Made by a program: the position numbers and the translations under genes | Shown: positions 1 to 43,017 of the stretch, piece after piece | Layout: each line of letters starts with the position of its first letter | Position numbering within the stretch: the first letter of the stretch is position 1 | Assembly (NCBI GenBank): GCA_947625435.1 | Contig: CANQOI010000016.1 | Span: forward strand, 1 to 43,017 | DNA length: 43,017 nt | Direction of reading: 5' to 3' | From: an uncultured Clostridia bacterium | Lineage (GTDB): Bacteria; Bacillota; Clostridia; UBA1212; UBA1255 | Notes under the pieces: model-generated | The model's database searches: none | What the model saw: only the letters and a program-made list of their open reading frames with translations | Told to the model about the DNA's origin: nothing

Positions 1-93
1 ACTCGGCTTCATTATGATAAACTCAAGCGCATTTTATACGATATTAAGCACGGCATCATTAAGGGCGAAGGTGAGATCCTGAAAGCATATTAG
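1..93 (+). CDS. C-terminal end of an unknown protein
   Basis: The first 90 bases read as an open frame of 30 codons ending in TAG at 91-93; the start lies outside the window. The visible tail is basic and helical in character (it ends GEGEILKAY). I do not recognise the family. The frame ends before the repeat-rich spacer that precedes the pyr operon, so it is probably the last gene of a preceding unit. It could also be a chance frame, since only 30 codons are visible. Confidence 0.4.
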   Translation, partial: TRLHYDKLKRILYDIKHGIIKGEGEILKAY

Positions 94-284
94 CCGAATT
101 TACATATTTGCTTGTTTGTTCAAGTGTCTGTGCCGTGCGCGTTTGCTGTTAAATTTTTGCAGAAACAGCAGAATCCGGCATTTTTACTTTCGTGATTTTT
201 GCTGGAATCATGATTTTTGCTGAAATATAGTATTCTGTTTATTTCTTTTTGTTGGTTTCGCAAAAGCCCTGCTTGCATACATCC
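94..284. other. gene-free spacer before the tandem repeat
   Basis: No plausible gene is seen. The stretch is T-rich on the + strand. It holds a weak inverted repeat (GCTGTT 145-150 with AACAGC 164-169), one isolated TTGCAGAAA half-site near 157-165, and two near copies of TGATTTTTGCTG around 191-224. No convincing terminator for the upstream partial gene was found. Confidence 0.5.
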
Positions 285-801
285 TCTTTCTCTGTTTTCT
301 GTCTCCTTTTTCTGTTTTCTGTCTCCTTTTTCTGTTTTCTGTCTCCTTTTTCTGTTTTCTGCAATACGCTGACTTTTTTGCAGAAAATCTCACGGGCAGC
401 TTTGCACATACTGACATATCTCACAAAGAACAGCCATTTGCACCCACCTTCCTTTTTCGTTTTCTGCCTTCTCTTTCTGTTTTCTGTCTCCTTTTTCTGT
501 TTTCTGCAATACGCTGACTTTTTTGCAGAAAATCTCACGGAGAGCTTTGCGTACGCGGGCATACTTCACAGAGAACAGCCATTTGCACCCACCTTCCTTT
601 TTCGTTTTCTGCCTTCTCTTTCTGTTTTCTGTCTCCTTTTTCTGTTTTCTGCAATACGCTGACTTTTTTGCAGAAAATCTCACGGAGAGCTTTGCGTACG
701 CGGGCATACTTCACAGAGAATAGCCATTTGCACTCACCTTCCTTTTTCGTTTTCTGCCTTCTCTTTCTGTTTTCTGCAATGCGCTGACTTTTTGCAGAAA
801 A
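285..801. repeat. nested tandem repeat with TTTTCTGCAA hairpins
   Basis: A 20-base unit (TCTGTTTTCTGTCTCCTTTT) is repeated in tandem from about 291. It is embedded in a longer unit of 145 bases that recurs three more times, the last copy shortened to a 125-base step. Each long unit holds an inverted repeat, TTTTCTGCAA, loop, TTGCAGAAAA, at 355-387, 500-532, 645-677 and 770-801. After each palindrome comes a conserved CTCACGG box and, in most units, an AGAACAGCCATTTGCA segment. A 145-base period is not a multiple of three, so any frame through it shifts at every unit. I read it as non-coding. The same palindrome family occurs again at 14019-14530. Confidence 0.9.
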
Positions 802-869
802 CCTCACGGGGAGAAAACTCCACGGGGAGCTTTGCATGCGCGGGCATACACAAAGGCCAAGCTGATCAC

Positions 870-891
870 GAGATCGATCAGGAGATCGATC
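870..891. repeat. GAGATCGATC direct repeat upstream of pyr promoter
   Basis: GAGATCGATC occurs at 870-879 and 882-891, a 12-base step, ending about 19 bases before the -35 box of the pyr promoter. The GATCGATC core is itself palindromic. The position fits an activator or repressor site, but no regulator gene in the window points to it. Confidence 0.4.
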
Positions 892-910
892 CGGCGGGTT
901 GATTTGCAAA

Positions 911-939
911 TTGACAAGGCTTCAAAATCGCGGTAGAAT
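911..939 (+). promoter_or_regulatory. sigma-A promoter of the pyr operon
   Basis: TTGACA at 911-916, a 17-base spacer, and TAGAAT at 934-939. Transcription would begin near 946, leaving only about 29 bases before the pyrC start codon. That leader is too short to hold the terminator/antiterminator structure of PyrR-controlled operons, so control by a PyrR attenuator at this position looks excluded. Confidence 0.75.
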
Positions 940-974
940 AAAGAATCGGAAGTACGAATAAGGAGGAGCGCAGC

Positions 975-2297
975 ATGGGTGTGCTACACAGACGTGCATA
1001 CGTCTACAACTGCGGCAAATTTGCAGTAAGAGAAATCGTCATAACCGAAATGCAAGAACAAAACGGCGAGGGCGTATTATTCCCTTTATCGCATACCAAA
1101 GGTTCCGCCGAGGGCGAGCCGTTTTCATTTGACAGCAGCAGGAGATTTTTCAGATTCAGTGATTCAGGCGAAGAAAAAGATTCAAGAAAAGCAAGCGGTT
1201 CAAGAAAAGCAAGCGAGTCAAGCGAGTCAGACGAGTCAGGCAAGTTAAATAAATTATTCATTTTACCCGGTTTTGTCGATGTTCACGTGCATCTGAGAGA
1301 ACCGGGTTTTTCATATAAAGAAACAATATACTCAGGCACGCGCGCGGCGGCAGCAGGAGGTTTTACAGCCGTATGCAGCATGCCGAACCTCGATCCGCCG
1401 CCGGATTCGCCGGAAAATCTCAAAGTACAGACAGATATAATAGAAAAAGACGCGTGCATACATGTGTACCCGTACGGGTGCATAACCAAGGGCTCGCGCG
1501 GAGCCGAGCTTTCCGATATGGACAGGCTCGCAGATAAAGTCATAGCATTTACAGATGACGGCAGGGGCGTACAGAATGACGACATAATGTACGCCGCCAT
1601 GAAAAAGGCCACCTCCCTGGGTAAGATCATAGCCGCTCACTGCGAGGACGAGCGTTCAGGCACATCGCCGGAGAGCGAATACATGCAGCTGAAAAGAGAC
1701 ATATCGCTCGTTGCAAAAACGGGCTGCCGCTATCACATGTGCCACGCTTCCACGAAAGAAAGCGTGGATATGATAAGAGAAGCAAAAAAAGCGGGCCTTC
1801 CCGTAAGCGCGGAAACGGCGCCGCATTATCTGCTGTTTTCCGATGACGAGATCAAAGACAGCGGCGATTATAAGATGAACCCGCCCATAAGGAGCAGGCG
1901 CGACAGAGAAGCCCTTATCGAAGCAATATCGGACGGCACGATAGACATGATAGCAACGGACCACGCGCCGCATTCAGAAGCAGAAAAGTCGGGCGGTTTT
2001 GCGGCGAGTCTCAACGGAATAGTAGGCCTTGAAACATCATTCGCACTCATGTACACATACTTCGTGCGTAAAAAGATAATTTCACCGGAGCGCCTTATGG
2101 CGCTCATGTGCGACAATCCGCGTAAAATATTTTCACTGCCGCAAAAAAGCGACGAAGGAATAATAATAGATGCAGAAGAGCATTTCACCGTAAAAAGGGA
2201 CAGATTCATTTCAAAGGGCAGAGCGATGCCGTATGAAGGTTCGGAGCTTTACGGAAAATGCCTGGCCACTTTCATAAACGGGAGGACAGTACGATGA
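975..2297 (+). CDS. pyrC: dihydroorotase, class I
   Basis: Dihydroorotase catalyses the reversible cyclisation of N-carbamoyl-aspartate to dihydroorotate in the cytoplasm, step three of UMP synthesis. Metal-site motifs are visible: DVHVHLREPG near residues 102-111, DDGRG, AHCED, HMCHAS, and TDHAPH in the C-terminal third. The ATG at 975 follows AAGGAGGA (960-967) by seven bases. At 440 residues it is slightly longer than usual for class I enzymes. The extra length is a Ser/Lys/Glu-rich stretch near residues 63-92 that includes two GSRKAS-like copies, encoded by a short tandem DNA repeat just before the catalytic barrel. It is the first gene of the operon, and its stop overlaps the carA start (ATGA). 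Confidence 0.95.
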   Translation: MGVLHRRAYVYNCGKFAVREIVITEMQEQNGEGVLFPLSHTKGSAEGEPFSFDSSRRFFRFSDSGEEKDSRKASGSRKASESSESDESGKLNKLFILPGFVDVHVHLREPGFSYKETIYSGTRAAAAGGFTAVCSMPNLDPPPDSPENLKVQTDIIEKDACIHVYPYGCITKGSRGAELSDMDRLADKVIAFTDDGRGVQNDDIMYAAMKKATSLGKIIAAHCEDERSGTSPESEYMQLKRDISLVAKTGCRYHMCHASTKESVDMIREAKKAGLPVSAETAPHYLLFSDDEIKDSGDYKMNPPIRSRRDREALIEAISDGTIDMIATDHAPHSEAEKSGGFAASLNGIVGLETSFALMYTYFVRKKIISPERLMALMCDNPRKIFSLPQKSDEGIIIDAEEHFTVKRDRFISKGRAMPYEGSELYGKCLATFINGRTVR

Positions 2298-3388
2298 TTT
2301 ATGACAGGAAGATCGTGCTCCAAAGCGGAAAAGAGCTTTACGGCCGCGGCTTCGGAGCAGACAGAGACGCAACATGCGAGCTCGTTTTCAACACATCGAT
2401 GGTCGGTTATCAGGAAATAATCTCCGACCCTTCATACACCAACCAGCTCGTAGTAATGACTTATCCTATAATAGGAAATTACGGCATAACGGACGAGGAT
2501 TTCGAGACGAAGGTTCCCACGATAGGAGGCCTTGCGGTAAGAGATTACAACGACATGCCCAGTAATTTCAGATACACAAAGACACTGGCGGAAATACTGC
2601 AGGAAAACAATATACCGGCAATATGCGGCATAGACACAAGAATGCTTACGCGCATAATACGGGACGAAGGCAGCCAGAGGGCACTGCTCACGGGGGCGGG
2701 TTTTCCGCTTGAGGACGCACTCGAGATACTGAAAAACGACGTCCCGCCCAAAGATGCCGTTTCACGCGTGAGCTGCAGGAAGAAGTGGTATTCAAGAACG
2801 TCAAATCCACTGTACAACGTAGTCGCCGTAGACTGCGGCATAAAGCTGAACATAGTACGCTCATTGAACAGAAGGGGCTGCAATGTGACGATAGTGCCGT
2901 ATAACACAAAGCCGGAAGAGATACTTGCCTTAAGGCCGGACGGACTGTTCATATCAAACGGGCCGGGAGATCCGGAGGACGTTTTACCGGTGATAAAAAC
3001 GATAGGAGCCCTTCGCGGGAAGCTCCCCATATTCGGCATATGCCTCGGGCATCAGATGATAGCGCTCGCATGCGGCGCCGAGACCTACAAAATGAAATTC
3101 GGGCACAGAGGCGGCAATCATCCCGTAAAAAATCTGATAACAGACAGGATAGAGATAACGAGCCAGAATCACAGCTACGCGGTGGACGCCTCATCGATCG
3201 AAGGCACGGGGCTCGAGATAACGCACATAAACATGTTGGACGGCACCGTCGAGGGACTTTCGGACAAAGAGAGTAAAATGTTCAGCGTGCAGTACCATCC
3301 GGAGAGCGCGCCCGGCCCGCAGGACAGCACATATCTTTTCGACAGATTCATAAAAATGCTTGAAAAGGAGGCGGTTTCAAATGCCTAA
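2294..3388 (+). CDS. carA: carbamoyl-phosphate synthase small (glutaminase) subunit
   Basis: CarA hydrolyses glutamine and channels ammonia to CarB for carbamoyl phosphate synthesis. The class I glutamine amidotransferase triad is complete: C250 in GICLGHQ, and H335 and E337 in [10 protein letters not shown]. The N-terminal half is the CPSase small-subunit domain (for example [18 protein letters not shown]). I chose ATG 2294 rather than an upstream in-frame ATG because GGAGG (2281-2285) sits at the right distance and the protein then starts [12 protein letters not shown], as in the family. It is 364 residues, the usual length. It overlaps pyrC by four bases and carB by eight, so translation is probably coupled. 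Confidence 0.97.
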
Positions 3389-6300
3389 AAGGACCGACAT
3401 CAAGAAAATAATGGTGATAGGCTCGGGCCCTATAATAATAGGTCAGGCGGCAGAATTCGACTATGCCGGCACGCAGGCTTGCCTTGCTCTTAAGGAGGAA
3501 GGCTACGAGGTGGTGCTCGCAAATTCAAACCCCGCGACTATAATGACGGATACGTCGATCGCCGATAAAGTCTATATGGAGCCCCTCACGCTCGAATACA
3601 TAGCGAAGATAATACGCTACGAAAGGCCGGATGCGATACTTCCCGGTATAGGCGGGCAGACGGGACTCAATCTCGCCATGCAGCTTTACAAAAAGGGCAT
3701 ATTGAAGGAATGCCAGGTGGAGCTGCTCGGCACGAGCTTTGAAAGTATAGAAAGAGCGGAAGACAGAGAAAAGTTCAAGGAGCTGTGCCTGGAGCTCGGC
3801 GAGCCGGTGCTGCCTTCCGAGATCGCGGAGAGCATAGAGGAAGCCGTAAAGGCCGCAAACGACATAGGCTACCCCGTCGTGCTGAGACCGGCCTTTACGC
3901 TGGGAGGCACCGGAGGCGGATTTGCCGATAACGAAGCGCAGCTTCGGGACATAGCCAAGAATGCGCTGTACCTCTCCCCCGTAAGTCAGGTACTGGTCGA
4001 GAAGAGCATAAAGGGCTACAAGGAAATAGAATACGAAGTGATGCGCGACGCAAACGACACCGCGATCACCGTGTGCAACATGGAGAACATAGACCCCGTG
4101 GGAATACACACGGGAGACTCGATAGTAGTGGCGCCCAGCCAGACGCTCACGAACAAAGAATATCAGCTTTTGAGAGACAGCGCGCTCAAAATGATACGCG
4201 CGCTCAAAATAGAAGGCGGCTGCAATGTGCAGTTCGCGCTGGATCCGTTTTCATTCAAATATTATCTCATAGAAGTAAACCCGCGCGTGTCGCGTTCATC
4301 CGCGCTCGCTTCCAAGGCGAGCGGCTATCCCATAGCGCGCGTGTCGGCCAAAATATCGGTGGGCATGCGTCTTGACGAGATACAGCTTGCCAACACGCCC
4401 GCGTGCTTCGAGCCTTCTCTTGACTACGTGGTCACAAAGATAGCGCGTTTTCCTTTCGATAAGTTTGCGTCGGCCTCAAATAAGCTCAGCACCCAGATGA
4501 AGGCAACGGGAGAGGTCATGAGCATAGGCCGCACGATAGAAGAAAGCCTGCTCAAAGCAATACGCTCGCTCGAGATAGGCGCATATCACCTGCATCTGCC
4601 AAAATTTGACGATTTCACTGAGGAGGATCTCATAAACTACATAAGCGACGGCCATGACGACAGACTGTTCGCCATAGCGCAGCTGATACGCGGCGGCACA
4701 GACCTCGGACTCATACACAATCACACAAAGATAGACATGCTCTTCCTTGAAAAATTCAGAGAGATAATAGAATTCGAGAACGAGCTTTCCGAGAGCAGGC
4801 ACGACGTCGAAGTGCTCAGGCGCGCCAAGAGGATAGGTATAAGCGACAGATATATAGCAAGCGTCTGGCACATGAGCGAGGCAGACATTTTCAGGCTCAG
4901 AAGGCAGCACGGCATTTTACCCGTATATAAGATGATAGACACGTGCGCCAGCGAATTTGACAGCTATGTCCCCTATTTTTACTCCACATATGAAACGGAG
5001 AACGAGTCGGCGGTGAGCGACAGCCGTAAAATACTCGTGCTCGGTTCGGGGCCGATACGCATCGGTCAGGGCGTCGAATTCGACTATTCAACGGTGCACG
5101 CCGTACAGACGATCAAAAAAAGCGGGTACGACGCGATAATAATAAACAACAATCCGGAGACCGTTTCAACAGATTACACGACAAGCGACAAGCTGTATTT
5201 CGAGCCGCTCACGGTCGAGGACGTTATGAACATAATAGAACTCGAAAAGCCGGAGGGCGTCATAGCGTCGCTGGGCGGGCAGACGGCCATAAATCTTGCC
5301 GACAAGCTCGGAGCGCTGGGCGTAAAAATGATAGGAACGGACGTAGAAGCAATAGACAGGGCGGAAAACCGCGACAGCTTCGAGAAGATCATGAAGGAGC
5401 TCGATATACCGCAGCCAAACGGCAGGGCCGTGACAAATATTGAGGACGGCCTTAAGGCGGCGGCGGAGATAGGCTACCCCGTTCTCGTGCGTCCCAGCTA
5501 CGTGCTGGGCGGCCGCGCCATGCAGATAGTGCAGAACGAGAAGGCTCTTAAGGTATATCTGCGTTCGGCCGTCGAGGTGGACGAAAAGCAGCCTGTGCTG
5601 GTAGATAAATATATTTTCGGCAAGGAGCTCGAGGTGGACGCGATATGCGACGGAAAAGACGTTTTCATACCGGGAATAATGGAGCACGTTGAAAGGACCG
5701 GCATACACTCGGGTGACAGCATAAGCGTTTATCCCACATTCAGCGTGAGCGATAAGGCAAAGGACACGATAATAGATTACACAGTCAAGCTCGGGCTCGG
5801 GATAGGCATAGTAGGCCTTTACAACATACAGTTCATAGTGGACAAGAACGAGGACGTGTACGTGATAGAGGTAAATCCGCGCTCATCGCGCACGGTGCCA
5901 TTCCTTTCAAAGGCGACGGGGTATTCAATGGCGGATATAGCGACGCATGTGATACTCGGGCACAGCCTTAAAGAGCAGGGTTTTGACAAGGTCTATCCCG
6001 AGGAAAAGAAAAGATGGTATGTCAAGGTGCCGGCTTTTTCATTTTCAAAGCTGGACGAGCTGGACGCGTATCTCTCGCCCGAGATGAAGTCCACGGGAGA
6101 AGCCATAGGCTACGATAAGACGCTCACGAGAGCCATGTACAAGGCGCTTATAGCTTCGGGCATGCACGTTGTAAATTACGGCACGATATTCGTAACGATA
6201 GCAGACAAAGACAAGGAAGAGGCTCTTCCTCTCATAAGGCGCTTCTACAGGCTGGGCTTTAATATAGAAGCTACGGAAGGAACGGCAAGGTTCCTGCGCA

Positions 6301-6572
6301 CCAACGGCATCAAGACGCGCATCAAGAAGAAGCTCAGCGCCGGAAGCACGGATATACTTGACTCGATACGTCAGGGGCATGTAAACTATGTTATAAGCAC
6401 GAGGGATATAGACATCGCCTCTCAGAAAACCGACGGCTATATGATAAGGCGTTGCGCGGTGGAAAACAATGTTACAATGTTCACGTCCCTCGATACAGTG
6501 AAGGTGCTTCTGGATGTGCTCGAGGAGATAACGATGTGCGTTTCAACAATAGATTCAAAGGACACGGAGTAA
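3381..6572 (+). CDS. carB: carbamoyl-phosphate synthase large subunit
   Basis: CarB makes carbamoyl phosphate from bicarbonate, ammonia and two ATP. It shows the expected internal duplication: each half begins with a GSGPI(I/R)IGQ(A/G)xEFDY segment (near residues 14 and 555) followed by an ATP-grasp fold, with [15 protein letters not shown] and [15 protein letters not shown] as the paired metal/ATP motifs. The last 130 or so residues form the MGS-like allosteric domain, where UMP typically binds. Length is 1063 residues, normal for the family. AAGGAGG at 3364-3370 selects ATG 3381, inside the end of carA. It is the only carbamoyl-phosphate synthase visible and sits among pyrimidine genes, but it could also serve arginine synthesis. 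Confidence 0.97.
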
Positions 6573-6601
6573 TTCAGGAGTAAAATACAGGAGAAGATAC
6601 G

Positions 6602-7333
6602 ATGGAAGATATTTTCACGGTTCGGGAAAATATACATGTTACGGAAAACGTTTGCCGCATGACTGTAACGGGCGCGGGGGCCGCGGGCCACAGGCCGGGC
6701 CAGTTCATAAATATAAAGCTGCCCGGCTGCTTTCTGAGGCGCCCCATATCCGTATGCGACGCGGGCAGCGACTATATAACGCTATATTATAAAACGGTGG
6801 GTACAGGCACGGACATAATGAGCCGCATGGCTCCGGGAGATGAGATAAATGCACTTACTCATCTCGGAAACGGATTCGATCTGAACGTCCGGGAAGGCAA
6901 AGGATCCGTTTCACCGCTCCTTGTGGGCGGCGGAGTGGGATGCCCTCCCCTTTACTTTCTTGCAAAGGAGCTTACGTCGGCCGGCGTTCAACCCAAGGTG
7001 CTCATAGGCTTCAACTCGCCGGCCGAGGTGATACTCGAAAACGAATTCAAGCAGCTCGAAGTCAGCACACAGACGGTGACGTCCGGCTTCGTAACGGATT
7101 CCGACATGTTCACACACGGCGATTACGACTATATATACACATGCGGACCCCTTCCCATGCTGAAGGCCGTTTACGACAAGAGCACATGCAAAGGGCAGTA
7201 TTCATTTGAAGAGCGCATGGGCTGCGGCTTCGGAGCCTGCATGGGCTGTTCCGTAAAGACAAATTCGGGCTATAAGCGCATATGCAAGGACGGCCCGGTA
7301 CTCTTGAAGGAGGATATAATATGGCCTGTGTAA
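6602..7333 (+). CDS. pyrK: dihydroorotate dehydrogenase B, electron transfer subunit
   Basis: PyrK carries FAD and a [2Fe-2S] cluster and passes electrons from dihydroorotate (through PyrD) to NAD+. The FAD motif RRPISVCD lies near residues 42-49, and a nucleotide-binding glycine stretch (LLVGGGVGCPPL) near 105-120. The C-terminal cluster motif is CGFGACMGC with a further Cys in RICKDGP. At 243 residues it is about the family length. AGGAG at 6589-6593 precedes ATG 6602. Its 3' end overlaps the pyrD start by 13 bases, as expected for subunits of one complex. The PyrK/PyrD pair is characteristic of Gram-positive bacteria. Confidence 0.95.
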   Translation: MEDIFTVRENIHVTENVCRMTVTGAGAAGHRPGQFINIKLPGCFLRRPISVCDAGSDYITLYYKTVGTGTDIMSRMAPGDEINALTHLGNGFDLNVREGKGSVSPLLVGGGVGCPPLYFLAKELTSAGVQPKVLIGFNSPAEVILENEFKQLEVSTQTVTSGFVTDSDMFTHGDYDYIYTCGPLPMLKAVYDKSTCKGQYSFEERMGCGFGACMGCSVKTNSGYKRICKDGPVLLKEDIIWPV

Positions 7334-8295
7334 CAGACAAGAAAACACCCGGCCGGAGCGATACCGGGCTCCGCACCGGACTCGGCACGCGGCTCCGCGT
7401 GGAATTATGCGGACTCACGCTCGACAATCCGGTGATACCCGCCAGCGGCTGTTTCGGCTACGGCAAGGAATTCGCGGAGCTTTACGACATAAACATACTC
7501 GGCTCGTTTTCGTTCAAGGGTACCACAAAGGAGCCCAGATTCGGAAACGACACTCCCAGGATAGCAGAGGCCCCTTCGGGCATGCTAAACTCTGTAGGGC
7601 TTCAGAATCCCGGCATAGAGCACGTCATATCGCACGAGCTGCCGGAAATGAAAAGATATTTTACGAAGAAAGTCATTGCCAATATAAGCGGCTTTTCTGA
7701 GTACGAATACGCCTACTGCGCGGAAAAACTTGATAAAGAGGATCAAATTGGTATAATAGAGGTGAATGTGAGCTGCCCGAACGTACACGGAGGCGGCATG
7801 AGCTTCGGAACGGATCCGTCATCGGCAGCAAAAGTCACAAGAGCGGTCAAAAGCGTGACGTCAAAGCCCGTATTCATAAAGCTGTCGCCCAACGTGAGCG
7901 ATATAACCGAGATCGCAAGGGCCTGCGAGGACGCGGGCGCGGACGGGCTCAGCCTTATAAACACGCTTCTCGGCATGCGCATAGATCTGAATAAAAAGAG
8001 GCCTGTGCTCGCAAACAGGTTCGGAGGCTTCTCGGGCCCGGCAGTTTTCCCCGTGGCTCTCCGCATGGTATATCAGACGGCATCGGCAGTTAAAATACCT
8101 ATAATAGGAATGGGAGGCATTTCAAAGGCGGAAGACGTGATAGAAATGATGCTGGCGGGCGCCTCCGCTGTGCAGGTCGGCTGCGCGAACCTTACCGACC
8201 CGTATGTGTGCAGAGACATAATAAGGGATCTTCCCGCCGTTATGGACAGATACAACATTAAAAATTTAAAGGATGTTATCGGAGGGGCAATATAA
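7321..8295 (+). CDS. pyrD: dihydroorotate dehydrogenase B (NAD+), catalytic subunit
   Basis: This FMN enzyme oxidises dihydroorotate to orotate with PyrK as partner. The catalytic-loop cysteine is C152 in EVNVSCPNVHGGG. FMN-binding segments are visible as NPVIPASGCFGYGKE near the start and GMGGISKAEDVIEMMLAGASAVQVG near residues 265-290. I chose ATG 7321 over an in-frame ATG at 7282 because AAGGAGG (7307-7313) lies seven bases upstream. The product is 324 residues, with an unusual polar leader (MACVTDKKTPGRSDTG) of about 25 residues before the conserved fold. It ends in TAATG, sharing one base with pyrF. Confidence 0.96.
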   Translation: MACVTDKKTPGRSDTGLRTGLGTRLRVELCGLTLDNPVIPASGCFGYGKEFAELYDINILGSFSFKGTTKEPRFGNDTPRIAEAPSGMLNSVGLQNPGIEHVISHELPEMKRYFTKKVIANISGFSEYEYAYCAEKLDKEDQIGIIEVNVSCPNVHGGGMSFGTDPSSAAKVTRAVKSVTSKPVFIKLSPNVSDITEIARACEDAGADGLSLINTLLGMRIDLNKKRPVLANRFGGFSGPAVFPVALRMVYQTASAVKIPIIGMGGISKAEDVIEMMLAGASAVQVGCANLTDPYVCRDIIRDLPAVMDRYNIKNLKDVIGGAI

Positions 8296-9020
8296 TGGCA
8301 AAAGATGTAATAATAGCATGCGATTTTTCGTCCGAGGAGGACACATCGGCATTTCTCGGCAGGCTGGGCGACAGAAAGCCTTTCATAAAAATAGGCATGG
8401 AGCTTTTCTACAGCGCCGGGCCCGACATGGTGAGGCGTATAGCAGGGCGCGGCTATAAAATATTCCTCGATCTCAAGCTTCACGACATACCGAACACGGT
8501 AAAGAAGGCAATGGCGAATATAGCGGGACTGGGCGTTTCTATGTGCAACGTTCACGCATCCGGCGGCATAAAAATGATGAGCGCCGCACGCGAGGGACTC
8601 ATAGAAGGAGCCGAAAGAGCCGGCGCGCCCTCTCCCCTTCTCATAGCCGTGACACAGCTCACATCCACCGATGACGATATGCTCAGAAACGAGCTTCTCA
8701 TAGGCGCTTCAATGAATGAAACGATACTGAAATACGCGGATAACGCGAGCTCCGCCGGGCTTGACGGCGTTGTGTGTTCTCCCCTTGAGAGTAAAATGCT
8801 CCACGAACATTTCACCGCGAAAAATGTGCCTTTTATAACGGTCACCCCCGGAATACGCTTCCGCGAAAACGATGTGAACGACCAGAAGCGCGTGACAACG
8901 CCCGGGGAAGCCGGAATGCTCGGTTCGGATTATATAGTAGTCGGACGGCCGATAACGACGGCGGCCGACCCGTGCGAAGCATACGACAGATGCGTAAGGG
9001 ATTTTACCGGCAGGCTGTAA
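8295..9020 (+). CDS. pyrF: orotidine 5'-phosphate decarboxylase
   Basis: PyrF decarboxylates OMP to UMP, the last step of the pathway. The catalytic Asp-x-Lys-x-x-Asp set is D59, K61 and D64 in FLDLKLHDIPNTV. The phosphate-gripping C-terminal segment GSDYIVVGRPIT is present. The 241 residues and the motif fit the bacterial type 1 subgroup (B. subtilis-like). The ATG shares its A with the pyrD stop codon, and GGAGGGG at 8281-8287 serves as its ribosome binding site. Confidence 0.96.
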   Translation: MAKDVIIACDFSSEEDTSAFLGRLGDRKPFIKIGMELFYSAGPDMVRRIAGRGYKIFLDLKLHDIPNTVKKAMANIAGLGVSMCNVHASGGIKMMSAAREGLIEGAERAGAPSPLLIAVTQLTSTDDDMLRNELLIGASMNETILKYADNASSAGLDGVVCSPLESKMLHEHFTAKNVPFITVTPGIRFRENDVNDQKRVTTPGEAGMLGSDYIVVGRPITTAADPCEAYDRCVRDFTGRL

Positions 9021-9045
9021 AATATTTTAATAAGGAGTGGGTAAA

Positions 9046-9711
9046 ATGACAGACAAGAATACATCATATGATCTTAATGAATTGAAAAGGGCAACGGCGG
9101 AGGGACTGCTTTCGATAAAAGCGGTGTTTTTGAGACCGGATGAGCCTTTCACGTGGGCGAGCGGAATAAAGAGCCCGATATATTGCGACAACAGACTCAC
9201 GCTCACCGCGCCGGCCGTGAGAGATACAATAGAAAACGGCCTGTGCGAGCTTATAAAGACATATTATCCGGATGCGGAGATCATAATGGGCACCAGCACG
9301 GCGGGGATCGCGCACGCGGCGATATGCGGACATATCTTGGGAATGCCCATGGGCTATGTGCGCTCGAGCGCCAAGGATCACGGCAGGAACAACAAAATAG
9401 AGGGACGGCTTGAGCCCGGTCAGAAAACCGTCATAGTAGAGGACCTCATTTCAACGGGAGGAAGCGTTATCGAAACGGCAGAGGCTCTGAGGGAAGCGGG
9501 CGCGGACGTGCTGGGCGCCGTGAGCATTTTCACATACGGCATGAAGAAGGGGCTTGAAAAGCTCGCTGCGGCGGATCTTAAAAATGTGAGCCTTACCGAT
9601 TTTGATACGGTGACCGAGCTGGCGGCGGAAACGGGATATATAAGCAAAAACGATATCCCGAGACTCAAGGCGTTCAGGGACGACCCTTCGGACGAGAGCT
9701 GGATAAAATGA
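9046..9711 (+). CDS. pyrE: orotate phosphoribosyltransferase
   Basis: PyrE joins orotate and PRPP to give OMP. The PRPP loop [15 protein letters not shown] covers about residues 129-143. The flexible-loop segment [17 protein letters not shown] and an N-terminal [16 protein letters not shown] typical of PyrE are present. The frame is open from a GTG at 9037, but that codon overlaps the Shine-Dalgarno AAGGAG (9032-9037), so ATG 9046 is the start, giving 221 residues. It ends in ATGA at 9708-9711, close to pyrB. Confidence 0.96.
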
Positions 9712-9728
9712 GATCGGGGGATCAAAGC

Positions 9729-10652
9729 ATGAGACACGTTCTTAATATAACGGATCTTTCCGTAAGTGAAATAGACTCTCTCATAGCCACGGCTATGGAT
9801 ATAATAGGAAACAGGGAAAAATATCAGGATATATGCAGGAGAAAAAAGCTTGCCACCCTATTCTTTGAACCGAGCACGCGCACGCGCCTCAGCTTTGAAG
9901 CCGCGATGCTCGAGTTGGGAGGCTCCGTCATTGGTTTCTCGTCTGCTTCGAGCAGCTCCTCTTCTAAGGGCGAATCCGTGTCGGACACCGTCAAGGTCGT
10001 GAGCTACTACGCTGACATAATAGCCATGCGGCACCCCAAGGAGGGAGCGCCTGTGGCCGCTTCCGCCGTGTCGGGAGTACCTATCATAAATGCGGGAGAC
10101 GGCGGTCACAACCACCCTACGCAGACGCTGGCGGACCTTCTGACTATACACAGGGAAAAGGGACGCTTTAACGATCTCACTGTAGGCTTTTGCGGGGATC
10201 TTAAATTCGGCCGCACTGTGCATTCTCTCGTTTCGGCACTCTCGCGCTACTGCGGCATAAATCTCGTTTTCATTTCACCGGATGAGCTTAAGATACCTCA
10301 GTATATCATTACGGATATCGTCAATAAAAATCATATGCCGTACATTGAGACGCGCGATATGGAGAGCGTAATGCCTACGCTCGATATACTTTACATGACG
10401 AGGGTGCAGGGAGAGCGCTTCTTTAACGAGGCCGATTATGTAAGGCTCAAGGATTATTATATCCTGACGCCGGACAAGCTGGCCGCCGCGAAGCCGGATA
10501 TGTGCGTTATGCACCCGCTGCCGCGTGTAAACGAGATCTCACGCACCATTGACAGCGACCCGCGCGCCTGCTATTTTAAGCAGGTCGAGAACGGGAAATA
10601 TATGCGTATGGCGCTCATAATGATGCTCCTGGGCCTTACTCCGGAGATATGA
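9729..10652 (+). CDS. pyrB: aspartate carbamoyltransferase catalytic subunit
   Basis: PyrB condenses carbamoyl phosphate with aspartate, the committed step of the pathway. The carbamoyl-phosphate motif [12 protein letters not shown] has S49-T50-R51-T52. HPTQ is at about 129-132, and HPLPRVNEI lies near the C-terminus (aspartate binding). The frame opens at ATG 9708, overlapping the pyrE stop, but the conserved start of the family ([16 protein letters not shown]) is at 9729, preceded by a weak GGGG ribosome site. I therefore call 307 residues, the usual length. It is followed by pyrI, so it probably forms the allosteric class B dodecamer. Confidence 0.94.
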
Positions 10653-10682
10653 ATAGATATGAATTCAGGAAGGAGATTTTAA

Positions 10683-11117
10683 ATGGTAGTTGATAAGATA
10701 GAAAACGGTATCGTGCTTGACCATATCAAGGCGGGCAATGCTATGGCTTTATACAGATATCTCAATCTTGACGAGCTGGACTGCTCTGTCGCCATAATCA
10801 AGAATGTCAAGAGCCGTAAAATGGGCAAAAAGGATATCATTAAGATCGATTCTATGATAGATATAAATCTCGATGTGCTCGGATATTTTGACGAAAATAT
10901 CACTGTTAATATTATACGCGGCGGAGAGCGCGCCGAGAAAAAGCATCTGTCGCTGCCGCGGGAGATAGTGAATATCGTAAAATGCAAGAATCCGCGCTGC
11001 ATCACATCCACGGAGCAGGAGCTCGATCATATTTTCAGGCTCACCGACCCTCAGAGGCGCGTTTACCGCTGCGCCTACTGTGATTCCGCAGGAGGAAATG
11101 CGGGAGGAAATGTCTGA
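10683..11117 (+). CDS. pyrI: aspartate carbamoyltransferase regulatory subunit
   Basis: PyrI binds nucleotides (CTP/ATP in E. coli) and holds PyrB trimers together. The N-terminal allosteric domain is followed by a zinc domain whose four cysteines are all visible: C101 and C106 (KCKNPRC), C130 and C133 (RCAYC). AAGGAG (10670-10675) is seven bases before ATG 10683. At 144 residues it is slightly short of E. coli PyrI. The tail GGNAGGNV is encoded by a GGAGGAAATG-type repeat that also supplies the ribosome site of the next gene. Its presence with pyrB implies feedback regulation at the enzyme level. Confidence 0.95.
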   Translation: MVVDKIENGIVLDHIKAGNAMALYRYLNLDELDCSVAIIKNVKSRKMGKKDIIKIDSMIDINLDVLGYFDENITVNIIRGGERAEKKHLSLPREIVNIVKCKNPRCITSTEQELDHIFRLTDPQRRVYRCAYCDSAGGNAGGNV

Positions 11118-12953
11118 ATGAGTGCATGTGTTCCGAAGATCGCCCGGGATGACCCGCTTCATAAAAGGATCACGATATTTTTATGGCTCTGCCTGTTTGT
11201 TTACACGTGTCTTCCGCTCCTTACGAACAAGCTTTTTGACGCGCATGACATAAGCTACCACTTAAACAGGATAGAAGGCATGGCTGCGGCTCTCGGAAAC
11301 GGCCAGTTTCCCGTGAGGATGCACCCGAATATACTTAATGATTATGGCTACCCAAACTCGATATTTTACCCGGAGCTGTTTCTTTACCTGCCGGCCGCGC
11401 TCCGCGCCGTAGGCGTGAATGTGAACATATGCTACAAGGTGCTCTTAGGCATCATAAACGCGCTCTGTGTTTCGCTGTCGCTTTTTTCCTTCAGGCGTAT
11501 TTTCAGGAGCAGGTATGCCGCATATACCGGTACTGTTCTGTACAGTCTTTCGCTTTACAGGCTGCTGTGCATTTACGTAAGAGGCGCCGTAGCGGAAGCG
11601 CTCGCAATGAGCTTTCTGCCCCTTGCGGCGCTGGGCATTTATGAGATCTTTATCCGGGATTCAGGCAAATGGTACTATCTTGCGATCGCGTTTGCATGTG
11701 TGCTCCAGTCGCATATCATAACGGCGGAGCTTCTGCTGTATGTTTGCATCATTACGGCGATCGTATGCGTAAAACGTCTTTTTTCTAAAAAATGCAGGCG
11801 CCTTCTGGCCGCATTGAAGGCTGCGTCGGCAGTTCTGCTCCTGAATCTCTGGTTTCTGGTGCCGTTTTTTGATTTTGAACGCATCGGCGTTAAGATCACA
11901 TCGACCGATGTATCTTTCTGGAGGAATACGATAAATCCGCCTTCAAAAATATTTGCGATCATTTTCCCTGTTTCAAGATTGCTCGGTACGGTAGACAACA
12001 TGCCTTATACGATAGGCTTCTCCCTTTTCATGCTGCTTACGGCTTTTGCCGTTCTCTTGCTGCTGAAACGCTGCGGCGCAGGTTCCGGCAGAATCTCCGG
12101 CGGAAGCGGAGCCTCTGCTTCCGGCGGAGTCCGCTCGGGATTTTACCGTTCATGCCGCGAGAAAAAAATGTTTTACATCGGCGGGCACGGCCTTATTGCG
12201 GCGGCCGTGTGCATGTTCATGTCTACGTGCCTTTTCCCATGGTATGTTTTCAGATTCATACCCGTTCTTAACAGGATCGCATCTTCCATGCAGTTCCCGT
12301 GGCGTCTCCTGTCTATCGGATCACTTTCGGCATGTATCACCGCAACCGCATTCTGCATGATACTTAAGTCAGATCGCCGTGTTTCGGGTAAAGTTCTTTT
12401 TGTGACGGTTTCTGCGGCATCACTAATATGTGCCAACATACTTATTGACAGTGTACTGATGTATATGCCGTACTTCGGCAATTCGGCGAGGTTCAATGTG
12501 ACGGCTCCCGTAGACGATCCCGCATGGGTGTACGACGGTCAGTATTCATTAAAGAGCACGGATATCGATCTGCTCGCCGTGCGCGGTGAAACGGCAGTGG
12601 CTTCGAATGAAAATATGCGTTTATATGATATTGTCCGCAGTAAAGGCACATTGAGCGTGAATTTCAGCGTTGAAAACTCAGGCGCAGGCGCAGGCACAGG
12701 CACAAGCGACTACATTGAGCTTCCCGTTTCGTGGTATCCTCATTATGTTTCAAGAATTGACGGTGAGATCGTGCCGAATGACCCCGGTGAAAATAATGTC
12801 ATCCGTGTCTACACGGAAGGCAGATCCTCCGGATGCGTAACGGTGCGTTGGGAATCGCCTGCAATATACAGGATTTGTGAGATCATGTCACTGCTTTCGC
12901 TCATACTTCTTTCAGTTTATATCGTAACTAAAAGAGCAAAAGTACGGAAATGA
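11118..12953 (+). CDS. polytopic membrane protein, PTPS-related / GT-C-like
   Basis: This 611-residue protein has about ten hydrophobic segments and a large C-terminal extracytoplasmic part ending in one last membrane helix and a basic tail (TKRAKVRK). The N-terminal loop after the first helix reads DAHDISYHLNRIEGMAAAL...YGYPNSIFYPELFLYLPA. This is the pattern of the 6-pyruvoyl-tetrahydropterin-synthase-related membrane domain, which resembles YfhO and GT-C glycosyltransferases; I infer a role in cell-envelope glycosylation. The start codon follows the pyrI stop directly and uses GGAGG at 11103-11107, so it is co-transcribed with the pyr genes. A Gly/Ser-rich loop lies near residues 317-335. 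The 3' end overlaps the convergent small gene by 26 bases. Confidence 0.75.
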   Translation: MSACVPKIARDDPLHKRITIFLWLCLFVYTCLPLLTNKLFDAHDISYHLNRIEGMAAALGNGQFPVRMHPNILNDYGYPNSIFYPELFLYLPAALRAVGVNVNICYKVLLGIINALCVSLSLFSFRRIFRSRYAAYTGTVLYSLSLYRLLCIYVRGAVAEALAMSFLPLAALGIYEIFIRDSGKWYYLAIAFACVLQSHIITAELLLYVCIITAIVCVKRLFSKKCRRLLAALKAASAVLLLNLWFLVPFFDFERIGVKITSTDVSFWRNTINPPSKIFAIIFPVSRLLGTVDNMPYTIGFSLFMLLTAFAVLLLLKRCGAGSGRISGGSGASASGGVRSGFYRSCREKKMFYIGGHGLIAAAVCMFMSTCLFPWYVFRFIPVLNRIASSMQFPWRLLSIGSLSACITATAFCMILKSDRRVSGKVLFVTVSAASLICANILIDSVLMYMPYFGNSARFNVTAPVDDPAWVYDGQYSLKSTDIDLLAVRGETAVASNENMRLYDIVRSKGTLSVNFSVENSGAGAGTGTSDYIELPVSWYPHYVSRIDGEIVPNDPGENNVIRVYTEGRSSGCVTVRWESPAIYRICEIMSLLSLILLSVYIVTKRAKVRK

Positions 12954-13233
12954 TCACTTCGCAGTATATGAGGAAAACCGCTGCCTGTGCGCAGGCCGCA
13001 GTTGCATGTGCGCAGGCGGCATCATCATACTGCCTGCGAAGCGCGCGTTTTCTAACCGAAAGTGCGAGCATAACAACAAATGACAGAGCAAATATTATAT
13101 GATAGCCTGTCTCGTAAAGTACGATCTTCGAGCCCGTGTGAAAATACGGCGCGCATATATTAAACGCACATATCAGCACGTGAAACAGCAGATACGGCGT
13201 AAATATGAATCCGTTTTTTTTATTTTGTTTCAC
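12928..13233 (-). CDS. small three-helix membrane protein, unknown
   Basis: A 101-residue frame with GTG start, overlapping the end of the cyclophilin gene by 14 bases. Three hydrophobic segments are visible (about residues 9-30, 38-60 and 84-101), with a short KRALRRQ cytoplasmic loop. I do not recognise a family. There is no clear ribosome binding site, so expression would depend on translational coupling to the upstream cyclophilin. It also overlaps the convergent + strand membrane protein by 26 bases at its 3' end. It may be real; the conserved-looking hydrophobic pattern is the main support. Confidence 0.45.
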   Translation of the reverse strand: MKQNKKNGFIFTPYLLFHVLICAFNICAPYFHTGSKIVLYETGYHIIFALSFVVMLALSVRKRALRRQYDDAACAHATAACAQAAVFLIYCEVIISVLLLF

Positions 13234-13891
13234 GTATTTTTATTGTTTTGATCACCGGCTGATCTTCCGCGGGTATCGTACCGTTGTCATCCACCGGTCT
13301 TGCGTCCTCGCACACCTTGTCCACAACATCCATGCCTTCCGTAACATAACCGAAAGCCGCATAATCGCCGTCCAAAAACGTGCTGTCTTCGTGTACTATA
13401 AAGAACTGCGACGACGCGCTGTCATACGGCCTGCTCTGCCTGGCCATCGAAATCGCGCCCCTTGTATGTGAGATCGGATTGTCTACACCGTTGCTCTTAA
13501 ATTCGCCTTTGATGGTCTTATCGGAGCCGCCGGTCCCGTTTCCTTTCGGATCTCCCCCCTGCATCATAAAGCCCTTCATTATTCTGTGGAATGTAAGTCC
13601 GTCATAGAATCCGCTTTTTGCAAGCGATACAAAGTTGTCCACAGTGATCGGCGCCGCATCCTCGTAAAGTGCGACTGTTATCGTCCCGTAGTTTTCAATT
13701 TCAATATCTGCATAATGTGATGGTCTGTTCACGTCGTATCCTCCCGAGTCTTTATCAGATTTCAAAATACTTTGGCATGCAACCGCAAAAACGGCCGCTG
13801 CAACACATACACATGCGGCCGCTATTATGCATATGTTTCTTACTTTCTTCTTTTTCTTTATGCTCTCGATTTTCTGCATATCCTTACGCAT
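13220..13891 (-). CDS. membrane-anchored cyclophilin-type peptidyl-prolyl isomerase
   Basis: Cyclophilins catalyse cis-trans isomerisation of proline bonds and assist folding outside the membrane. After a basic start (KKKKVRN), one hydrophobic segment spans about residues 19-41 and ends in a cysteine (FAVACQS), so it is either an anchor or an imperfect lipoprotein signal. The rest is the cyclophilin fold: ITVDNFVSLAKSGFYDGLTFHRIMKGFMMQGGDPKGNGTGG, then SMARQSRPYDSASSQFFI and FGYVTEGMDVVD. The catalytic FHR and the QGGD loop are intact. AGAGG lies about nine bases before ATG 13891, and a good promoter is just upstream. Length (223) suits an extracytoplasmic single-domain form. Confidence 0.92.
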   Translation of the reverse strand: MRKDMQKIESIKKKKKVRNICIIAAACVCVAAAVFAVACQSILKSDKDSGGYDVNRPSHYADIEIENYGTITVALYEDAAPITVDNFVSLAKSGFYDGLTFHRIMKGFMMQGGDPKGNGTGGSDKTIKGEFKSNGVDNPISHTRGAISMARQSRPYDSASSQFFIVHEDSTFLDGDYAAFGYVTEGMDVVDKVCEDARPVDDNGTIPAEDQPVIKTIKIRETK

Positions 13892-13931
13892 GATCCGTAC
13901 CTCTTTTTATTTAAGTGTCTCAACCGATGAA

Positions 13932-13960
13932 ATACTATCACAATAATTGGGACAAGTCAA
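13932..13960 (-). promoter_or_regulatory. promoter of the cyclophilin gene
   Basis: Read on the minus strand: TTGACT (13960-13955), a 17-base spacer, TAGTAT (13937-13932). The predicted start of transcription is about 35 bases before the cyclophilin ATG at 13891. Confidence 0.6.
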
Positions 13961-13990
13961 ACTCCGCGGCGCGATCCGATCATGTCCTGT

Positions 13991-14053
13991 AATCTGATCT
14001 CAGGCAGTCTTCTGCCTGTTTTTCTGCAATAGATTTATTTTATTGCAGAAAAA
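13991..14053. repeat. 63-base intergenic element, copy 1
   Basis: A 63-base block that recurs at 14343-14405 with only about three mismatches. It consists of a small hairpin (CAGGCAG with CTGCCTG) followed by a 13-base perfect inverted repeat TTTTTCTGCAATA / TATTGCAGAAAAA at 14019-14053 with a 9-base loop. No terminator-like placement relative to a gene was found. Confidence 0.85.
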
Positions 14054-14342
14054 TCGCAGGAGCCTGAAAGCTTGAATGACGCAGTCCAGCAATAACTCAG
14101 CTATAACACAGTCACCTTGATTTTCTGCAACTATTTTTCTGCAATTGTTTTCATTTGCAATTGTTTTTCAGCAATCAATTTTCTGCAATCAACTCTATGT
14201 CACTTTTTCTGCAATAATCCTGCATCTTTGCAGAAAACTTTCTGGAAGGTTGGAATTCTGGAAGGTTGGAATTCTGCAAGGTTGAAATTCTGCTCTGAGC
14301 TGCGGCGTAAGATCAGGCTCAGCACGGCTTTCGGTTCGCTGC
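14054..14342. repeat. TTTTCTGCAA half-sites and 16-base tandem repeat
   Basis: The spacer between the two 63-base copies holds single TTTTCTGCAA sites at 14121-14130, 14135-14144 and 14179-14188 and a variant (TTTTTCAGCAA) near 14164. There is one full palindrome at 14204-14237. Next comes a 16-base direct repeat, TCTGGAAGGTTGGAAT, at 14241-14256 and 14257-14272 with a diverged third copy at 14273-14288. No gene is supported here: the long + strand frame crossing it is antisense to the real genes further right. Confidence 0.8.
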
Positions 14343-14405
14343 AATCTGATCTCAGGCAGTCTGCCGCCTGTTTTTCTGCAACAGATTTATTTTATTGCAG
14401 AAAAA
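14343..14405. repeat. 63-base intergenic element, copy 2
   Basis: Second copy of the element at 13991-14053. Its palindrome is TTTTTCTGCAA (14371-14381) with TTGCAGAAAAA (14395-14405). A further lone TTGCAGAAAA lies at 14520-14529, just past the end of the kinase gene. Confidence 0.85.
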
Positions 14406-14475
14406 TCTGCATGAGGCAAAATACTTTCCGGGCAGAGAATCAGCAGGATGAAAGCTATCAAAAGCGGATAAAAAT

Positions 14476-14511
14476 AAAATCAGCACCGTTTTTATGTACA
14501 GTGCTGATTTT
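14476..14511 (-). terminator. rho-independent terminator of the sigma/anti-sigma operon
   Basis: An 11-base perfect stem, AAAATCAGCAC (14476-14486) with GTGCTGATTTT (14501-14511), and a 14-base loop. On the minus strand it is followed by ATTTTTATCC, a usable U-tract. It lies 26 bases after the kinase stop codon. Confidence 0.8.
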
Positions 14512-14536
14512 GGTGATTTTTGCAGAAAATTTCTGT

Positions 14537-15016
14537 TTATACATTTATTATTATGTCCGTTTCACTTTTGTCGGGCGCTTCAAACAGCGTATCGCATTTG
14601 GCGGCAATATTTTCATCAACAAAATATGCGTTTTTTGCGCCGTCAGTCACTTCCCTGTTCCTTTGCAGTACGCGTTTTCTCAGTGTTTCATCGCATGCGT
14701 TTATGTAATGCATTTCACAGGGAATATCATGTTTTGCGTAAAATTCACGTGCAAAGCTTCTTGCTTTCTTTGTCCAGAAACCCCAGTCAAGTATGACACT
14801 GCACCCCGCGTGAATGATTTCAAGAGATTTTGCGAAGAGATATTCCTGTATTTTACCGGTATATTCATCGTGTCTGCTGCCGGCATGCTGCCCGAATACG
14901 GCAAGCATTATGTCGTCCACGGACAGCATGACAGCCTTGTTTTCATCACGCAATTTTTCGGCGTATGTGCTCTTGCCGCTGCATATTTTACCGCATATCA
15001 TGATCACTTTTGCCAC
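14537..15016 (-). CDS. P-loop NTPase / small-molecule kinase (AAA_33, zeta-like)
   Basis: The protein opens with a Walker A motif, VIMICGKICSGKSTYAEKL. Later comes ILDWGFWTKKARSFARE, as in chloramphenicol-phosphotransferase, zeta-toxin and related ATP-dependent kinases. The substrate cannot be told from sequence. The frame is open from ATG 15034, but that codon has no ribosome site. The GTG at 15016 is preceded by AAAGAGGG and gives a protein starting close to the P-loop, so I prefer it (159 residues). It follows the anti-sigma gene after 30 bases and is the last gene before the terminator, so it probably belongs to the sigma factor operon. Confidence 0.8.
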   Translation of the reverse strand: MAKVIMICGKICSGKSTYAEKLRDENKAVMLSVDDIMLAVFGQHAGSRHDEYTGKIQEYLFAKSLEIIHAGCSVILDWGFWTKKARSFAREFYAKHDIPCEMHYINACDETLRKRVLQRNREVTDGAKNAYFVDENIAAKCDTLFEAPDKSETDIIINV

Positions 15017-15046
15017 GTGCCGACCCTCTTTCATGGTGTACTTATT

Positions 15047-17086
15047 TCAGTCGTCTATGTCAAAGTCGATTATGTTGCCTGTGAGAGCGTCTATATCATA
15101 TTCGTATTCATATCTTCCGTTTCTGAATTCTATTTCATAGATATAGCGCCCGTCGTCTCTGTCAAGCTTGATCTTGATATTCGACACATCGCTTTCTTTA
15201 AAGCCTGCATGTGCAAGAGCGGCGGCTTTTGCGCTGTCCTCGCCTATATAATTGCCGGTAGTGCCTGCGGTGCCGCCGGAGGTACCACCTGCGGTTCCGC
15301 TGCCGGTGTTGCCGCTGCCGGTGTTGCCGGTGCTGCCGCCCGAATGCACATGGTCTTCAATGTCCTTGTCATATTTTAAGACATTGCCGGAAACCGCATC
15401 TATCTCGTAATCATATTCCGTATTGCCTTGCAAAAATTCAACATCGTATACATAGCGCCCGTCGTCTCTGTCAAGCTTTACGATCATATTTGTTACGTCG
15501 CTTTCTTTAAGGCCCGCATGTGCAAGCGCGGCGACTTTTGCGCTGTCCTCGCCTATATAATTGCCGGTATTGCCTGCGGTGCTGCCGGAGGTGCTGCCCG
15601 CAGTTCCGCTGCCGGTGTTATCGGTGGTGTTGCCGGTGCTGCTTCCCGAGCTGCCGCCGGTGCTGCCGGAAGTTCCGTTTCCCGCGGTGCCGCCGGTGTT
15701 GTTGCCCGAATGTGCGTGCTCCTCAATATCTTTGTCATATTTCAAAACATTGCCGGTGACTGCATCTATTTCGTAATCATATTCCGTGTTGCCTTGTAAA
15801 AATTCAACATCGTACACATAGCGACCGTCGTCTCTGTCAAGCTTTACTATCATATTTGATACGTCGCTTTCTTTGAGGCCCGCATGCGTCAGAGCGGCGG
15901 CTTTTGCGCGTTCCTCGCCTATATATCCGTCGGTGCTGCCTGAGGCGCCGCCCGCGGTTCCGCTGCCGGTGTTATCGGTGGTGTTGCCGGTGCTGCTTCC
16001 CGAGTTACCGCCGGTGTTGCCGCCCGCGGTTCCGGTGCCGCTGCCGGTGCTGCCGTGGGTATCCTTGCCGTGCTCAGAGTCATAATGGTCGTCGTCATAC
16101 TCCGAATCACGTTCAACTATGTCGCCGGTCACGGCATTTATATCATATTCGTATTCATATATGCCGCTTTTGAATTCTATTTCATAGACCATTGTGCCGT
16201 GCTCGTAATCCATAGATATTCTGTATTCTCTTATGTCATTTTCAGCGACCTTCGCATCATTAAGAGCAATTTCCTTTGCTTTAATTTCACCGATATACGC
16301 TCTGTCACTCGCGCTGCCTACAACATCGACATCGTCGAGTGCGAGCTTATTTGAATTCAGTATAAGATTAAGCTGATTGATGGACAGACCGGAAAGACTT
16401 TCAAACGTGTACCTCGGATCATTGCCTATGATCTTCTGAATGAGCTGTGCCTTGCCGGGAGTGATGCCGTAGGTATCCGCCAGATTTTTCAAAGTGTCAT
16501 TACTGTTGATCGTCTGACTCAGCACCGACCCCGTGAAAGCGTCTGTCTGAAGCAGACCGTTCACCTCGTCCGTTAGCTTGGAAAGGAGCTCCGACGATCT
16601 TTTGTCGTCCGTTCCGTCAACGCTTATGAGTATCGAATTAGAAATATCACTCAAGTATCCGTTTCTCAGCATTGATCCTATGATGGCGTTGACAGTGACG
16701 TCGATCTTACTGCCTTTAAAATCCATATTTCCGATCACTGCTTCCGCGTCTTCATTTTTCGGTATTACTTCGAGGACAGTGTCTTTCCTGTTCACTCTGA
16801 TTTCGATGCTCGGATTTACGTCGAGCGCGATCATCATGTCGGTCGAATAATTTGTCCTGTAAAATCCTATTCCGAATACCGCGCTCGCTATTAAAATCAC
16901 CGCGGCGGCGCAGGCTGCCCATTTTACCCATCTGTTCGTTCTATGCTTTATTTTCTTTTCTTCCATTGAGATCACGTTCCTTTCATGCGTGCAGCTGTTT
17001 ATGTCGGAGAGCACGGATGCAAGTACATCAGGCACCGCCTTTGTAAACTCATCGTTTATTTTTTCTTCAATTTCGTAATTTTCCAT
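15047..17086 (-). CDS. RsgI-like anti-sigma factor with four PepSY repeats
   Basis: A 679-residue single-pass protein. A short cytoplasmic N-terminus (about 1-50) is followed by one membrane helix (about 56-75). Just outside lies the RsgI-type segment MIALDVNPSIEIRVN. RsgI proteins have been reported to self-cleave at the Asn-Pro bond in this motif, here N91-P92. After an RsgI-like middle domain come four PepSY-type units (each starting near YIGE.AK.AAL and ending GN(I/V)), separated by Gly/Ser/Thr-rich linkers. Units two and three are nearly identical, a recent duplication. It lies 11 bases after the ECF sigma gene, whose stop codon is part of its TAGGAG ribosome site. I infer that it holds the sigma factor inactive and senses an envelope signal. 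Confidence 0.85.
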   Translation of the reverse strand: MENYEIEEKINDEFTKAVPDVLASVLSDINSCTHERNVISMEEKKIKHRTNRWVKWAACAAAVILIASAVFGIGFYRTNYSTDMMIALDVNPSIEIRVNRKDTVLEVIPKNEDAEAVIGNMDFKGSKIDVTVNAIIGSMLRNGYLSDISNSILISVDGTDDKRSSELLSKLTDEVNGLLQTDAFTGSVLSQTINSNDTLKNLADTYGITPGKAQLIQKIIGNDPRYTFESLSGLSINQLNLILNSNKLALDDVDVVGSASDRAYIGEIKAKEIALNDAKVAENDIREYRISMDYEHGTMVYEIEFKSGIYEYEYDINAVTGDIVERDSEYDDDHYDSEHGKDTHGSTGSGTGTAGGNTGGNSGSSTGNTTDNTGSGTAGGASGSTDGYIGEERAKAAALTHAGLKESDVSNMIVKLDRDDGRYVYDVEFLQGNTEYDYEIDAVTGNVLKYDKDIEEHAHSGNNTGGTAGNGTSGSTGGSSGSSTGNTTDNTGSGTAGSTSGSTAGNTGNYIGEDSAKVAALAHAGLKESDVTNMIVKLDRDDGRYVYDVEFLQGNTEYDYEIDAVSGNVLKYDKDIEDHVHSGGSTGNTGSGNTGSGTAGGTSGGTAGTTGNYIGEDSAKAAALAHAGFKESDVSNIKIKLDRDDGRYIYEIEFRNGRYEYEYDIDALTGNIIDFDIDD

Positions 17087-17097
17087 ATCATACTCTC

Positions 17098-17670
17098 CTA
17101 TTTAAGTAGTTCTCTTAGTTTTTTCATAGCCCTGTTGTATTTTGAAAGCACAGTAGAAAGAGGCATGTCCATTATTTCCGCTATTTCTCTGTGCTTTAAG
17201 CCCGACACTGCGTGAAGCGTCACTATGCTCCGCTCCGCGTCCGAAAGCTTTTCCATGCATTGCATTGCAGTTATCCTGTCATCCGTTTCACGCGTAAAAT
17301 CGTCCGCAGATCCTCCAATGGATCCTTCAGTGGATGAATCCGCGTTTTCAGAGACTGTCCTGTTTCCGTCATGAATTTTACGAAGGCTGAGATTTTTTGC
17401 TATCGTAAGGATCCATGACATCGGGTTTCCCATGCGCCTGTAATCCTGAGATGCGTAATATAATCTTATGTAGCAGTCATGCATTACATCCTCGGCGTCA
17501 TGTGTATTTCTGAGAATTGAAAATATAAAGCTGTAAACCGATGTTTTTGTCTCCTCATATATCTCGGCGAGCGCATCTGTACTTCCGGAAGCCATGCTGC
17601 AAATGAGCTTGTCGAGTTTATCGGAATCATGTCTTTTTCTTTTATCGTTTGATGAGATCGCGCAAATCAT
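17098..17670 (-). CDS. ECF-type RNA polymerase sigma factor
   Basis: A 190-residue sigma-70 family protein with the two-domain ECF layout. Region 2 holds VYSFIFSILRNTHDAEDVMHDCYIRLY and the -10-contacting NPMSWILTIAKNLSLRKIH. An acidic Ser/Asp-rich linker follows (about 108-130). Region 4 is LSDAERSIVTLHAVSGLKHREIAEIMDMPLSTVLSKYNRAMKKLREL. ATG 17670 has AAGGAG upstream, at a slightly long distance of 12 bases. It heads an operon with the RsgI-like anti-sigma factor and a kinase. Pairing of an ECF sigma with an RsgI-type rather than a zinc-anti-sigma protein is known in Clostridia. Confidence 0.93.
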   Translation of the reverse strand: MICAISSNDKRKRHDSDKLDKLICSMASGSTDALAEIYEETKTSVYSFIFSILRNTHDAEDVMHDCYIRLYYASQDYRRMGNPMSWILTIAKNLSLRKIHDGNRTVSENADSSTEGSIGGSADDFTRETDDRITAMQCMEKLSDAERSIVTLHAVSGLKHREIAEIMDMPLSTVLSKYNRAMKKLRELLK

Positions 17671-17765
17671 CAGCTTTAAATTCTCCTTTCATACTGTAAA
17701 TAAATTTAAGAGCCATTTTATTGCACACATTAAAAAATTTTTTTGTAAAATGTCATGTTCGTATA

Positions 17766-17794
17766 ATTATAGCTTTTCCGCCCGAAAAATTCAA
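17766..17794 (-). promoter_or_regulatory. promoter of the sigma factor operon
   Basis: Minus strand: TTGAAT (17794-17789), a 17-base spacer, TATAAT (17771-17766). It gives a leader of about 90 bases. A GAAC triplet-plus-one just downstream could belong to a second, ECF-type promoter, but no matching -10 box was convincing. Confidence 0.6.
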
Positions 17795-17833
17795 TCTTGT
17801 TTCAGGTTGAAAATGATCGGTTTAAAAGCGTAA

Positions 17834-17865
17834 AAGGCGGGCACCTTATCAGAGGTGCCCGCCTT
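17834..17865 (-). terminator. rho-independent terminator of the surface protease gene
   Basis: A 13-base perfect stem, AAGGCGGGCACCT (17834-17846) with AGGTGCCCGCCTT (17853-17865), and a six-base loop. On the minus strand TTTTACGCTTTT follows. It starts 26 bases after the protease stop codon. Confidence 0.88.
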
Positions 17866-17891
17866 CATTACCGCAGTGTAATCTATTTATG

Positions 17892-20800
17892 TTATGCTCT
17901 GCTTTTTTTCTTGAACAAAACAACTACTACGGCAGATAAGAGAATCATTCCGGTCAAAGCAACAAGCAGCTTTGCCTCGCCTGTAGGAGGATTGTCCTCC
18001 GTCGGTTTGTCGGACGGGTTGTCAGACGGTTTGTCGGACGGATTGTCGCTTGCCGCCTCAAGCGCATCATATGCATTTTTGAGCGTTTCAAGAGCTTTAT
18101 CCACATCCTCCTGTGTCGCATTCTCATCTGCTAATGTCTGCTTGGCAGCTTCAAGAGCCTTAGTATAAACATCCCATGACTCATCTGTATAACCGACCTT
18201 GCCGACATCATCCGACTTTGCTATTTCCTCTTCAAGAGCATCCTTATTGACATTCTTCTGAAGCTCTTCTATCGCTTTCATAAGAGCATCATATGCATTA
18301 TCTATTTCCTCCTGCAGAGAATCGGCATTTCCGGCTGCTGCCTTTGCATCCGCTACGGCCTTTTCCAGATTATTCCATGTTTCGTCTGTATAATCCTCTT
18401 TGTTAAGAGCCTCAGCACTTGATATAAGCTCGCTCAGCTTGGTGCTGTCTCCTCTCTTTACGAGTGCCGCTATGGCATCAGTAAGTGCCTCGGCCGCACT
18501 GTCGGCATCCTCCTGCACTGCGTCTATGTCGTCATTTACGGCCTTCGCTCTGTCAAGAGCGTCCTTTACTGCAGCCCATGTGGCGCTTGTATAGTCGGAT
18601 CCGTTAAGTGCCTCGGCCTTTGCTATCGCTTCCTTAAGAGCCGTCTTGTCGGCGCGCTTTACGAGTGCCGCTATGGCATCCGTAAGTGCCTCGGCTGCAC
18701 TGTCGGCATCCTCCTGCACTGCGTCTATGTCGTCCTTTACTGCAGCCCATGTGGCGCTTGTATAGTCGGATCCGTTAAGTGCCTCGGCCTTTGCTATCGC
18801 TTCCTTAAGGGCCGTCTTGTCGGCGCGCTTTACGAGTGCCGCTATGGCATCTCTTATTGCCTTAACGGCATCGTCTACCTCAGGCTGCAACGCATCGGGA
18901 TCTTCATAAACCTCACCTGCTTTTTCAAGCACTTCTTCCAATGCTGCCCATGTGGCGCTCGTGTATTCGTCCTCATTAAGAGCCTCGGCATCCGCGATAG
19001 CCTTTTCAAGCTCGGATTTGTCCGTATCGGGAACAAGCGCTTCAAGAGCCGCCTCAAGGATCGCAGTCGCTTCATTTATCTGCGTCTGTGTAGAATCGGG
19101 ATCATCAAGCACCTTTTTCGCGTTTTCAAGAGCCTTTGCAAGCTCCTCCGCAGACTCATCTGTGTAATATTCGGGATTGATATCTTCCGCCTTTTCTATT
19201 GCGGCTTCAAGAGCAGTCGTGTCATGAAGCTTTGTAAGCCTGTCAATGGCTGCACGAAGAACAGCTATTGCGCCGCTTACCTCACCTGCAGTTGCCATAG
19301 GATCGTCATATACACCCTTTGCATACATGTATTCAAAGAGGAAGTCGCTCCATGCCTGATCGTCGGCATAATCGTCTCCGTTAAGTCCGGCGGCATATAC
19401 AAGAAGCTCATAAAGCTCGGACTTGTCTACCATTCCGAATGTCGTCACATACGTATCTCCGTGAATGTTCTCGATCTTTACGGTGCCCGTCTCGCTGTCA
19501 TACGTATATCCTTCATACACGATATACCCGTCAACAGTCACCGTTATAAATCCGGCATCCGGTAAAATATATCCTTCTTCCGGTATCAGCGTCATCTCCG
19601 CGGAGCCGCCCTCACGTATAAATGATGTCCCGAGGTAGAAGGCAAGATCATCCTGATCCTTCCACTCAAGCGTATAATGCTCATCATCTATAGTAAGATA
19701 TGTAAGATATGCGCCTATCTCATAGAGTCTTGTCACATCGGTCGTTCCGTCCTCGGATACAGTCACCTCAAAATAGTACCAGTCATTTTCGAAATCCTGT
19801 ATGTTAACTGTATGCGTACCTACAGCAAGCCAAGGATATATGGCATTTGCATCGTCCGGATGCTGTCCGCCTATAACAAAATCCTTACCGTCAATCTGTA
19901 TTACCTTAGCCCATGTATCAGTCTCAAAGCGTGTTTCGAATACGTTCTTTCCTTCAGTATTCATTATCCGGTCGCCTATTACAGACGGATTGTCGCTTCC
20001 AACCGTGCGGGCCTTGACAGAACCTCCGTTTATCGTGACTACGGTATCGACCTTCGAAGACCATCCTGTATATCTTCCCATTCCTATAGCCTTGACGTTA
20101 TAGCTGTTCTCGGCTACTGTTGCGGTAACAGTGCCTCCGTTTATCGTAACGGTCCCGCCCTGGCTTCCGGTGTTGCCTCCGGTGCCTATCGCAGATGCGC
20201 TGTTACAGTTCTGAACGGCATTTATATATCCGCCGTTTATGACTATGTCCGCGCCCGGCATTCCGCAGCCTGCTCCTATGAGAGCGCCGCCGTAGTTTGA
20301 ACCGTTCGTAGCGTTTCCCGTAAGATTAAGCGTTCCGCCGTTTACGGTTATTGTTGTCTTATACGGTGTTCCCGACATATATCCCACATAGCCGCTTCCT
20401 ATTATGGCTCCGTTACTGTCGGTAGTACCGTTTATGGTGCCTCCGTTTATTGTTATATTCTGTTCGTAACCTGTAAACGGATACCTGTTTATGCTCGAAC
20501 CCGAGCCTATACCCGTGGTACCCTGTGAATTTGCCGAATATCCGGTTTGCGGCTTCTGAATATTAATATTTATATTTGTATCGCCGTCTATTGTAACGGA
20601 CTTTACTATACCGCCGTTCCCTCCGCCTATTCCCGCGCCGTATGCGGAATATGCAGTTATGTCGATATCTCCTCCGGCTATCGTTATATCTCCTGCTATA
20701 TAAGCCGTCTGAGCAAGACCGTATCCGCTCGGGCTTATGCCGCCTATTCCCGCGCCGTTAGACGGCCTGCCGTAGCCCGTCCTGTCTCCGCTGTCAAGTA

Positions 20801-23800
20801 CGAGATTGAGCTTGTCATGCCAGCCGCCCTTAACAGTAAGCGAAGCGTCGTAAGGAACATATACTCCTGCTCCGTCGCCCGTTACGGTAAGAGTATTCTC
20901 ATTCTGGAAATTAAGCGTGTTACCCTCGCCCTTAAACGTTATGGCAGACGTACTTCCGGCCTTTATATTAAGATTCCTTATAGTCAGATTGAGTCCGTCC
21001 ACCTCAGACGTTATGGACAGGTTCGTATACGGATTATCCGCTCCGTTCTCGCTGTTACCTACAAGAATCACATCCTTAGGCGTACCTTCCATAGCTCCTC
21101 TCAGAGTGATCCTTATAGGCTTGCTGAAGTTCTTAGGTATGACAGTCTCTCCGGTGTATAAGACCTCTCCGTTCCAGTCATCCGGAGCCACCCATGCGGC
21201 CGACGACACAAGAATATCTATAGTATCCGACACTCCGTTGGATGCAGTCGCGGTGAGATGCGCTGTACCTGCACCGCCTCCGAAGGATATCATTACTGTG
21301 TTGCGTCCGCTTTCGGGATCAAATGCATTTGTTCCGTCAAGCTCTTTGATCGTTATTATGTCAGGCGTATCCGTAGACCACGTAAGTCTTCTGTCTGAAG
21401 CCGTTTCAGGATATGCGTATGCATCTATTCTCATATCCGGAGTTGTCGTGCTCGCCGTTATGCTCCTGTTGTTTATGCGAACAGATGTGATCTCGTCCTT
21501 TCCGCTTACCGGAAGAGCAGCCGATGTAGCCTGATTCATTCCGTAGTCGGCAACCGTTATAAGGAATGACGGATCGCCGAGCAATAACGACATTGCCTGC
21601 GCCTCATTAAGAGGTATCTCAAACACGTATTCCGTATCGCGCGTCTTTACGGACTCATCCGTATATATATCGGAATACGGAATGTACTGCCATGTTCCGC
21701 TTACATTGAACCTTTGAGAGGATGTGATCTGAACACCCATTATATACGTGTTGTCCTTAACTGTAATCTTTACATGCGGTACGTCTTTTATGAGTTCTCC
21801 GCTTTCGGGATCTGTGATATCCTTAACAATGAATTCGGTGTCAAGTATCGTAGGAGGCGTAACATCGTATGTAAAAGGTGTTGAGAGCGTCTGCGTCTTA
21901 CCGTCGGTTCCGTCGACAGTTGCAGTCAGATCAAAGCTGTAATCGCCCTCGGGATACCTGTATACCTCTTCTCCTCCCGTACTGTAAAACGGAGAGAAGC
22001 CGTACATAGGATGAATTATATCGTATGCCACAGTTCCTGCCGATGTATAATAGAATGTCTTTATTACCTCAGATGCTGAATAAAGATTTGTTACCGGAGT
22101 CCCGTCCCGTGAAACGCCGTAGTCGAGCTTTTTGGGAGAGCGCAGAAGTCCGGTGACAGGTACTACCGTATAACCTGAGTCTCCCACGCTTCCGTATACA
22201 TTCTTGTCTATCTCATAGTCATCCTCATCGAGGAAGTAGTTGAATCCCATAGGATATCCGTAAAGCGATCCGTCTGATTCCATGAGCACATAAAGCTCTG
22301 AGTCGTACATGAATGCTTCCTCATCGTCGTATGCCGTTGAATCGAATACCGGAACCTCAGCCCAATCTCCGTAAAATGCCAGATATGGCAACGAAAGTGT
22401 AACTCCGCCGTTCTTTTCGGTCAGCACTACAAATCCGTCGAGGAAAATACCGTTTTCAAAAGCTTCGAGATTCTTCTTTCCTTCATCCGTAAGTGTCAGA
22501 GTAACCTTTACCGTAGCTGTTCCGTCTTTGTCCACTGTCACGTCATTGCTGCTGAGTTCTGCTTTAAATTCACTTTCGGTGAGCCTGCGTGAAAGCTCCG
22601 ATATGGAATCATATCCGTTTACATTCACTATCTCCGCCACAAGAGGTATAACGGAAATGTCATATTCTCTTAAAACGTCACCCAGATTGTGAACTGTGAA
22701 TTCGAATGAATAAGTGCCTTCCGTATTATAACCGAGCTCAGCCTTCGGCCTTGTGCCGTTTTTCACTGATAAATACGCGTTTGCGTCTATCGCATTCATA
22801 ACATTCGCAAGCCCGGCGCCCTGTTTTCTCGGCGAATACGGAACTCCGTCCGCGTCATTTACCTGCACCGCAGTGCTCAAGAGGAGATTATTTACGAGAT
22901 CTCTCTTCTCTTCTGCGTTAAGCTCTGTATATTTTTCGTTGACATACTGACGTACGACCGATGCCGCTCCCGCCATATGCGGTGAAGCCATCGACGTTCC
23001 GCTCATATTTCCGTATCTGTTGCCGGGAAGCGTTGACCAGACATCTCCTCCCGGAGCAGTTATCTCAGGCTTAAGAGTAAGATCCGGAGTCACTCCGAGA
23101 GATGAGAAATCAGACATGTAACCGCTCGTGGGAAGTTCTCTCTCCTCTACGAAGTCAGGCGACAGTACCACTTTCTTATCTATAAGATTTTTGAGTATAT
23201 CTCCGTCATTCTTGCTTATGAATATCATCGGAAGCAGACCGTTAAGCTGCATGTTTATAAGGTCCTCTTCGACATTGTCATATACTATGACGGCCTTTGC
23301 TCCCGCATCAAAAGCGTTCTGTTCTTTTTCAGTAAACGCAATGTCTCCGCGCATCACTACGGCTATTTTACCCTGAACATCGGCTGCATCAAAATTAAAT
23401 CTGTCGCCGTAGCCGTTTATGAGCACGTAGTCATACTCACCGTCAAGCGACGTCCACTGAAGCTCGGGAGCCTCGGCAGTGTCGGTGTATGTTATTTTAT
23501 TTTCACCGGCCATGAAATAAAATACTCTGCTCGTTTTTTCATTTACACTGGCAACGGAAACGGCCGCATGGTAAGTTGAAGGCGAGCCCACTATGCCCGA
23601 GTCCGGATTCTTCACTAGTGCGAGATCCGTGCCGAGAAGATTGCCGTATGTACTGTTTGAATCATTTCCGGCTGCGCACATCAGGTTTATGCCGGCCTTT
23701 TCAACATTTTCAAACACGCGGTTCGTGACTCCGTCATCTCCGTCGACGCTCGTAAAACCTCCCGGTGTTCCGAGGCTCATATTTATGGTGTCCACGCCGA

Positions 23801-24782
23801 GCTCAACCGCATCCTCAAGCGCCGCGAATATCCATGCGTTGCTGGCTCCGCCGCCTTCATCGGGGAATGTTTTGAGTATAACGAGCTGTGTATCCGGCGC
23901 CACACCGCTGAAAGCTTCGCTGTCGGCTCCCACTGTTCCGGCTACATGCGTTCCGTGATCCTCTCCTCCGCCTACTTCCGTATCATTTGTTGTATAGTCG
24001 TATGCGAACGGTATTTTTTCCGATTTGTAAACATCCTCGGCGTCCGCCGCCGCATTAAGTCCGCCGCCGCTTACCTTGTCTTTGATATATTCAAGATCAA
24101 AGCGCGGATCTTCGGGAGATTTTTTGAATGCGTCGTGATCCGTGTCAAGACCGGTGTCGAGTATAGCGGTCACGGTACCTTTTCCTGTATATCCGGCAGC
24201 ATTCGCTTCATCGCTGTGTATCATATCCCCGCTTGTTATGGCAGCCTTCTCGTATCCGTTTACCGGCGCTGCATATTCATATGTTTCCGCAACCGTAACG
24301 GATCTTACTCCGGGAAGAGCTTCCAGAACACTCTTCTGACCGTACTTCGCCTTAACGGAAAAACCGTTTAAAAGCGTATCATACGTATACATGACCTTCA
24401 TCTCGGCGCTGTATTTTGAATTTATAACAGAAAGAGCCTTGTTCTGCTCGGATTCTATTTTTTTAACGGCCGACATGCCTTCCGCTGTGTTTTTAAATTC
24501 GGCAAGCGAAAGCTTGTCCGATTTCACAGCCGAAACAGGTTTTTGTGTCATCTCTACAATGAAGACAACCTCGTCATCCTCACTGTAAACCTCATTGCCC
24601 AGCTTCTGTATTTTATCATTCAGCACATCGCTCATAAGCTGGTACGGTGATGAAAATGATGATAAATCCCCCTTGTTACCCGCACCCGACACAGCGCCGG
24701 CTATGTACGCAGGCAGTGATGTAAACAAGATGGCCGCAGATATCAAATACGCGGTAACGCGCATGAGATAACGGTTTTTCAT
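17892..24782 (-). CDS. giant cell-surface subtilisin-like protease (S8) with FIVAR repeats
   Basis: A 2296-residue secreted, wall-anchored protease. A signal peptide covers about 1-33. The S8 catalytic triad is complete: D209 (AILDTGLDTDH), H276 (DHGTHVAG) and S597 (GTSMASPHMAG). A PA domain sits between H and S (about 440-545), as in lactocepins. Fn3-like and Big2-like regions follow. Next comes a Gly-rich beta-helix-like stretch (about 1200-1630) of repeated INGG(T/S)(I/V) turns and GIGGG/GIGSG motifs. Seven FIVAR-type helical units then lie at about 1785-2240, with a Pro/Asp/Ser linker and NPPTGE (2264-2269), a hydrophobic helix and KKKSRA. The tail is a variant sortase signal. GGAGG eight bases before ATG 24782 fixes the start; the frame is open further upstream. 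It is monocistronic, with its own terminator. The substrate is unknown; adhesion or host-protein degradation is plausible. Confidence 0.93.
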   Translation of the reverse strand: MKNRYLMRVTAYLISAAILFTSLPAYIAGAVSGAGNKGDLSSFSSPYQLMSDVLNDKIQKLGNEVYSEDDEVVFIVEMTQKPVSAVKSDKLSLAEFKNTAEGMSAVKKIESEQNKALSVINSKYSAEMKVMYTYDTLLNGFSVKAKYGQKSVLEALPGVRSVTVAETYEYAAPVNGYEKAAITSGDMIHSDEANAAGYTGKGTVTAILDTGLDTDHDAFKKSPEDPRFDLEYIKDKVSGGGLNAAADAEDVYKSEKIPFAYDYTTNDTEVGGGEDHGTHVAGTVGADSEAFSGVAPDTQLVILKTFPDEGGGASNAWIFAALEDAVELGVDTINMSLGTPGGFTSVDGDDGVTNRVFENVEKAGINLMCAAGNDSNSTYGNLLGTDLALVKNPDSGIVGSPSTYHAAVSVASVNEKTSRVFYFMAGENKITYTDTAEAPELQWTSLDGEYDYVLINGYGDRFNFDAADVQGKIAVVMRGDIAFTEKEQNAFDAGAKAVIVYDNVEEDLINMQLNGLLPMIFISKNDGDILKNLIDKKVVLSPDFVEERELPTSGYMSDFSSLGVTPDLTLKPEITAPGGDVWSTLPGNRYGNMSGTSMASPHMAGAASVVRQYVNEKYTELNAEEKRDLVNNLLLSTAVQVNDADGVPYSPRKQGAGLANVMNAIDANAYLSVKNGTRPKAELGYNTEGTYSFEFTVHNLGDVLREYDISVIPLVAEIVNVNGYDSISELSRRLTESEFKAELSSNDVTVDKDGTATVKVTLTLTDEGKKNLEAFENGIFLDGFVVLTEKNGGVTLSLPYLAFYGDWAEVPVFDSTAYDDEEAFMYDSELYVLMESDGSLYGYPMGFNYFLDEDDYEIDKNVYGSVGDSGYTVVPVTGLLRSPKKLDYGVSRDGTPVTNLYSASEVIKTFYYTSAGTVAYDIIHPMYGFSPFYSTGGEEVYRYPEGDYSFDLTATVDGTDGKTQTLSTPFTYDVTPPTILDTEFIVKDITDPESGELIKDVPHVKITVKDNTYIMGVQITSSQRFNVSGTWQYIPYSDIYTDESVKTRDTEYVFEIPLNEAQAMSLLLGDPSFLITVADYGMNQATSAALPVSGKDEITSVRINNRSITASTTTPDMRIDAYAYPETASDRRLTWSTDTPDIITIKELDGTNAFDPESGRNTVMISFGGGAGTAHLTATASNGVSDTIDILVSSAAWVAPDDWNGEVLYTGETVIPKNFSKPIRITLRGAMEGTPKDVILVGNSENGADNPYTNLSITSEVDGLNLTIRNLNIKAGSTSAITFKGEGNTLNFQNENTLTVTGDGAGVYVPYDASLTVKGGWHDKLNLVLDSGDRTGYGRPSNGAGIGGISPSGYGLAQTAYIAGDITIAGGDIDITAYSAYGAGIGGGNGGIVKSVTIDGDTNININIQKPQTGYSANSQGTTGIGSGSSINRYPFTGYEQNITINGGTINGTTDSNGAIIGSGYVGYMSGTPYKTTITVNGGTLNLTGNATNGSNYGGALIGAGCGMPGADIVINGGYINAVQNCNSASAIGTGGNTGSQGGTVTINGGTVTATVAENSYNVKAIGMGRYTGWSSKVDTVVTINGGSVKARTVGSDNPSVIGDRIMNTEGKNVFETRFETDTWAKVIQIDGKDFVIGGQHPDDANAIYPWLAVGTHTVNIQDFENDWYYFEVTVSEDGTTDVTRLYEIGAYLTYLTIDDEHYTLEWKDQDDLAFYLGTSFIREGGSAEMTLIPEEGYILPDAGFITVTVDGYIVYEGYTYDSETGTVKIENIHGDTYVTTFGMVDKSELYELLVYAAGLNGDDYADDQAWSDFLFEYMYAKGVYDDPMATAGEVSGAIAVLRAAIDRLTKLHDTTALEAAIEKAEDINPEYYTDESAEELAKALENAKKVLDDPDSTQTQINEATAILEAALEALVPDTDKSELEKAIADAEALNEDEYTSATWAALEEVLEKAGEVYEDPDALQPEVDDAVKAIRDAIAALVKRADKTALKEAIAKAEALNGSDYTSATWAAVKDDIDAVQEDADSAAEALTDAIAALVKRADKTALKEAIAKAEALNGSDYTSATWAAVKDALDRAKAVNDDIDAVQEDADSAAEALTDAIAALVKRGDSTKLSELISSAEALNKEDYTDETWNNLEKAVADAKAAAGNADSLQEEIDNAYDALMKAIEELQKNVNKDALEEEIAKSDDVGKVGYTDESWDVYTKALEAAKQTLADENATQEDVDKALETLKNAYDALEAASDNPSDKPSDNPSDKPTEDNPPTGEAKLLVALTGMILLSAVVVVLFKKKSRA
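18466..18833. repeat. recent duplication of a FIVAR unit, one copy with a 30-base deletion
   Basis: Within the protease gene two consecutive FIVAR units are nearly identical in DNA. The copy at about 18646-18833 lacks 30 bases that the copy at about 18466-18645 has. The missing piece is bounded by CGTC direct repeats, as expected of slippage. The deletion keeps frame but removes ten residues (ALDRAKAVN region) of a helix. Confidence 0.75.
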
Positions 24783-24843
24783 AGTAAAATCCTCCGTTGG
24801 TATTAGTACATATTGTAGACAGTTCTGCAACACGCCGTTTTTT

Positions 24844-24872
24844 AGGATATCACCGCGGAAGCGCAAAGTCAA
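24844..24872 (-). promoter_or_regulatory. candidate promoter of the surface protease gene
   Basis: Minus strand: TTGACT (24872-24867), 17-base spacer, TATCCT (24849-24844), about 60 bases before the start codon. The -10 box is only a fair match. Confidence 0.4.
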
Positions 24873-24876
24873 TCCG

Positions 24877-24914
24877 TTTTCCGAAAGTTCAAATTTGCAT
24901 AAAATATCGGAAAA
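24877..24914. promoter_or_regulatory. inverted repeat next to the protease promoter
   Basis: TTTTCCGA (24877-24884) and TCGGAAAA (24907-24914) form an interrupted dyad directly upstream of the candidate -35 box. It could be an operator or cooperative binding site; it is not placed like a terminator. Confidence 0.3.
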
Positions 24915-24922
24915 ATTTTACA

Positions 24923-24942
24923 CCGGCATGTTAAAGCATCGG
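24923..24942 (-). terminator. weak terminator candidate after the AlkD-like gene
   Basis: An imperfect stem (CCGGCATG with CATCGG, one bulge) followed on the minus strand by TGTAAAATTTTT. It is in the right place, but the stem is short. Confidence 0.3.
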
Positions 24943-24971
24943 GCCGTACAGACAAAAACTATTTTATATTT

Positions 24972-25631
24972 TCAGATATATTTACTTGCTTCCTTTATGC
25001 TTAAGCTGTTCATTGCGCAGCCGTGCCTGTTTATGAATTCCTTCACAAAGCCGGGATCGGTCTTCGAGTAATCCCTGAGTGCCCAGCCGATCGCTTTGTT
25101 TATAAAGAACTCATTGCTGCCGAAGCTGTTTACGATGACCGTTTCCAACAGAGCAGTGTCGGTTTTGTGTTTTAATCCGAGCTGATGCTCTATTGCCGTT
25201 CTTCTGACCCAAATATTTTCGTCCTTCGACCAGTCGATCATCAGATCTTTGACTCTCGGATCCCGGAGACCGATATCTCCTATTATTTTACACAGAAAAT
25301 CTATCGTGTCCCACCATGATCTTGTAATGACGTAGTGTTTGATATTGGGTATATCTTCAAAGGAAATATATTTTTTGGCGGCAAAAAGATAATCATATAC
25401 CAGATATTGAAATTCTCTGTGGTCATCGTCATAACATTTATCAAGAAAATCCCAATCGATCGCTTGCGATCTCTTTTCCGCCCTGAGAAAATCATTGCAG
25501 GCTTTCTTCCTTTCGGGAGCGGGAATGCCGTAAAATTCAAACAAGTTTCTCATATATTTGGACATGACGACGGCTTTTTCCTTGTTTTCCTTTGATTCAA
25601 ATATTCTTTTGATCTCGGAATACTTGTCCAT
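24972..25631 (-). CDS. AlkD-like DNA alkylation repair enzyme
   Basis: AlkD-family glycosylases are built of HEAT-like helices and remove N3- and N7-alkylated purines without flipping the base. By eye, the aromatic/acidic cleft residues of Bacillus cereus AlkD match W107 and D111 (RSWWDTIDF) and W183 (KAIGWALRDYSK). The family signature WVRRTAIEHQL is at about 141-151. Length 219 is typical. The start ATG 25631 lies five bases after the rmuC stop, and its ribosome site (AGAGGA) is within the rmuC end, so it is translationally linked. It is the last gene of the repair-related minus-strand run. Confidence 0.9.
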   Translation of the reverse strand: MDKYSEIKRIFESKENKEKAVVMSKYMRNLFEFYGIPAPERKKACNDFLRAEKRSQAIDWDFLDKCYDDDHREFQYLVYDYLFAAKKYISFEDIPNIKHYVITRSWWDTIDFLCKIIGDIGLRDPRVKDLMIDWSKDENIWVRRTAIEHQLGLKHKTDTALLETVIVNSFGSNEFFINKAIGWALRDYSKTDPGFVKEFINRHGCAMNSLSIKEASKYI

Positions 25632-25636
25632 TTATA

Positions 25637-26938
25637 TCATTCCTCTATTCCCAGTACCTCGTCCGCCTCGCCGCTGTCAAGTATCTCAACATTTTTGAGA
25701 TTCTTTTGTATCAGCTCGTTTCTGCGGTACGCGTCGTCGAGCGTTTTACCGGCCTCGTCTACCTTCTTTTTCGCCTTTACCAACAGGTCGCCGAACTTGT
25801 CGTACTGTGTTTTGGCCGCGCTCAGTATCTTACGCACCTCATCCGCTTTTTTATTTATGGCCATAGTTCTGAAGCCCATGGCCAGCGAATTCAGAAGTGC
25901 CGTGATCGTGCTCGGGCCGGTCACCATGATGCCCAGAGTCCGGAGCTTTTCTGTTATGCCGTTCTTGCTGGAGGCTATTTCCGCATACAGCCCTTCGGTG
26001 GCAAGGTAAAGTATGGCAAACGGCGTCGTTTCGGGCGAACTTATGTATTGACTGACGAGCTTGCCTTCGTCAAGGACTCTGCGTTCAAGCGCCTTTTTGG
26101 CATTTTCAAGAGCTTCGGTATCTCCCGCGTCTGCCGCCGCCGAAAGGCGTACATAGTCCTCCATAGGGAATTTTGAATCTATGGGAAGGTACGTTATGCC
26201 GTCGTCGTTCTGATTCGGTATTTTAACGGCGAACTCGACCCTGCCGTTATATTTCGGGTTCGTCTGCACATTAGTTTCATACATACCGCGTATCGTTTCG
26301 TCAAGGATATTTCCGAGCTGGACCTCCGCCCACGTTCCCCTTGCCTTAACGTTAGTAAGTATGCGGTTGAGCCCTTTCACGTTATCGGTGACTCCGGTTG
26401 AGAGTTCCTTCATTTCACCGAGGCTCTTGTACACATTCTCAAGCTGTTCGGATACGGTCTTAAAAGAACTGTTCAGCCTCTGATTGAGTGTTTCCGCAAG
26501 CTTTTCGTCCACGGTCTTCCGCATCTCCTCGAGCTTTTTCTCGTTGCTTTCCTGCATCAGTGTGATGGACTCGCTCACTCTGCGTGTCTGCTTTTCGGCG
26601 TTTTCGTCCACGGTCTTTCGCATTTCCTCAAGCTTTTTCTCGTTGCCGTCCCTTAAAGAGGTTATGCCGTCGGACATCATTTTACTTATACGCATCATCT
26701 GTTCGTAGTTTTTCTCAATGATCTTCTGTATATCGCCGGACAATTCGCGTGAAAGCTTCTGCACGTCGTCCGATATCCCGCGCACGGCCTCATTCGTCTG
26801 CCGCGCATGCATATCGGCCTTCTGGTCCAGCAGCTCGAGCGAGCTGTCCTTTTTCGGTCTGTTTTTCAAAGCGACGATCATTCCGGCCGACGCCAGTACG
26901 ATACTGATCACCTGCAAAATGATAATGTATATTTCCAT
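25637..26938 (-). CDS. rmuC: RmuC-family DNA recombination protein
   Basis: RmuC proteins are membrane-anchored nuclease-fold proteins that limit recombination at inverted repeats. An N-terminal membrane helix (about 2-22) precedes a long coiled coil (about 40-180). The coiled coil contains an internal duplication, two LEEMRKTVDE segments with ESNEKK or DGNEKK before them. The conserved core follows: KARGTWAEVQLGNILDE, VEFAVKIPN, LPIDSKFPMEDY and PFAILYLATEGLYAEI. The frame is open 11 codons further up, but AGGAG sits before ATG 26938, giving 433 residues starting in the membrane helix. It starts 13 bases after the glycohydrolase stop. Confidence 0.92.
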   Translation of the reverse strand: MEIYIIILQVISIVLASAGMIVALKNRPKKDSSLELLDQKADMHARQTNEAVRGISDDVQKLSRELSGDIQKIIEKNYEQMMRISKMMSDGITSLRDGNEKKLEEMRKTVDENAEKQTRRVSESITLMQESNEKKLEEMRKTVDEKLAETLNQRLNSSFKTVSEQLENVYKSLGEMKELSTGVTDNVKGLNRILTNVKARGTWAEVQLGNILDETIRGMYETNVQTNPKYNGRVEFAVKIPNQNDDGITYLPIDSKFPMEDYVRLSAAADAGDTEALENAKKALERRVLDEGKLVSQYISSPETTPFAILYLATEGLYAEIASSKNGITEKLRTLGIMVTGPSTITALLNSLAMGFRTMAINKKADEVRKILSAAKTQYDKFGDLLVKAKKKVDEAGKTLDDAYRRNELIQKNLKNVEILDSGEADEVLGIEE

Positions 26939-26951
26939 ATATGCGCTCTCC

Positions 26952-28301
26952 TCACAGTTTGATATGTTCAAGAGTCATTTTAACTCTGTCGGATATCTTT
27001 ACGGTGCCTACACCGAAAAGAGATGTATGCAGCGTGTCATTGACAGGCTTTTTCCAGTATTCCGGGATGCCTTCAATGCCGTTTCTCATGCCGAGTACGG
27101 AACCCACAGTGGCGCCGTTACAGTCGGTATCAAAGCCTGTTTCGACCGCCATGCAGATCGATCTGCCGTAATCTCCGTTTCCGTAAAGAACAGATGCGGC
27201 GACTATCATTGCATTTGAAACGGCATGGCACCATCCGTGACCGGTATATTCATCGTACTTTTGATGTATCATTCTGAAACAATCTGCCTGCGGCATACCT
27301 TTTTTGTATCCGTCCAACACCGACATTATGCTCTCGTACAGCCGTGAAGTATAAGGTATCTGCGAGAGACCCGCAAGAATGATATTTTCGGTGTCATCCG
27401 TCACGGCGGCCGCCGATATCATGGCCGCAGCGAACATTTCACCGTATATGCCGTTTTTGACATGTGAGATCGATGCGTCTCTCCAAGCCATTTCCGCTGC
27501 CTTCTCCGGATTTCCGGGATTGATATATCCGAAATAATCGCCTCTGATCTGCGCGCCGATCCATTCGCGGTACGGATTTTTGTATATTGCGGACTGAGGG
27601 GGCTCGTAACCGTTCATAAAATTGCAAAAAGCCACTCTTTCGGCCGTACAGTATGCGTCCTTGCTCTGATATCTGAGCCACGCTCTTGATACATCATACG
27701 GCGTGAAATCCTTTCCGTGATCTCTCACTGTCATCTGCGCGAGTACAGTGTAGTTTGTATCGTCATCCACCGGCATGCCGTCGATCTCATCCGCATATAT
27801 CCTGTCTGCGAAACCGTAACTGTATTTCTTTACTGTGTCATCCGTGATGTCTGTCCTGTAAACATACCTGTGCATGGGATAGTTGCCGGATTCCTTTAAA
27901 AACGGTATAAGCTCATTCGTACGTATACCTTCCAATGTTTTTCCGAGCATACATCCGCAGACCCGTCCTACCCATGCGCCGTGTATCTTGCTCTCAAGTA
28001 CTTTTTCGTCTGCTTTTTCTGAAATAAGATCGCCTTTTCTCAGTGCCCTGATGGAATCCGGATCGGACGGCTCAATATATTTATAATCATCGCGCTGCTT
28101 TGCATTGCTCACGATCTCAAACAGCACATCTCCGAGCTCTTTTTTTATCTCATTTTTAGGGAGCTTTGAAACGGCCGTGAACAGATCCCTGTATGCTTCT
28201 ACGTCCAATCCCTCTTCGACAGATTGCTCATACTCGGTGAGAATCGCAGATGCGTAGAATTCCCAATCATGAATGTTTGAATATTGCGGTTTTACAGACA
28301 T
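26952..28301 (-). CDS. ADP-ribosylglycohydrolase family protein
   Basis: Members of this family (DraG/ARH) cleave ADP-ribose from proteins or small molecules with a two-magnesium site. Visible motifs: GAWVGRVCGCMLGKTLEG (about 108-125), PVDDDTNYTVL (about 177-187) and VETGFDTDCNGATVGSVLG (about 395-413); the acidic metal ligands are present. About 100 residues of unassigned N-terminal sequence precede the core. AAGGAGGG lies seven bases before ATG 28301. The substrate is unknown. It heads a tight run with rmuC and the AlkD-like gene, 106 bases below the Y-family polymerase, with no clear terminator between; I infer co-expression with DNA repair. Confidence 0.88.
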   Translation of the reverse strand: MSVKPQYSNIHDWEFYASAILTEYEQSVEEGLDVEAYRDLFTAVSKLPKNEIKKELGDVLFEIVSNAKQRDDYKYIEPSDPDSIRALRKGDLISEKADEKVLESKIHGAWVGRVCGCMLGKTLEGIRTNELIPFLKESGNYPMHRYVYRTDITDDTVKKYSYGFADRIYADEIDGMPVDDDTNYTVLAQMTVRDHGKDFTPYDVSRAWLRYQSKDAYCTAERVAFCNFMNGYEPPQSAIYKNPYREWIGAQIRGDYFGYINPGNPEKAAEMAWRDASISHVKNGIYGEMFAAAMISAAAVTDDTENIILAGLSQIPYTSRLYESIMSVLDGYKKGMPQADCFRMIHQKYDEYTGHGWCHAVSNAMIVAASVLYGNGDYGRSICMAVETGFDTDCNGATVGSVLGMRNGIEGIPEYWKKPVNDTLHTSLFGVGTVKISDRVKMTLEHIKL

Positions 28302-28407
28302 ACCGAGCCCTCCTTTTGATTTAATATTCTCAAGTGTTATCAGTGTATCACAAAATGACGATAATTTCTACTTCGAGTTCCGTTCTTAATATTCCCGCCG
28401 CGCTCCG
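28302..28407 (-). other. spacer between Y-family polymerase and glycohydrolase genes
   Basis: I see no strong hairpin with a U-tract and no clean sigma-A promoter on the minus strand. An 8-base match, TTCGAGTT at 28372-28379, equals the core of the fic operator at 31584-31591. Readthrough from the polymerase gene into the repair genes is therefore likely. Confidence 0.35.
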
Positions 28408-29622
28408 TCAGCGTTCGACAAACCATGCGGGCGGCATCCCGACGCTCCGGCAAAGGATCCCGTTTTTGATACTGTCCTTCCCGAAACGTCCGCGGATCGC
28501 CTCAACACATTTATCCAATCTTTCGAGCTTCTCTATCCTCTCGTGATCCGTAAACAGACTGATCTGCCCGGGCGTATCCTGCGGCACGAGATCGATCGCC
28601 TGTACGGTAACGGACCGTATGTTATGTTGCCACGGGTACTTCTCCTCAAAGATCCCGTACGCCGTTTTCGCGATGATCATAGGAGACTGTGTGGGAAAAT
28701 CGATCTTCGTCTGCCACTGCTTTGAACATAGCGTGTTGTCCCGTATATGCAGCGCCACTCCCTCGGCGCTTAATCCGTGCACGCGCAGCTTATGCCCGAT
28801 ATCCTGTGTCAGCTCAAGGATGACCGGCCACACCTGCTCGTCATTTTCCAGATCCGCAGCTGTCGTGATACCATGACTCACACTTTTGATCGGAGGGACG
28901 AAATCGGTCTTTGCTACGGCGGAGCAGTCAGCGCCGTTGGCAAATTGCCGGAGCAAGACCCCGTTCTTTCCGAGCCAACGTCTCAACATGTCCGGGTCGG
29001 CATTTGCCAGATCGCCTATCGTCCTGATGTAATATCTTTCCAAGACTTTCCTCGTCGCTCGTCCTACGCCGAGCAGGTCCGAAGCCGGGAGCCCCCATAT
29101 CTTATCCTTGAAGCTGTCCTCATCGATCACCGTAACGGCATCCGGCTTCTTCATATCCGAGCCGAGCTTTGCGAATATTTTATTGAAGGATACGCCCACT
29201 GAGACAGTCAGCCCGAGTTCAGACCTGATCGTCTCACGTATCTCATTAGCGACCCTCTCAGGCGGACCGAAGATCCCGCCTGTACCGGAAATATCCAGCC
29301 AGCATTCGTCCATTCCGTACGGCTCCACCCTGTCTGTATATCGTTCATAAACGCTGCGGGCAAGCTTGGAATATCTGATGTATTCCTCAAAATGAGGCGG
29401 AACCGTAACAAGATCTTTACACTTCTGCTTTGCCTGCCATACTGTGTCGCCGGTCTGTACATCAAAAGCTTTCGCCTTGTAGTTCTTGGCAAGTACAATG
29501 CCGTGCCTTTTCTCCGCCGAGCCGCAGACAGCGACCGGATATTCTCTCAGGGCAGGGTCAAGCAGGCATTCGACGCTCGCATAGAAATTGTTCATATCGC
29601 AATGTAAAATATTTCGCGGCAT
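28408..29622 (-). CDS. dinB: Y-family translesion DNA polymerase (DinB/UmuC-like)
   Basis: Y-family polymerases copy damaged templates with low fidelity. The palm catalytic residues are D9 (HCDMNNFYASVE) and D105-E106 (GMDECWLDIS). The family motif SVGVSFNKIFAKLGSDMKKPDAV is intact, followed by the helix-hairpin thumb (DLLGVGRATRKVLE) and little-finger domain. Near the C-terminus QISLF is a good beta-clamp binding motif. Length is 404 residues. A consensus promoter (29722-29694) drives it, with dyad operators in and beside the promoter. It faces the XRE/ImmA genes, so it is probably induced by proteolysis of the repressor rather than by LexA. Confidence 0.95.
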   Translation of the reverse strand: MPRNILHCDMNNFYASVECLLDPALREYPVAVCGSAEKRHGIVLAKNYKAKAFDVQTGDTVWQAKQKCKDLVTVPPHFEEYIRYSKLARSVYERYTDRVEPYGMDECWLDISGTGGIFGPPERVANEIRETIRSELGLTVSVGVSFNKIFAKLGSDMKKPDAVTVIDEDSFKDKIWGLPASDLLGVGRATRKVLERYYIRTIGDLANADPDMLRRWLGKNGVLLRQFANGADCSAVAKTDFVPPIKSVSHGITTAADLENDEQVWPVILELTQDIGHKLRVHGLSAEGVALHIRDNTLCSKQWQTKIDFPTQSPMIIAKTAYGIFEEKYPWQHNIRSVTVQAIDLVPQDTPGQISLFTDHERIEKLERLDKCVEAIRGRFGKDSIKNGILCRSVGMPPAWFVER

Positions 29623-29638
29623 TTCCTTCCGACCCCCT

Positions 29639-29666
29639 TGACATTATGGGAAGTTCAGCATAAAAT
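29639..29666 (+). promoter_or_regulatory. promoter of the XRE repressor gene
   Basis: TTGACA (29639-29644), 16-base spacer, TAAAAT (29661-29666). Operator 1 lies within the spacer. Transcription would start near 29673, giving a leader of about 100 bases that runs antisense through the dinB promoter. Confidence 0.6.
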
Positions 29667-29746
29667 ATGTGCAGTTGAACTTCCTGTTTCACTATTATAC
29701 GCAGTCTGACTTCGCATGTCAAGCGTAAAACGAGAAGTTTAACTGC
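29648..29746. promoter_or_regulatory. four dyad operators between dinB and the XRE repressor
   Basis: Four related sites share the dyad AGTYnRACT within GAAGTTnAACTGC. Site 1 is GGAAGTTCAGC (29649-29659, half degenerate). Site 2 is GCAGTTGAACTTCC (29671-29684). Site 3 is GCAGTCTGACTTCGC (29701-29715). Site 4 is GAAGTTTAACTGC (29734-29746). Centres are 21, 30 and 33 bases apart, about two to three helical turns. Site 1 is in the XRE promoter spacer, site 3 in the dinB promoter spacer, site 2 between the two start points, site 4 upstream of the dinB -35. The adjacent XRE protein is the obvious ligand. Confidence 0.75.
29694..29722 (-). promoter_or_regulatory. perfect-consensus promoter of dinB
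   Basis: Minus strand: TTGACA (29722-29717), 17-base spacer, TATAAT (29699-29694), matching the sigma-A consensus at all 12 positions. Such a strong promoter for a mutagenic polymerase implies tight repression, and an operator fills its spacer. Confidence 0.85.
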
Positions 29747-29773
29747 AAATATTTTTGAAGGAGAAAACACACG

Positions 29774-30178
29774 ATGACCTTCGGAGAAAAAGTCAAAGCC
29801 GAAAGAACAAAGCTCGGTCTCAATCAGGACGAGCTGGCTGCCATGATCGGCGTGACACGCCGGGTAATATGTTCTTATGAAACCGACAGATCACGTCCGA
29901 GGGGAACGGACAGGTACAAAACGCTGGCAAACGCATTGAATGTAAATGTGAACTATCTGCTTTCCGAGGATGACGCCTTCGTAGCAGGCGCAGAAGAAAG
30001 GTACGGGTACCGCGGTAAGAAACAGGCTATGGAGCTTGTCGAAGAAATGGGCGGTCTGTTCGCCGGCGGTGAAATGTCCGATGACGATATCGACGGCGTC
30101 ATGAAGGCGCTCCAGGACTTGTACTGGAAAGCCAAAGAAGACAATAAAAAATACACTCCCAAAAAATATATGAAATAG
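29774..30178 (+). CDS. XRE-family repressor (ImmR/DdrO-like)
   Basis: A 134-residue protein with an N-terminal Cro/C1 helix-turn-helix (about 1-60: GEKVKAERTKLGLNQDELAAMIGVTRRVICSYETDRSRP). Its helical C-terminal part (about 80-134) could serve dimerisation. Size and layout resemble ImmR of ICEBs1 and DdrO of Deinococcus, both cleaved in the C-terminal part by a metalloprotease encoded nearby. GAAGGAG ten bases before ATG 29774 sets the start. It is followed after 25 bases by the ImmA/IrrE protease gene and faces dinB across four operators. I infer that it represses both promoters. Confidence 0.88.
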   Translation: MTFGEKVKAERTKLGLNQDELAAMIGVTRRVICSYETDRSRPRGTDRYKTLANALNVNVNYLLSEDDAFVAGAEERYGYRGKKQAMELVEEMGGLFAGGEMSDDDIDGVMKALQDLYWKAKEDNKKYTPKKYMK

Positions 30179-30203
30179 GTACGCTGTGAGGGGTGTAAAT
30201 GAA

Positions 30204-30728
30204 ATGATCGACTCTGTCGGAATATACAGAAAGGCAAACAGCCTCGTACGGATGCACGGAACGAGGGATACGATCAAATTAGCAAAAGCGTCGGGCGTTG
30301 AGGTGGTTCCGGTAGATTATTTCACCGGCCTTCTCGGGATGTATGTGTACCGTTGGAAGCACCGTGCCATATTCCTCAACGGCAGGATGGACGAATATCT
30401 GACACAGATGGTGGCCGGACACGAGCTCGGTCACGATATATACCATAGAGATCTCGCCAAAGGCGAAGGTATGAAAGAGTTCGAGCTGTTCAGAATGCAG
30501 AGCTCCGCGGAGTACGAAGCCAATGCCTTTGCGGCGCACGTCCTGATCGATACGGACGAATGTCTCGGATATGCCCGTGAGGGCTGCGATGTGGTGCAGC
30601 TCGCAAGTATAATGAACTCGGAAATAAATCTGATGCTCATAAAGCTCCAGGAGCTGAGCAAGCTCGGCTATAACATTCGGATTCCGTTTGAGCCGAAAAG
30701 CGATTTCTTCAAAAATATAAAAGCGTAA
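30204..30728 (+). CDS. ImmA/IrrE-family metalloprotease
   Basis: A 174-residue zinc protease of the family that cleaves XRE-type repressors on DNA damage or cell-cell signals. The active site is H73-E74-x-x-H77 (GHELGHDIYH), with the downstream glutamates E103 and E105 in SSAEYEANAFAAHVL as third-ligand candidates. A GTG at 30186 is in frame, but GAGGGG (30188-30193) fits ATG 30204. No sensor domain is seen beyond the protease core, unlike Deinococcus IrrE, so the trigger is unknown. It is expected to act on the repressor encoded just upstream. There is no clear terminator after it; the fic gene converges 42 bases on. Confidence 0.9.
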   Translation: MIDSVGIYRKANSLVRMHGTRDTIKLAKASGVEVVPVDYFTGLLGMYVYRWKHRAIFLNGRMDEYLTQMVAGHELGHDIYHRDLAKGEGMKEFELFRMQSSAEYEANAFAAHVLIDTDECLGYAREGCDVVQLASIMNSEINLMLIKLQELSKLGYNIRIPFEPKSDFFKNIKA

Positions 30729-30770
30729 ATGATAAAAAACTCATAGAAGACTATCGCCCAATCATGAGAA

Positions 30771-31550
30771 TCATGTGTCCTTCCGTAAAATGTCCAGGTA
30801 TTCCCGATAGGCAAAAACCCTGTTTCTTTCGGCGTTGTTTGTCTGAAAGAGTATTTTGATCTCCTCCAACCGTTTTACCGCGCCCGATACCGTGCTGAAT
30901 GACAATTTCAGCGCTTCAGCTGTCTTTCGGATGTCGATTATCGGATTCTGCTCCAGATATGAGAACAGCACCTTTGCCGTCTTTGCCGCCCGGCCCATTT
31001 TATCGATCGCATTCATATTCCTGTCATGAAGTAAGGACAGCTCGCGTATCGTCTTCGAAGCATCCTCAGCCGAGGATTGCACCGCCCGCAGAAAAAATTT
31101 TACCCACTGCTCATAATTGTCTTTGTTGCGCACCTCACTCATGCGGTCATAATACTCGATACGATTTTTCTTCAGATAAAACGACATGTACAATGCCGGC
31201 GTCTGCAAAGCGCCCTGCTCCGTCAAGAATAATGTGATCAACAGTCTCCCCAAACGACCGTTCCCGTCTAAGAAGGGATGTATCGTTTCGAACTGATAAT
31301 GTATCATGGCCGCACGTATCAGCACATCCTGAGTGTCTTCCGCATGAAAATATTTTTCAAGGTCCGACATAGCCTCCGCCATATCCTCAGGATTGGGAGG
31401 GATATATCTTGCGGTTTTCAAAGTGCTCCCGGCAGCCCCGATCCAATTCTGGGAGATCCGGAACTCGCCCGGGTTTTTATCACTGCCGCGCACACCCTCC
31501 ATCAGAATCGAATGGGTCTCTTTGATCAGCCTGTTTATGCAGGCCTCCAA
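30771..31550 (-). CDS. Fic-domain protein with C-terminal winged helix, N-terminally short
   Basis: Fic enzymes transfer AMP or other phosphate-containing groups to target proteins. The active motif HPFLDGNGRLGR is complete, with upstream GEFRISQNWIG and downstream winged-helix-like DIRKTAEALKLSFSTVSGAVKRLEE (about 207-231). The usual family form, about 370 residues, has an N-terminal FIC_N region with an inhibitory (S/T)xxxE(G/N) helix; here the protein starts right at the core. Start is unsettled: TTG 31550 (used here) has no ribosome site, GGAGG at 31548-31544 is followed five bases later by ATA (31538), and the first ATG is 31502. A consensus promoter and three operators precede it, so the short form seems to be a real transcription unit. 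Confidence 0.78.
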   Translation of the reverse strand: MEACINRLIKETHSILMEGVRGSDKNPGEFRISQNWIGAAGSTLKTARYIPPNPEDMAEAMSDLEKYFHAEDTQDVLIRAAMIHYQFETIHPFLDGNGRLGRLLITLFLTEQGALQTPALYMSFYLKKNRIEYYDRMSEVRNKDNYEQWVKFFLRAVQSSAEDASKTIRELSLLHDRNMNAIDKMGRAAKTAKVLFSYLEQNPIIDIRKTAEALKLSFSTVSGAVKRLEEIKILFQTNNAERNRVFAYREYLDILRKDT

Positions 31551-31611
31551 CTCAAAATAACAGCCTTAATATACCGTTTTTATTTCGAGTTGTCAATCGA
31601 AGTCAAAATAA
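31549..31611 (-). promoter_or_regulatory. fic promoter with three 12-base operators
   Basis: Minus strand promoter: TTGACA (31596-31591), 17-base spacer, TATATT (31573-31568). Three copies of TTATTTYGASTT surround it: 31611-31600 (upstream of -35), 31580-31591 in the opposite orientation (inside the spacer), and 31560-31549 (about +2 to +13). Centres are 20 and 31 bases apart. The placement is that of a repressed promoter. The ligand could be the Fic protein's own winged helix or an unlinked regulator. Confidence 0.7.
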
Positions 31612-31624
31612 GAAGTCTTTTTTA

Positions 31625-33853
31625 TTAAACGTCAAGCTGTGAGAAGTCGCATATACATTTCACTCCGTCCGGTACGTGCACATTTACGGTATGTTTTCCG
31701 CGCTCGTCCGTTTCTATTTCAACAGTGACTACGCCCTTATCGCCTATCGGTACGCTGCCGCCGTATTTTTTGAGGGGACACGGCAGCGGTCTCACCGTTA
31801 TTTCGGAGCAGCCCGGCTTCGTAGGCCGGACGCCGAGATAGCATGCCGCAAATTCATATAATATGACAGAGCTCCAACCGTGGCAGTCGCTTCTCATCTG
31901 TATGAAATCCTCCGGCCATGTGGAAAGATGCAGCTCATGCGAGAGCTTTATGAATGCGTTCCATATTTCAAAAGAGGTGTGTATCTCATTGTAAAGTCCG
32001 GTCATTTCAAGCGCTCTGCACAGGAAGTACGTCATACAATATGACGGCTGCGACAGACTGCCTCTGTTTTCGATCATGCGCGACATAAGGGCTTTTGCGT
32101 CGCTTCCCGTGACAGTGCCGGAGAGCACCGCAAATATCTGTGCGTGCATGCTGGAAGCGCTTTTACCCGGCACATCCGAGAACATACCCGAATCCGCGTC
32201 ATATGCGTTTTTTATGATCGCCTGTGAAATGCCGTCGGCATCTTTTTCATATTCGAGAGCCGTGTCGTTCCTGCCGCAAAATCTGTTAATGCCGGAGGCG
32301 GCGCGGAGCGCGCACACATAAAGCATGCTGTATAAAATGTTATCCTCATTCCCCGTTACAGGAGAGCCGTTGTGCCATTCCTTCACCCAATCAAAGAATT
32401 GCCAATAACCTGTATTTCCGAGTATGCCCTTTTCGTTTATCCTGCATCTGTAATAACAGAACAGCTTGTCCAAAGTGCCGAGGTGCGAGCGCACGAATTC
32501 CGTATCTCCCGTGTACATCATGTACGTATCGAGCATGAGCACCCAGTAAAACGGGAAACCCGGTATTATCTGCATAAATTTTGACGGACTGTTGCACGGT
32601 ATCATACCGTCGCGCAGCTGCGCCTGCGCAAAATCGTTTATCGCCTTGCGCGCGAGCCTGTGATCTGAGCTCACTGCCAGAGTGTAGCGCACTTCGAGAA
32701 ATGTATCCATGGCATATTGCATCTGTTCATAGTACGGGCAGTCCATATATGTCTCGTACATGCATCTTTTTAACGTCCTCACGCTTATCTTCCAAAGCTT
32801 TTCATAAGTCTTATTGTCCGATGTAAATGAGCCTTCGATCTTAAGAGGGTATCCCGTGGATATATAGTCAACCGAGTGTATCACAAAGGGCTCTGCCCTT
32901 TTACCGGTATTCTCTATTTCTATTTTAACAACGCGGAACGATCTGTACAGGAAAGGGATATAAGTCTGTCTGCCCTCTTTTGCGATATATTCGTCGGCAT
33001 GTCCGTATACCGACTGTCCCTCCGCTTTGTCTCGCACGCCGCGCGTTACCGTACCTGATTCATTCATTGTGCCGAAGCCTTCCGCATATATTATTTTCAA
33101 TCGGCTCCCTTCGGCGCATGTAAAATCTATCCTCGGATAAGCATTCACAAGTCTTCCCGCGTCCAGCATCATGTATGCGCTTTCTCCCGGCTCTACGGCG
33201 GAGACCGCACCTTCCGTAATGCGTTTAAATGTGTCGCGTCTCTCATACATCAAAGGAATGGGGCGCGGCTCAAGCATCCAGAAATTTCTCAGCGTACCCG
33301 TATCCTCAGGTGAGAAAGAAAATTCCTCGGCGTTCTTCCAGGCGCTCTCGGGCATATCCTCACATGCCCGCACTGCGTCCACACGCTCCATGAATCCCAC
33401 ATAGCCCTCAATGTTGTCCTGCGGGAAACCATAGCCTTCCGCGTGCACGCACTTATACTCCTTTGATGTGCCGATGCCGTAAAATGTGTCTTTTTCTTCT
33501 ATATAAAGACCTCCGATGCCCTCTGTCACTATGGATGTGGGCCCCGTCATGAAGCGCATGTTCTCGTACTTGTTGTCTGTGTATTGTACGGCCTTTACAA
33601 ATATTTCATTATCCCCTGTGTGCAGGAGCCCGGCTATGTCCGCCTCGTCTGCGTATCTCACTCCGCGCACGCTCCGGCACGGACCCGTCATAACGCGCTG
33701 ACCGTTCACATACAAAATATATCTGCTGTCTGCGGAAACGCGCACACGGCATTTTCCGGGCACTCGATCCGGAATGAATATATTTTTTTTGAAATATATC
33801 ATCCTCGGCTGTCGCACCATAGCCATATCTATCCATATCCACTTAGCGTTCAT
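31625..33853 (-). CDS. GH78-like alpha-L-rhamnosidase
   Basis: GH78 enzymes release terminal alpha-L-rhamnose. The 742-residue protein has N-terminal beta-sandwich regions (VSADSRYILYVNGQRV, a GH78 N-domain hallmark), then an (alpha/alpha)6-barrel containing MDCPYYEQMQYAMDT with D371 and E376 in the general-acid motif, and a C-terminal beta domain (GSVPIGDKGVVTVEIE). No signal peptide is visible, so it probably acts in the cytoplasm on imported oligosaccharides. AGAGG lies before ATG 33853. It follows the GH99-like gene by 30 bases and is the last gene of that operon. The linkage specificity cannot be read from sequence; other 6H-barrel activities are possible. Confidence 0.82.
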   Translation of the reverse strand: MNAKWIWIDMAMVRQPRMIYFKKNIFIPDRVPGKCRVRVSADSRYILYVNGQRVMTGPCRSVRGVRYADEADIAGLLHTGDNEIFVKAVQYTDNKYENMRFMTGPTSIVTEGIGGLYIEEKDTFYGIGTSKEYKCVHAEGYGFPQDNIEGYVGFMERVDAVRACEDMPESAWKNAEEFSFSPEDTGTLRNFWMLEPRPIPLMYERRDTFKRITEGAVSAVEPGESAYMMLDAGRLVNAYPRIDFTCAEGSRLKIIYAEGFGTMNESGTVTRGVRDKAEGQSVYGHADEYIAKEGRQTYIPFLYRSFRVVKIEIENTGKRAEPFVIHSVDYISTGYPLKIEGSFTSDNKTYEKLWKISVRTLKRCMYETYMDCPYYEQMQYAMDTFLEVRYTLAVSSDHRLARKAINDFAQAQLRDGMIPCNSPSKFMQIIPGFPFYWVLMLDTYMMYTGDTEFVRSHLGTLDKLFCYYRCRINEKGILGNTGYWQFFDWVKEWHNGSPVTGNEDNILYSMLYVCALRAASGINRFCGRNDTALEYEKDADGISQAIIKNAYDADSGMFSDVPGKSASSMHAQIFAVLSGTVTGSDAKALMSRMIENRGSLSQPSYCMTYFLCRALEMTGLYNEIHTSFEIWNAFIKLSHELHLSTWPEDFIQMRSDCHGWSSVILYEFAACYLGVRPTKPGCSEITVRPLPCPLKKYGGSVPIGDKGVVTVEIETDERGKHTVNVHVPDGVKCICDFSQLDV

Positions 33854-33883
33854 ATTTTACGTGCCTCTTTTATGTGACTCTTT

Positions 33884-35905
33884 TTATGTGACTCTTTTGC
33901 CGCGGCGCCTGTGAAACAGGAATATGCCCGTTGCAGCCGCGGCAGCAGCAGCAAGAGCGCCGGATACGCCCAATATCATACGTCCCGTCAGAGACATGCC
34001 CCCGGGCAGAGGATCCGCATTCACATATGAATGTGTAAGCCTGCCGAGAGGCACCGAGCAGCCGGAAACATAATGATCCATTATATCCGACGGATCTTCT
34101 ATGCTGTCCGTCACTTTAAAATCTATCCTTATATTTCCGTCCTTGATGCCGAGCGATGCCAGCGGTACGGCAAGCTGCATGACATTTCCCTGTACGGAAT
34201 AGCTTATATCCGCTGTCTTTTCAAATTCATATCTGCCGTCGGCGGACACCTTCTCAAGAGATGTGACGCTGTCTGATACCGGATATCTGTTGATCACATA
34301 ATGGAAGCCCTCCCACGAAGCCCCCTCATACACTCCGTCCTGCGATCTCAACCTTATGTATATATTCAAATGATCGTTCATATCCGAGCTGTATTCCGTA
34401 ATATCCGATTCCGTATACACGGCAAAGTAAACATTTTCACCGTCATTTGTGACGCGTATCTCTTTTATGAAATTATCCGCTCTTGCCTGAGTGTAATGTA
34501 TATCGGGAGACGCACCCTTGAAATCCCTCTCCGTGTTCTGCACGGCTACATTGTAAAATATATTCCCCGCCGCCGTGACATCGTTCCACTGCCCGGCGCT
34601 CTCACTTACGTTTATCGTCTTCTCCGTGGGGCGTGTATAATTATCTGCGCTGACCTCTGTGCCTTTAAATTTTCTTATATAGTCTATCATCTGAATATAG
34701 AAGTTGTCCCCGTAGCCCTGCTCGGTGTAATCGTATGCATCGTCTGAAGAATAGCCTCTTGCCTTAGTCATCTCTATATCGCGTGACCATTCCGTGTTAT
34801 ACGTATCTATCCAGCCGTAGCCCTCCGGATTCTTTTGCGCTATCCACTCGTTCCAGCCCGTAATAAATACGATCTGCGGGTCCGCCGCTATGGCATTTTC
34901 CCACTGCTCCGCAAAATTATTTCCCTTTAAAATATTTTCCACATTCCCGTTTTCGGGCGTTTTTTTCGAATAACCTCTGCCGTAGTATCTGTCGCCGCTC
35001 GTTTTGTTCTGCGTGGCTCCGAAGCTGCACGGGCCCGCGAACTGGCACACGGACACATTCATAAGATCCGTATAAAGTATCTGGGGCTTTGCAAGATCCA
35101 TGTAAGGGAATCCGTTCATATTCGTCTCTTCAAGAGGCCATTGAGGCTCTCTTATGCGGAAAAAGTCATTGAGCTCGCCGGGTATCTCGGCGGACCTTCC
35201 TATTATGAGCGGCTTATCGTACGGTCCGTAGAACCAGAGCTCTTTATACAAGCCTTTTTTGTAAAATGATCTGTATAAACTTGTAACGCAGTTTCCGCTG
35301 TTGGTGTTCGTAAAAAATACGATCTGAGGAACCTTCCACCCGGCTGTCCTGTATTCATCGAGTATTCCGAGAAGAGTGAGCCACACATCGTTATATAATA
35401 ATGCGTTCGTGACATCGAACACCAAAAAGTCTATCCCGGCGGATATAAAAAGCTCTGTATGCTTTCTGAGCACATACGGATCCGCCGAGTTGTAATATCC
35501 GTATAAAGGTTCGTTGAAGAAGTAAGTTTCGTTGTTCGGATATTTCACCGAGGACGTATCCAGAAGAGGATCCAAGTCCCCTTTTCTGTTTATATCGGTT
35601 ATGTCATATATGTTTTTTTGATCCTGCTGCCCGAGCCACAGAAAATAAAAAATGCCTACGTATTTATCGTCCTTATATCCCGCAACGGGCGCAAGGCTCC
35701 TGCCCAGTGAATCTACAGCCGTGATATCGTCAGTGTTCTTGCCGTTATTATCTGTCATGTCCGTAATGCTGTCCTCTTTAGCCGCATATGCCGTAAAAGC
35801 TTCATGTTCCGGAGCACTTTTTGCCGTTTCCGTAAAGGTCAACAATGTAACGGCCGCCACGATGAGCGGCAATATTGTTTTGTAAATACATCTGCAATAT
35901 GTCAT
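33884..35905 (-). CDS. membrane-anchored GH99/WbsX-like protein, paralog 1
   Basis: A 673-residue exported protein. A signal peptide covers about 1-30. The barrel region is recognisable from GYYNSADPYVLRKHTELFISAGIDFLVFD and ITGWNEW, the layout of GH99/WbsX-like (alpha/beta)8 domains. A C-terminal DOMON/CBM9-like beta domain (about 460-625: NDGENVYFAVYTESDITE, WEGFHYVINRYPVSDS) is followed by one membrane helix and RRRGKRVT. In canonical members the motif is NEWxE; here E353 is kept, but the second acid position is A356. AAGGAG precedes ATG 35905. The gene lies between the lectin-like gene (70 bases upstream) and the rhamnosidase. Activity is uncertain: a glycan-binding or altered-mechanism enzyme is possible. 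Confidence 0.7.
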   Translation of the reverse strand: MTYCRCIYKTILPLIVAAVTLLTFTETAKSAPEHEAFTAYAAKEDSITDMTDNNGKNTDDITAVDSLGRSLAPVAGYKDDKYVGIFYFLWLGQQDQKNIYDITDINRKGDLDPLLDTSSVKYPNNETYFFNEPLYGYYNSADPYVLRKHTELFISAGIDFLVFDVTNALLYNDVWLTLLGILDEYRTAGWKVPQIVFFTNTNSGNCVTSLYRSFYKKGLYKELWFYGPYDKPLIIGRSAEIPGELNDFFRIREPQWPLEETNMNGFPYMDLAKPQILYTDLMNVSVCQFAGPCSFGATQNKTSGDRYYGRGYSKKTPENGNVENILKGNNFAEQWENAIAADPQIVFITGWNEWIAQKNPEGYGWIDTYNTEWSRDIEMTKARGYSSDDAYDYTEQGYGDNFYIQMIDYIRKFKGTEVSADNYTRPTEKTINVSESAGQWNDVTAAGNIFYNVAVQNTERDFKGASPDIHYTQARADNFIKEIRVTNDGENVYFAVYTESDITEYSSDMNDHLNIYIRLRSQDGVYEGASWEGFHYVINRYPVSDSVTSLEKVSADGRYEFEKTADISYSVQGNVMQLAVPLASLGIKDGNIRIDFKVTDSIEDPSDIMDHYVSGCSVPLGRLTHSYVNADPLPGGMSLTGRMILGVSGALAAAAAAATGIFLFHRRRGKRVT

Positions 35906-35926
35906 TAAAATGCTCCTTAAACTGCT

Positions 35927-35954
35927 GCCGGACCGCGCACACGCGCAGTCCGGC
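35927..35954 (-). other. intercistronic hairpin
   Basis: GCCGGAC (35927-35933) pairs with GTCCGGC (35948-35954), extended by an inner GCG/CGC. There is no U-tract on either strand, and the AAGGAG of the next gene follows directly. It more likely tunes relative expression (processing, stability or partial readthrough) than terminates. Confidence 0.5.
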
Positions 35955-35975
35955 GTTCATTATATCATGCTATGC

Positions 35976-37775
35976 TCATTCATGCACTCTGCGTTTTATT
36001 ACAATGACAACCGCAAAAGCGATCGCTGCCGCGGCAAAGGCCGATATTACAGCCATGTCTCCGCTTCCGGGATTCGGCGTCTGTCCGCCGTTTCCGCCCT
36101 GGCTGCCTCCCTGACCGCTGCCGGTATTACCGCTCTGCCCGCCGCCGGGATTTTCTTCATCTCCGCTTCCGGAGCCTGCGGTCTTACCCGTGACCTTTAT
36201 ATTGCTTATCTCGAAGCTGCATTCGGATGCCTGGAACCCTATATTCTGATCGTTTCCTTCCGTAAATACATCGTCCGCTTCGGGTATCTCAACCTCAAGT
36301 ATCACATTGTTGTTTATTGAAAGTATCACCCTGCGGCCCGTCCTTATGACCGTGAAATCAAATTCTGTTCCGCCTGCCAGGCTGAATCCCGTATTCCTGA
36401 AGAGGTCGGACATATTGTCGTGATTGAAATCAACTCTCACGCCCCAGTTCTTTGTTATGAGTACGACATCCGTATCTCCCGTTTCGGCATCCGCACCTAC
36501 GATTATCCTCAAGCCGTTATAATCCTTATCTCCTATTCCGTTTATCTTTACATGTCCCGAAAGCGAAAACGTATCCTCGAGTCCGGGAACCGTGAGCATA
36601 TAAATGTCGTCGTTATCGGCTGCTCCGCTTGCTACATTGCCGCCCTTGTAGAGGTTCTCACCGCTCTGCGACAGTCCGCCTCCGTCAGGCTCTGTCAGGC
36701 CGTTATTGTAGACTGCTATGTCCGTGGCTTCAAAGCTGCAGTCCGACGAGTGAAATCCGAGCTGTGCGGCGCTGCCGTGGGTGAAAGCGTCATTTGCCTC
36801 GGGTATCACCGCGGAGCACACAAAGTCTCCGTCAAGCAAAAGAGCTACGGTATGTCCGTCTTTAACTATCTCAAAATCGAATTCTTTTACATTCTTAAGG
36901 TTCTCTATGGGATATTGCACGCCGTTTAAGTTGTCACCCATAAAGTCGTAACCTACGCGCTTGATGTTGGGCATTATTATGATCTCATCGTACTTCTTTG
37001 TTTCATGGTCATATCCCACTACCAGCCTGATGCCGTTCCACCCCTGCGCGCCGACTGATAACATATTTACATGTCCTTTATATGTAAAGCTGTCGGTAAG
37101 TCCTACCGTGGCGAGCAGGTTCCATGTCTCTGCCTGTACTCCGTTTGCCACATTGCCTCCGTCATACAGATCCGACACATACTCGGATGCGGCTTCCGGA
37201 CATTTCACGACTATATCGGACACTTCGAATTTGCACTCTGATCCTATGAATCCGAGGTTTTTGTTATTTCCGAACACAAATGTGTCGTCTGCGGTTTCAA
37301 TGGCGGTTCTGAGGGCCTCTTCTCCGTTGAAATAAAATGTTACATTGAGGCCTTCTCTCTTTACGGAGAATGTGAATTCGCTTCCCGTGTCATATGACGG
37401 TGAATTTCCGACTATATCGACGCCGGACGCGTCTTTGTCCTTGCCCGCGAAGGATACTCTCGTGCCCATGGATTTTGTCACGACTATCTGGTCATGCTTT
37501 GAGCCGTCGGATCCTATCACAAGTCTTATACCGTTCCACGGCTGCGAGCCCATCTGTAAGATCTTTACTTTTCCTTCAAATGTAAAATTGTCCGTAAGGC
37601 GCGGCACGGATATGGGTATCATCTCATCCGTCGTATTATTCTGCGTCACGGTTCCGCCGTTGTACATGTTTTCGGATGCGTCCGCGGCCGATACGTTGCA
37701 AAATACCGTACTGCCTGTTATCATGCAGAGCACGATCGCCGTTGTCAGTACTTTTTTTAACATTTTACTAAACAT
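35976..37775 (-). CDS. surface protein with three lectin-like beta-sandwich repeats
   Basis: A 599-residue exported protein. A signal peptide covers about 1-32. Three modules of about 170 residues follow, each with a (W/Y)NG(I/L)R(L/I)(V/I)(V/I)G core and ending LGF.(S)(E/D)C.FE(V/A/I)(S/T)(D/N)I.V. They look like concanavalin A-like / DUF1080-type beta-sandwiches, probably carbohydrate binding. A Gly/Ser/Gln-rich linker and a tail NPGSGD, membrane helix, KRRVHE follow. The tail resembles a sortase signal but lacks the threonine, so simple membrane anchoring is also possible. AAGGAGG fixes ATG 37775; the frame is open 40 codons further. It heads the operon with the GH99-like and rhamnosidase genes. 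Confidence 0.75.
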   Translation of the reverse strand: MFSKMLKKVLTTAIVLCMITGSTVFCNVSAADASENMYNGGTVTQNNTTDEMIPISVPRLTDNFTFEGKVKILQMGSQPWNGIRLVIGSDGSKHDQIVVTKSMGTRVSFAGKDKDASGVDIVGNSPSYDTGSEFTFSVKREGLNVTFYFNGEEALRTAIETADDTFVFGNNKNLGFIGSECKFEVSDIVVKCPEAASEYVSDLYDGGNVANGVQAETWNLLATVGLTDSFTYKGHVNMLSVGAQGWNGIRLVVGYDHETKKYDEIIIMPNIKRVGYDFMGDNLNGVQYPIENLKNVKEFDFEIVKDGHTVALLLDGDFVCSAVIPEANDAFTHGSAAQLGFHSSDCSFEATDIAVYNNGLTEPDGGGLSQSGENLYKGGNVASGAADNDDIYMLTVPGLEDTFSLSGHVKINGIGDKDYNGLRIIVGADAETGDTDVVLITKNWGVRVDFNHDNMSDLFRNTGFSLAGGTEFDFTVIRTGRRVILSINNNVILEVEIPEADDVFTEGNDQNIGFQASECSFEISNIKVTGKTAGSGSGDEENPGGGQSGNTGSGQGGSQGGNGGQTPNPGSGDMAVISAFAAAAIAFAVVIVIKRRVHE

Positions 37776-37807
37776 TTTATTATCCTCCTTACCTGAAATA
37801 TGTACTA

Positions 37808-37835
37808 AGTATATCATTGCGTACGGATTTGTCAG
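37808..37835 (-). promoter_or_regulatory. candidate promoter of the lectin-GH99-GH78 operon
   Basis: Minus strand: CTGACA (37835-37830), 16-base spacer, TATACT (37813-37808), about 33 bases before the start codon. The -35 is one base off consensus. Confidence 0.45.
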
Positions 37836-37856
37836 ATACAGTTCATTTACAAAAAC

Positions 37857-37871
37857 AGGACATTTTTTTAC
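37857..37871. promoter_or_regulatory. 15-base motif shared by both glycan modules, copy 1
   Basis: AGGACATTTTTTTAC, identical to 42234-42248. It lies 82 bases upstream of the three-repeat lectin gene and 18 bases before the -35 box of the araC promoter. A site for the AraC-family regulator is the simplest reading. Confidence 0.55.
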
Positions 37872-37888
37872 GTTATTGTATTTGCGCA

Positions 37889-37918
37889 TTGACAATGCCG
37901 ATCGCGAACATTTATAAT
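37889..37918 (+). promoter_or_regulatory. promoter of the AraC-family regulator
   Basis: TTGACA (37889-37894), 18-base spacer, TATAAT (37913-37918). The upstream in-frame TTG at 37918 overlaps the -10 box, which rules it out as a start codon. Confidence 0.75.
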
Positions 37919-37968
37919 TGCCCTATGTTGGAACTGACAAAGCAGACAGCAAACGGGAGATTCGCGAT

Positions 37969-39057
37969 ATGACACGGTTTTATGATTTTTGTGACAGATT
38001 TAAAGACTACAGTGCCGATGAGCTCACCTATAAAAAGCTTTACGAGGCAAAGAAGACGGAAAACGGGCTGAAGTCTTTTTTTGCCGAGCTGCCCGATAAT
38101 AAAAAGGGACGTGTTAATGACTGGCTGCTTGCCGAGAAGGGCGTCATTTTATCGGAGATAACGGAAACTCTCGACGACGTCGATTTTTCAAGCGATATAG
38201 CGGTAACGCGTCACGCCCGTTACACTCCGGCGTTCGTGCATAAGCACACTTTTTTTGAGATCACATACGTGCTGAGGGGAAGCTGTATAAACAGGATAAA
38301 CAATACGGACGCTGCCGACAACGTCTCGATCGAGATGCACAGCGGCGATATGTGTTTCATTCCCCCGGGCGTGTATCATGCGATAGACGAAGCAAAAGAC
38401 AGTCTGATATTCAATTGCCTGATAAAGCACTATTCGGTCATGGATGTTTTAATGGATTTTCTGGTCCAGAAAAATATTCTGGCGAGTTTTTTTATACAGT
38501 CGCTCTATACGAAGAATTTTAATCATTTTCTGTCATTTCACACAGCCGACGACACTTCTCTTCAAAATATCATTGAAGCTCTTATAATGGAGGGTTATTC
38601 GGACAAGTCGTCTGTCAAGGACGAGCACCACAACGCGCTCACGGAATCTTATCTGAACATTATATTTAATCTTCTTGTGCGGGATCATATAGGGTCGGCC
38701 GATTACGACGGCATCACCGTTACCGACTCGCATCTCATACTCGAGATACAGAGGTATATCTCAAGCACGCTGCAGACGGCTACGCTCAAGAGTCTTGCGG
38801 ATCATTTCAATTACTCGCCGTCCTATCTCAGCAGGCTCATTCAGCAGTCCACCGGTTCCAATTTCTCCAAGATACTGCGTAAAATAAGGATCCAAAAGGC
38901 GTGCAGCCTGCTGTCAAACAGTGACATGAGCATAAGCAGCATATGCGAACAGACAGGCTATAACTGCCAACGGCAGTTCAACAGGGCGTTTCAGGATGTG
39001 GTACACATGACGCCGAGCGAATACCGCAAGCAGCAATGTCTGCTCCCAATATGCTGA
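37969..39057 (+). CDS. AraC-family transcriptional regulator with cupin domain
   Basis: A 362-residue regulator. The N-terminal half is a cupin-type sensing domain (RHARYTPAFVHKHTFFEITYVLRGSCI, SGDMCFIPPGVYHAI). The C-terminal 100 residues are the double helix-turn-helix (TLKSLADHFNYSPSYLSRLIQQSTG and SISSICEQTGYNCQRQFNRAFQDVVHMTPSEYRK). GGGAG (37955-37959) precedes ATG 37969. It sits between the two paralogous lectin/GH99-like modules, divergent from one and convergent with the other. I infer that it senses a sugar and activates both. AraC regulators of this kind commonly control polysaccharide loci in Clostridia. Confidence 0.93.
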   Translation: MTRFYDFCDRFKDYSADELTYKKLYEAKKTENGLKSFFAELPDNKKGRVNDWLLAEKGVILSEITETLDDVDFSSDIAVTRHARYTPAFVHKHTFFEITYVLRGSCINRINNTDAADNVSIEMHSGDMCFIPPGVYHAIDEAKDSLIFNCLIKHYSVMDVLMDFLVQKNILASFFIQSLYTKNFNHFLSFHTADDTSLQNIIEALIMEGYSDKSSVKDEHHNALTESYLNIIFNLLVRDHIGSADYDGITVTDSHLILEIQRYISSTLQTATLKSLADHFNYSPSYLSRLIQQSTGSNFSKILRKIRIQKACSLLSNSDMSISSICEQTGYNCQRQFNRAFQDVVHMTPSEYRKQQCLLPIC

Positions 39058-39090
39058 GCGCAATCGCGATCGCTGTCAGCGAGCCGCCGA

Positions 39091-41187
39091 TCAAGCGTCC
39101 TTTTTTGATCTCTTATTTGAACCCTTCTTAAGTTTATACCCTGCGATGCCGCCGCAGGCTATGGCAGCTGCGCAGCATGCTCCTATGAGTATTCCGCCCG
39201 TTACCGACAGGCCCGTATCATTTTTATTGCCGGCACTCATGATCTCACTGTATGCCGCATATTGCTCCGCCGTCATGGCATTGTACGTATATGCGAGCCG
39301 TCCTATGGGAGCCGAGCAGCCCGACACATAGTAATCCATTATATCGTCGGGATGCTCTATGCTGTCGGTGACCTTGAACTGCAGTCTGAAGCCGTCGCCG
39401 GCATTTTCAATCCCCAGGCTTTTAACAGGGACGGAAACGAGCATTATATTGCCGCGCGTAATGCAGGAGACATTCCCGGCATCTTCAAACGAATATTCGC
39501 CGTCCTTGTTCACTCGTTCTATAGATGTGAGCTCCGCGGAAGCGGGATGCCTGTTTATTACATATCCGAAGCCCTCCCATGCGGGAGAAGACATTTTACC
39601 GGTACCGGACGGATATGCGCCTATGAGAATGTTCATATTGTCCGAAGGCTGCCCGCCGTTTTCGCCTTCCGTTATAATGTCATCGAATGTCTCTATCCTG
39701 AAATATACGTTTTCACTGTCATTCGTGACCTTCACGGATCTTACCTGATTGTCGGGCGCAGCCTGTACGTAGCGGAATTCTTCAGTCTTTAAATATCCGT
39801 AGGAATCGCGCGATATTTTACCGACCGATATGTTCGTATACGTATCCTTTATGTCATCCCACTGTGAATCGTCGCCGTATATGTCTATCGTCTTCGTCAC
39901 GGGAGCCGTGAAATTGCCCGCTTCAAGCGGCGTTCCTTTATATCTCCTTATGTTTGATATGAGGCTTATATAATAATTATCTCCGTATCCTTCCTCAGAA
40001 TATCCGCCGTTTCCGTCGGGGACGTATGCCTTTGATCTTGTCATTTCTATGTCGCGTGAAAACTCCGTATTGAACGTGTCTACCCAAAACGGCGTATCTC
40101 CGGCCCAGTCGGCTGTGAGCTTGAGTGCGGTCCACTCATTCCAACCTGTCACGAACACTATTTCGGGATCGGCAGCTATGGCATTGTCCCACTGCTCCTG
40201 AAAATTTGCGCCCCGCATTATTGCGTCTGTATCGCCGTTTTCAGGCTTTTGGGATGTATAACCCCTGCCCCAGCTTTCTTTTACCGTGCCCTGCGGGCCC
40301 TGCACCGAAAAGCTGAAAGCGTCTCCCGTGTGCTGCGCCACCGATACGCTCATGAGATCCGTAAACAGGCGCTGAGGTCTCACCTTCTCGACATACGGCC
40401 ATCCGTCCTCTCTGTATACGTCCTCGGGCCACTGCGGGGGCCGTACCTCAAAAAAATCCAGCATTTTATCATTTAATTCTTCAGGTACGGCTATTATATA
40501 TGGCTTGTCGCCGCCGCCTCTGAACCAGAGTGAATCATATTTTCCTTTTTGATACAGATTCCGGTACAGCTTCGTCACCATGTTCCCCGAATCTGTTTTT
40601 GTGAAGAACATTATCTTGGGCACATTCCAACCTGCGTTCTGATATTCCATATAAATATCGAGCATCACGCCGAGTACTTCCCCGTAATATATGGCATTCG
40701 TGAAATCGAGCGCTATGAAGTCAACGCCCGCCGCTATGAACATTTCAAGATGCTTTTTTATTATGTAGGGATCCGCGCTGTTATAATAGCCGAAAAGAGG
40801 CTCGTTGAAAAAATAATTCATGCCGTTCGGCGCTATTCTGTTACCGCTTGCGGTACTGAAGAGCTCCGCCTTGTTGCTGCGGAGTAATTTCGTTATGTCA
40901 TAAACAGTTTCCTGCTTCTCTCCCTGCTGCCCCATCCATGTAAAATAGAAAAGACCCACGTATCTGTCTTTTCTGTATCCGGCCACATCGGGGGTGCTCC
41001 TTCCGAATACATCTGTTGCGATAATACTGTCAAGCATTGTACTGTCACTCCCACCCGGTATCTGTGATCCTGCCTTAACGTTTCCGGGCCTGCATACAAC
41101 AGTTGCGGCAAATGCCGCAACTGTTGCAAAAAACAGCGCTATGCGTTTCATTTTAACAGATATACCCGAATGCGAAGCCGGATTCAT
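39091..41187 (-). CDS. membrane-anchored GH99/WbsX-like protein, paralog 2
   Basis: A 698-residue paralog of the protein at 33884-35905, sharing the same order: signal peptide (about 13-40), barrel with GYYNSADPYIIKKHLEMFIAAGVDFIALDFTNA and VTGWNEW, beta domain with WEGFGYVINRHPASAELTSIERV, membrane helix and a basic tail. The same replacement is seen: E351 is kept, the second acid position of NEWxE is A354. AAAGAGGG eight bases before ATG 41187 supports the start. It follows the single-repeat lectin-like gene by 14 bases. No rhamnosidase accompanies this copy. Conservation of the substitution in two diverged paralogs argues that it is functional, not decay. Confidence 0.7.
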   Translation of the reverse strand: MNPASHSGISVKMKRIALFFATVAAFAATVVCRPGNVKAGSQIPGGSDSTMLDSIIATDVFGRSTPDVAGYRKDRYVGLFYFTWMGQQGEKQETVYDITKLLRSNKAELFSTASGNRIAPNGMNYFFNEPLFGYYNSADPYIIKKHLEMFIAAGVDFIALDFTNAIYYGEVLGVMLDIYMEYQNAGWNVPKIMFFTKTDSGNMVTKLYRNLYQKGKYDSLWFRGGGDKPYIIAVPEELNDKMLDFFEVRPPQWPEDVYREDGWPYVEKVRPQRLFTDLMSVSVAQHTGDAFSFSVQGPQGTVKESWGRGYTSQKPENGDTDAIMRGANFQEQWDNAIAADPEIVFVTGWNEWTALKLTADWAGDTPFWVDTFNTEFSRDIEMTRSKAYVPDGNGGYSEEGYGDNYYISLISNIRRYKGTPLEAGNFTAPVTKTIDIYGDDSQWDDIKDTYTNISVGKISRDSYGYLKTEEFRYVQAAPDNQVRSVKVTNDSENVYFRIETFDDIITEGENGGQPSDNMNILIGAYPSGTGKMSSPAWEGFGYVINRHPASAELTSIERVNKDGEYSFEDAGNVSCITRGNIMLVSVPVKSLGIENAGDGFRLQFKVTDSIEHPDDIMDYYVSGCSAPIGRLAYTYNAMTAEQYAAYSEIMSAGNKNDTGLSVTGGILIGACCAAAIACGGIAGYKLKKGSNKRSKKDA

Positions 41188-41201
41188 TGCATGACCCTCT
41201 T

Positions 41202-42128
41202 TTATTTCTTATTTTTAGTTTTTTTGACTATTATTATGACAACGGCGGCTATGACAGCAGCGGCAGCCACGCAGATCACAACTATTATGGCAGGGCTTAC
41301 TCCTCCGTCGTCGTCATTGCTGTTGCTGCTGCTGTTGCTGCCGGACGGCGCCTGAGATGAGGGCGTGCCCTGCGGAGTGTTCTGTCCCGCGGTCTGCGTC
41401 TGAACCTGCTGTGAAGGCGTCGCAGTGCCTGTCTCCTCTGCCGCAGCGCTTGTTGTCGGCTCGGCCGAAGCATCCGGTGTAGGCTCCGTTTCAGGTGTAT
41501 TTTCCGGAACAGGAGTCCTGTTTGCCTCTGCCTCCGGACAATTTACGACAATATTTGATATTTCCACCCAGCAGTCCGACGTTTCAAATCCGAGATTATA
41601 ATCGTCCTCGGCATCAAATGTATCATATTCTTCGGGTATTTCTATGGTACCCTGCTCTATATCGTTTAATGTGAGTGTAACATTGCGGCCCTCTCTTACA
41701 ACAACAAAGTCAAACTCAAAGCCTTCGCTGAGTCTTATCGGTCCCTTGTCCCACAGCTTATCGTCCATATTGTACGACTTGAACTCAAAGCGCGTTCCCC
41801 AATTTTTCGTGACAACGAGCTTGCACTGACCTTCCTGACTGCTGCCTACGATGATACGCAGGCCGTTCCAGTCCTTTTCACCTATCTCTAAAATCTTGAC
41901 GTGAGCTGAAAATGTATAATTGTTCGTAAGACCCGGGATGCTGAATGTCTCATTCACCGTATTCATTCCGTCATTGGTGAATGCGCCCGTTTCGTTTTTA
42001 AATATCTGCAGCTCTTCAAAGCTGTTTTCGGGATCGAAAAGGTTTTCCGCTGCCGACACACTTACCAAACTGAATGCAACACACAATACAGCTGTCAAAA
42101 CGATCGTTTTTTTAATAATGTTCATCAT
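41202..42128 (-). CDS. surface protein with one lectin-like beta-sandwich module
   Basis: A 308-residue exported protein and shorter paralog of the one at 35976-37775. A signal peptide covers about 1-27. One module with WNGLRIIVGS and LGFETSDCWVEISNIVVNCPEA follows, then a Thr/Pro/Ser/Gln-rich linker, one membrane helix and KKTKNKK. The linker differs in composition from the Gly-rich one of the paralog. GAGGAGG precedes ATG 42128. It is first in a two-gene unit with the GH99-like paralog 2. A role in presenting or capturing glycan next to its partner is inference. Confidence 0.75.
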   Translation of the reverse strand: MMNIIKKTIVLTAVLCVAFSLVSVSAAENLFDPENSFEELQIFKNETGAFTNDGMNTVNETFSIPGLTNNYTFSAHVKILEIGEKDWNGLRIIVGSSQEGQCKLVVTKNWGTRFEFKSYNMDDKLWDKGPIRLSEGFEFDFVVVREGRNVTLTLNDIEQGTIEIPEEYDTFDAEDDYNLGFETSDCWVEISNIVVNCPEAEANRTPVPENTPETEPTPDASAEPTTSAAAEETGTATPSQQVQTQTAGQNTPQGTPSSQAPSGSNSSSNSNDDDGGVSPAIIVVICVAAAAVIAAVVIIIVKKTKNKK

Positions 42129-42233
42129 ACATATTCCTCCTCTTTATCTACGTCCGATAAACGCATATGACCTCTGTACCGTTATTTTAACTGTTTCACA
42201 TGATAACACACAACGCATTGCAAACGCAACAAT

Positions 42234-42248
42234 AGGACATTTTTTTAC
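42234..42248. promoter_or_regulatory. 15-base motif shared by both glycan modules, copy 2
   Basis: AGGACATTTTTTTAC, identical to 37857-37871, 106 bases upstream of the single-module lectin gene. A possible minus-strand promoter (TTGCGT, 18 bases, TATCAT) lies just below it. Confidence 0.55.
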
Positions 42249-42320
42249 ATTTTATGTGCAATGCCTCCTATCTCAGAGCCGGCCTGCCTTCATTCTGCAT
42301 TGCCGGGACTCCTCTTTATT

Positions 42321-42635
42321 TTATAAAAAAGCGAACCCGATGATAAGTATGACCGACAGCGCGATTCGTATGATATGATGAAGTATGTGAAATTGTTTGC
42401 TCTTTATTCCGTTCAGGATCGCTGCGGTACAAACGGCAGTACACCCAAGAAAAGCAAGTATGATATCCGATCGCACTCCGAGCATATTACAAACTGCGGC
42501 CGCGATCAGGAGCAGTGAGCCGGAGATCATAATAAAAGCCGACGTTGTCTTTTTTCCGCTTTTTATTTGGCTGACGGACGCTGCCAACGAAAATCCGCCA
42601 AACAGAATACTTATGATACAGAGAATTGTACCCAT
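42321..42635 (-). CDS. small membrane protein, unknown (DUF-like)
   Basis: A 104-residue protein with three or four hydrophobic segments and one KSGKK loop near residue 27. ATG 42650 is in frame, but it overlaps the Shine-Dalgarno GGAGG (42648-42644). ATG 42635, eight bases after that site, gives the family-like start MGTILCIISILFGG. It follows the 54-residue gene closely. The layout resembles small DUF6142-type membrane proteins of Clostridia, but I cannot assign it with confidence. Confidence 0.7.
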   Translation of the reverse strand: MGTILCIISILFGGFSLAASVSQIKSGKKTTSAFIMISGSLLLIAAAVCNMLGVRSDIILAFLGCTAVCTAAILNGIKSKQFHILHHIIRIALSVILIIGFAFL

Positions 42636-42650
42636 CGTACTAACCTCCAT

Positions 42651-42815
42651 TTACAAACAGTTTTCAAATGACCATACGCCACCGCCTGTATCTTTCCAAA
42701 GTTCAAAGCCTTCTTTTATCACAGCGTCCCTACATCCGCCGAAATTCGGATATTTTTTACCGATAAATCGCATTGCGGGCACATTTTCCTTAAAAGTTTT
42801 GATTATTTCAGCCAT
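42651..42815 (-). CDS. short protein resembling the start of a GyrI-like effector-binding domain
   Basis: A 54-residue frame starting MAEIIKTFKENVPAMRFIGKKYPNF. This resembles the first strand and helix of GyrI-like/AraC effector-binding domains (VPAMRFIGKKY is the recognisable part). Those domains are about 150 residues, so this is a truncated relative or a stand-alone fragment. GGGAG nine bases upstream supports ATG 42815; the frame is open to 42893. Its TAA overlaps the ribosome site of the next gene. A remnant is as likely as a functional small protein. Confidence 0.5.
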   Translation of the reverse strand: MAEIIKTFKENVPAMRFIGKKYPNFGGCRDAVIKEGFELWKDTGGGVWSFENCL

Positions 42816-42830
42816 CTTTACAGCTCCCTT

Positions 42831-42854
42831 CGCTTTCATTATTTCATGAAAGCG
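42831..42854 (-). promoter_or_regulatory. hairpin abutting a ribosome binding site
   Basis: CGCTTTCAT (42831-42839) and ATGAAAGCG (42846-42854) form a perfect 9-base stem with a 6-base loop. On the minus strand it ends just before the AAGGGAG ribosome site of the 54-residue gene. It could modulate translation or protect the message end. Confidence 0.5.
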
Positions 42855-42924
42855 TGATTTTGTACAGAGGAAAATATATCTCAGAATGTTCACAAAATAA
42901 GCGGTGCCGTCAGATCAATACCTT

Positions 42925-42953
42925 TTGACTTTCGCATGGTTTCTGAGTATAAT
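42925..42953 (+). promoter_or_regulatory. promoter firing towards the right edge
   Basis: TTGACT (42925-42930), 17-base spacer, TATAAT (42948-42953). The predicted transcription start is within a few bases of the ATG at 42962. Confidence 0.65.
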
Positions 42954-42961
42954 GTGGATAT

Positions 42962-43017
42962 ATGAAGTTAGCATCTTTAAGCTTGATGCTGTCGCAGCAA
43001 AATTTTAACGTCACAGG
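42962..43017 (+). CDS. possible start of a gene running off the window
   Basis: ATG 42962 opens a frame of 18 codons (MKLASLSLMLSQQNFNVT) that continues to the window edge. There is a strong promoter just upstream but almost no leader and no ribosome binding site, so it would be leaderless or start further on. The family cannot be told from 18 residues. Confidence 0.3.
   Translation, partial: MKLASLSLMLSQQNFNVT

Follow-up and report, generated by a model that had tools for sequence, protein, structure and literature searches.

The locus raises the question of how dinB, the gene for a Y-family DNA polymerase, is controlled when its promoter faces that of a neighboring XRE repressor gene. LexA/SOS control is the familiar answer for dinB, and HdiR-type or UvrX/UmuC modules on Gram-positive elements likewise place a damage-type repressor beside a Y-family polymerase. 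The window (the whole 43,017-nucleotide stretch analyzed here) comes from an uncultured Clostridia bacterium. The LexA winged-helix DNA-binding domain scored over the cut-off in none of the 16 genomes of its family, the window genome (98% complete) included, and the positive control worked. Divergent LexA-like S24 proteins were found in four relatives (G001, G005, G012, and G014), and the window genome encodes an XRE-S24 protein. Since such divergent proteins exist, the absence is limited to canonical LexA, and the statement that the family lacks LexA altogether was rejected as too strong. The XRE protein at the dinB locus differs from LexA and HdiR-type repressors in having no self-cleaving S24 domain; a separate protease would act instead.

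A candidate for that protease, which the earlier note had not mentioned, is encoded directly behind the XRE gene.

29774..30178, plus strand: XRE repressor, 134 aa (Pfam HTH_3; HTH at residues 3-62; LFAGG loop at residues 95-99)
30204..30728, plus strand: M78 (ImmA/IrrE-type) metallopeptidase, 174 aa (Pfam Peptidase_M78; HELGH and a downstream EYEAN)

The nearest solved relative of XRE by profile was the DNA-binding domain of ImmR (7t8i; E = 3e-14). Structural comparison of the XRE DNA-binding domain gave a Z score of 11.9 over 64 residues, with resemblance to the ImmR, CapH, and DdrO domains, among others. The alignment with DdrO was confined to the HTH (residues 1-64), and outside the HTH the XRE fold had no match in the searches run. 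In the XRE model, the LFAGG loop lies between the last two helices, in the same place as the DdrO cleavage loop, which precedes the last helix of that protein (PMC8072749). LFAGG was present in 117/117 sequences examined; the database scan was seeded on LFAGG, while the family loci were not. The M78 model matched PprI/IrrE best and CapP weakly, and its catalytic motifs HELGH and EYEAN were invariant in six sequences. XRE-M78 is an ImmR/ImmA-like pair that is also like IrrE/DdrO and CapH/CapP.

M78 proteases of the IrrE/PprI, CapP, and ImmA types cleave their partner repressors after DNA damage (PMC10904395, PMC8072749, PMC10233336). Single-stranded DNA activates PprI and CapP (PMC10904395), and activation of ImmA has been reported to depend on RecA (PMC10233336, PMC6540685). 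Pfam gave Peptidase_M78 alone for the 174-aa window protein, with no GAF domain. Since PprI uses its GAF domain for activation by single-stranded DNA, the activator here could differ.

The closest known arrangement is ImmR/ImmA of ICEBs1 of Bacillus subtilis and of TnSmu1, in which the gene for an XRE repressor of about 130 aa has a small M78 protease gene behind it and a target that is divergently transcribed. The window likewise has an XRE protein within the range of about 110 to 140 aa with an ImmR-like HTH, an adjacent M78 protein with HEXXH and a downstream Glu, and repeated predicted operators at a divergent target promoter. The ICEBs1 comparison covered gene content, divergence, and DNA-binding profile. 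Unlike ImmR/ImmA, the window pair faces a Y-family polymerase and repair genes, and no RapI/PhrI input was seen. The usual integrase/excisionase context, which the mechanism does not need, is also missing: by eye, neither gene was recognized among the open reading frames of the 43-kb window, whereas an integrase is present in a relative described below (L200). IrrE(PprI)/DdrO of Deinococcus similarly combines an M78 protease with an XRE repressor over DNA repair genes, but the window M78 protein lacks the GAF domain and the pair adjoins one local target rather than controlling a dispersed regulon. CapP/CapH of CBASS is another M78-XRE pair, activated by single-stranded DNA, and the window XRE HTH resembles CapH; however, no CBASS genes were recognized among the neighboring open reading frames, and the target is a polymerase.

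The two divergent genes are served by promoters that point at each other.

29638..29666, plus strand: XRE promoter, TTGACA (29638-29643)-17-TAAAAT (29661-29666), 11/12 consensus positions, predicted start near 29673
29694..29722, minus strand: dinB promoter, TTGACA (29722-29717)-17-TATAAT (29699-29694), 12/12 consensus positions, predicted start near 29687

The earlier note had described the dinB promoter as full consensus, which it is, and the XRE promoter as TTGACA-16-TAAAAT, for which the hexamers hold and the spacer is 17 bp rather than 16. Its facing arrangement with about 15 bases of transcript overlap was borne out by the predicted starts, which lie about 14 bp apart. When the 151-bp intergenic region was shuffled with dinucleotides preserved, 0/5,000 shuffles contained two opposite-strand promoters matching at least 11/12 positions. 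Relatives have the XRE promoter in the same position, and in most of them the dinB promoter is also 12/12.

An RNA polymerase footprint at a promoter spans about -50 to +20. At a start-to-start distance of about 14 bp the two footprints overlap, and initiation at either promoter is expected to shut out the other. Transcriptional interference, as the earlier note proposed, is plausible on physical grounds and its geometry is conserved, but exclusion of one polymerase by the other from a region that both cannot occupy is a likelier form of interference than the 15-nucleotide transcript overlap. Phages P2 (Pe/Pc) and 186 (pR/pL) likewise have facing switch promoters between which a repressor acts; the predicted starts in the window are much closer, and operators lie in both spacers.

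Four predicted operators are interleaved with these promoters.

29650..29662, plus strand: operator 1, half-site GAAGTTCAGC (GAAGTT), in the XRE spacer and extending into the -10 element; conserved in L072 and L200
29671..29683, minus strand: operator 2, GAAGTTCAACTGC, between the -10 elements; perfect motif
29701..29713, minus strand: operator 3, GAAGTCAGACTGC, filling the dinB spacer; two mismatches (GCAGTCTGACTTC), slot conserved
29734..29746, plus strand: operator 4, GAAGTTTAACTGC, in the XRE leader; perfect motif, conserved in L072 and L200

The earlier placement of operator 3 in the dinB spacer and of operator 1 in the XRE spacer was correct, the former as a two-mismatch copy and the latter as a GAAGTT half-site. 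The description of all four as dyads is generous for operator 1. When the window, L072, and L200 were aligned, the promoter hexamers and operator half-sites were among the best-kept columns. The perfect motif GAAGTTnAACTGC occurred only twice in the 2.03-Mb genome, as operators 2 and 4. A genome scan, which had been suggested as a way to find further members of a regulon, gave 104 sites with at most two mismatches, fewer than the 151 of the reversed control; three of the sites had one mismatch, and all three were within open reading frames. A genome-wide regulon for this motif was therefore rejected, as there was no excess over the control and no perfect copy beyond the dinB-XRE locus.

If the four sites are operators of the XRE protein itself, their sequences should change together, and with the protein. 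Promoter-aligned loci have four operator slots (the XRE spacer, between the -10 elements, the dinB spacer, and the XRE leader), and the sequence that fills them differs by group: GAAGTTnAACTGC in the window and L072, CGAAC-n4-GTTCG in the sister genomes, TTCACAA/TTGTGAA, and others. For each of the six slot pairs, the match was better inside a locus than across loci (permutation test on 12 non-redundant loci; p between 5e-5 and 0.007). Operators also resembled each other more where recognition helices did, with the remainder of the DNA-binding domain controlled for (27 loci; partial Mantel r = 0.43 and p = 0.0002). These comparisons are strong evidence that the four predicted operators belong to XRE itself. 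The earlier proposal that XRE represses both promoters through shared operators is well backed, on the comparative side, by the conserved slots, their concerted change, and the co-variation with the helix. The CGAAC-n4-GTTCG sites of the sister genomes were also considered as boxes of an SOS-like regulon; this was rejected, since counts were below the reversed control and perfect sites were few.

The layout, whose wide conservation was not part of the earlier note, was then followed across XRE relatives, which were present in 15/16 family genomes, with M78 adjoining XRE in every locus examined. A scan of named genomes gave 291 XRE relatives, 80 of which were fetched, nearly all from Clostridia or other Bacillota; relatives were also found on 18 viral contigs. 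Cultured carriers include Hespellia stercorisuis DSM 15480 and Blautia parvula, the latter with a UmuC-type polymerase. A Y-family polymerase gene was divergent from XRE in 39 loci (33 fetched and 6 from the family), and in 38 of these, all but L144, the promoters faced each other with starts 11 to 21 bp apart. After redundancy was removed, facing promoters were found in 27/28 Y-polymerase loci, in 33/57 relatives with no divergent polymerase, and for 2/349 other genes of the same loci; with at least 10/12 matches required, the counts were 26/28, 24/57, and 0/349. Since loci were chosen by XRE sequence and not by promoters, this enrichment is not circular. Two classes of Y-family polymerase, DinB and a distant UmuC/UvrX-like class, are found under the same switch, and on the XRE tree, which is short and poorly resolved, the polymerase association changed several times.

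In the window, dinB is followed on the same strand by three further genes.

28408..29622, minus strand: dinB, Y-family DNA polymerase IV, 404 aa (Pfam IMS, 3e-44; NCBIfam Pol IV models below curated cut-offs)
26952..28301, minus strand: DraG-like ADP-ribosylglycohydrolase, candidate second operon gene (Pfam; 107-bp gap to dinB)
25637..26935, minus strand: rmuC, candidate third operon gene (Pfam RmuC, 1e-63)
24972..25631, minus strand: AlkD-type DNA alkylation repair enzyme, candidate fourth operon gene (Pfam DNA_alkylation, 3e-61)

The intervals between these four genes held no minus-strand terminator-like site, and no minus-strand promoter of at least 9/12 was found in the dinB-DraG gap. Weak 9/12 minus-strand promoter matches were present at the start of the alkD-like gene and inside it. 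The four genes appear to form an operon that would be transcribed by read-through from the dinB promoter. The sister genomes (L065:2254-3615, also L064, L066, L067, and L068) have a conserved amidohydrolase and a DUF3792 membrane protein behind dinB, not repair genes. On the other side of the window module, a Fic/DOC-family protein with a winged HTH (30771-31550) is encoded convergently with the M78 gene.

Taken with the known activities of M78 proteases, this arrangement makes it likely that a mutagenic repair operon here is under a proteolytic repressor switch of the ImmR/ImmA type. Before any damage, XRE would occupy the four operators, keeping the consensus dinB promoter silent and its own promoter low. 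Upon DNA damage, the adjacent M78 protein would be activated by single-stranded DNA or RecA, as for IrrE/PprI, CapP, and ImmA, and would cleave XRE, probably in the LFAGG loop between the last two helices. Cleavage would release dinB together with the DraG-like, rmuC, and alkD-like genes. With overlapping polymerase footprints, only one promoter would be occupied at a time; initiation at the released dinB promoter would then suppress XRE-M78 synthesis, and recovery would need the repressor to rebind.

The origin of the module bears on this interpretation. The window XRE groups with that of L072 (support 99) and apart from the dinB-linked XREs of its own genus, which implies horizontal acquisition; orthology with those same-genus XREs is unsupported by the tree. 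The nearest annotated relative, L200 (a 518-kb Monoglobus record), has an XRE 73% and a DinB 78% identical to those of the window. Behind its dinB are a second ImmA/IrrE gene, a sigma factor, HTH proteins, and then a site-specific integrase, and tetracycline resistance (tet) genes lie on the other side of the module. Integrase-like open reading frames were recognized by eye in L072 and L079, and phage genomes also carry the arrangement. Given these integrase-bearing and phage relatives, the module travels on mobile elements. The second, larger ImmA/IrrE-type protein behind dinB (L200:3298-4029; L072:1306-2094, the latter below the Pfam cut-off) is absent in the window and is possibly an extra layer of control in the mobile relatives.

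The window copy could then be a leftover control region, in which the switch governs excision or mobility in the integrase-bearing relatives, dinB is merely the first operon gene, and the module persists here after loss of the mobile genes with no selected role in the damage response. The run of L200 genes to an integrase with tet genes nearby, the integrase-like frames of L072 and L079, the phage relatives, and the pairing with L072 all favor such a history. Yet both promoters, the operators, the catalytic residues, and the reading frames are intact in the window, which is ordinary chromosome (by eye, its first 10.6 kb hold a pyrimidine biosynthesis cluster). The place of mobile genes behind dinB is taken by repair genes and not by decayed remnants, no integrase was seen in 43 kb, and genus relatives retain a parallel module elsewhere on the chromosome, beside mraZ. 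We therefore consider a leftover region unlikely. Still less probable, and in our judgment very improbable, is that XRE-M78 is an autoregulated toxin-antitoxin-like pair with dinB as an incidental neighbor. Some XRE-M78 pairs have been so described (PMC2701414, PMC10538038), and several relatives of the window XRE have no adjacent polymerase; against this, 38/39 linked loci have facing promoters, with matching operators at the promoter of the polymerase gene, two polymerase classes are associated, and studied M78 proteins of the same type act on their partner repressor.

A narrower alternative concerns geometry and would leave the rest of the switch standing: the facing layout may be a compact means of dual repression, with exclusion or interference having no regulatory effect. 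Operators alone account for dual repression, and the two that lie in promoter spacers would block both promoters anyway. However, a start distance held at 11 to 21 bp over widely divergent loci is tighter than shared operators seem to require, and we give this alternative somewhat less than an even chance. Returning to the proteolytic switch with promoter exclusion, a more ambitious version can be put forward only tentatively, as we consider it less likely than not: that this is a widespread LexA-independent damage switch with mutually exclusive facing promoters, fixed geometry, and operators co-evolving with the recognition helix, and that in this genome a module taken from a mobile element now runs a host repair operon, with all-or-none and possibly bistable mutagenesis as the outcome. 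If so, a local protease-repressor pair would let many Clostridia and their mobile elements turn on error-prone DNA synthesis independently of LexA, which would bear on mutation in these bacteria and on the spread of elements under DNA damage. The conserved geometry and matched operator and helix changes also form a natural series for studying promoter exclusion and the DNA-recognition code of small XRE proteins. Each component is of a known kind; in the open-access literature searched, no description was found of a clostridial Y-family polymerase under an XRE-M78 switch, nor of the combination of such a switch with facing promoters and matched operator turnover.

More than half of the non-redundant XRE relatives have no divergent Y-family polymerase, and 24/57 of those have no facing promoters; control of a polymerase is therefore not the only role of the family. 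Several loci depart from the window pattern in other ways. In L030 (272-1303) and L033 (96-1313), and also in L067 and L068, the switch is kept over a DinB-like protein that has lost catalytic motif residues: HCDMNNFYASVE is replaced by HCKIDHMGTP or HCKVDNFYIS, and DE by GE in L030. Such a protein is probably an inactive polymerase whose regulation was retained. In L022 and L023 (also L069 and L070), facing consensus promoters and TTCACAA/TTGTGAA sites lie beside XRE-M78, but the opposing promoter has no evident gene downstream and points toward pyrB/pyrI, consistent with a lost target or an RNA. Facing promoters were also found in L082, L086, L087, L095, L102, L119, L125, L139, L146, and L156, where the divergent gene encodes a protein of about 190 aa with a motif like HKTKLLLKIYRPVV. 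The two of these proteins that were tested had little or no Pfam match, with weak similarity to DUF1492 in one. By its recurrent position opposite XRE-M78, the protein of about 190 aa is another predicted target of the switch.
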